DNA of 64,000 bases from positions 397,001-461,000 of the forward strand of contig CAILHZ010000016.1 in the NCBI GenBank assembly GCA_903834135.1. Reading direction: 5' to 3'. Of the stretch, positions 1 through 64,000 are shown in pieces. Within the stretch, counting starts at the first letter, position 1; each line of letters begins with the position of its first letter. Below the pieces are notes generated by a model that ran no database searches, was not told the DNA's origin, and saw only the letters and a program-made list of their open reading frames with translations. The DNA is from an uncultured Opitutia bacterium (GTDB lineage Bacteria > Verrucomicrobiota > Verrucomicrobiia > Opitutales > Opitutaceae). Both the position numbers and the translations under genes were made by a program.

Positions 1-97
1 AGGTAGCTCTATACCAGGCATTGGTGGAATATTTGATTTAAGTGACAGCATTCTGCTGGCGGCACCCGTCGGTTTCTTTCTGTTGGGTATTAAGTAA
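1..97 (+). CDS. cdsA: Phosphatidate cytidylyltransferase, C-terminal fragment (5' truncated by window edge)
   Basis: Frame 2 reads GSSIPGIGGIFDLSDSILLAAPVGFFLLGIK*, resembling the CdsA C-terminal signature (PGxGGxxDxxDSxxxxAPV); lies upstream of ispC as in many genomes. Confidence 0.8.
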   Translation, partial: GSSIPGIGGIFDLSDSILLAAPVGFFLLGIK

Positions 98-107
98 ATA
101 ATTCACC

Positions 108-1283
108 GTGAGCAGTTCATCACAACGTAAACGCGTCGTATTACTTGGTGCTACCGGCTCAATCGGTGAAAGCACACTGCGCGTCATCGCAGCGCATTCC
201 GACAAACTTCAACTTGTAGGCATTGCTGCACGCTCAAGTGTTGAAAGACTCGCGGAAATTGCCCTGGCCTTTAATGTTAAACATGTCGGCATTTTTGATC
301 ATCAGATTGCCTCGAGTGCTAAAACTTCAGGTGCCTTTAAGCCAGGGACAGAACTTGTCTCAGGCCTTTCAGGCTTAGTCCATTTGTCCCAACTGCCAGA
401 AGCAGATATTGTATTAGTTGCCGTAGTAGGCACTACTGGACTAGAGCCCGCACTTGCTGCTTTAGCTGCTGGCAAGCAGCTGGCACTAGCTAGTAAAGAA
501 ATCCTAGTTCTTGCAGGAAAATTCGTAATGCAGGCTGCTCGCAAATCAGGGGCGAAATTAATTCCTGTTGATAGTGAGCATAATGCCGTGTTCCAGTGTA
601 TTGAAGGACATGATGTGACTGCAATTAGTCGCGTATTTCTGACAGCAAGCGGAGGAGCTTTTAGAGATTGGCCCTTAGATCAGTTAAGTCGCGTAACACC
701 TGAAGATGCTTTAAAGCATCCTAATTGGACGATGGGTCCTAAAATTACAGTCGATTCAGCAACGCTTGCAAATAAAGGCTTGGAACTGATTGAGGCTCAG
801 TGCCTTTTTAACCTTAAAGCTGAGCAGTGTGAGGCTGTAATTCACCCTCAAAGTATCGTGCACTGTATTGTGGGTTTTAACGATGGATCGATGTTAGCTC
901 AGTTATGTCCTCCATCCATGACATTCCCAATCCAACATGCACTACTACACCCCGTAAGATCACCTGGCGTATCTGCTCCATTGGACTTGGGTAAATTAAT
1001 GTCTCTAGAATTTAGACCGATAGATCAGGCACGTTTTCCCATGCTAGGCCTTGCTCGGCATACCATGACTAGCGGGGGTATTACCCCTGCTATATTCAAT
1101 GCTGCTAATGAAATCGCCGTAGAAGCTTTTTTGGGCCATAAGATCCCTTTTCTTGCGATTTCTAAAGTCGTTGAACACACTCTTAGCTCAATTCAAAATT
1201 TCGAACCCACCACCCTTACCTCAGTCATCGAAGTCGATGCTGAAGCAAGACGTATAGCTCAGCTGCAAATCGCTAAACTCTGA
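108..1283 (+). CDS. ispC: 1-deoxy-D-xylulose 5-phosphate reductoisomerase (GTG start)
   Basis: N-term VLLGATGSIGESTLRVI NADPH motif, PVDSEHNAVFQ, NWTMGPKITVDSATLANKGLE, HPQSIVH. Confidence 0.97.
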   Translation: MSSSSQRKRVVLLGATGSIGESTLRVIAAHSDKLQLVGIAARSSVERLAEIALAFNVKHVGIFDHQIASSAKTSGAFKPGTELVSGLSGLVHLSQLPEADIVLVAVVGTTGLEPALAALAAGKQLALASKEILVLAGKFVMQAARKSGAKLIPVDSEHNAVFQCIEGHDVTAISRVFLTASGGAFRDWPLDQLSRVTPEDALKHPNWTMGPKITVDSATLANKGLELIEAQCLFNLKAEQCEAVIHPQSIVHCIVGFNDGSMLAQLCPPSMTFPIQHALLHPVRSPGVSAPLDLGKLMSLEFRPIDQARFPMLGLARHTMTSGGITPAIFNAANEIAVEAFLGHKIPFLAISKVVEHTLSSIQNFEPTTLTSVIEVDAEARRIAQLQIAKL

Positions 1284-1291
1284 ACTCTCTC

Positions 1292-2707
1292 ATGGCTACT
1301 GTATTAATTCATTCCCTTTTTTCGCACGTCTGGTCCATATTCTTAGTAATACTCTTTTTTGAAGGATCCGTATTTGTACACGAGCTAGGGCATTTCTTGG
1401 CAGCACGTAAATGCGGAGTTAAAGTCGAGCGCTTTGCAATTGGGTTTGGACCCGCAATTTGGTCTTTCACTGGTAAAGATGGAGTTCTTTATAGTATTTG
1501 TTGGATACCCTTAGGAGGCTATGTACTACTGCCACAACTGGCAGATCTTTCTGAAATTGAAGGTGAAAGTTCCGTAGATGTAACAAAACTACCTCCTGTT
1601 TCGTATGGCTCTAAGATGTTGATTTTTGTTGCAGGCGCTACCTTCAATATCCTTTTTGCGTATCTACTCGCATGTGTGCTATGGGCAATCGGAACTCCGG
1701 AAAGCAAAGAAACAGCTACCACAGAAATTGGTTTCATTATTCCAAAGATTGAAGTCTCAGCAGGTGTTAGTGTTCCAAGTCCTGCTCTAGTAGGAGGACT
1801 GCAAGTCGGTGATATTATCACTCAGATAGATAACGATCCCGTGAGCGACTGGAACCAAGTAAGGCAGGATATAACAATGAGTAGCGGACGTGACCAAGCA
1901 GGTCATCCTGAAACCACATTTACCGTAAAACGTAATAATGAAATCAAAACTATTGTGATTCTTCCGCTACTAGCGACAGAGGATAAACTCCGTCAGGTAG
2001 GTATTGGCCCTGCTTTTGATCTTATTGTTTACAGTATCATTGCTGGATCGCTTGCAGAAAAGTGCGGCATCAAAGTTAAGGATCAACTAGTCAGTATAGA
2101 TGGCGTTCCTCTGCGTAGTAATGTCACATTAGGAACATACCTAGAAAATCATCAAAAACAATCTCTTGTTCTAGGCGTCAAGCGCGGCTCAGACATTATT
2201 TCATTATCTATACCTGCTCTTGCTACACTAAAGCCAGACGCAGACTTTGGCCTAGCCTTTGATCCTGGCGTAAAAATTATTCACTACTCGCCTTTTGCAT
2301 TAGTACGCGATCAGTTCATAAATTCTTTCCACACCTTATCGAGTCTAGTAAATCCTCACTCTGATATTGGATTATCCAAACTCTCTGGTCCGATCGGTAT
2401 AATCACTATGCTTAATCGTGCAGCTGAAGTTGGCCTTACCTCGATTATGATGCTAACAGTTATGATTAACGTGAGTTTGGCTGTATTAAATCTAATGCCA
2501 GTTCCAGTACTTGATGGTGGCCAAATGTTATTTGCTACGATTGGAAAATTACGAGGTAAAGCACTACCCACCGAATTAGTAATCAAGATGCAGAGTGCTT
2601 TTTTGATTCTTATTCTTTGCATGGTCCTTTATGTAAGCTTTTTTGACGTACGCCGTATAGCCCGCGACGTACAACACTCGCATGTAGAGGCTCCTAAATC
2701 GAAGTGA
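1292..2707 (+). CDS. rseP: Site-2 intramembrane zinc protease RseP with PDZ domains
   Basis: HELGHFLAAR (HExxH), PDZ-like segments, NLMPVPVLDGG motif. Confidence 0.94.
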   Translation: MATVLIHSLFSHVWSIFLVILFFEGSVFVHELGHFLAARKCGVKVERFAIGFGPAIWSFTGKDGVLYSICWIPLGGYVLLPQLADLSEIEGESSVDVTKLPPVSYGSKMLIFVAGATFNILFAYLLACVLWAIGTPESKETATTEIGFIIPKIEVSAGVSVPSPALVGGLQVGDIITQIDNDPVSDWNQVRQDITMSSGRDQAGHPETTFTVKRNNEIKTIVILPLLATEDKLRQVGIGPAFDLIVYSIIAGSLAEKCGIKVKDQLVSIDGVPLRSNVTLGTYLENHQKQSLVLGVKRGSDIISLSIPALATLKPDADFGLAFDPGVKIIHYSPFALVRDQFINSFHTLSSLVNPHSDIGLSKLSGPIGIITMLNRAAEVGLTSIMMLTVMINVSLAVLNLMPVPVLDGGQMLFATIGKLRGKALPTELVIKMQSAFLILILCMVLYVSFFDVRRIARDVQHSHVEAPKSK

Positions 2708-4743
2708 GTTACTGCACATCTCGTTTTCACTCCATACGACGTTCCACAGTAGTGGTTAATGTCGGTTCTGTTGCTGTTGGTGGATCTAATCCAATCAGGA
2801 TTCAGTCCATGACAACAAGTGACACACAAGATATCGCTGCAACGGTCAAACAATCGGTCGCACTCGCAGAAGTAGGATGTGAAATAATCCGCATCACTGC
2901 TCCGAATGTCGCAGCAGCAAAATGTCTGAAGGATATTCGATTAGAACTCTCTAAAGCCGGATTTGCTGACATCCCTCTCGTGGCTGACATTCACTTTCTT
3001 CCGTCAGCAGCAATGGAAGCAGTCGAGCACGTTGAAAAAATACGCGTAAATCCAGGAAATTACGCCGATAAAAAAAAATTCAACCAACGTGAATACACCG
3101 ACTCAGATTATAACGATGAGCTTTCAAGACTTCACGAAGCCTTTTCTCCGCTAGTAAAACGCTGCAAAGCGCTTGGTCGCTCGATGCGAATTGGTACAAA
3201 TCATGGCTCCCTAAGTGATCGTATCATGAATCGTTATGGGGATACACCATTAGGTATGGTGGAGAGCGCCTTAGAATTTCTAAGAATAGCAGAATCTCAT
3301 AGTTACCGATCGATCATCTTATCGATGAAAGCCTCGAATCCAAAAGTGATGATTGAGGCCTACAGGCTACTCGTGGAGCGTATGCAAGAAGAAGCCATGC
3401 ACTACCCGCTACACTTAGGTGTAACTGAAGCAGGAGACGGTGAAGATGGCCGCATCAAAGGCTCGATTGGTATTGGTTCACTTCTTCTTGATGGCTTAGG
3501 TGACACCCTACGTGTCTCCCTCACTGAGGACAGTATCTATGAAGTTCCTGTTGCACGGGCCATTGCGGATAAAGCACTGCACCTTTGGTCAAAGGTAATG
3601 CCGGCTGCAGTAAACGTTCCTGCACGAGATAGCGTTGATCCCTTCCATTTTACCAAACGAGAAATTAAGCCTATCACTTTAAGCCAGGGATGTGCAGTAA
3701 GTACGGAGCAGCCCCCGCGCGTTATCGTCAGCGTTAAACCAGAAGATGCAGGTCGTTTATCTGAAGTATTTAAATCGATCCGTATTGCAGATACGCCTGT
3801 AGAAGGTCTGCTTTTCAAAGTTAAAAGTGCTGCAGAAATTTTAGCTATTGAAAATCACCTTTCATCAGCATCACAGGCACACAAGCCTAGCCTGGCTCTT
3901 TTTGAAATTCCGGCATCTATTACTTTAACAGATTTAAAGACTGTCTTTGCGCAAACGAATAAGTCTTTCAGATCCGGAATAGTGCGTTGCTTTAAAAGCG
4001 AGGAAAGTATTCTGCTAAAAGATTTCACTGCATTTACTGCTAGAAATAACCTGATTCTTGCCTGCGACATTAATCCAGAATCAGCTGCATCTCTTGCGAA
4101 CGCGCTAAGGGAAGTAAGTAATCCTGATTTAATACTAACATTTTCAGGCGGTATTTCATCGCTACATGCACATGCACCAGGCGCTTATCGCTCATTAATT
4201 GAGTCCTTTAAATCCATGGGTTTAAAGTCACCTGTATGGATCCGTAATACAGAATCAAACGCTATCGTTAGCCAAACCAGTTTTCTTTCTAAACTCATTG
4301 AGGCGAGTTTTCTTAGCGGATCGCTTATGTGCGACGGATTAGGGGATCTAATCAGTGTTGAAACTGAACAAGATCCAGAACGATCACTTAAACTGTGCTA
4401 CAACCTACTTCAGGGGGCTGGTGCCCGGGTATCAAAAACCGAGTTCGTTGCATGCCCAAGCTGCGGCAGGACTCTATTTGACCTGCAAACCACCACACAA
4501 AGGATTCGCGCACAGACCGGCCACCTCAAAGGCGTCAAAATCGCCATCATGGGCTGTATAGTAAATGGTCCGGGAGAAATGGCGGATGCAGATTTTGGCT
4601 ACGTAGGAGGAGCTCCCGCTAAAATTAACCTTTATGTGGGCAAAAACTGTGTGCAGTACAACATTCCTCAGGCAGAAGCAGATCAAAGATTAATTGCACT
4701 TATAAAAGAGCACGGGAAATGGGTTGAACCACCAATAGATTAA
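2704..4743 (+). CDS. ispG: 4-hydroxy-3-methylbut-2-enyl diphosphate synthase, long form with internal insertion domain
   Basis: GSNPIRIQSMTTSDTQD N-term; C-term CPSCGRTLFDLQ and GCIVNGPGEMADADFGYVGG; 679 aa, much longer than the short form. GTG start overlaps the rseP stop. Confidence 0.95.
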   Translation: MSYCTSRFHSIRRSTVVVNVGSVAVGGSNPIRIQSMTTSDTQDIAATVKQSVALAEVGCEIIRITAPNVAAAKCLKDIRLELSKAGFADIPLVADIHFLPSAAMEAVEHVEKIRVNPGNYADKKKFNQREYTDSDYNDELSRLHEAFSPLVKRCKALGRSMRIGTNHGSLSDRIMNRYGDTPLGMVESALEFLRIAESHSYRSIILSMKASNPKVMIEAYRLLVERMQEEAMHYPLHLGVTEAGDGEDGRIKGSIGIGSLLLDGLGDTLRVSLTEDSIYEVPVARAIADKALHLWSKVMPAAVNVPARDSVDPFHFTKREIKPITLSQGCAVSTEQPPRVIVSVKPEDAGRLSEVFKSIRIADTPVEGLLFKVKSAAEILAIENHLSSASQAHKPSLALFEIPASITLTDLKTVFAQTNKSFRSGIVRCFKSEESILLKDFTAFTARNNLILACDINPESAASLANALREVSNPDLILTFSGGISSLHAHAPGAYRSLIESFKSMGLKSPVWIRNTESNAIVSQTSFLSKLIEASFLSGSLMCDGLGDLISVETEQDPERSLKLCYNLLQGAGARVSKTEFVACPSCGRTLFDLQTTTQRIRAQTGHLKGVKIAIMGCIVNGPGEMADADFGYVGGAPAKINLYVGKNCVQYNIPQAEADQRLIALIKEHGKWVEPPID

Positions 4744-5258
4744 GTACCGCATATCTTGCTTTACGTATTCATAAAAGATACGGCGTAACATTTTTGTAAC
4801 AATTAGGTTACCAGCAAAGTGGCTTCCAGAGCCTATTTATGAAAATTGTATTATTTATATAAATACATATATTGTATTTATATTTAGGCCTTAGACTTTT
4901 TGTCATTCTTGCAACGAAAAACGCATAAAACTTATCCCCAAACCAATTGTGAATAACTTGTCTAAAACTTCATCTTGAAAGCTCTTTTTGTTTCGTTGTT
5001 AGTGCTACCTTGTTCAGTGAGTTTGTACCCGCTTGAGTGTTCTTTCCCATGTCTATTTTGACCCTTAGAAGTGAGTCCCTGTGGTTTTACTATAAACACA
5101 TCTTCATCAACTACTTATACGAATTTATACTTACCCCTTATACACTGATGAACGATTTTCCCTTTACCACGGCAGCTGGAGCTACAGAGTGTCAGGCCCG
5201 ACATGACGATTGCGCTTTCAACGACCCAGTGTGAATAAATCCAGTAACTAGCCAAAAA
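4744..5258. other. oriC: Candidate chromosomal replication origin / dnaA regulatory region
   Basis: Intergenic region upstream of dnaA with DnaA-box matches to TTATNCACA: TGTGAATAA (rc TTATTCACA) at 4948-4956 and 5230-5238; one-mismatch boxes TTATCCCCA 4932-4940 and TTATACACT 5138-5146; very AT-rich block about 4838-4890. Confidence 0.65.
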
Positions 5259-6653
5259 ATGTCGTCTTTGTCCCTAACTCCCAATCTTTGGGAAACAGTA
5301 AAATGTGACTTCAAGTCCCTGTTTCCAGAAGATGTTTTCCAGATGTGGTTTGAACCACTTGTATGTCTGGAAACCACTGAAACCAGTATGGTTCTTGGAG
5401 TTCCTAATGATTTTGCAGCTATCTGGATCAGTGACAACTACTTAGACCTTATTGTTCAGCGCCTACGACTCAATGCAGGGCGGATGATCACCGTGAATCT
5501 TCGCAAGTTGGATGCCGATAACAGATCCGGTTCCCACGCTAAGACCCATAGCGCTGAAACCACGACTAGTTCCAGGATTAAGAGCCAGCCTACACGCCGA
5601 ACGACTCGCAGCGACGAACGTGGAGCTTCTACGGGCACCTTGGTGCCTCGCAATACTTTCGATACGTTCGTGGTAGGTGCCAATAACCAGATGGCTCACG
5701 CCGCAGCCCTTGCAGTTTCTCAATCCCCTGGCCAAGCATACAACCCACTATTTCTTTACGGAGATACCGGTTTGGGTAAAACCCACTTAATGCATGCCAT
5801 CGGGCACGCCATTTTAAGGAATAACCCTGAAGCACGTGTCGCTTATCTTTCGACTGAAAAGTTCACCAACGAATTCATTCAGGCGCTTCAGGAAAATAGC
5901 CTCACCAAATTTAGGCAAAAATATCGTCACGTTGATGTACTACTTATCGACGATATTCAGTTCCTCACAGGCAAAGAGCGTATCCAAGAAGAATTCTTCC
6001 ATACTTTTAACGACTTGTTTGAAGCTGGTAAACAAATCGTTCTTTCAAGCGATCGCAGAGCGAGCGAAATCCAAAAGCTTGAATCTCGCCTAGTCTCTCG
6101 TTTCGAGTGGGGTCTGCCAGCTGATATCCATGCTCCTGACTTTGAAACGCGTTTAGCTATTCTTCGCTCAAAAGCAGCAACGCTTCAATGCGATATACCG
6201 GATGCTGTACTCACCTTCATAGCGCAAAATGTCACCCGTAACATTCGTCGCCTCGAAGGAGCTTTGATTCGTGTCGCAAGTCATGCATCTCTTTTCAGCA
6301 AGACATTAGATGTCGAGGCTGCTGAACATCTTCTGCATGACATGCTCATCGAGCAGGCACAAACCATCCTTACAATTGAGACCGTACAAAAACGCGTCGC
6401 TGATCATTTTCAGATTCGTCATAGCGATATGACCAGTAAGCGCAGACCTAACAATATCGCGATCCCTAGACAAATCGCGATGTATCTATGTAGAACATTG
6501 ACCAAGCATTCCTTGCAAGAAATTGGGGATGCCTTTGGTGGACGAGATCATGGCACAGTCATTCACGCCTGTAAGGCAGTTGATAACATGATGGAACAAG
6601 ATGCTTCCATGCGTGGCAGTATCAATTTCTTAAAAGCTCAACTCTCGAAATAA
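5259..6653 (+). CDS. dnaA: Chromosomal replication initiator protein DnaA
   Basis: YNPLFLYGDTGLGKTHLMHAIG Walker A, VLLIDDIQFL Walker B, C-term GGRDHGTVIHACKAV. Confidence 0.98.
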   Translation: MSSLSLTPNLWETVKCDFKSLFPEDVFQMWFEPLVCLETTETSMVLGVPNDFAAIWISDNYLDLIVQRLRLNAGRMITVNLRKLDADNRSGSHAKTHSAETTTSSRIKSQPTRRTTRSDERGASTGTLVPRNTFDTFVVGANNQMAHAAALAVSQSPGQAYNPLFLYGDTGLGKTHLMHAIGHAILRNNPEARVAYLSTEKFTNEFIQALQENSLTKFRQKYRHVDVLLIDDIQFLTGKERIQEEFFHTFNDLFEAGKQIVLSSDRRASEIQKLESRLVSRFEWGLPADIHAPDFETRLAILRSKAATLQCDIPDAVLTFIAQNVTRNIRRLEGALIRVASHASLFSKTLDVEAAEHLLHDMLIEQAQTILTIETVQKRVADHFQIRHSDMTSKRRPNNIAIPRQIAMYLCRTLTKHSLQEIGDAFGGRDHGTVIHACKAVDNMMEQDASMRGSINFLKAQLSK

Positions 6654-6726
6654 TCAAGGTTGCTGGCAAAAGAGGCATTTTGACCTCTGGACAGCATAGC
6701 ATACGTATGCGTATAGTTAGAAGCGT

Positions 6727-7245
6727 ATGGCTTTGAATACTAAGCAAAAGCAACTCGTTACAACTTGGGTAGTCGCTGGCGATAGCCTTTCGGCGATCCA
6801 AAAGAAAATTATTGAGACTTTTAAAATCTCCATGACCTACATGGACGTGCGCTTTTTAGTCGATGATCTAAATTTAATGATCAAAGACGCTCCTGCAAAA
6901 AAGAGTACCGACTTAAGTCAACCAGTTACTAAGAGTGAATCGAGTGCAGAGGAAACCGTGGACGAAGCAGAGACTGCACTTGATCCTTTAGAGGATGATC
7001 AAAACGCAGCACCAGCGGCTATCGGAAACGCTATTGTTACCGTAGATAAAGTAACCCTCATTCCTGGAGCTATAGCAAGTGGTACAGTTGCTTTTAGTGA
7101 CGGAGTAACTGGCAAATGGATTATCGATAATCAAGGTCGCCCTGGGTTTACAGAAGTAAGCCAACCTGATTATCACCCTAAGCCAGAAGACGCACAAGCG
7201 TTCATGCGAGAACTTAGTGCAGCAATGCAGAGTCGCGGTTACTAA
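6727..7245 (+). CDS. Hypothetical protein (172 aa)
   Basis: Intact ORF between dnaA and ligA with plausible upstream signals; acidic/low-complexity middle segment; no family recognised. Confidence 0.75.
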   Translation: MALNTKQKQLVTTWVVAGDSLSAIQKKIIETFKISMTYMDVRFLVDDLNLMIKDAPAKKSTDLSQPVTKSESSAEETVDEAETALDPLEDDQNAAPAAIGNAIVTVDKVTLIPGAIASGTVAFSDGVTGKWIIDNQGRPGFTEVSQPDYHPKPEDAQAFMRELSAAMQSRGY

Positions 7246-7252
7246 CTAATAC

Positions 7253-9965
<2,713 letters not shown>

Positions 9966-9967
9966 GA

Positions 9968-10936
9968 TTAATAATAACGTTTTAAGTCCATCCCCTTATA
10001 AAGACTAGCTACTTGTCTTTCGTATCCGTTAAACATAAGTGTCGACTGTCTTCCATTAAACACGCCTCCACCAATTACGCGCTCACTACCTTGAGACCAA
10101 CGAGGATGATCAACCTTTGGATTTACATTAGCATAAAAGCCGTACTCCTCTGATCTAATTCTTTGCCACGTATTGAGTGGGGCTTCCTGAGTAAATTCAA
10201 TAAGAACAATAGATTTAGCACCTTTAAAACCATACTTCCATGGAGTAACCAAACGAAGTGGTGCACCGTTTTGATTAGGCAAAGGTTTTCCAAAAACACC
10301 GGTAGCCATAAAAGCTAATTCATTTTGTGCTTCATCTAAGCGCAGACCTTCGATGTACGGCCATCCGAAATTTGAATCTTGTTGACCTACGGCATTCTTT
10401 GAATCCTCAAAAGAAGTAAACGTAATATATTTTGCATCCGCTGTAGGTTCAGCAAGAGCAATTAATTTACTCAGTTGAAAGCCGTCCCAGGGAATCACCA
10501 TTGACCACGCTTCGACACAGCGATGTCGATAAACACGTTGTTCAATGCCGCCCACTTTTCTTACAAGCGCATTAACATCAAACTTTCCCGTATTTCTAGC
10601 AAGGCCGCGGATTTCAACAGTCCAAGGATCAGTCTTCCATCCCTGATTGGAATTAGTAACGGGATCTCCCTTATCCATTCCAAATTCATAGAAGTTATTA
10701 TAACTGGTAACATAATTAAACGGAGTAACCTTAAGCTCCTTACCTGAATAATTTGGATTTAGTTTTGACGGAAAACCTTCAGTTGCTGCACTGCTTTGAT
10801 TAGGTAATAGTAAAGCGCCCGCTGCACCAAACCCTAGCGTTTTAATAAAATCTCTACGCGTGCGAGATCGATATTCTTTTTCTGGCGTCACCAAAGATTC
10901 TGAAAGCTGCCAGTTTTTATTAAATTTAAGATTCAT
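9968..10936 (-). CDS. msrP: Protein-methionine-sulfoxide reductase catalytic subunit MsrP (Tat substrate)
   Basis: Twin-arginine RTRRDFIKTLGFGAAGALLLP; RHRCVEAWSMVIPWDGF molybdopterin Cys region. Confidence 0.93.
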   Translation of the reverse strand: MNLKFNKNWQLSESLVTPEKEYRSRTRRDFIKTLGFGAAGALLLPNQSSAATEGFPSKLNPNYSGKELKVTPFNYVTSYNNFYEFGMDKGDPVTNSNQGWKTDPWTVEIRGLARNTGKFDVNALVRKVGGIEQRVYRHRCVEAWSMVIPWDGFQLSKLIALAEPTADAKYITFTSFEDSKNAVGQQDSNFGWPYIEGLRLDEAQNELAFMATGVFGKPLPNQNGAPLRLVTPWKYGFKGAKSIVLIEFTQEAPLNTWQRIRSEEYGFYANVNPKVDHPRWSQGSERVIGGGVFNGRQSTLMFNGYERQVASLYKGMDLKRYY

Positions 10937-11041
10937 ATTTAAGAGTATGCTAATTGAGTGAATATTAGGAAGCTAGTAAAGTTTAAGCTTAAACTCTTGC
11001 ATAGCACCAGCCTCTAAGTTTTATTGGTCCTCTTGTATGTT

Positions 11042-11118
11042 CGGGCCGTAGCTTAGCCTGGTAGAGCGCTTGCATGGGGTGCAAGAGGTCGGGAGTTCGA
11101 ATCTCCCCGGCCCGACCA
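11042..11118 (+). tRNA. tRNA-Pro(GGG), CCA encoded
   Basis: Hand fold: acceptor CGGGCCG/CGGCCCG, D arm GCTT/GAGC, anticodon arm CTTGC-ATGGGGT-GCAAG (anticodon GGG), T arm GGGAG-TTCGAAT-CTCCC, 3' ACCA. Confidence 0.96.
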
Positions 11119-11194
11119 ATAACTTAACTAACAACGAGTTAGTGAGAACTAGAAGAAAGAGTGGAATAACCTTTAGGAGTGATTAAGACTCAAA

Positions 11195-12094
11195 TTGCCT
11201 CATCCTAAAGAAGACGTGAAAGCCAAAGTGAGCATAAATTCCTATAAACAAATAAATCACAAAATAGTGATTTATTTTTTCCTGTGTGCACTAACTACAC
11301 TTTGTGTTGATGCTAATACCATAAGAGTCGTATCCCAAACAGTGGGTAGTGATGAAATGCTCCTAGCCTTAGCAAGTCCTGATCAAATCGCTGCACTTAG
11401 CCCTTTAGCGAAAAATCCCGTTTTTTGTGCTCGATCAAATCAAGCAAGTCCCTACCCAATTATTTCTGCTAACGGGGATGCTGAATCAATCTTAAAGTTC
11501 AATCCAACGCTCGTTCTTTGCGCAGATTTTACTCGTCCTGAACTTATCTCACAGCTTAAGAAATCAAAGGTTAAAGTAATTATTTTTGATCATTATTCAA
11601 CAATCGATGAAGCATATGTTAATTTAAGAACTTTAGCTAAAGAACTGAATGAAGAGAAAAAAGCTGAGATGCTCATAAATGAAAGCCGAAGACGCATTAA
11701 TAGTCTTAAAACACTTCTTGCGAAATCTCCTGTTGTTAAAGTTCTCATGCCTTCAACTTTTGGTGTACTGGCTGGTCAGGATACAACATTTCAGGATTTA
11801 TGTGAACATACCGGAGCAGATAATGTTGCGAGCAGTTACGGCCACATAGTTGGCTTCCAAAAACAACCAAGTGAGGCAATGATATCATGGCCCATCGATT
11901 ATATCATCTTAGAGGGCTCTGATTATAATCAAGCACTTGCGACTATTCAAGGCCTACCCCCTTATAGCGTTATGCAAGCGGTTAAACAAAATAGAGTTGT
12001 TCTTATCCCTGGATGGATTGCTGGCTGTATTTCTATTGATCGAGTCAAAGGCTATGAAATTCTTGCTAAAGCGCTGCATCCTGAACTTTTTTGA
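11195..12094 (+). CDS. Periplasmic substrate-binding protein of BtuF/FepB-type ABC transporter
   Basis: Signal-peptide-like N-term then IRVVSQTVGSDEMLLAL...; followed by FecCD permease and ATPase genes. TTG start uncertain. Confidence 0.8.
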   Translation: MPHPKEDVKAKVSINSYKQINHKIVIYFFLCALTTLCVDANTIRVVSQTVGSDEMLLALASPDQIAALSPLAKNPVFCARSNQASPYPIISANGDAESILKFNPTLVLCADFTRPELISQLKKSKVKVIIFDHYSTIDEAYVNLRTLAKELNEEKKAEMLINESRRRINSLKTLLAKSPVVKVLMPSTFGVLAGQDTTFQDLCEHTGADNVASSYGHIVGFQKQPSEAMISWPIDYIILEGSDYNQALATIQGLPPYSVMQAVKQNRVVLIPGWIAGCISIDRVKGYEILAKALHPELF

Positions 12095-13074
12095 TGAATC
12101 TCTCTCCACATCAATCAAAGCTTATTATGCCAGCAATGCTTGTGTTACTGGTAAGCTTGGCGTGTGTTTCGCTGTTAGTCGGTGATGTGAATCTTTCTAT
12201 ACGCCAAATTTTATATGGTCTTTATGACCACACATCTCCTTCAGCTATGATTGTATGGAATATGCGAATTCCACGACTTTTAACGGCATTACTTATTGGT
12301 GGAGCCTTATCAATGGCAGGCGTTGTTATGCAGTCATTTTTTAGAAATAGTTTAGCAAATCCTGGACTTCTTGGTGTGAGCAGTGGCAGTGCTGCAGGCG
12401 CTGTTATTGCAATTGCTTGCGGTTGGAGTGCCATATCACTTTGGTTTTTACCCGCTGCTGCATTAGTAGGCGCATTTGCCGCAACACTAGGAGTTCTGAT
12501 TCTTGCAAAACGTGGCGCAAGTACCGAACGTCTCCTACTAGCAGGCGTTGCACTTAATGCTCTGCTAGGAGCATTTACAAGTTATGTACTGTCACAGAGA
12601 ATTGGCTTATATGAGAAAAATGCTCAGATATTATTTTGGCTACTTGGTGGCCTTGAAGATCGAAGCTGGGAACATGTGTTTATAGCTCTACCTATTGTCG
12701 TAACAGCTATATTCCTTTTACCGATTAGTCGATCAATGGACTTAATGAGCTTAGGATGGAATGAAGCACAAAGTCTAGGCGTTGATGTACGAAGCATCCG
12801 TCGTCGAATGATTATTCTATCAACTCTTTTAACAGCATTCTCAACAGCAGTTGTAGGAGCTATAGGATTTGTTGGATTAATTGTGCCACACGGCTTAAGG
12901 CTTATCGTAGGACCAGAGCATAAGCGTCTACTGCCATTAAGTTTTATTGCCGGAGCAATATTTGTAATCACCTGCGATATCATTGGAAGATTGGCTGGAG
13001 GCATTCAGTTGGGTATCATTACATCATTAATAGGTGCACCTTTTTTCTTATACCTACTACGCAAATTACCGTGA
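12091..13074 (+). CDS. FecCD/BtuC-family ABC transporter permease
   Basis: GDVNLSIRQILYGLY, WNMRIPRLLTALLIGGALSMAGVVMQSFFRNSLANPGLLGVSSGSAAGAV; FVGLIVPHGLRLIVGP. Confidence 0.95.
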   Translation: MMNLSPHQSKLIMPAMLVLLVSLACVSLLVGDVNLSIRQILYGLYDHTSPSAMIVWNMRIPRLLTALLIGGALSMAGVVMQSFFRNSLANPGLLGVSSGSAAGAVIAIACGWSAISLWFLPAAALVGAFAATLGVLILAKRGASTERLLLAGVALNALLGAFTSYVLSQRIGLYEKNAQILFWLLGGLEDRSWEHVFIALPIVVTAIFLLPISRSMDLMSLGWNEAQSLGVDVRSIRRRMIILSTLLTAFSTAVVGAIGFVGLIVPHGLRLIVGPEHKRLLPLSFIAGAIFVITCDIIGRLAGGIQLGIITSLIGAPFFLYLLRKLP

Positions 13075-13796
13075 ACTCCCTTAAAGTAGATCTACTCTCT
13101 GTTCCCGGCAGGCTCTCCGAGATAAGTTTTACTGTAGATTCAGGAAAAGTAATTGGCCTAGTAGGGCCGAATGGTGCAGGCAAATCGTCTCTCCTGCAAG
13201 CGCTAGCAGGATTACTAGTATACAGTGGAAATGTATATTGGAATGGTACATCACTAGATAAAATTCCTGCAATCGAACGCGCACGAATTGCATCTTGGAT
13301 TCCACAAGAGGCACACTTTGAATTTGGATTCACCGTACGATCTGTAGTAGAACAAGGACGATTCGCACACGGAGATGATCAGCTTGGAATTAATGAAGTA
13401 CTCACAGCATTCGATCTCATTGCTTTAAGTGATCGTCCAGTAAATCACCTATCCGCAGGAGAAAGAGCGCGTGTTTTATTAGCACGCGCATGCATCACAG
13501 AAGCGCCAATACAGTTTTGGGATGAACCACTAGCAGCACTAGATCCTCGTCACAGATTAGAGACACTACGTATCGCAAGAAAACTTGCCCTTAAAGGTTC
13601 AATTATAATTTTGTCGCTACATGACATTTCTCAAGCCCTAGGATTGGATCAGGTTATCGTTGTGAATAACGGCAAACTGGAAGCAATCGGTTCACCAAAC
13701 GAGGTTTTAACAGATGAACTGCTTTTACGTGTATTTAAAGTGCAAGCATCAAGAAATCTAAGTAATTTAAACCTAGAGCTACCAACTAAGTTATAG
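13071..13796 (+). CDS. BtuD-like ABC transporter ATP-binding protein
   Basis: Walker A GPNGAGKSSLL; signature HLSAGERARVLLARA; Walker B with WDEPLAALDP. Confidence 0.93.
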   Translation: MNSLKVDLLSVPGRLSEISFTVDSGKVIGLVGPNGAGKSSLLQALAGLLVYSGNVYWNGTSLDKIPAIERARIASWIPQEAHFEFGFTVRSVVEQGRFAHGDDQLGINEVLTAFDLIALSDRPVNHLSAGERARVLLARACITEAPIQFWDEPLAALDPRHRLETLRIARKLALKGSIIILSLHDISQALGLDQVIVVNNGKLEAIGSPNEVLTDELLLRVFKVQASRNLSNLNLELPTKL

Positions 13797-13803
13797 TTTC
13801 TGC

Positions 13804-14190
13804 CTAGCTACTAGAATATAATACTGATTGTTGAGCTGCCGCGCTACCAAGATTTTGCGCTATGTTTGAAACAACAGGTGCAAACCATAAAAGTACAGCA
13901 GCCACAGTAGCTAAGATTGCTTTAGCTATACCGTTATGTGTTACGAAATAATAAGCTGTACCAAGACCGATCAGACTTAAAAATTTTAAAATCGAGTACA
14001 CATAGCCAGTAATATTATTGAGGCCTGCTTGTAGACCTTGATCCATATTCTGAGGACCATTGAATACTGAGCTTGCTGTTTGCGCCTTCAAAACAATTGA
14101 ACTAAGCAGAAAGACAAAAAGAAATAATGCTTTAGATGCACTTACGAAATTAGTTTTACTGATGATATTAGTATAGTTGTGTTGTTTCAT
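13804..14190 (-). CDS. VirB2/TrbC-like pilin candidate
   Basis: 128 aa with signal-peptide-like N-term and two hydrophobic helices (YVYSILKFLSLIGLGTAYYF; ILATVAAVLLWFAPVVSNIAQ); divergent from a VirB3/4/5/6 operon. Confidence 0.55.
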   Translation of the reverse strand: MKQHNYTNIISKTNFVSASKALFLFVFLLSSIVLKAQTASSVFNGPQNMDQGLQAGLNNITGYVYSILKFLSLIGLGTAYYFVTHNGIAKAILATVAAVLLWFAPVVSNIAQNLGSAAAQQSVLYSSS

Positions 14191-14201
14191 ACACCTATTA
14201 A

Positions 14202-14239
14202 AGCAAGTGACTGAACAGGGCCCTGTTTGAACACTTGCT
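14202..14239. promoter_or_regulatory. 38-bp two-part inverted repeat between divergent VirB2-like gene and T4SS operon
   Basis: AGCAAGTG-actg-AACAGGGCCCTGTT-tgaa-CACTTGCT: outer 8-bp arms and inner 14-bp palindrome read directly. Confidence 0.75.
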
Positions 14240-14251
14240 ATTATATGTGTA

Positions 14252-14644
14252 ATGCAACCTAAAAGATTATTAATGGCTGTACTTCTATTAATTGAAGTAA
14301 TCGGTCCTACGAAGGCTCAAGATACGTCCAGCCTACCAACAGCACATAGTTTTAATTTACCTGCTAATTCAATTTTAACACAGGTAATACCTGGTTACAA
14401 ACTTCAGGTACTTGAAAAAACTAAACCTATAGCACTTACAATTAATGGTGCTACTGCGAATACGACTCTGCCTGTTTTTATATACATGCCAGAGTCGAAA
14501 ACAGGAGACGGGGTGCTGATTATTAAAGGAGCAATAAATGATTTTGAAAATCTAACTAAGAAGCCTAGTTGGAGCGAAGAAGAATTAGCCGTATTATTAA
14601 CTAACCTAAAACATGGCTTAGCACTGTTGGATCAAAAACTGTGA
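14252..14644 (+). CDS. Hypothetical exported protein, first gene of T4SS/T4P-like operon
   Basis: 130 aa, signal-peptide-like N-term (LLMAVLLLIEVIGPTKAQ); stop overlaps next start (GTGA). Confidence 0.65.
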   Translation: MQPKRLLMAVLLLIEVIGPTKAQDTSSLPTAHSFNLPANSILTQVIPGYKLQVLEKTKPIALTINGATANTTLPVFIYMPESKTGDGVLIIKGAINDFENLTKKPSWSEEELAVLLTNLKHGLALLDQKL

Positions 14645-14940
14645 ATGAATTCAATATAACTATGAATGACTCATTTTCAATAATTCGATTCAATAGGCAA
14701 CTGACGAGGTCAATATATTTGCTGGGAATATTTACTCCTAAAGACTTCAGTACATTAATCGGCGCCCTGGCTTTAAACATGTTAATCCTAAATAGTAATT
14801 TAGGTATGATAATTATAATAACAGGTTATCCGTTATACCTTATTCTTTTTAGGTTAGGTAGGCCAGCAGGTTATGATTCTCATTTATTCAAATCATACTT
14901 TTATCCACGGATCTACCGGCCAGGAAGATGTACCAATTAA
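14641..14940 (+). CDS. VirB3/TrbD-like T4SS inner-membrane protein
   Basis: 99 aa, FNRQLTRSIYLLGIFTPKDFSTLIGALALNMLIL: short N-term then TM pair; immediately upstream of the VirB4-like gene as in T4SS operons. Confidence 0.65.
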   Translation: MNEFNITMNDSFSIIRFNRQLTRSIYLLGIFTPKDFSTLIGALALNMLILNSNLGMIIIITGYPLYLILFRLGRPAGYDSHLFKSYFYPRIYRPGRCTN

Positions 14941-17516
14941 AGCCATATCTAATGAATTATTCTAAATATCAAAGATCGAACCAGTTGAATGGAGATATTT
15001 TGAATAAAGAAATATCAGTACTTTCAATCGAAAATGGTATAATAGTTAATAAAGATGGGTCTATAGGATGCGGATTCAAACTAGACGCATCTTACAGTCC
15101 ATCGCTATCGACGCAAAGTTTAGATACATTATTCAAAACTCTGAACGGATTCCTGAATTCACTACCTGAACATTATGATATCCAAACAATATGGACACAG
15201 AATTCACGTACTTCTGATATTACAAAGAAATTAGAATCAATAAAATTTAGCGAAGGAATTACTGGCGAAGTTCAAAAAGAACAACAAAACAATATTCTAT
15301 ATTTATTGGCTGAAGGCGAACTTCGTTGGATAGATGTGTACTTTCTAATAATTAGAAAAGTGGTTCCATCTGAAGTTGATAAAACATCAGTAGAAAAATA
15401 TAAATTTAAAAAGATTTTAGCTAAAATTTATAATTATTTTACTGATATTAAGTCTACATTTACCTATTCAAAAAATTATTACGTTAAGGCTACATCTGAA
15501 TTAAACATATATTCGGAACAACTTAATTCTCTATTTAATAATCTAGGTTTTAATCCTGTAAAACTAAACGATCATAGTATCACAAACCTATTCTTTCAAA
15601 GATGGAACCCACGGCAATTTAACGCTGGCTCAAATCCGAGGCTGTATAAGTTACAATCCTCAATACCATTTACAGAATATTTCACTCAAAGCACTTTTAG
15701 TTGGGATCCCAGCGGTGAAAGTATTCCTTCTGGTATCGCTGAATTAGACGGCTGGTATCACGCAATTATGACAATGCAAGAGCCGCCCGAGGAGGTATCT
15801 GGATTTATTTTTGATGATTTATTGCTACTTGATGGAGTACAGAGATGTGAACTAATAGTTAACGTAGAACGAGGCAATCGTGCTGATCGAATTAAACGAT
15901 TAAAGAATATACTTAATCAAAGATTGAATCATAACGAGACATCGGATGATCCATCACAGCGAACTGCTACACGCGAAATTGAAATAGAATTAGAAAACAT
16001 GGGGACTAATTCTGAAAGCACATGGAGAGCAGCTGTTTATATACATTTATGGGCACCAGATACTAATCAACTAATACAAGACACAGCAAAACTACAGAGT
16101 TTAGCACGTAGTAAAGATATAATACTTATCCAGGAAAAAAGAGCGTTATGGCCATATTGGAGAACAATACAGCCATTCTGGACACAGGATAAAGATAGAT
16201 ATCGTTTACTTGATTATTCAACTTCCCAGTTAACAAGAATCCTTCCGTTATTTGGACAGCCATCAAATCTTCAGTCTGATAAAAAAATTGGTATTTTGTA
16301 TCAGACTGTTTCACGAAGTATCTTTAATTGGGTAGTACCTGATGAAACTTTATTTAATAATCCTCATTACCTTATAGTTGGCGGTACAGGATCAGGAAAG
16401 TCAGCATTAGCAGTTGAAAATTTATTGTCGTTTCGAAGACGTTCTTCGCAAGTTATAATAATTGATCTAGGTGGATCATTTGTGAGTTTTTGCAATTCTT
16501 GCGGAGGAGTATATATAGATTACAACATACAAAGCAGAAGTAATCGTATAAATCCCCTTTGGCTACCACAGGGAACAATACCAGATTCTGAGATACTACG
16601 TTCTAGAACTCTATGGCTTGAAAGCCTTCTTGCAGAGCGTGGCAAGAGACTTAGCGCTGAAGATTTAGTGATCCTTGAGGAATCACTAAGGAAAACATAT
16701 TTAAAAGATCTAGATATACCAATTTATCTTAGGAACATACGAAATACATTATTAAATGATCCCAAAGGAGAACATTTATCAAGGAGACTATCACCTTGGT
16801 GTGATGAAGGAGCACTGTCTAATTTATTCGATGGGCCAACTCTTATAGATTTATCAGCACCAGTTATTGTCTTTGATCTCAAACGTGTAATGCATGATCA
16901 AAGAGACACTGATCTTGCACGAATTATATTCAGCTCGATCGTAAACACAGTAGTTAGTCTTTCTCTCACGCATACAAAAGAAGCTAAATATTTGGTTTTT
17001 GATGAGGCCGGAGTACTTCTAAAAGATGAAGCAACTGCAGAGTTTATGGAATATTGTTTTCGAACACTAAGAAAAACAGGAGTTTCTGTTTCGGCATTAT
17101 CGCAAGGCTTGGAGGACTTCATGGGGGCTCATAACACCAGAAATGGCTTGATTGGTTCAGCTGATAATCTGTTCGTACTCAGACAAGATAACGCTGACAA
17201 AGCACATATTATTGCAAAAGAAAAAAATCTTTCTGCTAGTGAACTCTCATTAATAGAGTCACTAACTACTGTTCCTGGAAGACATGCTGAATTTGCTCTA
17301 ATACAACAAACTCCATTTGGTCAGAGGACATTGCATCTACTGAGTGCATCTACTCCTCTTAAATACGCTTTTACTGCTAACTCTCCTGAAGATCGCCGGA
17401 AGCTATTTGAGTACCAAAAATTAGGATTATCGAGGCAAAGCGCATTGTTAAAGTTCTCAAAGGAATTTCCTGCAGGAATAATCTCTTCTAACTCTAACAT
17501 TAATCATGAAGTTTAA
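14928..17516 (+). CDS. VirB4/TrbE-family conjugation ATPase
   Basis: 862 aa; Walker A IVGGTGSGKSALAVENLL, Walker B KYLVFDEAGVLL, LRKTGVSVSALSQGLEDF, LEDLV region. Confidence 0.92.
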   Translation: MYQLKPYLMNYSKYQRSNQLNGDILNKEISVLSIENGIIVNKDGSIGCGFKLDASYSPSLSTQSLDTLFKTLNGFLNSLPEHYDIQTIWTQNSRTSDITKKLESIKFSEGITGEVQKEQQNNILYLLAEGELRWIDVYFLIIRKVVPSEVDKTSVEKYKFKKILAKIYNYFTDIKSTFTYSKNYYVKATSELNIYSEQLNSLFNNLGFNPVKLNDHSITNLFFQRWNPRQFNAGSNPRLYKLQSSIPFTEYFTQSTFSWDPSGESIPSGIAELDGWYHAIMTMQEPPEEVSGFIFDDLLLLDGVQRCELIVNVERGNRADRIKRLKNILNQRLNHNETSDDPSQRTATREIEIELENMGTNSESTWRAAVYIHLWAPDTNQLIQDTAKLQSLARSKDIILIQEKRALWPYWRTIQPFWTQDKDRYRLLDYSTSQLTRILPLFGQPSNLQSDKKIGILYQTVSRSIFNWVVPDETLFNNPHYLIVGGTGSGKSALAVENLLSFRRRSSQVIIIDLGGSFVSFCNSCGGVYIDYNIQSRSNRINPLWLPQGTIPDSEILRSRTLWLESLLAERGKRLSAEDLVILEESLRKTYLKDLDIPIYLRNIRNTLLNDPKGEHLSRRLSPWCDEGALSNLFDGPTLIDLSAPVIVFDLKRVMHDQRDTDLARIIFSSIVNTVVSLSLTHTKEAKYLVFDEAGVLLKDEATAEFMEYCFRTLRKTGVSVSALSQGLEDFMGAHNTRNGLIGSADNLFVLRQDNADKAHIIAKEKNLSASELSLIESLTTVPGRHAEFALIQQTPFGQRTLHLLSASTPLKYAFTANSPEDRRKLFEYQKLGLSRQSALLKFSKEFPAGIISSNSNINHEV

Positions 17517-17802
17517 TTACATCATTCTGAATGCGGCTTCGGCTATACTTCTTTCTTCTTGCCAGTCAAATTATACTAATAGCTTAGATAAATCTGAACT
17601 ACTACAAGATGCACGCAGACAGGAGCGGCAAAAAATACTTATGCAGTACTGGCAAAATAAAACCACTGACGTACAGCTACAATCAACTGTTAGTCTTAAC
17701 AATAATATAGAAATGATTAATTATCCTGCTGGTATATATAATAATATTAAATTTGCAGATCGTTTCACTTGTAATAGCGATCTAACTGAACCTCAAAGAT
17801 GA
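17506..17802 (+). CDS. Small predicted lipoprotein (positional VirB7/TrbK candidate)
   Basis: 98 aa; lipobox-like ILLSSC near the N-terminus; overlaps flanking genes. Confidence 0.55.
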   Translation: MKFNYIILNAASAILLSSCQSNYTNSLDKSELLQDARRQERQKILMQYWQNKTTDVQLQSTVSLNNNIEMINYPAGIYNNIKFADRFTCNSDLTEPQR

Positions 17803-18668
17803 AAAATGTTGGGATTTTTATTTTATGGTCTTTTTGTTTTTTCATAACATGCAGATCTAGTTTAGCTATACTTGGCACTGGAGATATTGTTTATGATCCA
17901 GCTAATGTTGCACAAACGATAAATGTATTAAAAGCAGCAGAAGCGCAACTAGATCGGCTAGGCACACTTCTTGGAGTTTCCACTAGACAGTTAGATCAAT
18001 TAACGGGATTGGCTATCGCTATTGGAAATGCAAAAGATTCTATTCAAACTTCATCCTTAATAAATGGTTCACTTATTTCCGCCTCATTAAATGAAGTGCC
18101 AGATATACAAACCACTAGTGTAAATACATTATTTGATACAAATGGACTTTTAGATGCATTTATGGGTATGAAATTGGATCAATGGATCATGGCCATTGAA
18201 AAACCGACGGATTACTATCGAAGAGAAATGATTAATCCAGCTATTGCTAGGATAGGATCAAGCTCGGGGCTAACAACTACAGCAATTGATTATACACAAT
18301 GGTATGCTGCACAAACATCAGAGGATCAGTCTAATTTAAGTCCTAAAGTTGAGTATGACATATCTAATCTACTAGATTCTCAATGGTTGGCTGAAACTAA
18401 AACTAGACGAATTAATTTACAGCAACTTTCTGTTCAAGCTAAACAAGCATCAGATACCGCAAATTCGGCTGCAAACCTAACTGATCTACAGAGAACTGAA
18501 GTACAGCTAGGTAAAGTAACTAACGAAATTTTGATCGAAACTGCCGCACAAGCAGCAAGTAGCCAAGAGTCTTCATTGCGAACAAATGCAGCTCAAAGTA
18601 AATCATTCCAAAATCTTCTGAATACTAATAGAGACTCTGCGTTAATATTACTTAACAACGATCGATAG
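17799..18668 (+). CDS. TrbJ/VirB5-like protein
   Basis: Signal-peptide-like N-term, then VYDPANVAQTINVLKAAEAQLDRLGTLLG resembling TrbJ FDPTNYAQN motif; long helical C-terminus. Confidence 0.7.
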   Translation: MKNVGIFILWSFCFFITCRSSLAILGTGDIVYDPANVAQTINVLKAAEAQLDRLGTLLGVSTRQLDQLTGLAIAIGNAKDSIQTSSLINGSLISASLNEVPDIQTTSVNTLFDTNGLLDAFMGMKLDQWIMAIEKPTDYYRREMINPAIARIGSSSGLTTTAIDYTQWYAAQTSEDQSNLSPKVEYDISNLLDSQWLAETKTRRINLQQLSVQAKQASDTANSAANLTDLQRTEVQLGKVTNEILIETAAQAASSQESSLRTNAAQSKSFQNLLNTNRDSALILLNNDR

Positions 18669-18672
18669 TGAG

Positions 18673-20709
18673 ATGGATCAAACAATTACAACGCTAGGGG
18701 GTACGACTATATCAGCGAGTATATCTGATTCCCAAACACAGCTAATACAAGCCTTAGGTTCAAATCATTCTTTTGATTCAAATTGTATTAGTCAATTCAT
18801 GGCAGTCTACAAATCGAGTGGTAGCGGACCTGTGCTCAAGATGCTGGGATATAATCCTTTTGAGATATTTGCAACTGGCGGATTTAAAATCATGTACTGG
18901 GGGTTTATAACAATACTTCTGGGTATAATTTGCGTTATCGCATTACAAAAAACAATTAGTGCACGTACATCATCAGTAGCCAGACACCCACTAGGTTCAA
19001 TTGCTACCATATACTTTAGGCTACTTGTAGGTGTATTTATCATAGTTAATACACCTCTCTTATACGCAATGCTTATGACTATTAATTTAGTACTCTCCCA
19101 AGGAGTACAGTCTATTGCATCTAATTCTATGTCGGGATTAATTCAATCGAGCAATTTAGGCACATTAACTTTTGCTGAAGCAAGAATTGAATCTATTCGT
19201 AACGCCGCAACGCGAAGAATGATAGCCCTATATCCTAATGATATAACTAAGAGTGACATGATTGAAATTGGTAATTTCTACAACGCTTTAGTACGCAGTT
19301 TGGAATCTGAATCTAACTCTACAAATATAAAGTTATCGCTCCCATTAATATCTAGTACAGTTCTTGATGCTTCAACTAGCGATGCACAGGCTGTTGCATA
19401 TATAGGTCGTACAGTATTACAAAATTTTCCTACACTTATTGCGGGTTTAAGTGCAATAAATACAGATCAAAAAACAATTAATGTCGCTTACCCTACTGGA
19501 TCAAATACCCAGTTACTGTTATTATCAGCAGCTTTAGCAAATGATGATGCTTTAGCCATACAAGCTATCAGAAGTCCATACGAAGGCTCATCTAGTTCTA
19601 ATTTTGAAGCTTCTAGACAGACTTATTCTAAAGCAGTTTTTACTGATACCTTGATTTATTTAGATACAGTAATACTTCCATTTATTCGAACTTCCCCGAC
19701 TTTAGCGCAAAAAATATCTAACTGGTTTTCTGAACGCGTAGAGCAGGCTGCAGCAGTTGCTACTGGCTTAATTAATCAATGGAGAACTTTTATAGATTGG
19801 GTTGCGCGTGCTATAGGTATTATATTAACACGTATACTATCTTTCATATTCACTTTAGGAATAGCTGCTTTAATTGAGATTGAATTATTTGTTTTAGTTT
19901 TAGCAGTCCCATTTTGGCTATTACCTAACACAGAGGAAGCATTTTACGGCGTCTTACGTTCGTTAGCTTCGTTGAGTGTAGCTGTACCTGCTTATCAATT
20001 TATTATGTTATTCGTAGATTCCCTGATGGGGCTTGTTCTTAAGTACATATTAATGGGATCCGCTGCTTCTAGCGGCACAGGTGTTTTAGGTAATCTCGGG
20101 GGTACAGTCTACACAGGTTCTCTGCTTCTAGGTACATTAGGAACTGGGGGAGAACTTATCGTGTTAGTGATGGCATGTTACCTCGTAGCATATCTCTTTC
20201 TTGCTATATACATAGCAATCAAAACACCTCGGTTGATAGCTGGATTTATTAAAGGAACTGGCGTAGCTGGCATGTTTCTATCCACCTTTGCTACAGGATT
20301 AATTGCGGGTGTCGCTTCAACATTTGCTACTGCAACCGTAGCTGGAGGACCTAGCTCATTGGCAAGTCGGTTAAGCACTAGATCTGCTAATATATTTCGC
20401 AGCGGTACGAGATATACTAGTAACAAAGCTAGCCTGCGTAAAGTTTCATCAGTACATCTGCAGAAAGCCGAAAACTCAAATTCGAATAGCCAAAACGATT
20501 CTGCAGCTAATACAAATATTCAAAATCTATCGCTCAACAAATCATCTAGATTTAACTATAAAGTTGCAGCTACATTTGGCCTACGAACATTTATGGATAA
20601 TTTAGGCTCAGAGACTCCACTGGATAGCATTAGTTCTAGTTTAAAGGCTGTTGATTTGCATAATAAGCAAATAAACAAAGAAAGCAGCATAAAGACTAAA
20701 TCAAAGTAG
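18673..20709 (+). CDS. TrbL/VirB6-like polytopic membrane protein
   Basis: 678 aa with multiple TM segments centrally and a polar Ser/Asn-rich C-terminal tail; downstream of VirB5-like gene. Confidence 0.72.
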   Translation: MDQTITTLGGTTISASISDSQTQLIQALGSNHSFDSNCISQFMAVYKSSGSGPVLKMLGYNPFEIFATGGFKIMYWGFITILLGIICVIALQKTISARTSSVARHPLGSIATIYFRLLVGVFIIVNTPLLYAMLMTINLVLSQGVQSIASNSMSGLIQSSNLGTLTFAEARIESIRNAATRRMIALYPNDITKSDMIEIGNFYNALVRSLESESNSTNIKLSLPLISSTVLDASTSDAQAVAYIGRTVLQNFPTLIAGLSAINTDQKTINVAYPTGSNTQLLLLSAALANDDALAIQAIRSPYEGSSSSNFEASRQTYSKAVFTDTLIYLDTVILPFIRTSPTLAQKISNWFSERVEQAAAVATGLINQWRTFIDWVARAIGIILTRILSFIFTLGIAALIEIELFVLVLAVPFWLLPNTEEAFYGVLRSLASLSVAVPAYQFIMLFVDSLMGLVLKYILMGSAASSGTGVLGNLGGTVYTGSLLLGTLGTGGELIVLVMACYLVAYLFLAIYIAIKTPRLIAGFIKGTGVAGMFLSTFATGLIAGVASTFATATVAGGPSSLASRLSTRSANIFRSGTRYTSNKASLRKVSSVHLQKAENSNSNSQNDSAANTNIQNLSLNKSSRFNYKVAATFGLRTFMDNLGSETPLDSISSSLKAVDLHNKQINKESSIKTKSK

Positions 20710-20740
20710 GGGTACTTTGATCACTTGCTATTATATACTT

Positions 20741-21199
20741 GTGCATCTTTTCGCCCACATTGTCGCCACCATTGGACTTACATTTGAAGGAACCCAAAGC
20801 GATCCTAGTTCTTTTAGTTATGTTACAGAAAATATTAGCCATTCCGTGCATGGAATTAATACAAGTACAATCGACCCCATAAATAATGTAATAGATTTAC
20901 AAAATAACGGTTTTCTACACGAAAACAGCCCTAATCCATTTCGTAAAAAGCAATCAATGCATGAACAGTTATTTCAGATAAAAATTTTAGTGGGTTGTAT
21001 TGTAGAAACTTTTAATAACAGAAATAATACAGCAATTATAAATGAACAGATTTATAAATGCGGTGATACTGTTTTAGGACTTAACCTACTTTCAATTTCA
21101 TCCGACTCGATTACCCTTTCCCTGAGAAGCAACAAACTCAATATACCTGTTCAGGATGATCCTATTATCATTCTTCTGCATAAGGATGATATGAAATAA
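20741..21199 (+). CDS. GspC/PilP-like protein (reannotated GTG start)
   Basis: N-terminal hydrophobic stretch; C-term AIINEQIYKCGDTVLGLNLLSISSDSITLSLRSNKLNIPV resembles GspC/PilP homology region. ORF track starts at TTG 20717; GTG 20741 is in frame and sits 6 nt after TATTAT. Confidence 0.5.
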   Translation: MHLFAHIVATIGLTFEGTQSDPSSFSYVTENISHSVHGINTSTIDPINNVIDLQNNGFLHENSPNPFRKKQSMHEQLFQIKILVGCIVETFNNRNNTAIINEQIYKCGDTVLGLNLLSISSDSITLSLRSNKLNIPVQDDPIIILLHKDDMK

Positions 21200-21204
21200 A
21201 ATAT

Positions 21205-22320
21205 ATGCGCGATTTTTATTTTTTATTTATCAGAGAGCTTAACAAAAGATATTTTTATTTAAAAAAACCTAATAGGATACCTTACAAATATTTAATTCTT
21301 TTTTTTGAAGAACTATCCATGTTACTATCATCGGGGGTTTTGATTTCTGACTCTTTAGAATGCCTAGCCCTAAGATTTCCGCACGCTAAGACTCAAGTAA
21401 TAATACGTGACATATACAAGCAAGTCGTTGATTCAAAGTATAGTTTATCTCAAGCATTCTCTCAATACCCTAAGTCTTTTCCTGCTAGTATTATAGCTGT
21501 AATAGAAGCAGGCGAACAAGGCGGCTCATCGTTGCTAGCCCAAAGATTTAAAGATCTTTCAGAACGAATCTCATATGAGCAATCATTGCGATCTCAAATC
21601 AATCGCGCATGCGCATACCCTCTACTAGTTGTCTTATTATCTTTAGGACTCTATGGGATACTTCTGGAAGTTGTCTTCCCACGACTAGCTGATCTTTTAA
21701 GATCACTTGGAAGCGATCTGCCACCACTTGCTAAAGCAATTATACTTTTTGCAACGATATCGAGAAGAATATGGCCTTTCTTTCTCAGCTTAACGATTTT
21801 GCTGCCGATACTTATAATCTTTGCACGCAAATCATCAAAATTTAAAAAAATAATCGATAAGTGGTTTTTACGCTTACCAATTATAGGTGAAATTTATTGT
21901 TTTACAAAAGCTTCTTTAGTCTGCCGTGTTTTCAAATCTCTCTACATATGCAATCAGCCTACGCCTTACAGCCTAGATTTATGCATAAAACTAATTACAA
22001 ACGATGCATTAAAAAGCGGTTTAATTCGAGCACGTTTTGATATAACTCAAAATGGATCAATGCTATCGACGGCCTTTGCAAAAACAGGTCTATTTCCACC
22101 ATTAGCATGCCTTGCCATAGAGATTGGTGAACGAACCGGTAAAATAGCTCCAGCACTTGATAGGGTTAGTGAATATTTGGCCAAACAAGCAAAAGATCGA
22201 CTTGAAATAGCAATAGCTGTGATCAACCCAATATTGACGCTAACAGTAGTTGCTGTAGCTGGAATTATGCTAATTTCATTTTTCCAAGCCAGTTATCAAA
22301 TAATTTATGCAACGAAATGA
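21205..22320 (+). CDS. Type II secretion / type IV pilus inner-membrane platform protein (GspF/PilC family)
   Basis: Two T2SSF-like repeats (FFEELSMLLSSGVLISDSLECLA...; CRVFKSLYICNQPTPYSLDLCIKLI...LAIEIGERTGKIAPALDRVSEYL). Confidence 0.9.
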   Translation: MRDFYFLFIRELNKRYFYLKKPNRIPYKYLILFFEELSMLLSSGVLISDSLECLALRFPHAKTQVIIRDIYKQVVDSKYSLSQAFSQYPKSFPASIIAVIEAGEQGGSSLLAQRFKDLSERISYEQSLRSQINRACAYPLLVVLLSLGLYGILLEVVFPRLADLLRSLGSDLPPLAKAIILFATISRRIWPFFLSLTILLPILIIFARKSSKFKKIIDKWFLRLPIIGEIYCFTKASLVCRVFKSLYICNQPTPYSLDLCIKLITNDALKSGLIRARFDITQNGSMLSTAFAKTGLFPPLACLAIEIGERTGKIAPALDRVSEYLAKQAKDRLEIAIAVINPILTLTVVAVAGIMLISFFQASYQIIYATK

Positions 22321-22336
22321 AAATTATAGTAATAAA

Positions 22337-23287
22337 ATGATCCGTAATTCAGCATTTACGCTGATCGAGATCATAGCAGTCTGTGCAATTATTGGCATAT
22401 TATTTGCCATAAGTGTTCCAGGAATTCAGTTACAGATTTGGGAGGGCAAGAAGAAATCTGAAACAGATCAACTGGAATCAATAGCTCATATAATCCAATC
22501 CTCATTTGAATCAACGGACCTCGAAGGAACAAATATAGCGGCATTCCCTAACTGCATTCCCCTAGGCACTGCTGCCACCCAGTTTTCAACATCAACAGAT
22601 GTAACTCTTTTGCCTAATATGGCCTCGACTAACGATTGGTATGTAAAAGTCGCTAGGCAGGCAGGCTATAATCCTCAAATTGGTGCTGCTCCAACGCATG
22701 CATTACAACCGCAGATTGCAAATATACTGATAAATAGCAGCCAAAACACACGCATTATGTTATCTGGACCTAATAATGAATCCAACCAGCAGCGTTTTAT
22801 TATTCTCTCCCTTATTTCACCTCGTGGACAATTAGAAATACCAGCCCTGCCAGATATTAATAATACTCAAGTTTATTTAAATTATTTTAACGATCTTTGG
22901 AATACTGATTGGAATTATCCATCAGCAACACTGCCCTCTTCTTGGACCGCCTCGTTAACTAGTTCACAAATATCTGAATGGCAGCATAACAGCCAACTAG
23001 GTTCTAATCTTAGCCTTCTTAGAGTTCAGCGTATAGTTTGTCCAAAATATGCAATTACAGTAAACAATACCCACCCGTCAGATAACTGTTATATTTATTT
23101 TAATTTCAACGGCTCTAATGCGAGCAGTACTTCAATAGTTAATTCTAATTCAGGACCGTATATTATTTCATCTATTTTAGCTGGTCGCCAGATCCAGGCT
23201 TACAGAGGAAATGCAATTCCTCCTAACGCTAATCTATTCACACAATTTATATTAAGGGATAACTGCGAAATAACGCTTCAGGACTGA
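22337..23287 (+). CDS. Type IV prepilin-like / pseudopilin protein (start 22337 preferred over 22307)
   Basis: MIRNSAFTLIEIIAVCAIIGILFAISVPG: FTLIE N-methylation motif plus hydrophobic helix, followed by a large C-terminal domain. Confidence 0.85.
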   Translation: MIRNSAFTLIEIIAVCAIIGILFAISVPGIQLQIWEGKKKSETDQLESIAHIIQSSFESTDLEGTNIAAFPNCIPLGTAATQFSTSTDVTLLPNMASTNDWYVKVARQAGYNPQIGAAPTHALQPQIANILINSSQNTRIMLSGPNNESNQQRFIILSLISPRGQLEIPALPDINNTQVYLNYFNDLWNTDWNYPSATLPSSWTASLTSSQISEWQHNSQLGSNLSLLRVQRIVCPKYAITVNNTHPSDNCYIYFNFNGSNASSTSIVNSNSGPYIISSILAGRQIQAYRGNAIPPNANLFTQFILRDNCEITLQD

Positions 23288-23297
23288 TCTATTCATC

Positions 23298-23702
23298 TCA
23301 TAGATAAGCCGCATAGACGGTGACTCCAACTCCCAGGACTGCGAGTATTATGCCTATAAGACTTAGCTTATCTCTCTTTTCAAGTAAGATTACTTCCAGC
23401 GATTGATTTGTCTTTATTTTGAAAAGTTCTGTTAAGCAATAAACAGACATCGCAACGTTACCCAGAGATAGAACTGCAAATATCCAAGCCAGTTTTGATA
23501 CCCATTTAGTCTCTTTGTATAGCACCCATACTAAAAAAGTGACGAAGCCCCAATACGCATCAAACAATGTAGCAATAAACCAGGGATGCGTTGCAACATT
23601 ACGCGGAACCCCAAATAAAGGACAATGCAACGAGGCCCAACTAGTAACGCAAAGCATTGATATAAGGATACAGGTAAATAGGATGCGAAGAAAACTGATC
23701 AT
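23298..23702 (-). CDS. Small membrane protein, DUF1475-like
   Basis: HPWFIATLFDAYWGFVTFLVWVLYKETKWVSKLAW motif; four hydrophobic segments. Confidence 0.6.
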   Translation of the reverse strand: MISFLRILFTCILISMLCVTSWASLHCPLFGVPRNVATHPWFIATLFDAYWGFVTFLVWVLYKETKWVSKLAWIFAVLSLGNVAMSVYCLTELFKIKTNQSLEVILLEKRDKLSLIGIILAVLGVGVTVYAAYL

Positions 23703-23816
23703 TTAAGCAGTATATACCTAGTTTTACCTGCACACAAGTCGCAGAAGTAGCATATTCCATATCGACGTTTTAGATATCATCCCCAAGATTCTGATATAAC
23801 CTAAAACTCAATACAG

Positions 23817-24269
23817 ATGATATACGATCTTCTTACGAATTATAATCTCTACAGCAAAGCAAATGCACGGCTTGCGCTTGGCTTTGAATGGTTATCTAAA
23901 CTTGACCCTAAAACACTCGATGGTCGCATAGATATCAAAGGTGATGAAGTTTTTGCTATCGTCCAAAGTTACACCACTTTTCCGGCGAACGAAAAACGGT
24001 TCGAGACTCATAAAGATCATATTGATATCCAATATATTTTTGAGGGTGAAGAGATGATGTATTACGAACCAGTTAGAAACTTAACAGTAACCGAAGCTTA
24101 CAACCCTGAACGCGATGTCGCTTTCTATGCAGACTCCGCAGAATTTGTAAGCCTTCCCTGTAAAACTGGTCAGTTTACTGTATTTTATCCTGAAGATGCG
24201 CATAAACCCTCCTGTATCTTAAATAAAGCAAGCTATGTAAGAAAAGTAGTCGTTAAGGTTAAATTCTAA
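23817..24269 (+). CDS. YhcH/YjgK/YiaL (DUF386) family protein
   Basis: RFETHKDHIDIQYIFEGEEMMYYEP and C-term FTVFYPEDAHKPSCI...VRKVVVKVKF. Confidence 0.9.
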   Translation: MIYDLLTNYNLYSKANARLALGFEWLSKLDPKTLDGRIDIKGDEVFAIVQSYTTFPANEKRFETHKDHIDIQYIFEGEEMMYYEPVRNLTVTEAYNPERDVAFYADSAEFVSLPCKTGQFTVFYPEDAHKPSCILNKASYVRKVVVKVKF

Positions 24270-24290
24270 TGTAGCGTTACAGTTATTGCG

Positions 24291-25700
24291 ATGAGTTCCC
24301 CTCTAATCCAATCATCCCAAAACGAGCATACAAACTCGTCAGGAGGTTCAATGTCACTTGAAGGGATGCACAATACTGTACCTGTACCAGACATAGGTGC
24401 TAGTTTTTGGAAAAAATGGCGCGCGTTTGTTGGACCCGCTATTTTGATAAGCGTAGGATATATGGATCCAGGAAACTGGGGAACTGACTTAGCTGCAGGT
24501 GCTCAATTTAAATATGGTCTTCTTTGGGTAGTAGCGCTGTCGAGTCTCATGGCGATTGTTCTTCAAGTAATATCAGCAAGACTTGGAGTTGTTGCAGGTA
24601 AAGATCTAGCCCAATGCTGCAGAGATTGGTATCCTACATGGACTAGAATTCCTAATTGGCTTTTATGTGAATGTGCTATTGGTGCATGCGATCTAGCGGA
24701 AGTCCTTGGAAGCGCTGTTGCAATTAATCTCTTATTCCACATACCCCTTTTCTGGGCTGTTGTTATTACTAGCTTTGATGTGCTGCTTTTATTAGCACTT
24801 CAAAGTTTCGGAATAAGAATGATCGAAGCTGTAGTCCTGGTACTTGTTGCAACAATTACTGCTTGTTATGGCATTGAGCTATTCGTAATCCCACAAACAC
24901 AGCCAAATCTATTGGAGATGGGACACGCTCTTTTCCACCCAAGCCTCAGCCAACCCGGAATGCTCTTCATAGCAATAGGGATTATCGGGGCTACAGTAAT
25001 GCCCCATAATTTATACCTGCATTCTGCACTTGTCCAAAGTCGCCAATTTCAAAAAGACGAGACGTCTATTAAAAGTGCAATACGATTTAATACTATTGAT
25101 TCAACCTGCTCACTCACGATCGCTTTTTTAGTGAATGCAGCCATTCTTTCCCTAGCAGCTATTGTATTCTATGGAAAAACTTCTGTGACGGTATCAGGAG
25201 GACAGGTAGTATCATTTTCTAATTCTAGTGACTGGATTAGAATTGCGTACCTAACACTCGCTCCTCTTCTAGGAACTGCTGCTGCGAGTTTACTTTTTGT
25301 AATCGCATTATTCGCAAGCGGTCAAAGTAGCACAATTACTGGAACCCTAGCAGGTCAAGTAGTGATGGAAGGTTTCATGAATTGGAGGATAAGACCTTGG
25401 CTTAGACGTTTTATCACACGCATGCTAGCAATCATTCCTGCAATTGTAGTGATAGGCTTACATGGAGACTCTAGTGTGAACGACCTACTGACATTAAGTC
25501 AGGTTATACTCGCAATGCAGTTACCTTTTGCCATGTTTCCATTACTTCATTTCACAAGTTCTAAAGAGAAAATGGGGAAATGGAAACTAGGTTGGTTTCT
25601 TCTTATAGCTGGTTGGGGTACAGCAATCACAATCACTGTAATGGATATTATTAGTTTACCCGGCTGCCTTAAAACTGCGTGGGCAATAATTCATGGCTAA
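24291..25700 (+). CDS. mntH: Nramp-family divalent metal transporter
   Basis: ISVGYMDPGNWGTDLAAGAQFKYGLLWVV; IGATVMPHNLYLHSALVQSR. Confidence 0.95.
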   Translation: MSSPLIQSSQNEHTNSSGGSMSLEGMHNTVPVPDIGASFWKKWRAFVGPAILISVGYMDPGNWGTDLAAGAQFKYGLLWVVALSSLMAIVLQVISARLGVVAGKDLAQCCRDWYPTWTRIPNWLLCECAIGACDLAEVLGSAVAINLLFHIPLFWAVVITSFDVLLLLALQSFGIRMIEAVVLVLVATITACYGIELFVIPQTQPNLLEMGHALFHPSLSQPGMLFIAIGIIGATVMPHNLYLHSALVQSRQFQKDETSIKSAIRFNTIDSTCSLTIAFLVNAAILSLAAIVFYGKTSVTVSGGQVVSFSNSSDWIRIAYLTLAPLLGTAAASLLFVIALFASGQSSTITGTLAGQVVMEGFMNWRIRPWLRRFITRMLAIIPAIVVIGLHGDSSVNDLLTLSQVILAMQLPFAMFPLLHFTSSKEKMGKWKLGWFLLIAGWGTAITITVMDIISLPGCLKTAWAIIHG

Positions 25701-26149
25701 TGAACACCACCCTAGAAAAATCTCCTCATATTAGCTTATATCCTAACATATTAGTTACTCTGGACGGTAATCCAAGTGATCGTGCGATTATTGATCATAT
25801 TAAACCTCTTGCATCCGCCTCTCAAAGCCATGTCACTCTTTTCCATGTTGCTGATGGATGGGCAGCACGCACCTACGGGAAGCTCGCAATAAGTTCGGAA
25901 ATTAGTTCGGACGAAAAATATTTAGAAACAATCAAAGCTGAATTTTTAAAGTCGAATATACTTACTGATTCAGTTCTTGCATTTGGAGAACCTGCAAAAG
26001 AGATAATTCGTTGGGCTGAATCTAATCCGTGTAATCTTATAGCTATGAGTACACATGGACACGCGTTTTTTGGAGATTTCTTTTTAGGATCGACTTCCAG
26101 AGAGGTAAGACACGCGGTCAAAGTACCCGTACTCTTACTCAAGGCCTAA
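25679..26149 (+). CDS. Universal stress protein (UspA family)
   Basis: ILVTLDGNPSDRAIIDHIKPLA, LIAMSTHGHAFFGDFFLGSTSREVRHAVKVPVLLL. Confidence 0.93.
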   Translation: MGNNSWLMNTTLEKSPHISLYPNILVTLDGNPSDRAIIDHIKPLASASQSHVTLFHVADGWAARTYGKLAISSEISSDEKYLETIKAEFLKSNILTDSVLAFGEPAKEIIRWAESNPCNLIAMSTHGHAFFGDFFLGSTSREVRHAVKVPVLLLKA

Positions 26150-26154
26150 TATAA

Positions 26155-28491
26155 TTATTTCCTAGTTGTTACTTCAGTCTGATCGAAAATTATTTTCTCT
26201 CGTAAATGAGTAATACGTGATTTTGCTTCGCTATTTCGAACGGCCATTCCATAAGCGGCAACTTCCCCAACAATAAATACTTTTTTCCGACCACGTGTAA
26301 TTGCAGTATATAGCAAATTACGCTGAAGCATCATAAAGTGTCCTTTAAGTAGCGGGATAACAACAACAGGGTATTCACTGCCTTGCGATTTGTGAATCGT
26401 GATTGAGTAAGCAAGCCCCAGCTCCCCCATTTCTCCACGTGTATACTCGTGCCTGTCTCCATCAAAATCTGCAGTGAGTGTACCTTCAACACCATCCACC
26501 CTTACTATAGATCCGATATCTCCATTAAAAAGAACCTTGTCGTAATTATTTTTCAACTGAATGACCTTATCCCCCACCTTAAATTCTATTGCTCCGATAC
26601 GAATGCCACGTGCAGCAGAACGGTTCATACTTGCCTGAAGCTGCGTATTTAGATTTGCAACACCTGCAACACCCTTATGCATAGGTGCAAGAATTTGTAT
26701 ATCCTTTATTGGATGAAACCATGAAAAATGCTTAGGCACATACTGCGTACATATTTCAATCACCTTACTCACACAGTCTTCAGCAGAATCTGCAGCTACA
26801 AACGTAAGATCGCTCCAAGCAGGTATAGAGGCAACATCAGGCACAACAGGTGGAGGAGAAGTGTCTCCTCCATTAACAGCGTGCGCAATTGTCACAATGT
26901 TACTTTGTCCTTGTTGACGATAAATAACTGAAAGCCGCGTAACTGGGATAACATTAACTTTGGGCTCTTCCTTTAACGCCTGCTCCGGATTGAGCGAGCC
27001 AACTGCAATAATATCTTTGAGCACATCACCAGCACCAACACTTGGTAATTGATCTACGTCACCTACAAGTAATAAATGGCCGCGAGCAGGGACTGCTTGT
27101 AATAGCGCTGCAGCAAGACGGCTATCAAGCATCGACGCCTCATCAACAATTAGAAAATCAGTATTAAGAGGTCTCGATTCATTAGTAGAAAATCCTCCAC
27201 CTCCTGGATCTAACTTTAGAAGCCTATGAATCGTGGAAGCGTAGCCTCCAGTTGTTTCAGCTAAACGTTGAGCCGCTCTACCGGTAGGCGCAGCTAAGTG
27301 TACTTTAACTTTTTTCGCTTTAAGAATATCAACAAGCGCTCTTAAAATTGTAGTTTTTCCGGTTCCTGGACCGCCTGTCAGAACGGTAATCTTGTGTGTA
27401 AGTGCACGACTTACTGCTAAACGCTGTAATTCGTGAAATTGAAACCCTGCCTTCTCTTCAGCCCAAATTACAGCAGCATCTACTTTAATAGGAGGTAGTG
27501 CACTTACTGCTTTTTTAATTCTTTTAAGCGATTCAGCTATTTTTTCCTCTGCTCTACTATTATTTGGCAACTGCACTAATTGCATTGGCCATTCTGAATT
27601 ACGCTTTAAAAGACTCAGTACATCAGGAACTACAGGTATGGCCTGTAATACAATTTGCTTCGATTCAATCAATGCTTTGATACGTAGATCAACAAGATCG
27701 GCCGATGTCTCCAGAAGATTTGCTGTATGGTCTCGCAGTTCGTTTTGTCCATAGGCTGTGTGCCCATCCTCTTGAAGCGTATCTAATGCGTATATTATAC
27801 CCGCATCAATACGAGGAGCAGCGTCGTTGGCAAAACCAATATTAATTGCGATTTTATCTGCCGTTTTAAATCCTATACCGTCAATCTCTCTTGCTACGCG
27901 ATACGGCTCCTTAAGAAGTACTCTTTGTGACTCTGCTCCGTACTTAGCTACAAGCTTTATACACTGACTTGGCGTTACTCCATAGGTTTGTAAAAATACG
28001 TATACTTCACGCTCCGTCTTTTTTTCATCCCATGCTTTTTTTATGGCTGTAGCACGTTTAGCCCCAATACCTTCGACTTTGCGCAACTTACCCGATTCTT
28101 CACTTAAAACTCGAAAAGTATCGGCACCAAAAACATCGACAATTTTATTGGCATATACTTTGCCAATACCAGGCACTAATCCACTACCAAGGTATTTTCT
28201 GATTCCATGAACGCTTGAGGGAAGTTCACTTTTAAAGGAATTGATTTTAAATTGAGAACCATGTTGAGCATGCCGCGTCCACTCACCTAAAAGATGTAGC
28301 GTTTCACCGCACTCTACACCTGGTAAAGCACCCACAATGGTCACGAGCTCTACTTTCGAACTTTCTGAATCAACTTCAGGGCGTAGTTCAGCTATTGTGT
28401 AATGATTCTCTTCATTAAAAAAAATGATTCTCTCCACCACTCCGGTAAGAGAGTTAGCCGCCCCTGCTGATGAAGAAGTTACATTAGCCAC
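26155..28491 (-). CDS. recD2: RecD2/TraA-like ATP-dependent DNA helicase
   Basis: N-term GVVERIIFFNEENHYTIAEL, HhH repeats, Walker A LTGGPGTGKTTIL, LAAPTGRAAQRL, YSITIHKSQGSEYPVV, LLYTAITRGRK. Confidence 0.93.
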   Translation of the reverse strand: MANVTSSSAGAANSLTGVVERIIFFNEENHYTIAELRPEVDSESSKVELVTIVGALPGVECGETLHLLGEWTRHAQHGSQFKINSFKSELPSSVHGIRKYLGSGLVPGIGKVYANKIVDVFGADTFRVLSEESGKLRKVEGIGAKRATAIKKAWDEKKTEREVYVFLQTYGVTPSQCIKLVAKYGAESQRVLLKEPYRVAREIDGIGFKTADKIAINIGFANDAAPRIDAGIIYALDTLQEDGHTAYGQNELRDHTANLLETSADLVDLRIKALIESKQIVLQAIPVVPDVLSLLKRNSEWPMQLVQLPNNSRAEEKIAESLKRIKKAVSALPPIKVDAAVIWAEEKAGFQFHELQRLAVSRALTHKITVLTGGPGTGKTTILRALVDILKAKKVKVHLAAPTGRAAQRLAETTGGYASTIHRLLKLDPGGGGFSTNESRPLNTDFLIVDEASMLDSRLAAALLQAVPARGHLLLVGDVDQLPSVGAGDVLKDIIAVGSLNPEQALKEEPKVNVIPVTRLSVIYRQQGQSNIVTIAHAVNGGDTSPPPVVPDVASIPAWSDLTFVAADSAEDCVSKVIEICTQYVPKHFSWFHPIKDIQILAPMHKGVAGVANLNTQLQASMNRSAARGIRIGAIEFKVGDKVIQLKNNYDKVLFNGDIGSIVRVDGVEGTLTADFDGDRHEYTRGEMGELGLAYSITIHKSQGSEYPVVVIPLLKGHFMMLQRNLLYTAITRGRKKVFIVGEVAAYGMAVRNSEAKSRITHLREKIIFDQTEVTTRK

Positions 28492-28546
28492 AGATAAGTA
28501 TTAAAGAAACGTGGAGCCCAGCTTATGGCAAGCGCATGCAAGACAC

Positions 28547-29287
28547 TCAAAGACCTAGATCGTCTGCCATCTCATCAAAATTAGCATATATTGCATCTGC
28601 TCCTGCTTCTTTAAGCTCTGCTAGATTATGTGTTCCCGTGGTAACACACCACGATACAATACCCCCGTTATGAGCCGCTTGAACATCAAAAGGCGAATCT
28701 CCAATCAAGACGGCAGCTTTAGTGCTACTTCCTAGTAAATTTAACGTATGCGAGGTCATTTGAGCTGCAGGTTTTAGCCATGGAGTATCCCCAGCACCAA
28801 CAACAACATTCATGTAGCGCGCAATTGATAAATGCTCGCAAATGCGCCTCGCCGAGGGTCCATGCTTATTCGTGCACACCCCTAATGTAGCTCCCCGAGC
28901 ATGTAACTTTTCTAGCAAGCTAAGAGCACCAGGTAAAAGCACAACATCATCCAACATGGTTTTATCCCAATACTCCCGATAGATAGTTAACCCTTCTTGA
29001 TGATATTGAGTAGGTATTAGCTTAGAAAAAGCACGTTCTAGGCCTCCCCCAACCGCTGACCTAACTTGCTCCATTGTTGGCTTTGGCAATCCCAATCGAT
29101 TCATAGTGAATACGTAGGAGCGGTGAATAGCCTGAAAATGGTCTACCAGTGTACCATCTAGATCAAAAAGATATGTGCGAAAACCCATGGAATAAAAACC
29201 CAATACATAATTGTTACATTTCGCAACTAAACGAATTAAAACCTCATTATCAGATTGGCCTAAGCCGTCTTTCAAACCAGTATTCAA
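28547..29287 (-). CDS. HAD-family phosphatase, phosphoglycolate phosphatase-like
   Basis: YLFDLDGTLVDHFQAIHRS; GVCTNKHG; VLIGDSPFDVQAAHNGG. True start probably internal. Confidence 0.88.
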   Translation of the reverse strand: MNTGLKDGLGQSDNEVLIRLVAKCNNYVLGFYSMGFRTYLFDLDGTLVDHFQAIHRSYVFTMNRLGLPKPTMEQVRSAVGGGLERAFSKLIPTQYHQEGLTIYREYWDKTMLDDVVLLPGALSLLEKLHARGATLGVCTNKHGPSARRICEHLSIARYMNVVVGAGDTPWLKPAAQMTSHTLNLLGSSTKAAVLIGDSPFDVQAAHNGGIVSWCVTTGTHNLAELKEAGADAIYANFDEMADDLGL

Positions 29288-29290
29288 TGG

Positions 29291-30421
29291 ATGCCAGCTA
29301 CTTCAAAAATACTTTTAGCTGAAGTAAGTATTGAAACGACGAATAAGTCGCTGGAAGTTTGCGTGAGTGGCATTTGGCATATTGCATCAAAAAAGCCGTC
29401 TTGGTCTCAGTATAGTACAAGTCTTAAAGACATAGATTTAGTTTTCATCAAAACATCAGGTCTTGAAGCCTGGGATAGCTCGCTTCTTCTTTTTTTAATT
29501 GAAATTAAGACCTGGTGTAAAATACACAAAATAGCGTGCACCACATCGGCATTGCCTACACGCATGTACGATCTTTTGGAAAACCTTGAAGGTGTTTACG
29601 ATAGTGAAATAGCAAAGCCTAGAGGTGAGAACTTTTTAGCAACCGTTGGTATAGCAACACAACAAGCGTGGTTTAATCTTAAAGGGATTCTTGGTTTTAT
29701 TGGAGAAGCTTGTTTAGGTCTTGCACGTCTACCTTCTCGCTTAGGTAAATTTCGCTGGAGAGATTGGATTCATCAGATGCAGGCTTGCGGCGTTATGTCA
29801 CTGCCTATTGTAAGCCTAATTAGTTTTTTAGTTGGTCTGACCCTTGCATATCAAGCAGCCGTCGAATTACGGCAATTTGGTGCAGATATATTTATTGCTG
29901 ATATTGTAGGTTTATCTGTGGTTCGCGAAATGGGGCCTATGATGGCAGCTATAATACTCGCAGGGCGAACTGGAGCATCGTTTGCAGCAACGATTGGCAA
30001 TATGCGAGCCAATGAAGAAATCGATGCTTTGGAGGTATTAGGTATTTCTGCAATTGATTTTCTAGTTATACCACGGCTCTTGGCTTTAGGTCTGATGATG
30101 CCTCTTTTAACGCTTTATGCTAACTGTGTAGGCATTCTAGGAGGCATGGTTGTTGCAGGAGGAATTCTTCAAATTCCTCCCTCGGCCTACTGGATAGAAA
30201 CACAAAGCAGTATCGATCTCACCGATCTAGGTACTGGTCTTTTGAAAGCCACTACATTTGGGCTATTAATTGGCCTATCTGGATGTATGCGCGGCTTACA
30301 ATCTGAACGCAGCGCTGAGGGGGTTGGGAAAGCAACCACATCTGCTGTAGTAACAGCAATCCTTCTCATCATTATAGCAGATTCTTTATTTGCTATTCTC
30401 TTCCACGCATTAGGAATCTAG
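29291..30421 (+). CDS. MlaE-family ABC permease with N-terminal STAS-like domain
   Basis: C-terminal MlaE domain (MAAIILAGRTGASFAATIGNMRANEEIDALEVLG); N-terminal about 110 aa STAS/MlaB-like. Confidence 0.92.
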   Translation: MPATSKILLAEVSIETTNKSLEVCVSGIWHIASKKPSWSQYSTSLKDIDLVFIKTSGLEAWDSSLLLFLIEIKTWCKIHKIACTTSALPTRMYDLLENLEGVYDSEIAKPRGENFLATVGIATQQAWFNLKGILGFIGEACLGLARLPSRLGKFRWRDWIHQMQACGVMSLPIVSLISFLVGLTLAYQAAVELRQFGADIFIADIVGLSVVREMGPMMAAIILAGRTGASFAATIGNMRANEEIDALEVLGISAIDFLVIPRLLALGLMMPLLTLYANCVGILGGMVVAGGILQIPPSAYWIETQSSIDLTDLGTGLLKATTFGLLIGLSGCMRGLQSERSAEGVGKATTSAVVTAILLIIIADSLFAILFHALGI

Positions 30422-30425
30422 GAGC

Positions 30426-31223
30426 ATGCCTGCCTTACCTACAGAAAATATGAACCAAGCAAAAGCTGCAGCCATTCAGGCTAAGGGACTTAGCAGTGGT
30501 TATGAGGGTAAACTCATTCTTTCGGATATCAATTTTAGCGTTCGCCAAGGTGAAGCTTTCTTTATTATTGGAGGCTCAGGCTGCGGGAAAAGTACTTTGC
30601 TTCGTACGTTAGTGGGATTAAATACTCCCCAAGAAGGTAGTGTGGATATCTTAGGGAAACCTTTTTCAAAAGCTGATTTACCTACTCGCCGTGCCCAATT
30701 ACGAAACATAGGCATGCTTTTTCAAAGTAGTGCACTGTGGAGTTCTCTCACATTAAGACAAAACGTAGCACTACCTTTAGAAGAACATACAGCCCTGACT
30801 AGAAGAGAGATCGACGAGATTTCTATGCTTAAGCTCGCTCAACTCGGACTTAAGGGCTACGAAGATTACTATCCAGCTGAAATCAGTGGAGGCATGAAAA
30901 AGCGTGCTGGTCTAGCGCGTGCCTTAGCGCTTGATCCTGCTATTGTGTTTTTTGATGAACCTTGGGCAGGTTTAGACCCAATCACCTCTCGGAAATTAAA
31001 TCACCAAATCAAAGACATTCAGCAAACTTTTGGGACTACCCTTGTGATTGTATCTCATGAGCTTGAATCAATTTTTGAGCTAGCTGATCGAGTGATCATG
31101 CTCGATAAAGACGCAAAAGGGATTATCGCCGAGGGGAATCCCCACGCATTACTTAAATCCACCACAGATAACCGCGTTAAAGACTTTTTGCATCGCGGAT
31201 CATCGAATAATCACCCAGTATAA
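30426..31223 (+). CDS. MlaF-like ABC ATPase
   Basis: Walker A GGSGCGKSTLLRTL, ISGGMKKRAGLARA, VFFDEPWAGLDP. Confidence 0.95.
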   Translation: MPALPTENMNQAKAAAIQAKGLSSGYEGKLILSDINFSVRQGEAFFIIGGSGCGKSTLLRTLVGLNTPQEGSVDILGKPFSKADLPTRRAQLRNIGMLFQSSALWSSLTLRQNVALPLEEHTALTRREIDEISMLKLAQLGLKGYEDYYPAEISGGMKKRAGLARALALDPAIVFFDEPWAGLDPITSRKLNHQIKDIQQTFGTTLVIVSHELESIFELADRVIMLDKDAKGIIAEGNPHALLKSTTDNRVKDFLHRGSSNNHPV

Positions 31224-31231
31224 ACGTATAC

Positions 31232-32254
31232 ATGAAGAAGGTTAGCCCAGCATCTGTAGGAGCATTCGTTATAGGAGCCTTTACGCTCGGTATTTTAGCT
31301 ATGCTTTTTTTCGGTAGCGTTAACTTTTTTAGGCACCAACAGCGTTTTCTTGTTTATTTTAATGAGTCCGTTCAAGGACTAAATCTAGGATCAGCCGTTA
31401 AGCTTAAAGGCGTTGGTGTTGGTAAGGTTGTCGATTTACACATTCTTTACGACCGTGCACTACGTAATTCCGTCATCGAGGTTGTTTGTGAATTTGATCG
31501 CAATACAATCGAAGACGAAACAGGCAAAGGTGTAGATGTAAGTGACCCCAAAGAACTACAATTTTTAGTTGATCACGGCCTGCGTGCTCAGTTAGGTGTC
31601 GTAGGCTTAGCAACAGGACTTCTTGTCGTAGAACTTGATTTCTACGATCCATCTCAATACCCCATTGAAGCAAATCATTTTGGTAATGCAAAATACCCCG
31701 TGGTTCCGCCTATGCCTTCGACGATCGCTGAGTTCCAGGCAAGTGCGACGGAAATTTTAACTAAGATCAAACATGTTGATTTCGAAGGTATAGGAAATAA
31801 CTTAAAGGGCTTACTTGTTGAAACTAGAGGGCAAATAAACGGATTAGATTTAAAAGCACTCGGTAATCAGTGGCAAAGAACGGGAGCTGCTTATGAAGAT
31901 TTGGCTAAATCTCCTGAATTAAGAGATGCGATTAAAAATCTGAATAAAACCCTAATCACAATGCAGGGTTCCTTGACCCAACTTAATCAAACGCTTGCAA
32001 CTGTAGATAAACAAACTGGCGCTAACGGAGAATCTTTGCAGACAACATTAAAAAATACTCAGGAAGCTATGCAGCAGTTTAGTGCTACAGCTCTTACAAT
32101 TGAGCATTTTATAAACACGCAGCAAAATCTAGGTGCAGATTCACATAGAGCTTTAACACAACTTTCTGAAGCAGCTGAATCAGTACAGCGGCTAGCAGAT
32201 TTCTTAGAACGTAATCCAACTGCTATACTCTCTGGAAGGGCAAATAAACCATGA
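31232..32254 (+). CDS. MlaD-like MCE protein
   Basis: Single N-term TM then VYFNESVQGLNLGSAVKLKGVGVGKV MCE motif. Confidence 0.94.
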   Translation: MKKVSPASVGAFVIGAFTLGILAMLFFGSVNFFRHQQRFLVYFNESVQGLNLGSAVKLKGVGVGKVVDLHILYDRALRNSVIEVVCEFDRNTIEDETGKGVDVSDPKELQFLVDHGLRAQLGVVGLATGLLVVELDFYDPSQYPIEANHFGNAKYPVVPPMPSTIAEFQASATEILTKIKHVDFEGIGNNLKGLLVETRGQINGLDLKALGNQWQRTGAAYEDLAKSPELRDAIKNLNKTLITMQGSLTQLNQTLATVDKQTGANGESLQTTLKNTQEAMQQFSATALTIEHFINTQQNLGADSHRALTQLSEAAESVQRLADFLERNPTAILSGRANKP

Positions 32255-32865
32255 GATCGAGATTACACATATTCACCTTATTAGCCGTACTAGCTATATC
32301 TACTGGATGCACTGTTGTGCCTTCAGCAAAAGTAGACACAACGCGCTTCTTTGTGCTCTCCGGCGCTGAGGTAAAAGAAACTCAAGCAACATCAACTTCA
32401 GGTAAAAAAATCAGTATACGGAAAATTGAAATCCCTGCTTACTTACAAACACGTTCTATTGTTGTTAAGCAGAATTCCAACGAAGTAAGAATTGAAGACA
32501 TGAACCGCTGGGCAGAACCCCTAGAATCAGCCATAGGCCGAGTTCTTAAGGTAGGCTTGCTGCAGAATTCTCACGTATCGAGTGTGGAGTTTGCTCCCCT
32601 ATCGATGGATGCAGAAAGGGATTATGATGTTTCTATCACAATCCATAAATGCGAAGGCTCGATTGAATCTATAGGTAAAATATTCGCTAAATTTTCAGCC
32701 TCGGTAGAAATATCGACCCCAAGTCCAGATAGTGAAATTGTAGCAAAATACAATTTTGTTGCCCCAGATAGCGATTGGGACGGAACTAATTTCAGCAAAT
32801 TAGCTGAAGCGCTAAGTACGGATATCTTAGCGCTTGGCAGTGATATTCCAAATCACATTCCTTAA
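32251..32865 (+). CDS. ABC-type transport auxiliary lipoprotein (PqiC-like)
   Basis: Lipobox ISTGC; IRKIEIPAYLQTRSIVVK; downstream of MCE gene. Confidence 0.85.
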   Translation: MRSRLHIFTLLAVLAISTGCTVVPSAKVDTTRFFVLSGAEVKETQATSTSGKKISIRKIEIPAYLQTRSIVVKQNSNEVRIEDMNRWAEPLESAIGRVLKVGLLQNSHVSSVEFAPLSMDAERDYDVSITIHKCEGSIESIGKIFAKFSASVEISTPSPDSEIVAKYNFVAPDSDWDGTNFSKLAEALSTDILALGSDIPNHIP

Positions 32866-34089
32866 TTACTTCAAAGCTGCAGCGATTCGCTCAAGAGCGG
32901 TCACTACATTCTCACGAGAATTAAAGGCGCTGATTCTTACGTGGCCTTCTCCGCAAGTACCAAAACCTGCTCCTGGAGTACATACCACTTGAGCCTTACT
33001 TAAGAGTAAGTCGAAAAATTCCCATGAATCTCGTCCTGTATTTACCCAAATATATGGAGCGTTATCTCCACCAACACATGGGAGCCCTAGTTTAGCCATA
33101 GCTTCGCGAATGAGTTTAGCATTACCGAGATAAAAGTCGGTTAGCGCTTTACATTGGGCTTGGCCAGCTGGCGTATAAATCGCAGCTGCTGCTTTCTGAA
33201 TAGGATACGATACGCCATTAAATTTTGTCGTATGTCTTCTATTCCAGAGTGGATGTACTGCTTGCGCATTACCTGCACTATCATATGCCATTAGAGTTTT
33301 AGGAATTACAGTGTAAGCACAGCGTGTACCTGTAAATCCAGCAGTCTTGGAATAGCTTCTAAATTCAATAGCAACCTCACGAGCTCCCTCGATTTCATAA
33401 ATACTATGCGGAATCTTAGGATCTCTAATGTAAGCCTCATAAGCTGAGTCATATAAAATGACTGCTTTATTAGCTTTTGCATATGCAATCCAAGCTGCAA
33501 GTTGCTCCCGTGTAGCAACAGCGCCTGTAGGATTATTTGGGAAACAAAGATAAATAAGATCAGCTGAAGCTTTCGGAATCGCTGGGACATAGCCATTAGC
33601 AGCATTACTGTCTAAATAAAGTACCCCCTCATAGCGTCCGTCTTTATTAAGACCAGTACGGCCCGCCATAACGTTTGTATCTACATAGACAGGATAAACA
33701 GGATCAGGAATCGCCAAGCGGATATCAGTTGAGAAAATCTCCTGAATGTTACCGCAGTCACATTTAGCCCCATCGGAAACGAAAATTTCGTCCGCTTCTA
33801 TAGAACAGCCACGAGCAGCATAGTCATGTTGAGCGATCGCATCCCTTAAAAAAGCATATCCTTGTTCTGGGCCATACCCTTTGAAGGTAGCGCGATTCGC
33901 CATTTCATCGGTAGCTGCATGAAGTGCCTCAACGCAGGCTGGTGGCAAGGGTTCTGTAACATCACCTATCCCAAGCCTAATCAGTGGCTTCTGTGGATTG
34001 GCTGCAATAAATGCATTTACCCGCCGAGCTATGTCAGCGAAGAGATATGAGGCCTTTAGCTTACTGTAGTTTTCGTTGATTTTAATCAT
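32866..34089 (-). CDS. dapL: LL-diaminopimelate aminotransferase (start [11 protein letters not shown] preferred over the upstream Met in the track)
   Basis: [69 protein letters not shown]. Confidence 0.95.
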
Positions 34090-34221
34090 CTCAAAAGCTG
34101 ACGAAGTGCAAAACTTGGCCCAAGCGCAAGCTTTCAGCACAATTTAGCTGCTTTCTTGGGAGTAACTTTAGTTGATTTTATGTGGAACTTGAGGGCGAAA
34201 AATGCTTTCCTTCAACTTCTT

Positions 34222-34986
34222 ATGACAGGCACTACCTCGTCCTTGGCTCGCATCCTAGACCTCTCGCATCAACTCGGAAGAGAAGAGCGCAAACTCGCGA
34301 TCCTGGGAGAAGGTAATACATCGACACGTACAGGTCCAAAAACGTTCTTAGTTAAAGCAAGTGGATCTAACTTAGGATCCCTGAGTAAAAATGGATTAAG
34401 CGAATGCTACTTTGATAAGCTATTACCTATCTTAGATAAAAAAGGTTTAAGTGATAAAGCGATAGATGATCTGCTTTTTGCATCACGAGCGGATTCACAG
34501 GCAAAGAAACCTTCTGTTGAAGCTATATTCCACGCCTACCTACTTACGCTTCCTGGTGTTGAATTTGTAGGACACACCCACCCAGTGGCTGTGAATCAAA
34601 TTCTTTGCTCAAAAAACGCTAAATTATTTGCACGCAATCGTCTTTTTCCAGACGAAATTGTGTGCTGTGGTGTGGAGAGTGTGTTTGTTCCTTACACAGA
34701 CCCAGGTCTTAAATTAGGCCAGGCTATCAAAGCTGCTGTAGAGGCCTATATTAAACGCCTTTCAAGAGCCCCTCGTGTAATTCTGCTGGAGAGCCATGGT
34801 TTAATTGCTATTGGTCCAAGTCCTGAAGCAGTTTTAGCAGCAACGTTAATGGCTGTTAAGTCTGCTGAAATATTTACTGGTGCCTGCGTTAATTCAGGAA
34901 AGCCGAAATTCTTAACACCTGCCCAAATCACGCGCATTGCAGGAAGACCAGATGAGCACTACCGCCAAAAAGCACTAGGTCTTTAA
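34222..34986 (+). CDS. Class II aldolase/adducin family protein
   Basis: GEGNTSTRTGPKTFLVKASGS; VEFVGHTHPVAVNQIL; LLESHGLIAIG. Internal ATG 34222 likely the real start. Confidence 0.88.
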   Translation: MTGTTSSLARILDLSHQLGREERKLAILGEGNTSTRTGPKTFLVKASGSNLGSLSKNGLSECYFDKLLPILDKKGLSDKAIDDLLFASRADSQAKKPSVEAIFHAYLLTLPGVEFVGHTHPVAVNQILCSKNAKLFARNRLFPDEIVCCGVESVFVPYTDPGLKLGQAIKAAVEAYIKRLSRAPRVILLESHGLIAIGPSPEAVLAATLMAVKSAEIFTGACVNSGKPKFLTPAQITRIAGRPDEHYRQKALGL

Positions 34987-35004
34987 AAATAAACCCTTAC
35001 ATTA

Positions 35005-37197
35005 ATGAAAAGCTATAGTTACGTAAATTTTACTTGGGATGACTCCAAGGCACAAAAACTCGATCCTGTGGGTCGTCTCATTTATAGGTCGAACCTTTTA
35101 GGGAGTGATCAACGCATCACGAATACAGGAGGAGGAAACACCTCAGCAAAGATTATTGAAAAAGATCCTCTCACCTTACAGGACGCAGAGGTACTTTGGG
35201 TTAAAGGTTCAGGCGGCGACTTACGCACAAGCACGCGCGAGAACTTCTCTTCGCTTTACCAAGGTAAATTAATTGGCCTTCAAAGTTTATATGCGAGCCG
35301 TAAAGACAAAGGTCTAAAATCAGCCGCTGAAGATGATATGGTTGGGATGTACACACATGCTACATTTAATCTCAATCCAAGACCATCTTCGATCGACACC
35401 CCTCTACATAGTTTTCTAAAAGGAAAACATGTCGATCACATGCATCCAAATGCAATCATTGCGATTGCTGCTTCAAAGAATTGCGAAGCGCTTACAAAAA
35501 CAATTTTTAATTCTGAAATGGCTTACGTGCCATGGATGAGACCTGGATTTGAATTAGGTCTTGCGATGCAAGAAATTGCTAACAAAGCCCCTGCTATTCG
35601 TTCAATCATGATGGGCCAACATGGTTTCATCTCGTGGGATGATGATGAAAAGCAGTGCTACATTAGAACGCTAGATTTAATTGAAACAGCTGCTAAGTAT
35701 ATCGAAGAGAAGTACGCTGCCAAAGGGGGAGATAAAACAGTTTTCGGTGGCGCGTTATATACCTCACTTTCAGCAGAAGCACGTCAGAGTGCATTTGCAG
35801 CACTACTGCCTTGGCTTAGGGGTCAAGTGTCTCAGCAAAAACGCTTCATCGGCACTGTACAAGATGACGAGAAGATTTTACGTTTCGTTAATTCTAAAGA
35901 TGCCGCTCGCTTAGCATCACTTGGAACATCTTGTCCTGATCATTTCTTACGTACAAAGATCAAACCTTTATACGTAGCGTGGAATCCACAAAGTGAAGAT
36001 GCTGCAGTATTGAAGAGTAAGTTAACTGCAGCAATCGAGCAGTACCGTAAAGATTACGCAGAATACTACACTAAATGTAAGCACGCTAATTCGCCAGCAA
36101 TGCGTGACCCAAATCCAACAGTTATTTTAATTCCAGGTCTGGGTATGATTGCCTGGGGTAAAGATAAGTCTGAATCCCGCGTTACTGCAGAATTTTATAA
36201 CTGCGCGGTTGAAGTCATGCGCGGTGCAGAAGCAATTGATACCTACATTGCTTTGCCTCAGCAGGAAGCTTTCGATATTGAATATTGGCTACTCGAGGAA
36301 GCTAAATTGAAGCGCATGCCTGCTGAAAAAGAGCTGGCACGCCAAGTGATCATAGTGATCGGTGCAGGTTCTGGTATTGGTAAGGAAACTGCACATCGCC
36401 TTGCTCGTGAAGGTGCCCACATTGTTTGCGTTGATTTAAATGAAGCTTCAGCTCAAGCAACAGCTACAGAAATTACTGATAAATTCGGCCACGGAATCGG
36501 TGTTGCAGGGACCGGCATATCAAATTGTGGACCAGCGATCGGTCTAGCAGCTAATATTACTGACCGTGCGAGTGTTCGCCGCATGCTTGACAGTGTTGCA
36601 CTCGCTTATGGTGGATTTGATTCCATCTGTGTTACTGCAGGCACTTTTGTACCAAGTGATACCTCGGGTCATATACCAGATGATAAGTGGGCAATTACTT
36701 TTGCGATTAATGTAACAGGCAGTTACATTGTAGGTGATGAAGCTGCAAAGACGTGGAAAGAACAGGGACTTAAAGGTAATCTAGTTCTTACTACATCGGC
36801 TAATGCAGTAGTGGCTAAAAAAGGATCAGTAGCTTACGACACATCAAAAGCAGCAGCTAATCATCTTGTGCGTGAACTCGCTATGGAACTAGCGCCATTA
36901 GTACGCGTTAACGGAGTTGCTCCTGCAACAGTAGTTCAAGGTAGTGCGATGTTCCCACGTGAACGCGTAATCGGTTCATTAGCAAAGTATGCCATTCCCT
37001 ACAAAGATGATGAAGCAACTGAGTCCTTAGTTAAGAAGCTAGCTCAGTTCTATGCGGATCGCACACTTACTAAGTCACCGATTACTCCGGCAGATCAAGC
37101 AGAGGCTTACTTCCTTCTCGTCACTCAGCGCTTAAGTAAAACAACTGGCCAAGTGATTACAGTTGATGGCGGTCTTTACGAAGCATTCTTAAGATAA
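35005..37197 (+). CDS. rhaEW: Bifunctional rhamnulose-1-phosphate aldolase / short-chain dehydrogenase (RhaEW-like)
   Basis: N-term class II aldolase (TNTGGGNTSAK, HMHPNAIIAIA, MGQHGFISW) fused to SDR (VIGAGSGIGKETAHRLAREGAHIVCVD; YDTSKAAANHL). Confidence 0.92.
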   Translation: MKSYSYVNFTWDDSKAQKLDPVGRLIYRSNLLGSDQRITNTGGGNTSAKIIEKDPLTLQDAEVLWVKGSGGDLRTSTRENFSSLYQGKLIGLQSLYASRKDKGLKSAAEDDMVGMYTHATFNLNPRPSSIDTPLHSFLKGKHVDHMHPNAIIAIAASKNCEALTKTIFNSEMAYVPWMRPGFELGLAMQEIANKAPAIRSIMMGQHGFISWDDDEKQCYIRTLDLIETAAKYIEEKYAAKGGDKTVFGGALYTSLSAEARQSAFAALLPWLRGQVSQQKRFIGTVQDDEKILRFVNSKDAARLASLGTSCPDHFLRTKIKPLYVAWNPQSEDAAVLKSKLTAAIEQYRKDYAEYYTKCKHANSPAMRDPNPTVILIPGLGMIAWGKDKSESRVTAEFYNCAVEVMRGAEAIDTYIALPQQEAFDIEYWLLEEAKLKRMPAEKELARQVIIVIGAGSGIGKETAHRLAREGAHIVCVDLNEASAQATATEITDKFGHGIGVAGTGISNCGPAIGLAANITDRASVRRMLDSVALAYGGFDSICVTAGTFVPSDTSGHIPDDKWAITFAINVTGSYIVGDEAAKTWKEQGLKGNLVLTTSANAVVAKKGSVAYDTSKAAANHLVRELAMELAPLVRVNGVAPATVVQGSAMFPRERVIGSLAKYAIPYKDDEATESLVKKLAQFYADRTLTKSPITPADQAEAYFLLVTQRLSKTTGQVITVDGGLYEAFLR

Positions 37198-37201
37198 ACG
37201 T

Positions 37202-38122
37202 ATGCTTACCCGCGTTGCCGTTGTAGGTTCTGGTTCTTTAGGGATCTACTACGGCACTCGTCTTGCACTCTCTGGTCTAGACGTACGTTTCTTAATGCGA
37301 AACGATTACACGTTTGTTAAGAAAAGAAATAGCCTCGTGCTGCATCAGGGCAGTACAACAGACACCTGCAGTCCAGTTCAGATTTACAAAACAAGCCATG
37401 AAATCGGGCCTGTTGATTTGGTTCTAGTTGCACTTAAAACTACTGCTAATTCTCAATTAAAAGAGTTAGTCACTCCACTCTTAGATAAAGAGACTTCAAT
37501 TTTAACAGTACAAAATGGCCTAGGTTCAGATACACTGCTTGCAGACTATTTTGGCGCCGAGCGCGTTTTAGGCGGCCTTGCTTTCATAGCAACTAATCGG
37601 ATCTCTCCAGGCGAAGTAAAGTGCTTTCATCCAGGAAGTCTTACATTGGGAGACTATAATCATACCGTAAGACAGCGTACTCAAGCTATTGCGGAGCACT
37701 TTAATCGTGCGGGAATAAAAACACGTGTAGTTGAAAATCTAGATAGCGCTCGCTGGCATAAACTTGTTTGGAATATTCCATTCAACGGCTTAACCATAGC
37801 TAATGGTGCTATAACAACAGACTTGCTATGCGCTAATCCTGTACATTGCAAAGAAGTAAGAGCCCTCATGAAAGAGGTTCAATTGGCAGCTTCCCATTTT
37901 GGTCACACAATTACAGATGATTTCTTAAAGCAACAGTTTGATGTGACTCCCCCTATGGGAGCATACAAGCCTTCAAGTTTAGTTGATTTTATTGCAGGTA
38001 AAGAGATTGAAATTGAGGCGATATGGGGTGAGCCCTTAAGACGGGCTCAAGCTGCTGGGGCGCACCTACCCTATCTCAGCGATCTCTACAGACGAATGAA
38101 AACCCTCAGCTCACAGCGTTAG
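37202..38122 (+). CDS. 2-dehydropantoate 2-reductase family (ApbA/PanE)
   Basis: VAVVGSGSLGIYYGTRLALSG; ALKTTANSQL; KLVWNIPFNGLT. Confidence 0.92.
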   Translation: MLTRVAVVGSGSLGIYYGTRLALSGLDVRFLMRNDYTFVKKRNSLVLHQGSTTDTCSPVQIYKTSHEIGPVDLVLVALKTTANSQLKELVTPLLDKETSILTVQNGLGSDTLLADYFGAERVLGGLAFIATNRISPGEVKCFHPGSLTLGDYNHTVRQRTQAIAEHFNRAGIKTRVVENLDSARWHKLVWNIPFNGLTIANGAITTDLLCANPVHCKEVRALMKEVQLAASHFGHTITDDFLKQQFDVTPPMGAYKPSSLVDFIAGKEIEIEAIWGEPLRRAQAAGAHLPYLSDLYRRMKTLSSQR

Positions 38123-39319
38123 CTTTTTTTTGGGGGGGACGCTTCCACTAAAGCGGTCCCTTAGGTTTGTAATGGGATACTCAAAGTACTTAAAAATAAG
38201 TGCACTCAATGTTACTGTACCGACAATACCAAGAACGAACGCGCACCATCCCTGTATAGCAGAACTTTGGTTTTTTGGAAATAAGCCAGTATTAACATAA
38301 TACATGAAAGGCAGGTTCACAAAATACATTGAGTACGACCAGCGAGATAAAGACTCAATTAACCAAGCAAGCGTGCCGTTTAGCATATTTTGAATCTGCG
38401 TAGCCCAAGGCAATAAACACGCAAATCCAAGCGAGACAAAATTAAATCTAAATGTTTTTGCAAAAAAATGATTATTAAAATCTCCAGGTATATAAAGAGT
38501 AGTATAGCAAATAACCAAAATCATTAATCCTAGAAAAGCAGCGCTATGCTTGTTTCTATAAAATACCCCGGGGTAATTATGTGAAGCCCATGCGGCTAGT
38601 ACACCAGTCATCAATGCATCAAACCGTATGATAACAACTTCTCTTTGTGCAGTATGCCATAAATTATCTGCATTATTAGCATATAAAATTCTGCACAGCG
38701 TTGATGCACTGTATAGCGTTATTCCGACGAGTAAAAATGCGTTTACTCGCTTAGGATTTCTTCTAAGAACAATAAATAAAGTAAAAGCAAAAACTAAATA
38801 AAACCATTCTTCTATTCCAAGACTCCACGATTCTAAAAAGAAATCTAGTTTAGCAGATACAAGATTTTGCAGAAAAAATGAATATTTTGGTAAACGTTCC
38901 CAAAGAAAAGGCCCGCCCATAAGGGTTCCTGTTAAAATAAAATTAATGCCTAAAAAAAGGTAATAATTAGGCAAAGTCCTAAACCATCTACGTAAATAGA
39001 ATCGTTTTAATTCAGTTACTTTTGAAAGTTCTTCGCCCTGCCTAACCAGTAAACCTCCAATAAGATATCCGCTAAGAACAAAAAATAGTTCTACTCCATA
39101 AAATCCTAAATGGCCAAGATGGTAGAGATGTAATTGTCCTAGAAAACCAAGATTAACCGCAGGCACGTAGGGATAAATAAAACCCAATGAATGGGACAGT
39201 ACGACACCACCAATCGCAAAACACCTTAATAAATCTAACCCTATCAACCTGTGTTCATTATTTCCACGTGTTAATGTGGTTCTATCTAGAGCCTGGGTCA
39301 TGGTAAGATAGCATGTCAT
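38111..39319 (-). CDS. Acyltransferase 3 family membrane protein
   Basis: LIGLDLLRCFAIGGVVLSHS; GYLIGGLLVRQGEE; LESWSLGIEEWFYLVF. Confidence 0.93.
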   Translation of the reverse strand: MTCYLTMTQALDRTTLTRGNNEHRLIGLDLLRCFAIGGVVLSHSLGFIYPYVPAVNLGFLGQLHLYHLGHLGFYGVELFFVLSGYLIGGLLVRQGEELSKVTELKRFYLRRWFRTLPNYYLFLGINFILTGTLMGGPFLWERLPKYSFFLQNLVSAKLDFFLESWSLGIEEWFYLVFAFTLFIVLRRNPKRVNAFLLVGITLYSASTLCRILYANNADNLWHTAQREVVIIRFDALMTGVLAAWASHNYPGVFYRNKHSAAFLGLMILVICYTTLYIPGDFNNHFFAKTFRFNFVSLGFACLLPWATQIQNMLNGTLAWLIESLSRWSYSMYFVNLPFMYYVNTGLFPKNQSSAIQGWCAFVLGIVGTVTLSALIFKYFEYPITNLRDRFSGSVPPKKKLTL

Positions 39320-39419
39320 TACTTATTAAATCGTCAACGTCCGGCCCAATGAGGGACTCATATTACCAAATATCTAAGAAAAAGGCTGAAATCCCCATTC
39401 AGTTCTGAATACTAGAGGT

Positions 39420-41426
39420 ATGTTGAAATCATACCTTAAAGTGATTATCGCCTTGGGCTTAATTAGTGTTTCTCGGGCTTCGTTTGTACCTGAGAACTTT
39501 GATACCACCGTAAAACCCCAAGACGATTTCTATCGTTATGCAAACGGCAGCTGGCTTAAGCGCACAGCCATACCACCAGAGTATGCACGTTGGGGTTCTT
39601 TTGATGAGTTAATGCAGCGCAACATCAGTAATCTAAAACTGTTATGCGAAAGAGCCAGTGCTCAAGACAACTCACCTAGTGCAATTGAACACATGGTGGG
39701 AGACTTCTATGCAAGTGGCATGGATGAGGCAGCAATTAATCAATCAGGAGCTGCGGCATTAAATTTTGAATTTACTAAGATTAGCGCTATTGCAACTCCA
39801 GCTGATGTACTCAATGAAATAGCTAGCCTACATAAAATTGGCGTTAATGCGGGATTTGAATTCGGAAGCGAAGCGGACTTCAAAGACAGTAACCATGAGT
39901 TAGCTCAACTTGCACAAGGCGGCCTAGGTCTACCCGACCGTGACTATTACTTTAGAGACGATGATAAATCTAAAAAACTTAGAGAAGCTTATGTTAAGCA
40001 TGTTGCTAAGACATTAATGCTTTTAGGTGACTCTCAGACGTCTGCTCAAACAGGATCTCAAGCTGTAATGAAACTTGAGACCTCCCTTGCTCAAGCATCG
40101 CTTAGCGCGGTACAGCTACGTAATCCCTACGCTAGCTACCACAAGATGACCGTTCAGAAAGTAGAATCACTGGTGCCAGATTTAAATTTAACGAGCTATT
40201 TTACTTCGGTTAGAGCTCCTTCTTTTACTGATATTAATTTAGCTCATCCAGATTTCTTTAAGGCATTTTCTGTGGTATTAAATACAACACCTATCTCGGA
40301 TTGGAAAACCTACCTAAGATGGCATTTGGTCCACACTTACTCACCTTATTTAAGTGAAGACTATGTAAGAGAAAACTTTAGCTTTTACGGCGTCACCTTA
40401 ACTGGGACAAAGGTAATGAAGCCGCGCTGGAAGCGTGTGGTAACCACAATCGATCGCTCAATTGGTGAAGCACTTGGCCAACTTTATGTTAATGCCTACT
40501 TCCCAGCAGAATCCAAAGAACGCGCACTCAAACTTGTATCAAATCTTCGAGCTGCACTGGGTGATAAAATTGGTACACTTGAATGGATGGATGAAGCAAC
40601 GAAGCAAAAAGCCAGAGAAAAGCTAAATTCGTTTACAGTTAAAATTGGATATCCTGATACATGGCGTGACTACAGTAATCTTGTAATCAATCGCGGTCCA
40701 TATGTGCTAAATGTGTTAAAAGCTAATGCCTTTGAAGTAAGAAGAAATTTAATACGCATTGGTAAAGAAGTAGACAAATCTGAATGGGGAATGAGTACAC
40801 CAACGGTCAACGCCTATTATAACCCACTTCAAAATGAAATTGTTTTTCCAGCAGGTATTTTACAGCCTCCGTTTTTTGATGCGAAAGCAGATGACGCTGT
40901 TAATTACGGCGGGATTGGAGCTGTCATAGGCCACGAAATGACCCACGGCTTTGATGATCAAGGTCGTCAATTTGATAGTCATGGAAACCTAACCAATTGG
41001 TGGTCAAAAGAGTCTGAGCAGAAATTTAAGGTACGCTCTGCTGCTATCGTAGATCAATTTAATGGTTACTTTCCAATCTCAGATCTACATATCAATGGTC
41101 AGTTAACTCAGGGTGAAAACATAGCTGACTTAGGCGGTCTTAAAATCGCATATGCAGGCCTGCAGAAAGCACTAGCAGACCAATCTCGCGATAAAATCGA
41201 TGGCTTTACGCCTGAGCAAAGATTCTTCATCAGCTTTGCTTCTGTTTGGGCAGGTAAGATGACTCCCGAGAGTCTGCGCTTACAATTAAACACAAACCCA
41301 CATTCACCTGGAGAATTCCGCACAAACGGACCTCTGTCTAATTTAGATGAATTTGCCCAAGCCTTCAATGTACCCGAAGGTGCTGGTATGCGTAGATCTG
41401 CTGATAAACGTTTTACAATTTGGTGA
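39420..41426 (+). CDS. M13 family metallopeptidase (paralog 1)
   Basis: VKPQDDFYRYANGSWL; NEIVFPAGILQPPFF; VIGHEMTHGFDDQGRQFD; GENIADLGGLKIAY. Confidence 0.96.
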   Translation: MLKSYLKVIIALGLISVSRASFVPENFDTTVKPQDDFYRYANGSWLKRTAIPPEYARWGSFDELMQRNISNLKLLCERASAQDNSPSAIEHMVGDFYASGMDEAAINQSGAAALNFEFTKISAIATPADVLNEIASLHKIGVNAGFEFGSEADFKDSNHELAQLAQGGLGLPDRDYYFRDDDKSKKLREAYVKHVAKTLMLLGDSQTSAQTGSQAVMKLETSLAQASLSAVQLRNPYASYHKMTVQKVESLVPDLNLTSYFTSVRAPSFTDINLAHPDFFKAFSVVLNTTPISDWKTYLRWHLVHTYSPYLSEDYVRENFSFYGVTLTGTKVMKPRWKRVVTTIDRSIGEALGQLYVNAYFPAESKERALKLVSNLRAALGDKIGTLEWMDEATKQKAREKLNSFTVKIGYPDTWRDYSNLVINRGPYVLNVLKANAFEVRRNLIRIGKEVDKSEWGMSTPTVNAYYNPLQNEIVFPAGILQPPFFDAKADDAVNYGGIGAVIGHEMTHGFDDQGRQFDSHGNLTNWWSKESEQKFKVRSAAIVDQFNGYFPISDLHINGQLTQGENIADLGGLKIAYAGLQKALADQSRDKIDGFTPEQRFFISFASVWAGKMTPESLRLQLNTNPHSPGEFRTNGPLSNLDEFAQAFNVPEGAGMRRSADKRFTIW

Positions 41427-41443
41427 TCATTTAATTACTAGTC

Positions 41444-43450
41444 ATGAAAATAATTAGCTTTAGTTTCGTAGCCTTTTCATTGTTTTGCACAGTCGGAAGT
41501 CAAGCTGCTTTCACTGCAAAAGATTTCGATCCAAAGGTTAAACCACAGGATAATTTCTATACTTACGTCAACAGCAGTTGGCTTAAAGCTAATCCAATTC
41601 CACCTCAATATAGCAGTTGGGGTGTTTTCAATGAAGTCAATGAACGCAATATAGCTGCAGTTCATTCGATCTTAGTTAGCGCTGCATCAGCAACTAATCC
41701 TGATAAGATCACACAGCAAGTTGGTGATTTTTACGCAAGTGGAATGGATGAAAAATCTGTTGAAACTGCAGGAATCAATCCGCTTAAATCTGAATTAAAT
41801 TCTCTAAGTAGATTAAATTCAGTATCTCAGGTATGCGAAAGTATAGCTCACTTACACAGCCTTGGAGTTAATGTAGGTTTTGGTTTTGGCTCTGAACAAG
41901 ATCCGAAAAATAGCGTTATGATGATAGCTGGAGTAAGCCAAGCTGGTTTAGGTTTACCAGACCGTGATTATTATCTGAAAACAGATGCTGCGTCACAAAA
42001 ATTGCGTGAAAAATACCTCGGCCATATAAACCAAATACTCGTACTCTCAGGTTATAGTGAAAGTGATGCAAAAACAGCTTCTAGTAACATACTTACCCTT
42101 GAGACTGAATTGGCTAAAATATCTAAAAGTAACGTAGAGCTTAGAGATCCAGTATCCAACTATCACAAAACACTGTCTTCAGATCTTGCTAAGCTTACTC
42201 CCGATTTTGATTGGAATCTCTATTTCTCACGTACAGGACTAAAAAATCTGGATAGCATAGATGTAGGGCAACCTGATTTCTTAAAAGGTTTTGATCATTT
42301 ACTCACAACGATACCCTTAGCCACATGGCAGGCGTATATGCACTGGCACCTTATACATGCCTACGCACCGTATTTAAGTTCCGTGTTTGTGAACGCAAAT
42401 TTTGAATTTTATGGGAAAACTCTTAGCGGTGCCAAAGAACTAAGAGAGCGCTGGAAACGAGTTTTAAGTGCCGAGGAGGGATCCATAGGTGAAAATCTGG
42501 GTAAAGCCTATGTCGCAAAATATTTCCCGCCTGAATCGAAAGCACGCGTACTAAGTCTTGTAAGTAATTTAAGGGCAGTATTGCGTGATGAAATTTCTCA
42601 CCTCGAATGGATGGATGCCGAAACACGCACTAAGGCGCTAGTTAAATTAGATGCCTATGGAGTAAAGATTGGATATCCAGATAAATGGATAGATTATAGT
42701 TCACTAACAATAGACCGAGGCCCCTACGTCTTAAATGTGATGCGGGCTAATACCTTTAACGTATCTCGAGACCTTGCAAAAGTAGGTCATCTTAAAGATC
42801 GAACTGAATGGGGAATGATACCACCTGAAGTAAATGCTTACTACGATCCCACTATGAACGAGATTGTTTTCCCTGCAGGAATTTTACAGCCTCCGTTCTT
42901 CGATCCTAAAGCAGATGACGCTATTAATTATGGTTCGATAGGGGCAGTTATTGGCCACGAAATGACCCATGGGTTTGACGATGAAGGTCGTCAATTTGAC
43001 CCCAAGGGAAATCTTACTGATTGGTGGTCGGCTTCGAGTGCTAAACTTTTCCAAGAACGAGCATCTGGTATTGTTCACCAATTTAGTGGTTACTCGATCG
43101 CAAGTGGCCAACACGTGAATGGCGAACTTACTCAAGGAGAAAACATAGCCGATTTAGGTGGCGTCAAAATCGCCTATGCGGCGCTAGAGAAAGCCCTTGA
43201 AGGTAAACCTAGAACCCTCATTGACGGTTATACTGAAGAACAACGTTTTTTCTTTAGTTATGCTCTTATTTGGCGAGAGAACATGCGCCCTGAAGCTATG
43301 GCCTTGCAGGTAAATACAGACCCCCACTCACCACCAGAATTTAGGGTGAACGGACCTCTCTCTAATTTAGCTCAGTTTTGGGCAGCGTTTAACGTGCCAG
43401 AAGGTACTCCGATGCATCGTACCGCTAAGGATAACGTTACGATTTGGTAA
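41444..43450 (+). CDS. M13 family metallopeptidase (paralog 2)
   Basis: Same motifs as paralog 1: VKPQDNFYTYVNSSWL, VIGHEMTHGFDDEGRQFD, GENIADLGGVKIAY; also 668 aa. Confidence 0.96.
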   Translation: MKIISFSFVAFSLFCTVGSQAAFTAKDFDPKVKPQDNFYTYVNSSWLKANPIPPQYSSWGVFNEVNERNIAAVHSILVSAASATNPDKITQQVGDFYASGMDEKSVETAGINPLKSELNSLSRLNSVSQVCESIAHLHSLGVNVGFGFGSEQDPKNSVMMIAGVSQAGLGLPDRDYYLKTDAASQKLREKYLGHINQILVLSGYSESDAKTASSNILTLETELAKISKSNVELRDPVSNYHKTLSSDLAKLTPDFDWNLYFSRTGLKNLDSIDVGQPDFLKGFDHLLTTIPLATWQAYMHWHLIHAYAPYLSSVFVNANFEFYGKTLSGAKELRERWKRVLSAEEGSIGENLGKAYVAKYFPPESKARVLSLVSNLRAVLRDEISHLEWMDAETRTKALVKLDAYGVKIGYPDKWIDYSSLTIDRGPYVLNVMRANTFNVSRDLAKVGHLKDRTEWGMIPPEVNAYYDPTMNEIVFPAGILQPPFFDPKADDAINYGSIGAVIGHEMTHGFDDEGRQFDPKGNLTDWWSASSAKLFQERASGIVHQFSGYSIASGQHVNGELTQGENIADLGGVKIAYAALEKALEGKPRTLIDGYTEEQRFFFSYALIWRENMRPEAMALQVNTDPHSPPEFRVNGPLSNLAQFWAAFNVPEGTPMHRTAKDNVTIW

Positions 43451-43506
43451 TCATTTTGTAAAATCCAACTCGATTCTTTGAGGCAGCCAGTAGATTCTAA
43501 TCTTCT

Positions 43507-46500
43507 GTGCAGCCTGATCCTAAAGCATTTCCCTTCCGATTGGAGTTCCCTCCAGAACTCCCAATCAGTGCTCGTGCAGAAGATATAACCTCAGCAATTG
43601 AGAAAAATCAGGTTATTATCTTAGCTGGCGAAACGGGTTCAGGTAAAACAACTCAAATACCAAAACTATGCTTAGCGGCAGGAAGAGGAACTCGTGGTCG
43701 AATCGCATGTACTCAGCCACGCCGTGTTGCAGCACTATCGGTATCTAGACGTGTTGCAGAAGAACTTAATGTTGAGTGGGGTAAGGAAGTCGGCTCTAAA
43801 GTCCGATTTGGCGATCATACCGATCGGTCAACGATCATCAAATTTCTAACCGACGGTATGCTCTTAGCAGAAGTACAAGGAGATCCCTTACTTCGAGAAT
43901 ACGATACTATCATTATAGATGAAGCACATGAGAGGTCGCTAAATATCGACTTTCTTTTAGGCCACTTAAGACAGGTGCGTTTTAAAAGACCCGACTTAAA
44001 AATTGTTATCACTTCGGCTACAATCGACACAGCTGCTTTTAGCGAAGCCTTTGAAGGGGCTCCGATCATAACTGTAGAGGGGCGAACTTATCCTGTTGAA
44101 GTTATATATGCTCCGTTAGATTCCTTTGGCTTAGACGCTGATCCGCAAACAGCTGATGCAGCTGAAAAAGCAGAAGCCCTTCACTATATTGATGGAGCTG
44201 TTGAAGCCGTGGATAGAATTTTGAGTGATAGCGACTCAGGTGATATTCTCGTCTTCATGCCTAGCGAAAGAGATATACGAGAAACTAGAGAGATCTTAGC
44301 AGGTAGAGTTAATCGTCACTGCGAAATTGTTCCACTGTTTGGAAGACTTACAAATGATGAGCAGCAGCGAGTTTTTGCCCAAACGCAGAAACGAAAAATT
44401 GTTATAGCAACAAATATTGCTGAAACTTCGCTCACCATACCAGGCATTCGCTTTGTAGTAGATACAGGATTGTCACGTGTTAGCCGGTATTCACCCACTG
44501 CTAGAACAAGACGCCTTCCTATTGAAGCGGTATCACAATCCAGCGCAGACCAACGTAAAGGTCGCTGTGGCCGTGTTTCTAATGGCGTATGTATAAGGCT
44601 TTTTTCTGAAGAGGATTATTTAGCAAGACCTCGCTTTGCTCAGCCAGAAATACAGAGATCTAATTTAGCTGATGTTATATTAAGGCTTAAAGCGTTTGGC
44701 CTAGGTGATATCGAGAGGTTTCCTTTTATTAATCCACCGGCAGATAAAGCAATTAGAGCTGGTTATGGCCTACTTGAAGAACTGGGTGCAATTATTCGTC
44801 CTGAACAAACCACTGTTCACGGTCATGCATGGCAACTCACAGCAACCGGTTCGGAACTTGCTCGACTACCTCTAGATCCTTCTGTGGCTCGAATGACACT
44901 TCAGGCACGGGATGAAAAAGCCGTTAAAGAGGTACTCATCATTGCTGCTGGTTTAAGTATTCAAGATCCACGTGAAAGACCTTTAGAAAAACAAATTCAA
45001 GCAGATAACGCACATAGGAGATTTGTTCATCCCGATTCAGATTTCCTTACGCTGCTTAATATTTGGGAAGCCTACCATACTGAATTTGACAGTATGACTC
45101 AATCTAAACTGAGACGTTTTTGTAAAGAGCACTTCTTAAGCTATGCACGTATGCGTGAGTGGAGAGATATACATCAACAACTCATTGAGGTATTAAAAGA
45201 AAAGAAAGGAATTCATTTTAGTTCTGTATTCGACGGTATTAATAGGAATGCCCCACTAAAATCTGGACGTAAACCTGTAAAGCCAGAAACACCGCGCACT
45301 CGTTTATCTGTCGAAACTCCAGGATATAGAGCTATTCACAGAAGTATTCTTGCTGGGCTATTAGGAAATATTGGGGTCAAGGAAAGCGAAGGCTCGGGAT
45401 TTAAAGCAACACATGATCGCAAGGTTATGCTATTTCCAGGATCATCTCTTTTTAAGCGCAGTCTGGATCCTAAGAAGTCAGCACAGCCCACCCCGCCACC
45501 TACGAATAAACCAGGACAAGTAAGATGGATTATGTCTTCTGAGATAATGGAGACTACGCGGCTTTATGCTCGCTCGTGTGCTAAGATTGACCCGTTATGG
45601 GCTTTAGATCTGGGAAGACACTTGGTAAAAGTTTCTTATAGTGAGCCGTTCTGGGATGATAAAGCAGGACGTGTTCGAGTTAAGCAAAAGTCGAGGCTCT
45701 ACGGTCTAGAGATTGATAGCCGTGCTGTTGGCTACGGAAAAGTCGACCCAGTTGCTGCAACTGAGATATTCATACGCGAGGGACTAGTAAATGATACCAT
45801 TACTGCACCGCTTGAATGTCTCACCCATAACCGTGAAGTAAAAGAAAATGTGATCGAGTCTCTAACTCGTTCACGCAATGGAGGTGCTTTAAATATAGAT
45901 GAGGCTGTATACCGCTTTTATGCTAGTCATCTAACCCTAGATAAAACAGGGCCTGAAGGCATTTCCTCTGTCGCTGAATTCTCTCAACTTATACGTTTAC
46001 AAAGAGCTAAAGATCTCAACTACTTATTTCTTGAGCCAGCTGATTTACATGATCCTGAAGAAATCAAAGTAGATCTAGAATCCTTTCCCGCTTCACTGCC
46101 CCTGGTAAATCAGGTCATCCCTATTCAGTACACCTACAGACCAGGGCAAGATGATGATGGAGTAACAATCGAAGTTAAATTGTCAGAAGTTGCGACATTA
46201 ACACCTGCAGCTCTGGATTGGGCTGTTCCTGGTCACCTAGAGGCAAAGGTTGAGCATTATCTTAAAACACTGCCTAAAGAATTACGCAGAGCGTTTGTTC
46301 CTTTAAGTGATCATACTAAACTCTTATCAGACGCACTGCGCAGCAGAGATCGTCTCACCGCAAGACGTGATACAATTGCAGAGGCCCTTGCAGCAGAAAT
46401 GCGTGAGCGCTTCAGAATGAGCATAACCGCTTCTTTATGGGAAGGAAAACAACCCCCTGAATACCTCCGAGTTCGTGTTAGAGTCAGAGATGCAGAAGGA

Positions 46501-47613
46501 AAAATATTAGCTGAAGCCAGGGAATTAAGCACCCTTGCTACTGCTCTTAAAGCACGTACCCATGAGGCCAATATTAGTATTTCTAGTCAGGATCCTGAAG
46601 GATGGCAAAAAGCGAGACTGCGCTGGGAAAAGCCTGCACAAACGACATGGGCCTTTGGTGATATCCCATTAAAAATTCAGGTGAGCACTATTGCCGGTGT
46701 TCCTGCATACGCATTCCCAGGCTTAAGCACTTCACGAGACGGCGTTTCGCTACGCTTATTTAGAACAGAAATTGAAGCCAATAAAGAATCTCTAGTAGGT
46801 ATATCTACTCTTCTAGATAAAGCATTAGGTCATGAACTTGGTTGGATAGAAAGTGACCTACGTTCGATTCGTAATTTAGCGGCACTCACAGCTACGTTAG
46901 GTCCGATTGATGAACTACAAAAGCATGCCTTCATATCGATCAAAAGATGGGCCTGTGATTCTTCTCGAGTGCTTAGTAATCATCCAAGCGAGATTTTAAC
47001 AGCAGACTCATTTAACAAAGCTGTCGTAAAAGCAAAAGCTGAAATCAGTGGCATAGTTGCTCGTTATGTTGAGCTATTAAGAGAAATTTTGAATTTACGA
47101 CTCATACTACTCGTACATCCACAACCGTACCCAGGTTTATCCAAAGATCTTGAGAATCTTATCACGCCTGATTTTATACACACTGTTTCATATGACCGTC
47201 TGCAGCACTTCCCTCGCTATCTCAAAGGCATGAGTATACGAGCAGATCGCTGGAAGAAAAATCCGCTTAAAGATACAGAAAAAGCGCTCACTATTTCTAA
47301 ATATGTGACTGCAGAATTTAAATTAGCCGAAGGCAAATTCCAAGGCCACACAGCCTTACGTTGGTTAATCGAGGAGTTGCGAGTGAGTTTATTTGCGCAG
47401 GAACTAGGTACTGCAGAATCAATCTCCACTACCAAACTCGATCAGGCATTTGAAGATTTTAGCCTTAAGGGATCTCTAGCGTTACCTCGTCAAATTCCCA
47501 AAGTAGTTCAAAAGCAAGAGCCTCTCATAGCTAAACTGGCTGAACCGGGTGCTAAAAAAAGTACAATTAAAAACCTCAACTCTTTAGAAAAGTTTTTTCC
47601 AAAAACACTTTAA
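43507..47613 (+). CDS. hrpA: ATP-dependent RNA helicase HrpA (GTG start)
   Basis: ILAGETGSGKTTQIPKLCLAAGRG; IDEAHERSLN; SSADQRKGRCGRVSNGVCIRLFSEEDY; 1368 aa. Confidence 0.96.
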   Translation: MQPDPKAFPFRLEFPPELPISARAEDITSAIEKNQVIILAGETGSGKTTQIPKLCLAAGRGTRGRIACTQPRRVAALSVSRRVAEELNVEWGKEVGSKVRFGDHTDRSTIIKFLTDGMLLAEVQGDPLLREYDTIIIDEAHERSLNIDFLLGHLRQVRFKRPDLKIVITSATIDTAAFSEAFEGAPIITVEGRTYPVEVIYAPLDSFGLDADPQTADAAEKAEALHYIDGAVEAVDRILSDSDSGDILVFMPSERDIRETREILAGRVNRHCEIVPLFGRLTNDEQQRVFAQTQKRKIVIATNIAETSLTIPGIRFVVDTGLSRVSRYSPTARTRRLPIEAVSQSSADQRKGRCGRVSNGVCIRLFSEEDYLARPRFAQPEIQRSNLADVILRLKAFGLGDIERFPFINPPADKAIRAGYGLLEELGAIIRPEQTTVHGHAWQLTATGSELARLPLDPSVARMTLQARDEKAVKEVLIIAAGLSIQDPRERPLEKQIQADNAHRRFVHPDSDFLTLLNIWEAYHTEFDSMTQSKLRRFCKEHFLSYARMREWRDIHQQLIEVLKEKKGIHFSSVFDGINRNAPLKSGRKPVKPETPRTRLSVETPGYRAIHRSILAGLLGNIGVKESEGSGFKATHDRKVMLFPGSSLFKRSLDPKKSAQPTPPPTNKPGQVRWIMSSEIMETTRLYARSCAKIDPLWALDLGRHLVKVSYSEPFWDDKAGRVRVKQKSRLYGLEIDSRAVGYGKVDPVAATEIFIREGLVNDTITAPLECLTHNREVKENVIESLTRSRNGGALNIDEAVYRFYASHLTLDKTGPEGISSVAEFSQLIRLQRAKDLNYLFLEPADLHDPEEIKVDLESFPASLPLVNQVIPIQYTYRPGQDDDGVTIEVKLSEVATLTPAALDWAVPGHLEAKVEHYLKTLPKELRRAFVPLSDHTKLLSDALRSRDRLTARRDTIAEALAAEMRERFRMSITASLWEGKQPPEYLRVRVRVRDAEGKILAEARELSTLATALKARTHEANISISSQDPEGWQKARLRWEKPAQTTWAFGDIPLKIQVSTIAGVPAYAFPGLSTSRDGVSLRLFRTEIEANKESLVGISTLLDKALGHELGWIESDLRSIRNLAALTATLGPIDELQKHAFISIKRWACDSSRVLSNHPSEILTADSFNKAVVKAKAEISGIVARYVELLREILNLRLILLVHPQPYPGLSKDLENLITPDFIHTVSYDRLQHFPRYLKGMSIRADRWKKNPLKDTEKALTISKYVTAEFKLAEGKFQGHTALRWLIEELRVSLFAQELGTAESISTTKLDQAFEDFSLKGSLALPRQIPKVVQKQEPLIAKLAEPGAKKSTIKNLNSLEKFFPKTL

Positions 47614-49058
47614 CCTAACGGTGTATAGGTAGTTTGATCTAATGTCTTACCTAGAAGCCTACGGAATGTAGCTAGATCTTTAACTGCTTTTGAAGCAATA
47701 AGCTGAGATGCAATATTGCCAACAGCTGTGCCCTCAAGATTAAAACTAATTACAGGAATTCCGGCTGCATTTGCAGTTGCCTGACATAAGAGTCTATTGC
47801 GAGAGCCTCCGCCTACCATAAGAATACGCTTAAACTTACGCCCCGTAAGTCTTTCAAAGAGTGCTTTTGCATCTGCATGGCCTTTGCCAAGCGAGTCACA
47901 AATTAGTCGTGTATACCCAGCAAGATTTTTTGGCGCAATTAGTCGACGCTTAGTTAACTGCAAATCGATAGCTTTCTTCATCGATATAGGATTTGTAAAA
48001 CTAGGATCAGCTACATCAAGCAACTGCTTAGGAGCACTTAACTGTTCTGCACTTTTGATTAATTTTGCCCAAGCCTCATCGGAGGTAGGCCTAGAACTGA
48101 AGTCTTTCATGATACCCTCAAGTAGCCAAAGACCGATTACGTTTTTAAGAGGCCGATAACCACCATTACCGCGGCGTTCATTGGATAAGCCAGCAACAAC
48201 AGCCTCTTCACCTAACAGTGGCTCAGGACTTTCAAAACCCACCAAAGACCATGTTCCAGAGCTAATAAAAAGATCTGATCCTTCAGGATGTGCAGGCATT
48301 GCATCATAAGCGCATGCTGTATCATGACCAGGAACAGCTATTACGACTGTTTTTTTAAGGGCAACTGAATCTGCAATAATTGCTTTACTTAATCCACCAA
48401 GACGCGTTCCCGAAAATACTGGTTTTGAAAACCAATGCGGAGGTACTCGGAAATAATCGAGTGCTGTGCGCGACCAATCTTTCGTATTTACATCGAGTAG
48501 TTGCGATGTACTGGAAATCGAGAATTCATTCTCCATTCTCCCAGATAAAAGGTAATTAAAATAATCCGGCAAAAATAAACATCTCGATGCTAAGTCGGTT
48601 ATAGAAGGACAGTTCTGGATCGTTTCTTCGAGTTGAAGTGAAGTGTTATAGAAAACAGGGGGAACTCCAGTAGCTGCAAAGATGCGAGATGCTGCTGCAC
48701 GGGTTTGCTTCAAATGCTTGAGTCCTGGCTGTGTTCTTAGATCTCGATAGGCATGTACCGGGAAAACAAGTCTGCCGTCGTCATTCAAGAGCACGTAATC
48801 AACACCCCAGGTATCTACGCCTACTGAATGCAACTTGGCTGATTTAGGCAGAAGCTGTGTGGCTTTTTTTATTCCAGTAAGGACTTCGTTCCATAAAGCA
48901 CCTATATTCCAGTAGTCATGCCCCCCAATGGTGTCAAAATGGTTAGAAAAGCGGTGAGCCTCCTTAAGGGTGAGCTTGTTACTCTTCCATTGGCCTAAAA
49001 TAACACGGCCACTTGTCGCTCCAAGATCAATTGCTGCACAGTATTGGGGTGTAACCAT
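47610..49058 (-). CDS. rhaB: Rhamnulokinase (FGGY family)
   Basis: CAAIDLGATSGRVILG; GVDTWGVDYVLL; FISSGTWSLVGFE; ILMVGGGSRNRLLCQATANAAG. Confidence 0.92.
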   Translation of the reverse strand: MVTPQYCAAIDLGATSGRVILGQWKSNKLTLKEAHRFSNHFDTIGGHDYWNIGALWNEVLTGIKKATQLLPKSAKLHSVGVDTWGVDYVLLNDDGRLVFPVHAYRDLRTQPGLKHLKQTRAAASRIFAATGVPPVFYNTSLQLEETIQNCPSITDLASRCLFLPDYFNYLLSGRMENEFSISSTSQLLDVNTKDWSRTALDYFRVPPHWFSKPVFSGTRLGGLSKAIIADSVALKKTVVIAVPGHDTACAYDAMPAHPEGSDLFISSGTWSLVGFESPEPLLGEEAVVAGLSNERRGNGGYRPLKNVIGLWLLEGIMKDFSSRPTSDEAWAKLIKSAEQLSAPKQLLDVADPSFTNPISMKKAIDLQLTKRRLIAPKNLAGYTRLICDSLGKGHADAKALFERLTGRKFKRILMVGGGSRNRLLCQATANAAGIPVISFNLEGTAVGNIASQLIASKAVKDLATFRRLLGKTLDQTTYTPLG

Positions 49059-49132
49059 GGGAATTAGGTATTATCATGCAACGAATGCGGCTAAAATCTA
49101 CTAAATTGTTTAGTCTTTAGAGGTAAATACGT

Positions 49133-49945
49133 TTGCCTGTTAGGCCTCTTAAGACAAAGGTCGAATTTCCCAAAATGTTGAATAGCGAGCGAATCCAAGT
49201 CACAGGAAAACGGGTCCAACTCATGGCCACTTGCTTATGCGACGCCTTCTATGACGATGTCGCTATCGCAACTGTACAAGTCCTAGAATATTTAGGCTGT
49301 GAGGTTGTTTTCCCAGAATCTCAAACCTGCTGCGGTCAACCTGCCTTTAACGGCGGTGACTGGGATGCGTCTCGCAAAGTTGTAAGACATACTGTGAAAG
49401 CATTTGAAGGCAATGATCCAGTGATTGTTCCCTCAGGTTCTTGTGCGGCGATGATTTTCCATGGTGCTCAAATCGAATTCGAAAAAGAGGCAGACAAAGA
49501 CTCGGTTGCTGCCTTAGGAAAAAGAACTTGGGAGTTAGCTGATTTTATTGTTAACGGACTCAATAAAACAACCTGGGAAGGTAAATTTGAAAGTACTATT
49601 GCGTTTCATAGATCCTGCCATACTCGCGGCACCAAAAGTTCAGAAGCTTCCCTTCAACTACTTAAATCAATTCCAGGAATTTCAATTGTTGAATTCGGTG
49701 AAGCAGAACAGTGTTGCGGTTTCGGAGGTACATTTTCTGTAAGCTTTCCTGCTATTTCATCTTCGATGGGAAACCTGAAGCTCGAACACGTTCGAGCAAA
49801 AAACCCCGACCTGCTCGTATCAGCCGACATGAGCTGCATGATGCACCTTGCAGGACTTGCATCGCATGAAGGTAAGCCCATTAAAGCAAAGCACGTTATA
49901 CAAGTATTAAGAGATGCTTTAAAAAACATTGGGTTAATTAAATAA
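49133..49945 (+). CDS. lutA: L-lactate utilization LutA-type Fe-S protein (start uncertain; ATG 49175 likelier)
   Basis: CCG motifs FPESQTCCGQPAFNGG and EAEQCCGFGGTFSV. Confidence 0.92.
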   Translation: MPVRPLKTKVEFPKMLNSERIQVTGKRVQLMATCLCDAFYDDVAIATVQVLEYLGCEVVFPESQTCCGQPAFNGGDWDASRKVVRHTVKAFEGNDPVIVPSGSCAAMIFHGAQIEFEKEADKDSVAALGKRTWELADFIVNGLNKTTWEGKFESTIAFHRSCHTRGTKSSEASLQLLKSIPGISIVEFGEAEQCCGFGGTFSVSFPAISSSMGNLKLEHVRAKNPDLLVSADMSCMMHLAGLASHEGKPIKAKHVIQVLRDALKNIGLIK

Positions 49946-49954
49946 CTTTAGACT

Positions 49955-51340
49955 ATGGCACATCAGCTCATTGATACATTCGCCACCCGCTTACGGCCAG
50001 AAACCAAGGCGGCTGTATATGACGGTTCAAAAAAGGGTCACGAAAAAAGAACTAAACTTTTATTCGATAATTACGCCAAGCCTGATGACTTGCGTAAATT
50101 AGCTGGAAAAATAAAACAACATGTCATTGAGAATTTAGATACATACCTTCCAGCCACGGAAGAACGTCTAAAAGAAAATGGTATCAATGTTCATTGGGCT
50201 TCAACAGCCGAAGCCGCCTGTAACCATGTACTAGAGATTATGCGCGCTAGAGGGGCAAAGCGCGTTGTTAAGGCAAAAACGATGGTAAGTGAAGAAATCG
50301 AACTAGAAGCATTTCTTAATAAGCATGATATCGAATGTTTAGAAACTGATCTGGGTGAATTTATCGTTCAACTCGATCACGATAAGCCTTCTCACATTGT
50401 TAAGCCAATTATCCACAAGAGTCGTAGAGAAATTGCTGAACTCTTTGAGAAAAATGGCTTGGGTGCATACGATGATGAACCTCAGGTGATTACGCGTAGA
50501 GCACGTGAATTCCTAAGAAAGAAATATCTAGAAGGTGATGTAGCAATTACGGGTGCAAACTTTGTCATCGCAGAAAGTGGTCGGATTGTTCTTGTCACTA
50601 ACGAAGGTAATTCTCGGTTCTGTTTGGCTGCTACTTCGTGCCACATTGCAATTGTAGGTATTGAGAAAATTTTACCACGCGACCGCGATTTAGCACTGCT
50701 GCTAAACTTGCTTGGCCGCTCGGGTACTGCACAAGAACTAACCGTTTACACTGAATTTATTTCAGGTGCTAAAGCTTCTACGCAACCCGATGGCCCACAA
50801 GCGATGCACGTTATCTTTGTTGATAATGGCAGAACCGATGTCCTAGCGAGTGACTGTAAAGAAATTCTACGCTGTATTCGCTGTGGAGCATGCTTAAATG
50901 TTTGTCCTGTGTACCGCCAAGCCAGTGGTCATGCATATCGGAGTGTATATCCAGGCCCTGTTGGAGCTGTTCTTTCACCATTATTACTAGGAAAAAACTT
51001 TCCTCAAAAAGCAGATCTGCCAAAAGCCTCGAGCTTATGTGGAGCCTGCAATGAAGTTTGCCCTGTAGATATTCCAATCCCTGATCTCCTACTGAGGCTT
51101 CGTGCAAAAGCTAAGCAGGAAGGCGTTCCCTCACCTGGTACTCCACCCATGGGAGGCTGGGCTGTGATGGCCTCTCAGCCGGCTGCTTGGAAGGCCGCTT
51201 TAGTTGCAGGTAAATTAATTAATTTTATGCCCACTAAGTTACTGCCCGTGCCGCCACTAAGAGCATGGGAAAAAACACGTGACTTACCGGAATGGCGCGG
51301 AGGAGCGTTTAGATCTTGGTTAAAAAAACATAATTCATGA
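49955..51340 (+). CDS. lutB: L-lactate utilization LutB-type Fe-S protein
   Basis: VHWASTAEAACNHVLEI; CIRCGACLNVCPVYRQASGHAY; CGACNEVCPVDIPIPDLL. Confidence 0.94.
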   Translation: MAHQLIDTFATRLRPETKAAVYDGSKKGHEKRTKLLFDNYAKPDDLRKLAGKIKQHVIENLDTYLPATEERLKENGINVHWASTAEAACNHVLEIMRARGAKRVVKAKTMVSEEIELEAFLNKHDIECLETDLGEFIVQLDHDKPSHIVKPIIHKSRREIAELFEKNGLGAYDDEPQVITRRAREFLRKKYLEGDVAITGANFVIAESGRIVLVTNEGNSRFCLAATSCHIAIVGIEKILPRDRDLALLLNLLGRSGTAQELTVYTEFISGAKASTQPDGPQAMHVIFVDNGRTDVLASDCKEILRCIRCGACLNVCPVYRQASGHAYRSVYPGPVGAVLSPLLLGKNFPQKADLPKASSLCGACNEVCPVDIPIPDLLLRLRAKAKQEGVPSPGTPPMGGWAVMASQPAAWKAALVAGKLINFMPTKLLPVPPLRAWEKTRDLPEWRGGAFRSWLKKHNS

Positions 51341-53616
51341 TTACCCCTAAACACGAACCGTTCATCCTCCCCTCAACTCCTATGAAGGAGTTCACGTGGC
51401 GCGCAGTGCTTACTGGCACTATTCTTGGTGTTATCTTCGGTGCCTCCTCTTTGTATCTCGCACTTAAGGTAGGATTAACTGTTAGCGCATCTATTCCTGT
51501 TGCGGTTATCTCCTTAGCATTATTTCGCGGTCTTTCTAAAATTGGGGTGCGAGACTCAACAATTTTAGAAAATAACATTACTCAAACAGCAGGCTCTGCC
51601 GGTGAATCGATTGCGTTTGGTGTAGCTGTAACAATGCCTGCTATTATGATTCTGGGTTTCGAACTTGAATTAACTCGTGTACTTTTAGTCGCTGTCCTTG
51701 GCGGACTACTCGGAATCTTAATGATGATACCTTTAAGACGAGCACTTATTGTAAAAGAGCACGGTATACTTAAGTATCCTGAAGGTACAGCATGTGCAGC
51801 AGTACTCGTTGCAGGCGTGTCTGAGGCCGATACTAAAGTTGCATCTCCTTCGGCACAAAAAGAAATTCAGGCAGCTCAAGAAGCAGGCCTTGGAAAATCT
51901 CCAGGAGGTAAAGTTATTTTTGCAGGATTTTTTACAGGGATGCTTTACAAGGTGCTTAATATAGCAGCTAAGGGATGGAAAGATGTACCCGAAAAGATTT
52001 TTGGAGCTCCATTCAATGCAGGATCTATTAGTATGGAAATCTCACCGGAATTAACCGGCGTGGGTTACATTATTGGCCCAAAGATTGGTGCCTTAATGTG
52101 CGGCGGAGGAGTACTCGCCTACCTAGTACTTATTCCACTTATTAAATTCTTTGGTGAACATATTTCAGGACCACTTGCCCCAGGTACTATTCCTATTTCT
52201 CAGATGGGCCCATCTCAAATCCGCAGTGCCTACATCTTATACATTGGTGCAGGTGCTGTAGCAGCCGGCGGAATTATAAGTCTTTTTAGATCTATTCCTA
52301 CGATTTGGAACGGCTTAAAAGCAGGCCTTAAAGATGTGGGCTTATTTAAACATGATGATGCTCCTGTATCTAATGACCGCACGGATCAAGACATCTCAAT
52401 GAAACTAGTGGGGATCGGTATTATTATTTTAATTGTTGGCATTATTGCAGCCCCGTCCCTGCATATGAATCCACTAGGAGCACTCTTGATTGTGGTATTT
52501 GGATTTCTCTTTGTAACTGTATCATCTCGTTTAACGGGAGAAATTGGTTCATCTTCGAATCCTATTTCAGGAATGACTGTAGCAACACTATTGCTCACAT
52601 GTCTTATCTTCTTAGTAGTCGGTTGGACTGGCGGCACCTACTATGTCACTGCACTTTCCGTAGGAGCGATTGTCTGTATCGCTAGCTCTAACGGAGGTGG
52701 TACCTCTCAAGATTTAAAAACAGGTTACATCTTAGGCTCTACTCCAAAGTATCAACAGATTGCAATTTTGGTTGGAGCGTTTGCCTCAGCAGTAGCTCTG
52801 GGACCAATCCTGATGAAGCTTAATGAATCTGCTACGATTTACGTTCCTGCAGTTCAGGCAGCACCAAACGGAATTAAAACAGACGCTTCTGTTCTTACAT
52901 TAGAAGAGCATATTGTTGGTCCACAGGCTAAGGATGATGCGCGCACTTATAAAGTTTGGCATAAAACAGATCTCGATGGCGGAATGCCAGGCAAGTACCT
53001 AGTCGATGGATCAGGCAAGGCTATCTGGTATGTTGATCCAGGAATTAACGGCCACTTTACCCATAGACCAGACGGTAGTGAGGTCCGTAAGTTTGACGCA
53101 CCTAAAGCGACTCTCATCTCATACATCATTAAAGGCATCTTAGATAGAAAACTTCCTTGGGCCTTAGTCTTACTCGGCGTAATGATTTCATTAGTTCTTG
53201 AACTATCTGGAGTGCCTTCACTTGCATTTGCAGTGGGCGTATATCTTCCTATCGCCTCTTCTACGCCGATTTGGATTGGTGGTTTAATTCGTTGGTTAGT
53301 GGATTGGCACCAACGCAAAAAACTAAAGCACTTAGAATTAAGTGAAGATCAACTTAATGCTGAAGCTGATAAGAGTTCAGGTGTTCTGCTTGCTTCAGGT
53401 TATATCGCTGGTGGAGCAATTGCAGGTATTGTAATCGCGTTTCTATCTGGTGTACTTGGCCCAATTGATATCGCTTTAAGCGACTGGTCGACTGCACATA
53501 ATCCATTTTTTGAAGGACCTTACTCGGACGCCTTATCGATGATTCCCTTCACGCTCCTTGCATTACTGCTTTATTTTGTAGGCAGAGAAAAAATCTTATC
53601 TACCAAGAAGCACTGA
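51337..53616 (+). CDS. OPT-family oligopeptide transporter
   Basis: EFTWRAVLTGTILGVIFGASSLYLALKVGLTVSASIPVAVISLALF; GEIGSSSNPISGMTVATL. Confidence 0.95.
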   Translation: MITPKHEPFILPSTPMKEFTWRAVLTGTILGVIFGASSLYLALKVGLTVSASIPVAVISLALFRGLSKIGVRDSTILENNITQTAGSAGESIAFGVAVTMPAIMILGFELELTRVLLVAVLGGLLGILMMIPLRRALIVKEHGILKYPEGTACAAVLVAGVSEADTKVASPSAQKEIQAAQEAGLGKSPGGKVIFAGFFTGMLYKVLNIAAKGWKDVPEKIFGAPFNAGSISMEISPELTGVGYIIGPKIGALMCGGGVLAYLVLIPLIKFFGEHISGPLAPGTIPISQMGPSQIRSAYILYIGAGAVAAGGIISLFRSIPTIWNGLKAGLKDVGLFKHDDAPVSNDRTDQDISMKLVGIGIIILIVGIIAAPSLHMNPLGALLIVVFGFLFVTVSSRLTGEIGSSSNPISGMTVATLLLTCLIFLVVGWTGGTYYVTALSVGAIVCIASSNGGGTSQDLKTGYILGSTPKYQQIAILVGAFASAVALGPILMKLNESATIYVPAVQAAPNGIKTDASVLTLEEHIVGPQAKDDARTYKVWHKTDLDGGMPGKYLVDGSGKAIWYVDPGINGHFTHRPDGSEVRKFDAPKATLISYIIKGILDRKLPWALVLLGVMISLVLELSGVPSLAFAVGVYLPIASSTPIWIGGLIRWLVDWHQRKKLKHLELSEDQLNAEADKSSGVLLASGYIAGGAIAGIVIAFLSGVLGPIDIALSDWSTAHNPFFEGPYSDALSMIPFTLLALLLYFVGREKILSTKKH

Positions 53617-53620
53617 TTAT

Positions 53621-54235
53621 ATGGCAAACGACAGAGAGCTTATTTTAAAACGCGTTAAAGACGCACTTGATCCCCTACCGGAAAGAGCAGCACTGCCTGA
53701 TTACGCAGGTGACTTAGCTGTCATGCGTAAAATTACAGCTGGAAGAGATCTACTCGAACTCTTCTCCGAGCGTATAAAATTGGTTAACGGTAGCGTAATT
53801 ACCTCAAAAGAACAATTACGAGACAGGTTAATCGAAGGCAAATGGATGCACGGCTACTGTGACCCAGCGTTATGGCCAGCATTAGCAGCAACATTGGGTA
53901 CTGGTTTTACTGTTGAGACAGAGTTCGACCGCACCCGCATTGATGATTACAGCTTTGCTATTACGCGCGCCGCAGGTGCTGTTGCTGAGACAGGAACAAT
54001 TATTCTAAGTGACGCATCTACAACGTATCGCTTAGCTGCGCTCACGCCTTGGGTTCATATTGCAGTAGTTAGTAAATCAGAAATATTATCTGATCTCTCT
54101 ATTGCTGTAGCTGCACTAGGGAAAGATCCAAACGTAATTTGGTGTACAGGCTCCTCGAGTACTGCAGACGTTGAAGGAATCTTAATTAGGGGCGTGCATG
54201 GCCCGGGCGTGCAGATTGCTCTCGTTATCGACTAA
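53621..54235 (+). CDS. lutC: LutC/YkgG family protein
   Basis: AAGAVAETGTIILSDASTTYRLAALTPWVHIAVV; completes the lut set with lutAB. Confidence 0.9.
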   Translation: MANDRELILKRVKDALDPLPERAALPDYAGDLAVMRKITAGRDLLELFSERIKLVNGSVITSKEQLRDRLIEGKWMHGYCDPALWPALAATLGTGFTVETEFDRTRIDDYSFAITRAAGAVAETGTIILSDASTTYRLAALTPWVHIAVVSKSEILSDLSIAVAALGKDPNVIWCTGSSSTADVEGILIRGVHGPGVQIALVID

Positions 54236-54238
54236 AGT

Positions 54239-55042
54239 CTAAACAACTTCGTCGATAACAGGATTAGTTAAGGTACCAATCTTTTCAATTTCGATTGAGA
54301 TTGAATCACCAGCCTTAAGAAATACTTGAGGCTTACGTGCAAAACCTACTCCGTGCGGAGTACCCGTAAGGATCACTGTTCCTGGAAGAAGGGTCTTACT
54401 TGAACTTAAAAATTCGATGAGAGTTCTTACATCAAAGACCATGTCATCGGTATTCCAGTCCTGCATCACTGCGCCATTTAAGATCGTTTTAATTTTGAGT
54501 GAATTCGGATTAGGAATTTCATCTGCCGTTATTAATACAGGCCCCAAGGGACAAAACGTATCAAAGCTTTTACCTTGGCAAAATTGACCACCCCCTAAAC
54601 GTTGTTGCCAATCACGAGCAGACACATCGTTTGCACAGGTGTAACCGAGCACATAATCAAGAGCATTTGCCTTAGTAGCATTTTTACATGTCTTGCCTAT
54701 AACAACGGCCAATTCGCATTCGAAATCTACTTCGGTACTCGGTAATTTAACAGGAATCTCAATAGGATCTCCTGGATTTTGAAGTGAATTCGTGCTTTTC
54801 AAAAAAAGCATAGGGCGTTCAGGAACACCGCGACCACCCTCTTCAGCGTGCTTACGATAATTAAGTCCGATAGCTAAAATATTAACAGGAGAAACAGGAG
54901 CGAGTGTTTTACCCAACTGAACAATTTGGTCAGTCACTTTATAGCTTCCAAAAATATCACCGCTAATTTCATGTGCTGAACCATTGGTTTGAATGGCTGC
55001 ATAAGCGGGGCCATGCGGGGTAAGATGACGAATAATTTTCAT
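54239..55042 (-). CDS. Fumarylacetoacetate hydrolase family protein
   Basis: AIGLNYRKHAEE; EVDFECELAVVIGK; GYTCANDVSARDWQ; GTPHGVGFARKP. Confidence 0.94.
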   Translation of the reverse strand: MKIIRHLTPHGPAYAAIQTNGSAHEISGDIFGSYKVTDQIVQLGKTLAPVSPVNILAIGLNYRKHAEEGGRGVPERPMLFLKSTNSLQNPGDPIEIPVKLPSTEVDFECELAVVIGKTCKNATKANALDYVLGYTCANDVSARDWQQRLGGGQFCQGKSFDTFCPLGPVLITADEIPNPNSLKIKTILNGAVMQDWNTDDMVFDVRTLIEFLSSSKTLLPGTVILTGTPHGVGFARKPQVFLKAGDSISIEIEKIGTLTNPVIDEVV

Positions 55043-55054
55043 GGTGTAAATCTT

Positions 55055-57922
55055 TTAAGCCTTAGCTGATTCAGTGTATGCTTCCATACCTACACATGAG
55101 CATACTAAATTACGATCACCGTAAACATTATCGACTCTGCCAACAGATGGCCAAAATTTGCTAACACGAGTCCATGCACTAGGATAAGCAGCCATTTCAC
55201 GTGAGTATGCATGTGACCATGAATCGGAAATCACAACTGCAGCTGTATGAGGAGCTCCTTTAAGTGGATTATCAATCGGATCTGCTTTTCCTGTAACGAC
55301 GGCGTGCATTTCTTCGTAAATTGAAAGCAGTGCATCACAGAAACGATCAAGCTCATCTTTATTTTCACTTTCTGTTGGCTCAATCATGAGAGTACCCGGA
55401 ACCGGGAAGGACATAGTAGGCGCATGATAGCCGTAGTCCATAAGACGCTTTGCAACGTCTTCGACTTCGATGCCGTTCTTTTTCCAAGCTCTAAAATCCA
55501 AAATACACTCGTGCGCAACGAGCGCACAATTTCCTTTATATAAAACAGGGAATCGTGCTTCTAAACGCTTAGCCATGTAGTTTGCATTGAGAATTGCTGT
55601 TTTTGTTGCGCGAGTCAGACCATCTGGACCCATCATTCGAATATACATCCACGATATAACAAGAATAGATGCACTGCCCCAAGGAGCAGCAGAGACCGCA
55701 CCTAGTCGTTCCCCGTGTGATTCGTAAACTGGAACAACCGAATGATTAGGAAGATGTTTTGCAAGATGCGCTGCTACAGCAATAGGGCCCATACCTGGTC
55801 CGCCACCACCGTGTGGGATACAAAATGTTTTATGTAGGTTTAAGTGACAAACGTCTGCACCAATATGTCCAGGCGAAGTAAGGCCCACTTGTGCATTCAT
55901 GTTTGCACCGTCCATGTAGACCTGACCTCCATGCAGATGTACGAAAGCACAAATTTCTTTAATCGCACTTTCAAACACACCGTGTGTTGAAGGATAGGTG
56001 ATCATCAAAGCTGCAAGGTCATGCGTGTGGGCTTCGGTTTTCGCCTTTAAGTCCGCAACGTCAATATTGCCCTGGCTATCGCAGGCCACTGCAACAACTT
56101 TGTAGCCGCACAAGCTAGCGCTAGCAGGATTAGTTCCATGTGCACTGGTTGGAATTAGACATACATTTCTTGAACTCTGACCACGCGCTTCATGATATGC
56201 GCGGATAGCTAAGAGTCCGGCATACTCACCTTGAGAACCTGCATTAGGCTGTAATGAAACAGCAGCGAATCCTGTAATTTCTGAAAGCCATGTTTCTAAA
56301 TCTTTAAATAACTTTGCATAGCCCTTTGTTTGATCTACCGGAGCAAAAGGATGTAGCTTACTAAACAGTGGCCAAGAAACAGGAAACATTTCGCTAGTTG
56401 CATTGAGTTTCATTGTACATGAACCCAATGAAATCATTGAATGACATAAGGATAAATCTTTTGCCTCTAAGCGTTTTATATACCTGAGCATTTCATGCTC
56501 GGTGTGATACCGTGCAAACACGGGGTGCTTTAGAAATTCTGATTTCCTGTCTAATACTCCAAAGCTACTTGCTGGGACAGAAGACTTATCTGTTGAAGCT
56601 TTAATTGCACCTTTGAAAAAGGAGATAAGTGTTTTTACATCTTCAGCTGAAGCAACTTCATCTAAGGATATTCCAACTGAAGTTGCCGAGATGTGCTTTA
56701 AATTAATATTTTTTGCTAGAGACGCTACATGCACAAGCGATGCATCTAGCCCACTGACAGTAAGTGTATCAAATACAGGCTCTGCATTCACATGAGCTCC
56801 TAGAGCTCGAAGTCCAGAAGCTAAAAGTTCTGTTAAACCTCGCACCCTTAAAGCAATACGTTTCAAACCTTCCGGTCCGTGATAAACAGCATACATCGAA
56901 GCCATCACAGCCAAGAGGACTTGAGCTGTACAAATATTAGACGTGGCTTTTTCTCGGCGTATATGTTGTTCGCGTGTTCCAAGCGCTAAACGCATAGCTG
57001 GATTACCTTGTGCATCTTTGGATACACCTACTAAGCGACCTGGCATTTGTCTTTTGTAAGTATCTTTTGTCGCTAGAAATCCTGCATGCGGTCCACCAAA
57101 ACCCATAGGTACACCAAACCTCTGTGCTGAACCAACGGCTACATCTGCTCCGAATTCACCTGGAGGGCGAAGTAAAGTTAAAGCCAAAAGATCAGTCGCA
57201 GCTATACACGCTGCACCCACGGAATGCGCTTTCTGGAAGAAAGTAGAGAAGTCGTGAATAGATCCTGTTGAATCTGGATATTGAACAAGTACTCCAAAAC
57301 ATGCCGATGTTGGCACAAAGGTTTTATGATCTCCTACAACAACGGAAACGCCCACCGGCTTAGCGCGTGTTTTAACAATATCAATTGTCTGTGGATAACA
57401 ATTTTCTGATACAAAGAATTCATTAGCTACACCGCCTTCATTCATGCGGAAGCACATCATCATAGCCTCTGCTGCTGCTGTGCCTTCATCGAGCAGCGAT
57501 GCATTTGAAATATCAAGACCTGTAAGTTCTGTGATAACAGTTTGAAAATTAAGAAGAGCTTCTAAACGACCTTGCGAAATTTCTGCTTGGTAAGGCGTAT
57601 AAGCGGTATACCAACCTGGATTTTCAAAAATAGTTCTCTGAATAACTCCTGGTGTAAGTGTTTCATAATAACCCATACCGATAAAGCTGCGGTTTAGTTT
57701 ATTCTGCTCAGCAATCGCTTTGAGTTCGCTGAGTGCTTCGCTTTCAGAGGCAGCTTCTGGCAATTGCATAGGTCCACGACGAATACCTGCAGGCACGGCA
57801 GTATCTATCAGGGCATCAAGCGAACTATAGCCGAGCGCATTAAGCATTTCGTGTGTCGCATGGGTATCGTCGCCTAGGTGGCGTCTTGCGAAACTATCTT
57901 CATGAGCAAACAGGGATTGCAT
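55055..57922 (-). CDS. gcvP: Glycine dehydrogenase (P-protein), single-chain
   Basis: [10 protein letters not shown]-term; [40 protein letters not shown]. Confidence 0.97.
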
Positions 57923-58032
57923 ACTTAAAGCTCAAGGTAACGAGACTGTTAGTTCGCGCAACCGAGAATCTAAAAGAGATAAAGAGATAAGCATTTATTC
58001 ATGCGCCGAAATATCATCTACTTTCCTTAACC

Positions 58033-58710
58033 GTGAAAGAGCCTAAGCCAAAAACCCTTCATAGGACCCGTGAACAAAGGGCTGCTTATATAGATAAACG
58101 CTTGGCCGCACTTTACCCAAAAACTCTTATACCCTTAGATCATAAGGATACGTATACACTCCTTGTAGCCGTTCTCTTATCTGCTCAATGCACAGATAAA
58201 CGAGTAAATCTCATCACTCCCTCTTTATTTGCCTTAGCAGACACCCCAGAAAAGATGCAGCATGTTCCTGTTGATCATATACGTAAGATCATCCGGCCAT
58301 GCGGCTTGTCTCCTAGAAAATCCAAGGCCATCTCTGAACTTTCCCGTCTTTTAGTTGAAAACCACTCAGGCCAAGTCCCTAAAGACCAGGAAGCGCTAGA
58401 AAAACTTCCTGGCGTAGGGCATAAAACTGCAAGTGTGGTTATGGCCCAGGCGTTTGGGGTGCCTTCATTTCCAGTAGATACTCATATTCATAGACTTGCA
58501 CAACGTTGGCGCCTGACATCGGGTAAAAATGTAGTTCAAACTGAGAAAGATTTGAAATTCCTCTTCCCGGAAGCTCACTGGAACGCCTTACACTTACGTA
58601 TCATATTCTATGGCAGAGAGTTCTGTACAGCCCGAGGCTGCGACGGGACGCTTTGTCCTATTTGCCGAACTCTATTCCCGGGAAGACGTCCCGTTTGCAC
58701 ACGCAAATGA
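58033..58710 (+). CDS. nth: Endonuclease III
   Basis: LLSAQCTDKRVN; LPGVGHKTASVVMAQAFGVPSFPVDTHIHRLAQR; Cys-rich C-terminus. Confidence 0.93.
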   Translation: MKEPKPKTLHRTREQRAAYIDKRLAALYPKTLIPLDHKDTYTLLVAVLLSAQCTDKRVNLITPSLFALADTPEKMQHVPVDHIRKIIRPCGLSPRKSKAISELSRLLVENHSGQVPKDQEALEKLPGVGHKTASVVMAQAFGVPSFPVDTHIHRLAQRWRLTSGKNVVQTEKDLKFLFPEAHWNALHLRIIFYGREFCTARGCDGTLCPICRTLFPGRRPVCTRK

Positions 58711-58865
58711 CGTCACTTTGAGAGCTGAAAATTGCTTGCCAGCAGCAGCTCACTTGTGTGTGTTCTCCCTTCCTTTAGTAACAAACAATCAACCTATAAC
58801 CATCACCGATCGCAAGGCGGCCCTCATTGGTCGACCTGTGTCTCGAACGATACATAGATCTATAT

Positions 58866-59762
58866 ATGAACATTAGCGTCACTCCAAAAGACCTGCTAGA
58901 TGCAGGCGTACACTTCGGCCATCAAACAAAGCGCTGGAACCCACGTTCCAAGCCTTACATTTTTGATCACCGCCAAGGTATCACCATTATCGATCTCGCA
59001 AAGACCCATTCGGCTCTCGAGAAAGCATCCTCCTTTGTTGAGGACTTAGTAGCTAATGGTAGCTCCATTTTATTAGTAGGCACAAAACGCCAAGCTAAGG
59101 AAATCGTTCGTGAAGCAGCTGCTGCAAGCAACATGCCTTACTGCGTTGACCGCTGGTTAGGTGGTACCCTCACGAATCACGAAACCGTTAAGCGTTCTAT
59201 CGCTAAGTATAAGAAGTACCAGGCCATGGAAACGTCCGGCGAAATGTCTAAGCTTCCTCGTAAGGAAGAATCCGCTATCAAGCGCGAAATGACACGTATG
59301 CAACGTAACTTCAATGGTATCGCTGACATGGGCGGTCTTCCAGCAGCTATGTTCGTAGTTGACGTAAGTCACGAAGGAATCGCTGTAGCAGAAGCTAAAC
59401 GTTGTAACATTCCTTGTATCGCTCTTGTTGATACAAATTCAGATCCTACTTTAGTTTCTCACCCAATCCCAGGCAATGACGACGCAGTAAAGTCGATCAG
59501 AATCATTGTTGAAACAATCCTTGCTGCTATCCAATCAGGATTAGCACAACGTGACGTTCGCCGCGCACAACGCGGTGCAGCTGCTGCGGATGCAAAAGCT
59601 CAGGCTGCTGCCCAAAGCGCAGTTTCAGCAACAGGCGAAGTTGATTTATCCAAAGTCGTACTTCCTGCTGATATCGCTGCTGCTGTTGAAGGTGAAACCG
59701 AAGCTGCAGCTATCAAGCGCAAAGCTGCACGTCCTAAGAAAGCTTTAGTTAAAGCTGAATAA
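58866..59762 (+). CDS. rpsB: Ribosomal protein S2 (ATG 58866 preferred over track start 58827)
   Basis: [45 protein letters not shown]. Confidence 0.97.
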
Positions 59763-59786
59763 TCACTTAGCACTCTTTAAAGTTCC

Positions 59787-60380
59787 ATGAGCACTCTCAT
59801 CACTGCACAAATGGTTAATGATCTCCGTGGCCAAACTGGCTCGGGGCTTCTTGACTGTAAAAAAGCACTTACTGAAACCAACGGTAACGTTGAAGAAGCA
59901 ATTACAATTCTTCGCAAAAAAGGTGCCGCATCAGCTGCTAAAAAAGCTGATCGTGCAACACGCGAAGGTTTAATTGAAAGCTACATTCACTTAGGCGGCA
60001 AAGTGGGCGTACTTATCGAAGTGAACTGCGAAACAGATTTCGTAGCTCGTAACGATGAATTTCGTGCTTTCGTAAAAGACCTCTGCTTGCAAATCGCTGC
60101 AGCAAGTCCTCTCTACATTTCACGCGATCAAGTTCCAGAATCACTCATTGCTTCAGAACGCGAAATCGCTACAGCTCAAGTTGAAGGTAAGCCACCAGCA
60201 GCGGTTCAAAAGATCGTTGAAGGTAAACTTGAAAAATTCTTCTCCACTATCTGCTTAATTGATCAGCCTTTTGTAAAAGATGCTGAAAAGACTGTGAAAG
60301 AAATGCTTACCCAGAAGATTTCAAAAATCGGCGAGAATATGCAAATCCGCCGCTTTGTTCGCTATAAGCTCGGAGAGTAA
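59787..60380 (+). CDS. tsf: Elongation factor Ts
   Basis: VNDLRGQTGSGLLDCKKALTETNGNVEEAI; VLIEVNCETDFVARNDEF. Confidence 0.97.
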   Translation: MSTLITAQMVNDLRGQTGSGLLDCKKALTETNGNVEEAITILRKKGAASAAKKADRATREGLIESYIHLGGKVGVLIEVNCETDFVARNDEFRAFVKDLCLQIAAASPLYISRDQVPESLIASEREIATAQVEGKPPAAVQKIVEGKLEKFFSTICLIDQPFVKDAEKTVKEMLTQKISKIGENMQIRRFVRYKLGE

Positions 60381-60403
60381 GTCACTCCTGATAAAAAATT
60401 TAA

Positions 60404-60431
60404 CTCACCGTTTACGAGGTGGGTTTTTTTG
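60404..60431 (+). terminator. Rho-independent terminator after rpsB-tsf
   Basis: Hairpin ACTCACC-gtttacga-GGTGGGT (one G-T wobble) running into a T7 tract. Confidence 0.85.
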
Positions 60432-60480
60432 TGCCCACTGCCTTGAGTTGCAAAAGTAACTCTCCAGGTATAAGTCTTAA

Positions 60481-60945
60481 TTGAAATACTCGATTGCACT
60501 TATGTCCTACATTCCAGACAAGCCATCAGCCCACAAAGTAACTCGAGTCGCTATTGTTACACGAGGGCTCAGCAATAGATGCCCTAATTGTGGAGAAAAG
60601 AGCCTTTTCGCAAAAGGCTCTCTATTTAAAATTAATGACGCGTGTTCTGACTGCGGACTTAAGATCAATCGCGATAATGACGAAGGCTTTTTTTTAGGTT
60701 CAATGTCTTTGAACTACGGCGTAACACTGATGGGGTTTTTAGCGCCTCTTGGCATAATGGCTTACACAGGTGTAATTGGCTCATCATTAGCGATAACTCT
60801 GGCAGGTATAGGTGCAATTTTGGTTCCTATTTTACTGTACCGCTCTTCACGCAGTTGGTGGCTTATGAATTATTATTTCTTTTTGCCCCACCATTTACCA
60901 GCCAACCAAGTGGATAACACGCCAAAGGGTGATGGAAATTTATAA
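60481..60945 (+). CDS. DUF983-family zinc-ribbon membrane protein
   Basis: NRCPNCGEKSLFAKGSLFKINDACSDCGLKINRDNDEGFFLGSMSLNYG. Confidence 0.88.
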   Translation: MKYSIALMSYIPDKPSAHKVTRVAIVTRGLSNRCPNCGEKSLFAKGSLFKINDACSDCGLKINRDNDEGFFLGSMSLNYGVTLMGFLAPLGIMAYTGVIGSSLAITLAGIGAILVPILLYRSSRSWWLMNYYFFLPHHLPANQVDNTPKGDGNL

Positions 60946-60973
60946 AAAAGGGCGACCCGTTTAAAAGTCGCCC
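60944..60973 (-). terminator. Rho-independent terminator for the 60995-61507 minus-strand gene
   Basis: GGGCGAC...GTCGCCC 7-bp stem; on the minus strand it is followed by a T6 tract. Confidence 0.8.
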
Positions 60974-60994
60974 GTTAAAATTAGCTGTCTGCGA

Positions 60995-61507
60995 TTAACG
61001 CCAGTAACCGCGGTAGTAGACATAATGTCCGCCACGGTAAGCCCAGTGAGCTGCAACAAAATTGCGGTGGTATGCAGGTGGTACAGCCCAATAACCTGGA
61101 ACCCACAAATAACCTTGCCCGTTAAAATCCCAAAAACCAGGAACCCAAACTGCATCAGGACGAGGTTGTGCCACGACAACTTCTGCTTTGGGAGCCGGTG
61201 AAACGGGAGGTGGCTCAGAATAAACAATTTGTGTACGTGCTTCACGCTCTGAGGTGTACAAAGTACCGCGCTGGTTATCGACACTGTTACCGATTGTACC
61301 GCCAGCGATAGCGCCAACAGTCCCACCAATAAGTGCACCAGCTAAGCTATTATGGCTACTGCTGTTATTGCCTAGGATTGCGCCTGCTAGCGCACCAATA
61401 GCACCACCAGTGACGGCGCCTTGCTGAGTATTAGGGCCAGTGCCCACGCATCCAGAACAAAGGACACAGAGAGATAAAATGGTAATCAGGTTTGTTTGCT
61501 TGCTCAT
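60995..61507 (-). CDS. Glycine-zipper lipoprotein with YXWGXW-like C-terminal region
   Basis: Lipobox LCSGC; alternating GGAIGALAGAILGN segments; VWVPGFWDFNGQGYLWVPGYWAVPP. Confidence 0.87.
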   Translation of the reverse strand: MSKQTNLITILSLCVLCSGCVGTGPNTQQGAVTGGAIGALAGAILGNNSSSHNSLAGALIGGTVGAIAGGTIGNSVDNQRGTLYTSEREARTQIVYSEPPPVSPAPKAEVVVAQPRPDAVWVPGFWDFNGQGYLWVPGYWAVPPAYHRNFVAAHWAYRGGHYVYYRGYWR

Positions 61508-61665
61508 AAAATGGTTAGTTTAAGTAAGATATGTGTCACGTGAAGCAAGACGAATGTTCCATGCTTATAGATTCAGATAAAGATCCGTATCTATATTTAA
61601 ATCATTGATTATAATATAATTATACCTAATAAATTCGAATTATAGAGGATAACGACCCTATAAAA

Positions 61666-61699
61666 CACAAGAGGCGCTCTAAAAAGAGCGCCCCGTGTG
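61666..61699. terminator. Strong intergenic hairpin (possible terminator or RNA structure)
   Basis: Perfect 8-bp stem GGCGCTCT-aaaa-AGAGCGCC with outer CACA/TGTG pairing; no T tract adjacent. Confidence 0.5.
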
Positions 61700-61823
61700 A
61701 CCTAACACCAAGCAAACCGTAAGAACACCTAACATCATCCATCTTTTAAATGGAGTGATTACACATTGGGATAGACGCTAACCTGATTTAAATGCTCAAA
61801 AAAAATCTAAGAAAATCAATCGA

Positions 61824-63020
61824 TTACATAACAATCTCTCTTGGAGCATCTTGCGTAATATACTCAGGATCTTTTATGTTACTAGCTGACTGTTTTAACG
61901 GATATTTGAAGGTTTTGCCTTCATAATTTTTGAAAATAATCTCCTCGTCTGTGATCGATTCTACGAAGTCTGGATTCATAGGCACTTTGCCCCCACCTCC
62001 TGGGGCATCGATAACATACTGAGGTATTGCGTAGCCTGTGGTATGTCCGCGCAAAGCTCGTATAATTTCTAAGCCTTTACGAACATCTACTTTAAAGTGA
62101 CTACCTCCTGTAATCAAATCCATCTGATACAAATAATAAGGTCTCACACGCATTCTTAATAAACGGTGAACGAGTGCTTTCATAATCTCGGCATCATCAT
62201 TTACTCCGCGAAGCAGAACACTCTGATTACCAAGAGGCACACCTGCAAAGGCAAGCCTCTCGCAAGCTGCTTTTAATTCAGCAGTACATTCTTTTGGATG
62301 ATTCACATGGATACTCATCCAAATTGGTCCGTACTTCTTAAAAATATCTGTAAGTTCAGGAGTAATACGCTGAGGTAAAAAAACAGGAATGCGCGAACCA
62401 ATGCGTATAAATTCTACATGTGGAATTGCACGCAAACGACTTAACAGATGCTCTATTTTTTTATCTGAAAGTAGTAGCGGATCTCCTCCTGAAAGCAGCA
62501 CATCTCTAATTTCTGGATGAGCTTCTATGTAGCGAAGTCCCTGCTCATATTCGGGATGAAAATTATAATCCTGCGCGTTGGAAACAAGCCGACTGCGTGT
62601 GCAATAACGACAATAAGCTGCGCACCTATCGGTGACTAAAAATAAAACACGGTCGGGATATCGATGCACTAAGCCAGGAACTGGTGAATGCTCATCTTCT
62701 CCAAGAGAGTCGAGCTGCTCACCTTCGCTGATTAACATTTCATCCGAACGTGGAATCATCTGACGCCGAATAGGACAGTCAGGATTATTGCGATCGATAA
62801 GATTGAAAAAATAAGGGGTTATCGAAAGCGCCAGCTTTGTATTTGCGTAAGCACAGCCTTCTTTTTCCTCAGGCGTTAAAGTCATGTACTGCTCAAGCTG
62901 ATCAGCAGAGGTAAGCCTATTTTTAAGCTGCCATGTCCAGCTGTTCCAGTCCGCGGCTGGCACGTGCTGCCAAAGGCCCTGGCCTTCAAACCAATGAGTG
63001 CGGTCTTCAGTATAGGACAT
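61824..63020 (-). CDS. kamA: KamA family radical SAM protein (lysine 2,3-aminomutase-like); ATG start preferred over upstream TTG
   Basis: CAAYCRYCTRSRLV CxxxCxxC; DVLLSGGDPLLLSD; YYLYQMDLITGGSHFK. Confidence 0.92.
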   Translation of the reverse strand: MSYTEDRTHWFEGQGLWQHVPAADWNSWTWQLKNRLTSADQLEQYMTLTPEEKEGCAYANTKLALSITPYFFNLIDRNNPDCPIRRQMIPRSDEMLISEGEQLDSLGEDEHSPVPGLVHRYPDRVLFLVTDRCAAYCRYCTRSRLVSNAQDYNFHPEYEQGLRYIEAHPEIRDVLLSGGDPLLLSDKKIEHLLSRLRAIPHVEFIRIGSRIPVFLPQRITPELTDIFKKYGPIWMSIHVNHPKECTAELKAACERLAFAGVPLGNQSVLLRGVNDDAEIMKALVHRLLRMRVRPYYLYQMDLITGGSHFKVDVRKGLEIIRALRGHTTGYAIPQYVIDAPGGGGKVPMNPDFVESITDEEIIFKNYEGKTFKYPLKQSASNIKDPEYITQDAPREIVM

Positions 63021-63207
63021 GGAAAACGCCTTAATATTCGCGGTATACGTCAATCTGTCAAATAGACACTTATAATCAATTTATAATCAATGATTTACAA
63101 TTTTTCTATAGGAAGCTCCTTTAAAGGACTTAAAAAAGGCATCTATTTAACAATTTTCCATAAAAACCCTTGGCATATGTGTACCTGAACTGTTTCGTAA
63201 TTCTTTA

Positions 63208-64000
63208 ATGTCTGCATTCAAGCCCGCACTCCTAGCACTCGAAGATGGTAGTATTTTTAGAGGCCGTGCTTTTGGCGCTGACACGACCATTTCGGGTGAA
63301 TGCGTGTTCAATACGTCCATGACTGGTTATCAAGAAATTATAACCGACCCGTCTTACTACGGACAAATTGTGACGATGACAGCCGTTCAGATCGGCAATA
63401 CGGGCATTAATGCAGAAGATGCTGAAGCACTAGCACCTAAAGCAAGTGGACTCGTTGTTCGAGAACTCTCACCTATTGTGAGCAATTGGAGATCAACTAT
63501 TTCGTTAGGTGACTATCTGAGTGAAAATGGAATTCCTGGTATTAGTGAAATAGACACCCGCGCATTAACCAAAAAGCTAAGAGTCGATGGTGCAATGAAG
63601 TCATGTCTAACTACACTCGAACTTAGCGATAAAGATGCGGTGCGGTTAGCAAAAGAATGGCGTGATATGTCTGGCAGCGATTACGTCAAAGACGTTACCT
63701 GCAAAGCTCCCTATGTATGGCGTTTGGATGATCCAAAAAATCACAATCCAGCCTATGTTCCTTTCCGTACAACCTTAGGCATCACTCAGCCTCCAGCAAT
63801 TAAGTACCGCGTTGCTGCATTCGACTACGGTGCTAAGCACTCAATTTATCGTAAACTTGTACGTCATGGTTTTGAAGTTTTAGTATTCCCAGCAACAGCT
63901 ACTGCAGAAGAAGTAAAAGAGCATAAACCAGATGCTGTATTTCTTTCCAACGGTCCTGGAGATCCAGCAGCTCTAGCCTATATACATAAAACAGTTACAG
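63208..64000 (+). CDS. carA: Carbamoyl-phosphate synthase small subunit (3' truncated by window edge)
   Basis: LALEDGSIFRGRAFGADTTISGECVFNTSMTGYQEIITDPSYYGQIV; PGISEIDTRALTKKLR; FLSNGPGDP. Confidence 0.97.
   Translation, partial: MSAFKPALLALEDGSIFRGRAFGADTTISGECVFNTSMTGYQEIITDPSYYGQIVTMTAVQIGNTGINAEDAEALAPKASGLVVRELSPIVSNWRSTISLGDYLSENGIPGISEIDTRALTKKLRVDGAMKSCLTTLELSDKDAVRLAKEWRDMSGSDYVKDVTCKAPYVWRLDDPKNHNPAYVPFRTTLGITQPPAIKYRVAAFDYGAKHSIYRKLVRHGFEVLVFPATATAEEVKEHKPDAVFLSNGPGDPAALAYIHKTVT

Follow-up and report, generated by a model that had tools for sequence, protein, structure and literature searches.

The operon described here probably forms the first of four modules of a hybrid T4SS/T4P conjugation system, which in the source genome (G000) would be a dispersed, possibly relaxase-less, chromosomally fixed exporter whose T4P serves recipient contact. 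The operon lies within the window, the 64,000-nucleotide stretch of an Opitutaceae genome that was analysed, and its partner genes occupy three further conserved modules, giving four chromosomal places in all.

All 10 ORFs of the region 13804-23287 were recovered at their coordinates (Table 1). Nine of them, on the + strand, form a tightly packed operon with spacings of -14 to +7 nt and overlaps at 14641, 14928, 17506, 17799, and 22307, so that the tight operon of VirB-type and T4P/T2SS-type genes described in the sequence-only reading was confirmed. The VirB2-like gene is divergent and lies outside the nine-gene operon; it adjoins the operon in L047/G320 and shares its contig in L043 and L045. 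The operon is AT-rich (GC content of 36.2% versus 42.8% in the remaining window). A promoter and terminator scan yielded fewer matches than shuffled sequences and hence no usable signal.

Table 1. Genes of the operon and the divergent VirB2-like gene, with positions in the window
Feature	Position	Strand	Evidence
VirB2/TrbC-like pilin	13804..14190	-	TrbC Pfam E 0.0045, below cut-off; homologues 65-73% identical
Small exported protein of no known family, operon gene 1	14252..14644	+	Homologues 25-31% identical
VirB3-like membrane protein	14641..14940	+	Between orf2 and virB4; 51-66% identity in relatives; no profile match
VirB4 ATPase (TraC/F-like)	14928..17516	+	TIGR02746 TraC-F-type 1.7e-53; P-loop_TraG 5.6e-23
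Small lipoprotein	17506..17802	+	N-terminus signal/lipobox-like by sequence; 29-33% identity at equivalent position in four relatives
VirB5/TrbJ-like exported protein	17799..18668	+	hhalign 85% to VirB5 of compact Opitutaceae T4SS loci
VirB6/TrbL-like polytopic membrane protein	18673..20709	+	Position and hydrophobicity; 43-62% identity in relatives
GspB/GspC/PilP-type HR-domain protein	20717..21199	+	T2SSB E 0.0026; AlphaFold and Foldseek
GspF/PilC inner-membrane platform	21205..22320	+	T2SSF 6.5e-32; TIGR02120 (GspF) 8.3e-51
Prepilin 1 (type IV pilin-like)	22307..23287	+	N_methyl 1.9e-4 and TIGR02532, both over cut-off; 49-54% identity in relatives

By profile, the earlier VirB and Gsp assignments stood clearly for VirB4, whose Walker A motif (GGTGSGKS) is at residue 485, for GspF, and for the prepilin N-methylation signal, the last barely past its cut-off. 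VirB2 and the PilP-like protein remained sub-threshold, and VirB3, VirB5, VirB6, and the lipoprotein had no meaningful Pfam or NCBIfam match of their own. The AlphaFold model of the C-terminal domain of the PilP-like protein had a pLDDT of about 90, and Foldseek matched it to GspB (4wfw, prob 1.00, E 0.01) and to the PulC HR domain (6hcg, prob 0.97, E 0.48), supporting a predicted GspB/PulC HR fold. The putative VirB5 identity draws support from profile-profile comparison and from the distant G439 system, whose counterpart protein matches PF07996 (E 0.0012). The VirB6 and VirB3 labels, with weak or no profile support, are putative and follow from position, size, hydrophobicity, and conservation. 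An AlphaFold model of VirB6 built on three sequences reached a pLDDT of 39 and was discarded, and a conserved split of the virB6 gene (L044 and L046) was rejected, as the breaks fall at homopolymers in differing positions and are probably assembly errors. The small exported protein has a homologue in the equivalent position in 5/5 relatives and in G439.

Within the window, VirB8-11, VirD4, GspE, a secretin, and a relaxase were not found, in agreement with the sequence-only reading, and searches of the genome (assembly completeness of 94%) located GspE, the secretin, and VirD4 elsewhere. The suspicion that a secretin is encoded elsewhere proved right: it was found at C16:220486 (9.2e-33), 190 kb from the operon, in a module with GspE, prepilin 2, and PilMN, the last a 541-aa PilMN-like protein that has no Pfam match and was assigned by position and topology. 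A further module, on C19, encodes a GspE-type ATPase (GspE2), two VirB8-like proteins, VirB9, VirB10, and a VirB7-like lipoprotein. VirB9 and VirB10 were aligned by hhalign, at 98% and 96%, to those of T4SS operons in which VirB10 scores above the TrbI cut-off, and the G000 VirB10 matched the PDB entry 6gyb (VirB10) with an E of 0.0021. VirB8a/b and VirB7, like VirB6 and VirB3, were placed by position and topology, with weak or no profile support. PDB profile searches with VirB5, VirB8a/b, VirB9, PilP, and VirB7 were empty or gave chance matches; a later profile-profile comparison supported VirB9 and VirB5 and left VirB8 and VirB7 unsupported. A VirD4-like coupling protein with a variant P-loop (GVTGSSKT) is encoded at C22:99147-101051 and is 61% identical to its G320 counterpart, whose TraG-D_C match exceeds the cut-off. 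Three GspE-type ATPases were found in G000, of which two (those of the secretin module and GspE2) were counted as partners; the GspE/secretin pair on C22 was rejected as a partner because it belongs to a separate T2SS. The one prepilin peptidase in G000 would be shared with that T2SS. VirB11 proper was not found in G000, where the GspE/PilB-type GspE2 is encoded with VirB8-10.

Thus, VirB4, VirD4, and the VirB9/VirB10 core of a conjugation-type T4SS are all present, as are the GspF/PilC, GspE/PilB, secretin, prepilins, and prepilin peptidase of a T4P/T2SS. The minimal machine without a T4SS core that had been proposed is contradicted by the VirB9, VirB10, two VirB8-like, VirB7-like, and VirD4 proteins and the two GspE/PilB-type ATPases encoded elsewhere. 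T4SS pieces of which the operon could have been the missing half do exist outside the window, but they belong to the same machine. Since the VirB9/VirB10 core is retained, the earlier idea that a T4SS engine works through a T4P platform, though possible, lacks support. We regard as unlikely a merged machine in which the VirB4/VirD4-driven substrate passes via the GspF/PilMNOP platform or the secretin, GspE2 replaces VirB11, and the whole is a dispersed, relaxase-free chromosomal function of a genus. VirB6, PilP, GspF, and prepilin genes are indeed interleaved in one operon, VirB10-PilP-GspF runs occur in compact loci, and passages of PMC12857230 describe a similar model for PAPI-1. However, VirB9, VirB10, and the VirB7-like lipoprotein are retained in 6/6 genomes, which gives the T4SS an outer-membrane route of its own, and the T4P carries its own secretin.

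The gene order of module 1 is kept in L044-L047 and, for a shorter readable stretch, in L043. This conservation, which extends as far as the contigs can be read, bears out the view that the operon is no chance assembly and led us to reject a random juxtaposition of VirB and T4P/T2SS genes. Each of the four modules keeps its own gene order, and the four co-occur; VirB10-like and VirD4-like genes were present in 6/6 VirB4 carriers tested. In G320 and G372, all modules lie within one ICE-like island of ~90 kb, and in G320 module 1 continues directly into secretin-gspE-prepilin2-pilMN-pilO-like genes. The island carries a relaxase (PF03432 E 1.1e-4, just under the cut-off, with an HxHxH motif), TopB, and ArdC, with a phage-type integrase in G320; the shared nucleotide identity of 86-95% ends at G320 161143, and the flanks differ. 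An integrase and a relaxase on one element with defined boundaries, as expected of an ICE, are thus largely seen in G320 but not for the dispersed modules of G000.

In G000 and three congeners, the modules are dispersed and the G320-type relaxase, restricted to G320/G372, is absent. The site of module 2 is common to G000/G373 on the CCA-enzyme side and to G000/G371/G370 on the 545-aa/ValS side, and the VirD4 gene adjoins accC in G000, G371, and G373. Two modules are therefore found at shared chromosomal sites in different species, which points to an ancient dispersal maintained by vertical descent. In the tree of six systems, an ingroup support of 40-71% is too weak to give the direction, from ICE to dispersed or the reverse. 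The low GC content of the modules (36-41% versus 42-44% in the flanks), their dispersal, and the lack of an integrase or relaxase seen near them in G000 would fit a decaying, nonfunctional ICE remnant scattered through rearrangement. Such decay is nevertheless very improbable, given that reading frames are intact across all four modules, with mostly 34-65% identity to relatives, that Walker A motifs (apart from the variant VirD4 P-loop) and GspE cysteine pairs are retained, and that two modules lie at orthologous sites in several species.

A search of G000 with PF03432 and for a homologue of the G320 relaxase, covering one family and one homologue in the 94%-complete assembly, gave no match. 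A genome search with CagE_TrbE_VirB (PF03135) also returned nothing, this profile being too specific. The viral_contigs scan gave no relative, and matches in the plasmid collection were all distant and of TraC type, so a phage or plasmid origin is not indicated. The relaxase result in G000 and three congeners would suit a competence function, in which DNA is drawn in by the T4P and imported with the help of VirB-type proteins, as with ComB of Helicobacter, and pilT lies next to the secretin in G370. We consider this quite unlikely: ComB functions without a VirD4-type export ATPase, which is retained here in 6/6 genomes, no PilT-sized match was found among the T2SSE matches of G000, and the G320/G372 version of the same system has a relaxase. 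VirD4 without a relaxase is the typical pattern of effector T4SSs, and a protein-effector T4SS of the genus with T4P adhesion was accordingly weighed; its probability is low, as no candidate effectors were identified and the same machine in close relatives includes a relaxase.

Strong VirB9 matches were found in exactly 7 of 252 family genomes, the same as those with VirB4 (7/7 versus 0/245; p 8e-14, relatedness ignored). Nine further loci unite a full T4SS with T4P genes in the order VirB4...VirB9/10-PilP-GspF-prepilin, followed by secretin-GspE where read on. VirB4 and GspF trees are congruent (Mantel r 0.80, p 1e-4; nine loci alone, r 0.67, p 2e-4), and the interleaved single-operon arrangement occurs in two VirB4 clades of Opitutaceae.

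In the hybrid conjugation system that we favor, the secretin, GspE, PilMN, PilP, GspF, and the prepilins cut by the shared peptidase would build a filament for capturing a recipient or drawing it near. VirD4 and VirB4 would then export the substrate via VirB3/B6/B8 and the VirB7/9/10 core, with GspE2, encoded beside VirB8-10, possibly taking the role of VirB11. Retention of the machine through speciation at dispersed sites, with no relaxase detected, leads us to infer a chromosomally fixed exporter. Its substrate is most likely DNA (of elements or of the chromosome, with another enzyme making the nick) and less likely proteins.

A link between T4P and T4SS in DNA transfer is described, in passages of PMC12857230, for a few proteobacterial elements (IncI plasmids and PAPI-1) in which the clusters are separate. 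In a search of open-access literature, we found no description of the Opitutaceae hybrid, though one may exist in other papers. In PAPI-1 of Pseudomonas aeruginosa, the T4P is essential for transfer (passages of PMC12857230 and PMC5297154), and a type IVb pilus and T4SS ATPases (VirB4/VirD4) share a single element; however, it has a separate 10-gene pil cluster, with VirB4 and VirD4 described as the only clear T4SS homologues, whereas the Opitutaceae system has VirB9/VirB10 and further VirB-like proteins and interleaves T4P with VirB genes. The 2025 review (PMC12857230) regards the question of a PAPI-1 chimera as unsettled. The IncI plasmids R64/TP114, whose T4P assists liquid mating (PMC12857230, in part), likewise unite a full T4SS and a full (thin) T4P on one conjugative element, but in two separate clusters and with a Dot/Icm-type T4SS; the Opitutaceae T4SS is of TraC/VirB type and shares one operon with T4P genes. 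Like MPF_F and VirB/Trb systems, it has a VirB4, here best matching the TraC-F-type, and equivalents of VirB2-B6 and VirB9/B10; unlike them, it pairs GspE2 with VirB8-10, no VirB11 proper having been found, and has T4P genes added. The GGI of Neisseria gonorrhoeae is also a conjugation-type machine kept on the chromosome (PMC12857230, in part), but it is a single F-like island with a relaxase, whereas G000 has four dispersed modules with T4P genes and no relaxase was found. The dispersed, relaxase-less form in G000 offers a naturally occurring case of a conjugation machine whose role may now be a fixed chromosomal function and a good test case of whether a pilus can belong to a DNA-export machine; with the Opitutaceae hybrid, one can ask if the T4P acts solely as a grappling hook or contributes to the export route. 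The hybrid appears to be a variation on the IncI/PAPI-1 theme, with both machines interleaved in conserved single operons in members of one family.

The ten open reading frames listed by the sequence-only reading were all present where it had placed them, and its contiguous plus-strand run was borne out, with the nine genes overlapping or lying at most 7 nt apart. The GC content of these nine genes was 36.2%, compared with 42.8% in the rest of the window, which lies on contig C16 of the source genome G000 (a 2.65-Mb, 94%-complete assembly of 26 contigs). The VirB and Gsp assignments were supported in part by profile searches: VirB4, GspF, and the prepilin signal gave clear matches and VirB2 and the PilP-like protein sub-threshold ones, whereas VirB3, VirB5, VirB6, and the lipoprotein of this operon (module 1) had no direct profile match. 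The C-terminal domain of the PilP-like protein yielded a good structure model, and GspB ranked first and the PulC HR domain third among its PDB matches, with high probability and modest E-values. The window also contains two adjacent paralogous genes for a predicted exported M13-type metallopeptidase (668 aa each).

Five further MAGs encode a VirB4 relative with 54–58% identity across the full length; all the named relatives are Opitutaceae MAGs, which places the host in the same family (Verrucomicrobiota). The order orf2-virB3-virB4-lipoprotein-virB5-virB6-pilP-gspF-prepilin1, which the sequence-only reading had proposed to compare among related genomes, was conserved in all five where contigs cover it. 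In G320 (stretch L047), an extra small exported protein is encoded between virB5 and virB6. In G370, the virB2-like gene lies several kb off the operon with a second partial copy close by, hinting at gene duplication or rearrangement. The virB6 frame is interrupted in two MAGs by apparent single-base indels at homopolymers, which are probably assembly errors.

Of the partners missing from the window, VirB9, VirB10, VirD4, secretin, GspE, and prepilin peptidase were found outside it by whole-genome search. In G320, the secretin, gspE, prepilin2, PilMN-like, and PilO-like genes directly continue module 1; in G000, the first four form an intact cluster on the same contig, 190 kb from module 1 (module 2). 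Module 3 is present in all relatives with unchanged order; in G000, its lipoprotein is TraV/VirB7-like, and its VirB10 profile matches a solved VirB10 in the PDB (6gyb, E 0.0021). The VirD4 of module 4 is 61% identical to that of G320; its P-loop, GVTGSSKT, departs from the usual form in having S or A in place of G before K, as do those of G320, G370, and G373. G000 has a single A24 prepilin peptidase, on contig C5, and a separate ordinary T2SS on C22. A PilT-like ATPase gene lies directly upstream of the module-2 secretin in G370, and no PilT was found in G000.

Features of the system and other features, by location
Feature	Location	Content
Module 1	window 13804-23287	operon with divergent virB2-like gene
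Module 2	G000 C16, L039 7566-13179	secretin, gspE, prepilin2, PilMN-like
Module 3	G000 C19, L037 11977 to L038 1679	second GspE-type ATPase (GspE2), two VirB8-like, VirB9, VirB10, lipoprotein
Module 4	G000 C22, L075 11530-17911	VirD4, conserved small neighbours
VirD4-like coupling protein	L075:14776-17070 (G000 C22:98775-101069)	
PilT-like ATPase, G370	L096:12430-13524 (-)	
virB2-like gene, G370	L043:4909-6102	
virB6 frame breaks	L044:13287; L046:about 12165	
M13-type metallopeptidases (putative)	window 39420-43450	two paralogues

The VirB-like proteins were further compared, profile against profile, with the families of compact T4SS operons of other Opitutaceae, whose VirB10 was over the TrbI cut-off (2.1e-18). 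VirB9 (98%) and VirB10 (96%) matched along long stretches, and VirB5 matched along one segment (85%); VirB6 (34%) and VirB8a (4%, over most of its length) ranked first only within their own rows, and VirB8b, VirB7, and VirB3 gave no convincing match.

VirB4 occurred in 7/252 family genomes, and strong VirB9 matches (E below 1e-50) in exactly those seven, a co-occurrence with a chance of 8e-14 assuming independent genomes, although these genomes are related. In G320 and G372, all modules and a MOB-type relaxase lie within one region of about 90 kb. The G320 relaxase (PF03432, E 1.1e-4, just under the cut-off) has an HDRAHVHAH motif, and its region also contains TopB, ArdC, and a tyrosine integrase at the edge. 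The two regions share 86–95% nucleotide identity that ends on the G320 integrase side, and their flanks differ, a pattern that a mobile element would leave. The modules lie apart in G000, G370, G371, and G373, where the relaxase of those two regions is absent, with no PF03432 match in G000 at E 1. Module 2 adjoins CCA enzyme/DUF423 in G000 and G373, a 545-aa protein in G000, G370, and G371, and also ValS in G370; the VirD4 module adjoins accC in G000, G371, and G373. These housekeeping neighbours are mostly 53–90% identical between species, and modules 1 and 3 have no flanks in common within the stretches read. Because module 2 and the VirD4 module keep their chromosomal neighbours across species, the dispersed arrangement predates these species; with their genes intact, the dispersed modules represent retained function, not debris.

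Among 31 VirB4 loci of the order, whose surroundings were inspected for T4P genes, nine loci in seven genomes combined VirB4 and VirB9/VirB10 with GspF (G080, G336, G355, G363, contig C77 of G320, and two each in G195 and G369); the others had no such T4P genes within the stretch read. A PilP-like protein and prepilin1 were detected in most of the nine. Some of these sequences were in the profiles themselves, so the E-values of the contributing loci are inflated. Loci whose contig was followed further also encode an exported repeat protein, secretin, and GspE, usually with prepilin2 and PilMN. The repeat protein, between prepilin1 and the secretin (L147, L149, L152), ranges from 525 to about 1570 aa and may act as an adhesin of the pilus or the surface. 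The nine loci form one clade (99%) in the VirB4 tree, apart from the window type, and loci without detected T4P genes fall between the two. A strongly diverged hybrid in G439 (contig C53, L097/L098; VirB4 29%), with its own GspF, prepilins, and PilT-like and GspE-like ATPases, falls outside this clade. The GspF and VirB4 trees were congruent (Mantel r 0.80, p 1e-4; nine loci alone, r 0.67, p 2e-4). Given this distribution across the VirB4 tree and the G439 system, the T4SS/T4P association either had more than one origin or is old with repeated loss.

Gene content, order, and co-inheritance are observed, together with a link to mobility genes in two genomes. In the proposed working, the T4P would form a contact filament, the VirB/VirD4 channel would do the export, and GspE2, whose gene adjoins VirB8-10 and which has the GspE-type cysteine motif, would replace VirB11. 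The sequence-only reading had suggested a T4SS engine that uses a T4P platform or secretin; because VirB9 and VirB10 are kept, such borrowing is no more than possible, and the interleaving of VirB and T4P genes is the one positive sign of it. No account of interleaved T4SS/T4P operons, or of a Verrucomicrobial case, was found in the open-access literature searched. IncI plasmids and PAPI-1, the latter described with VirB4 and VirD4 as its only clear T4SS homologues, likewise combine T4P with T4SS functions, but in both the clusters are separate (PMC12857230, PMC5297154).
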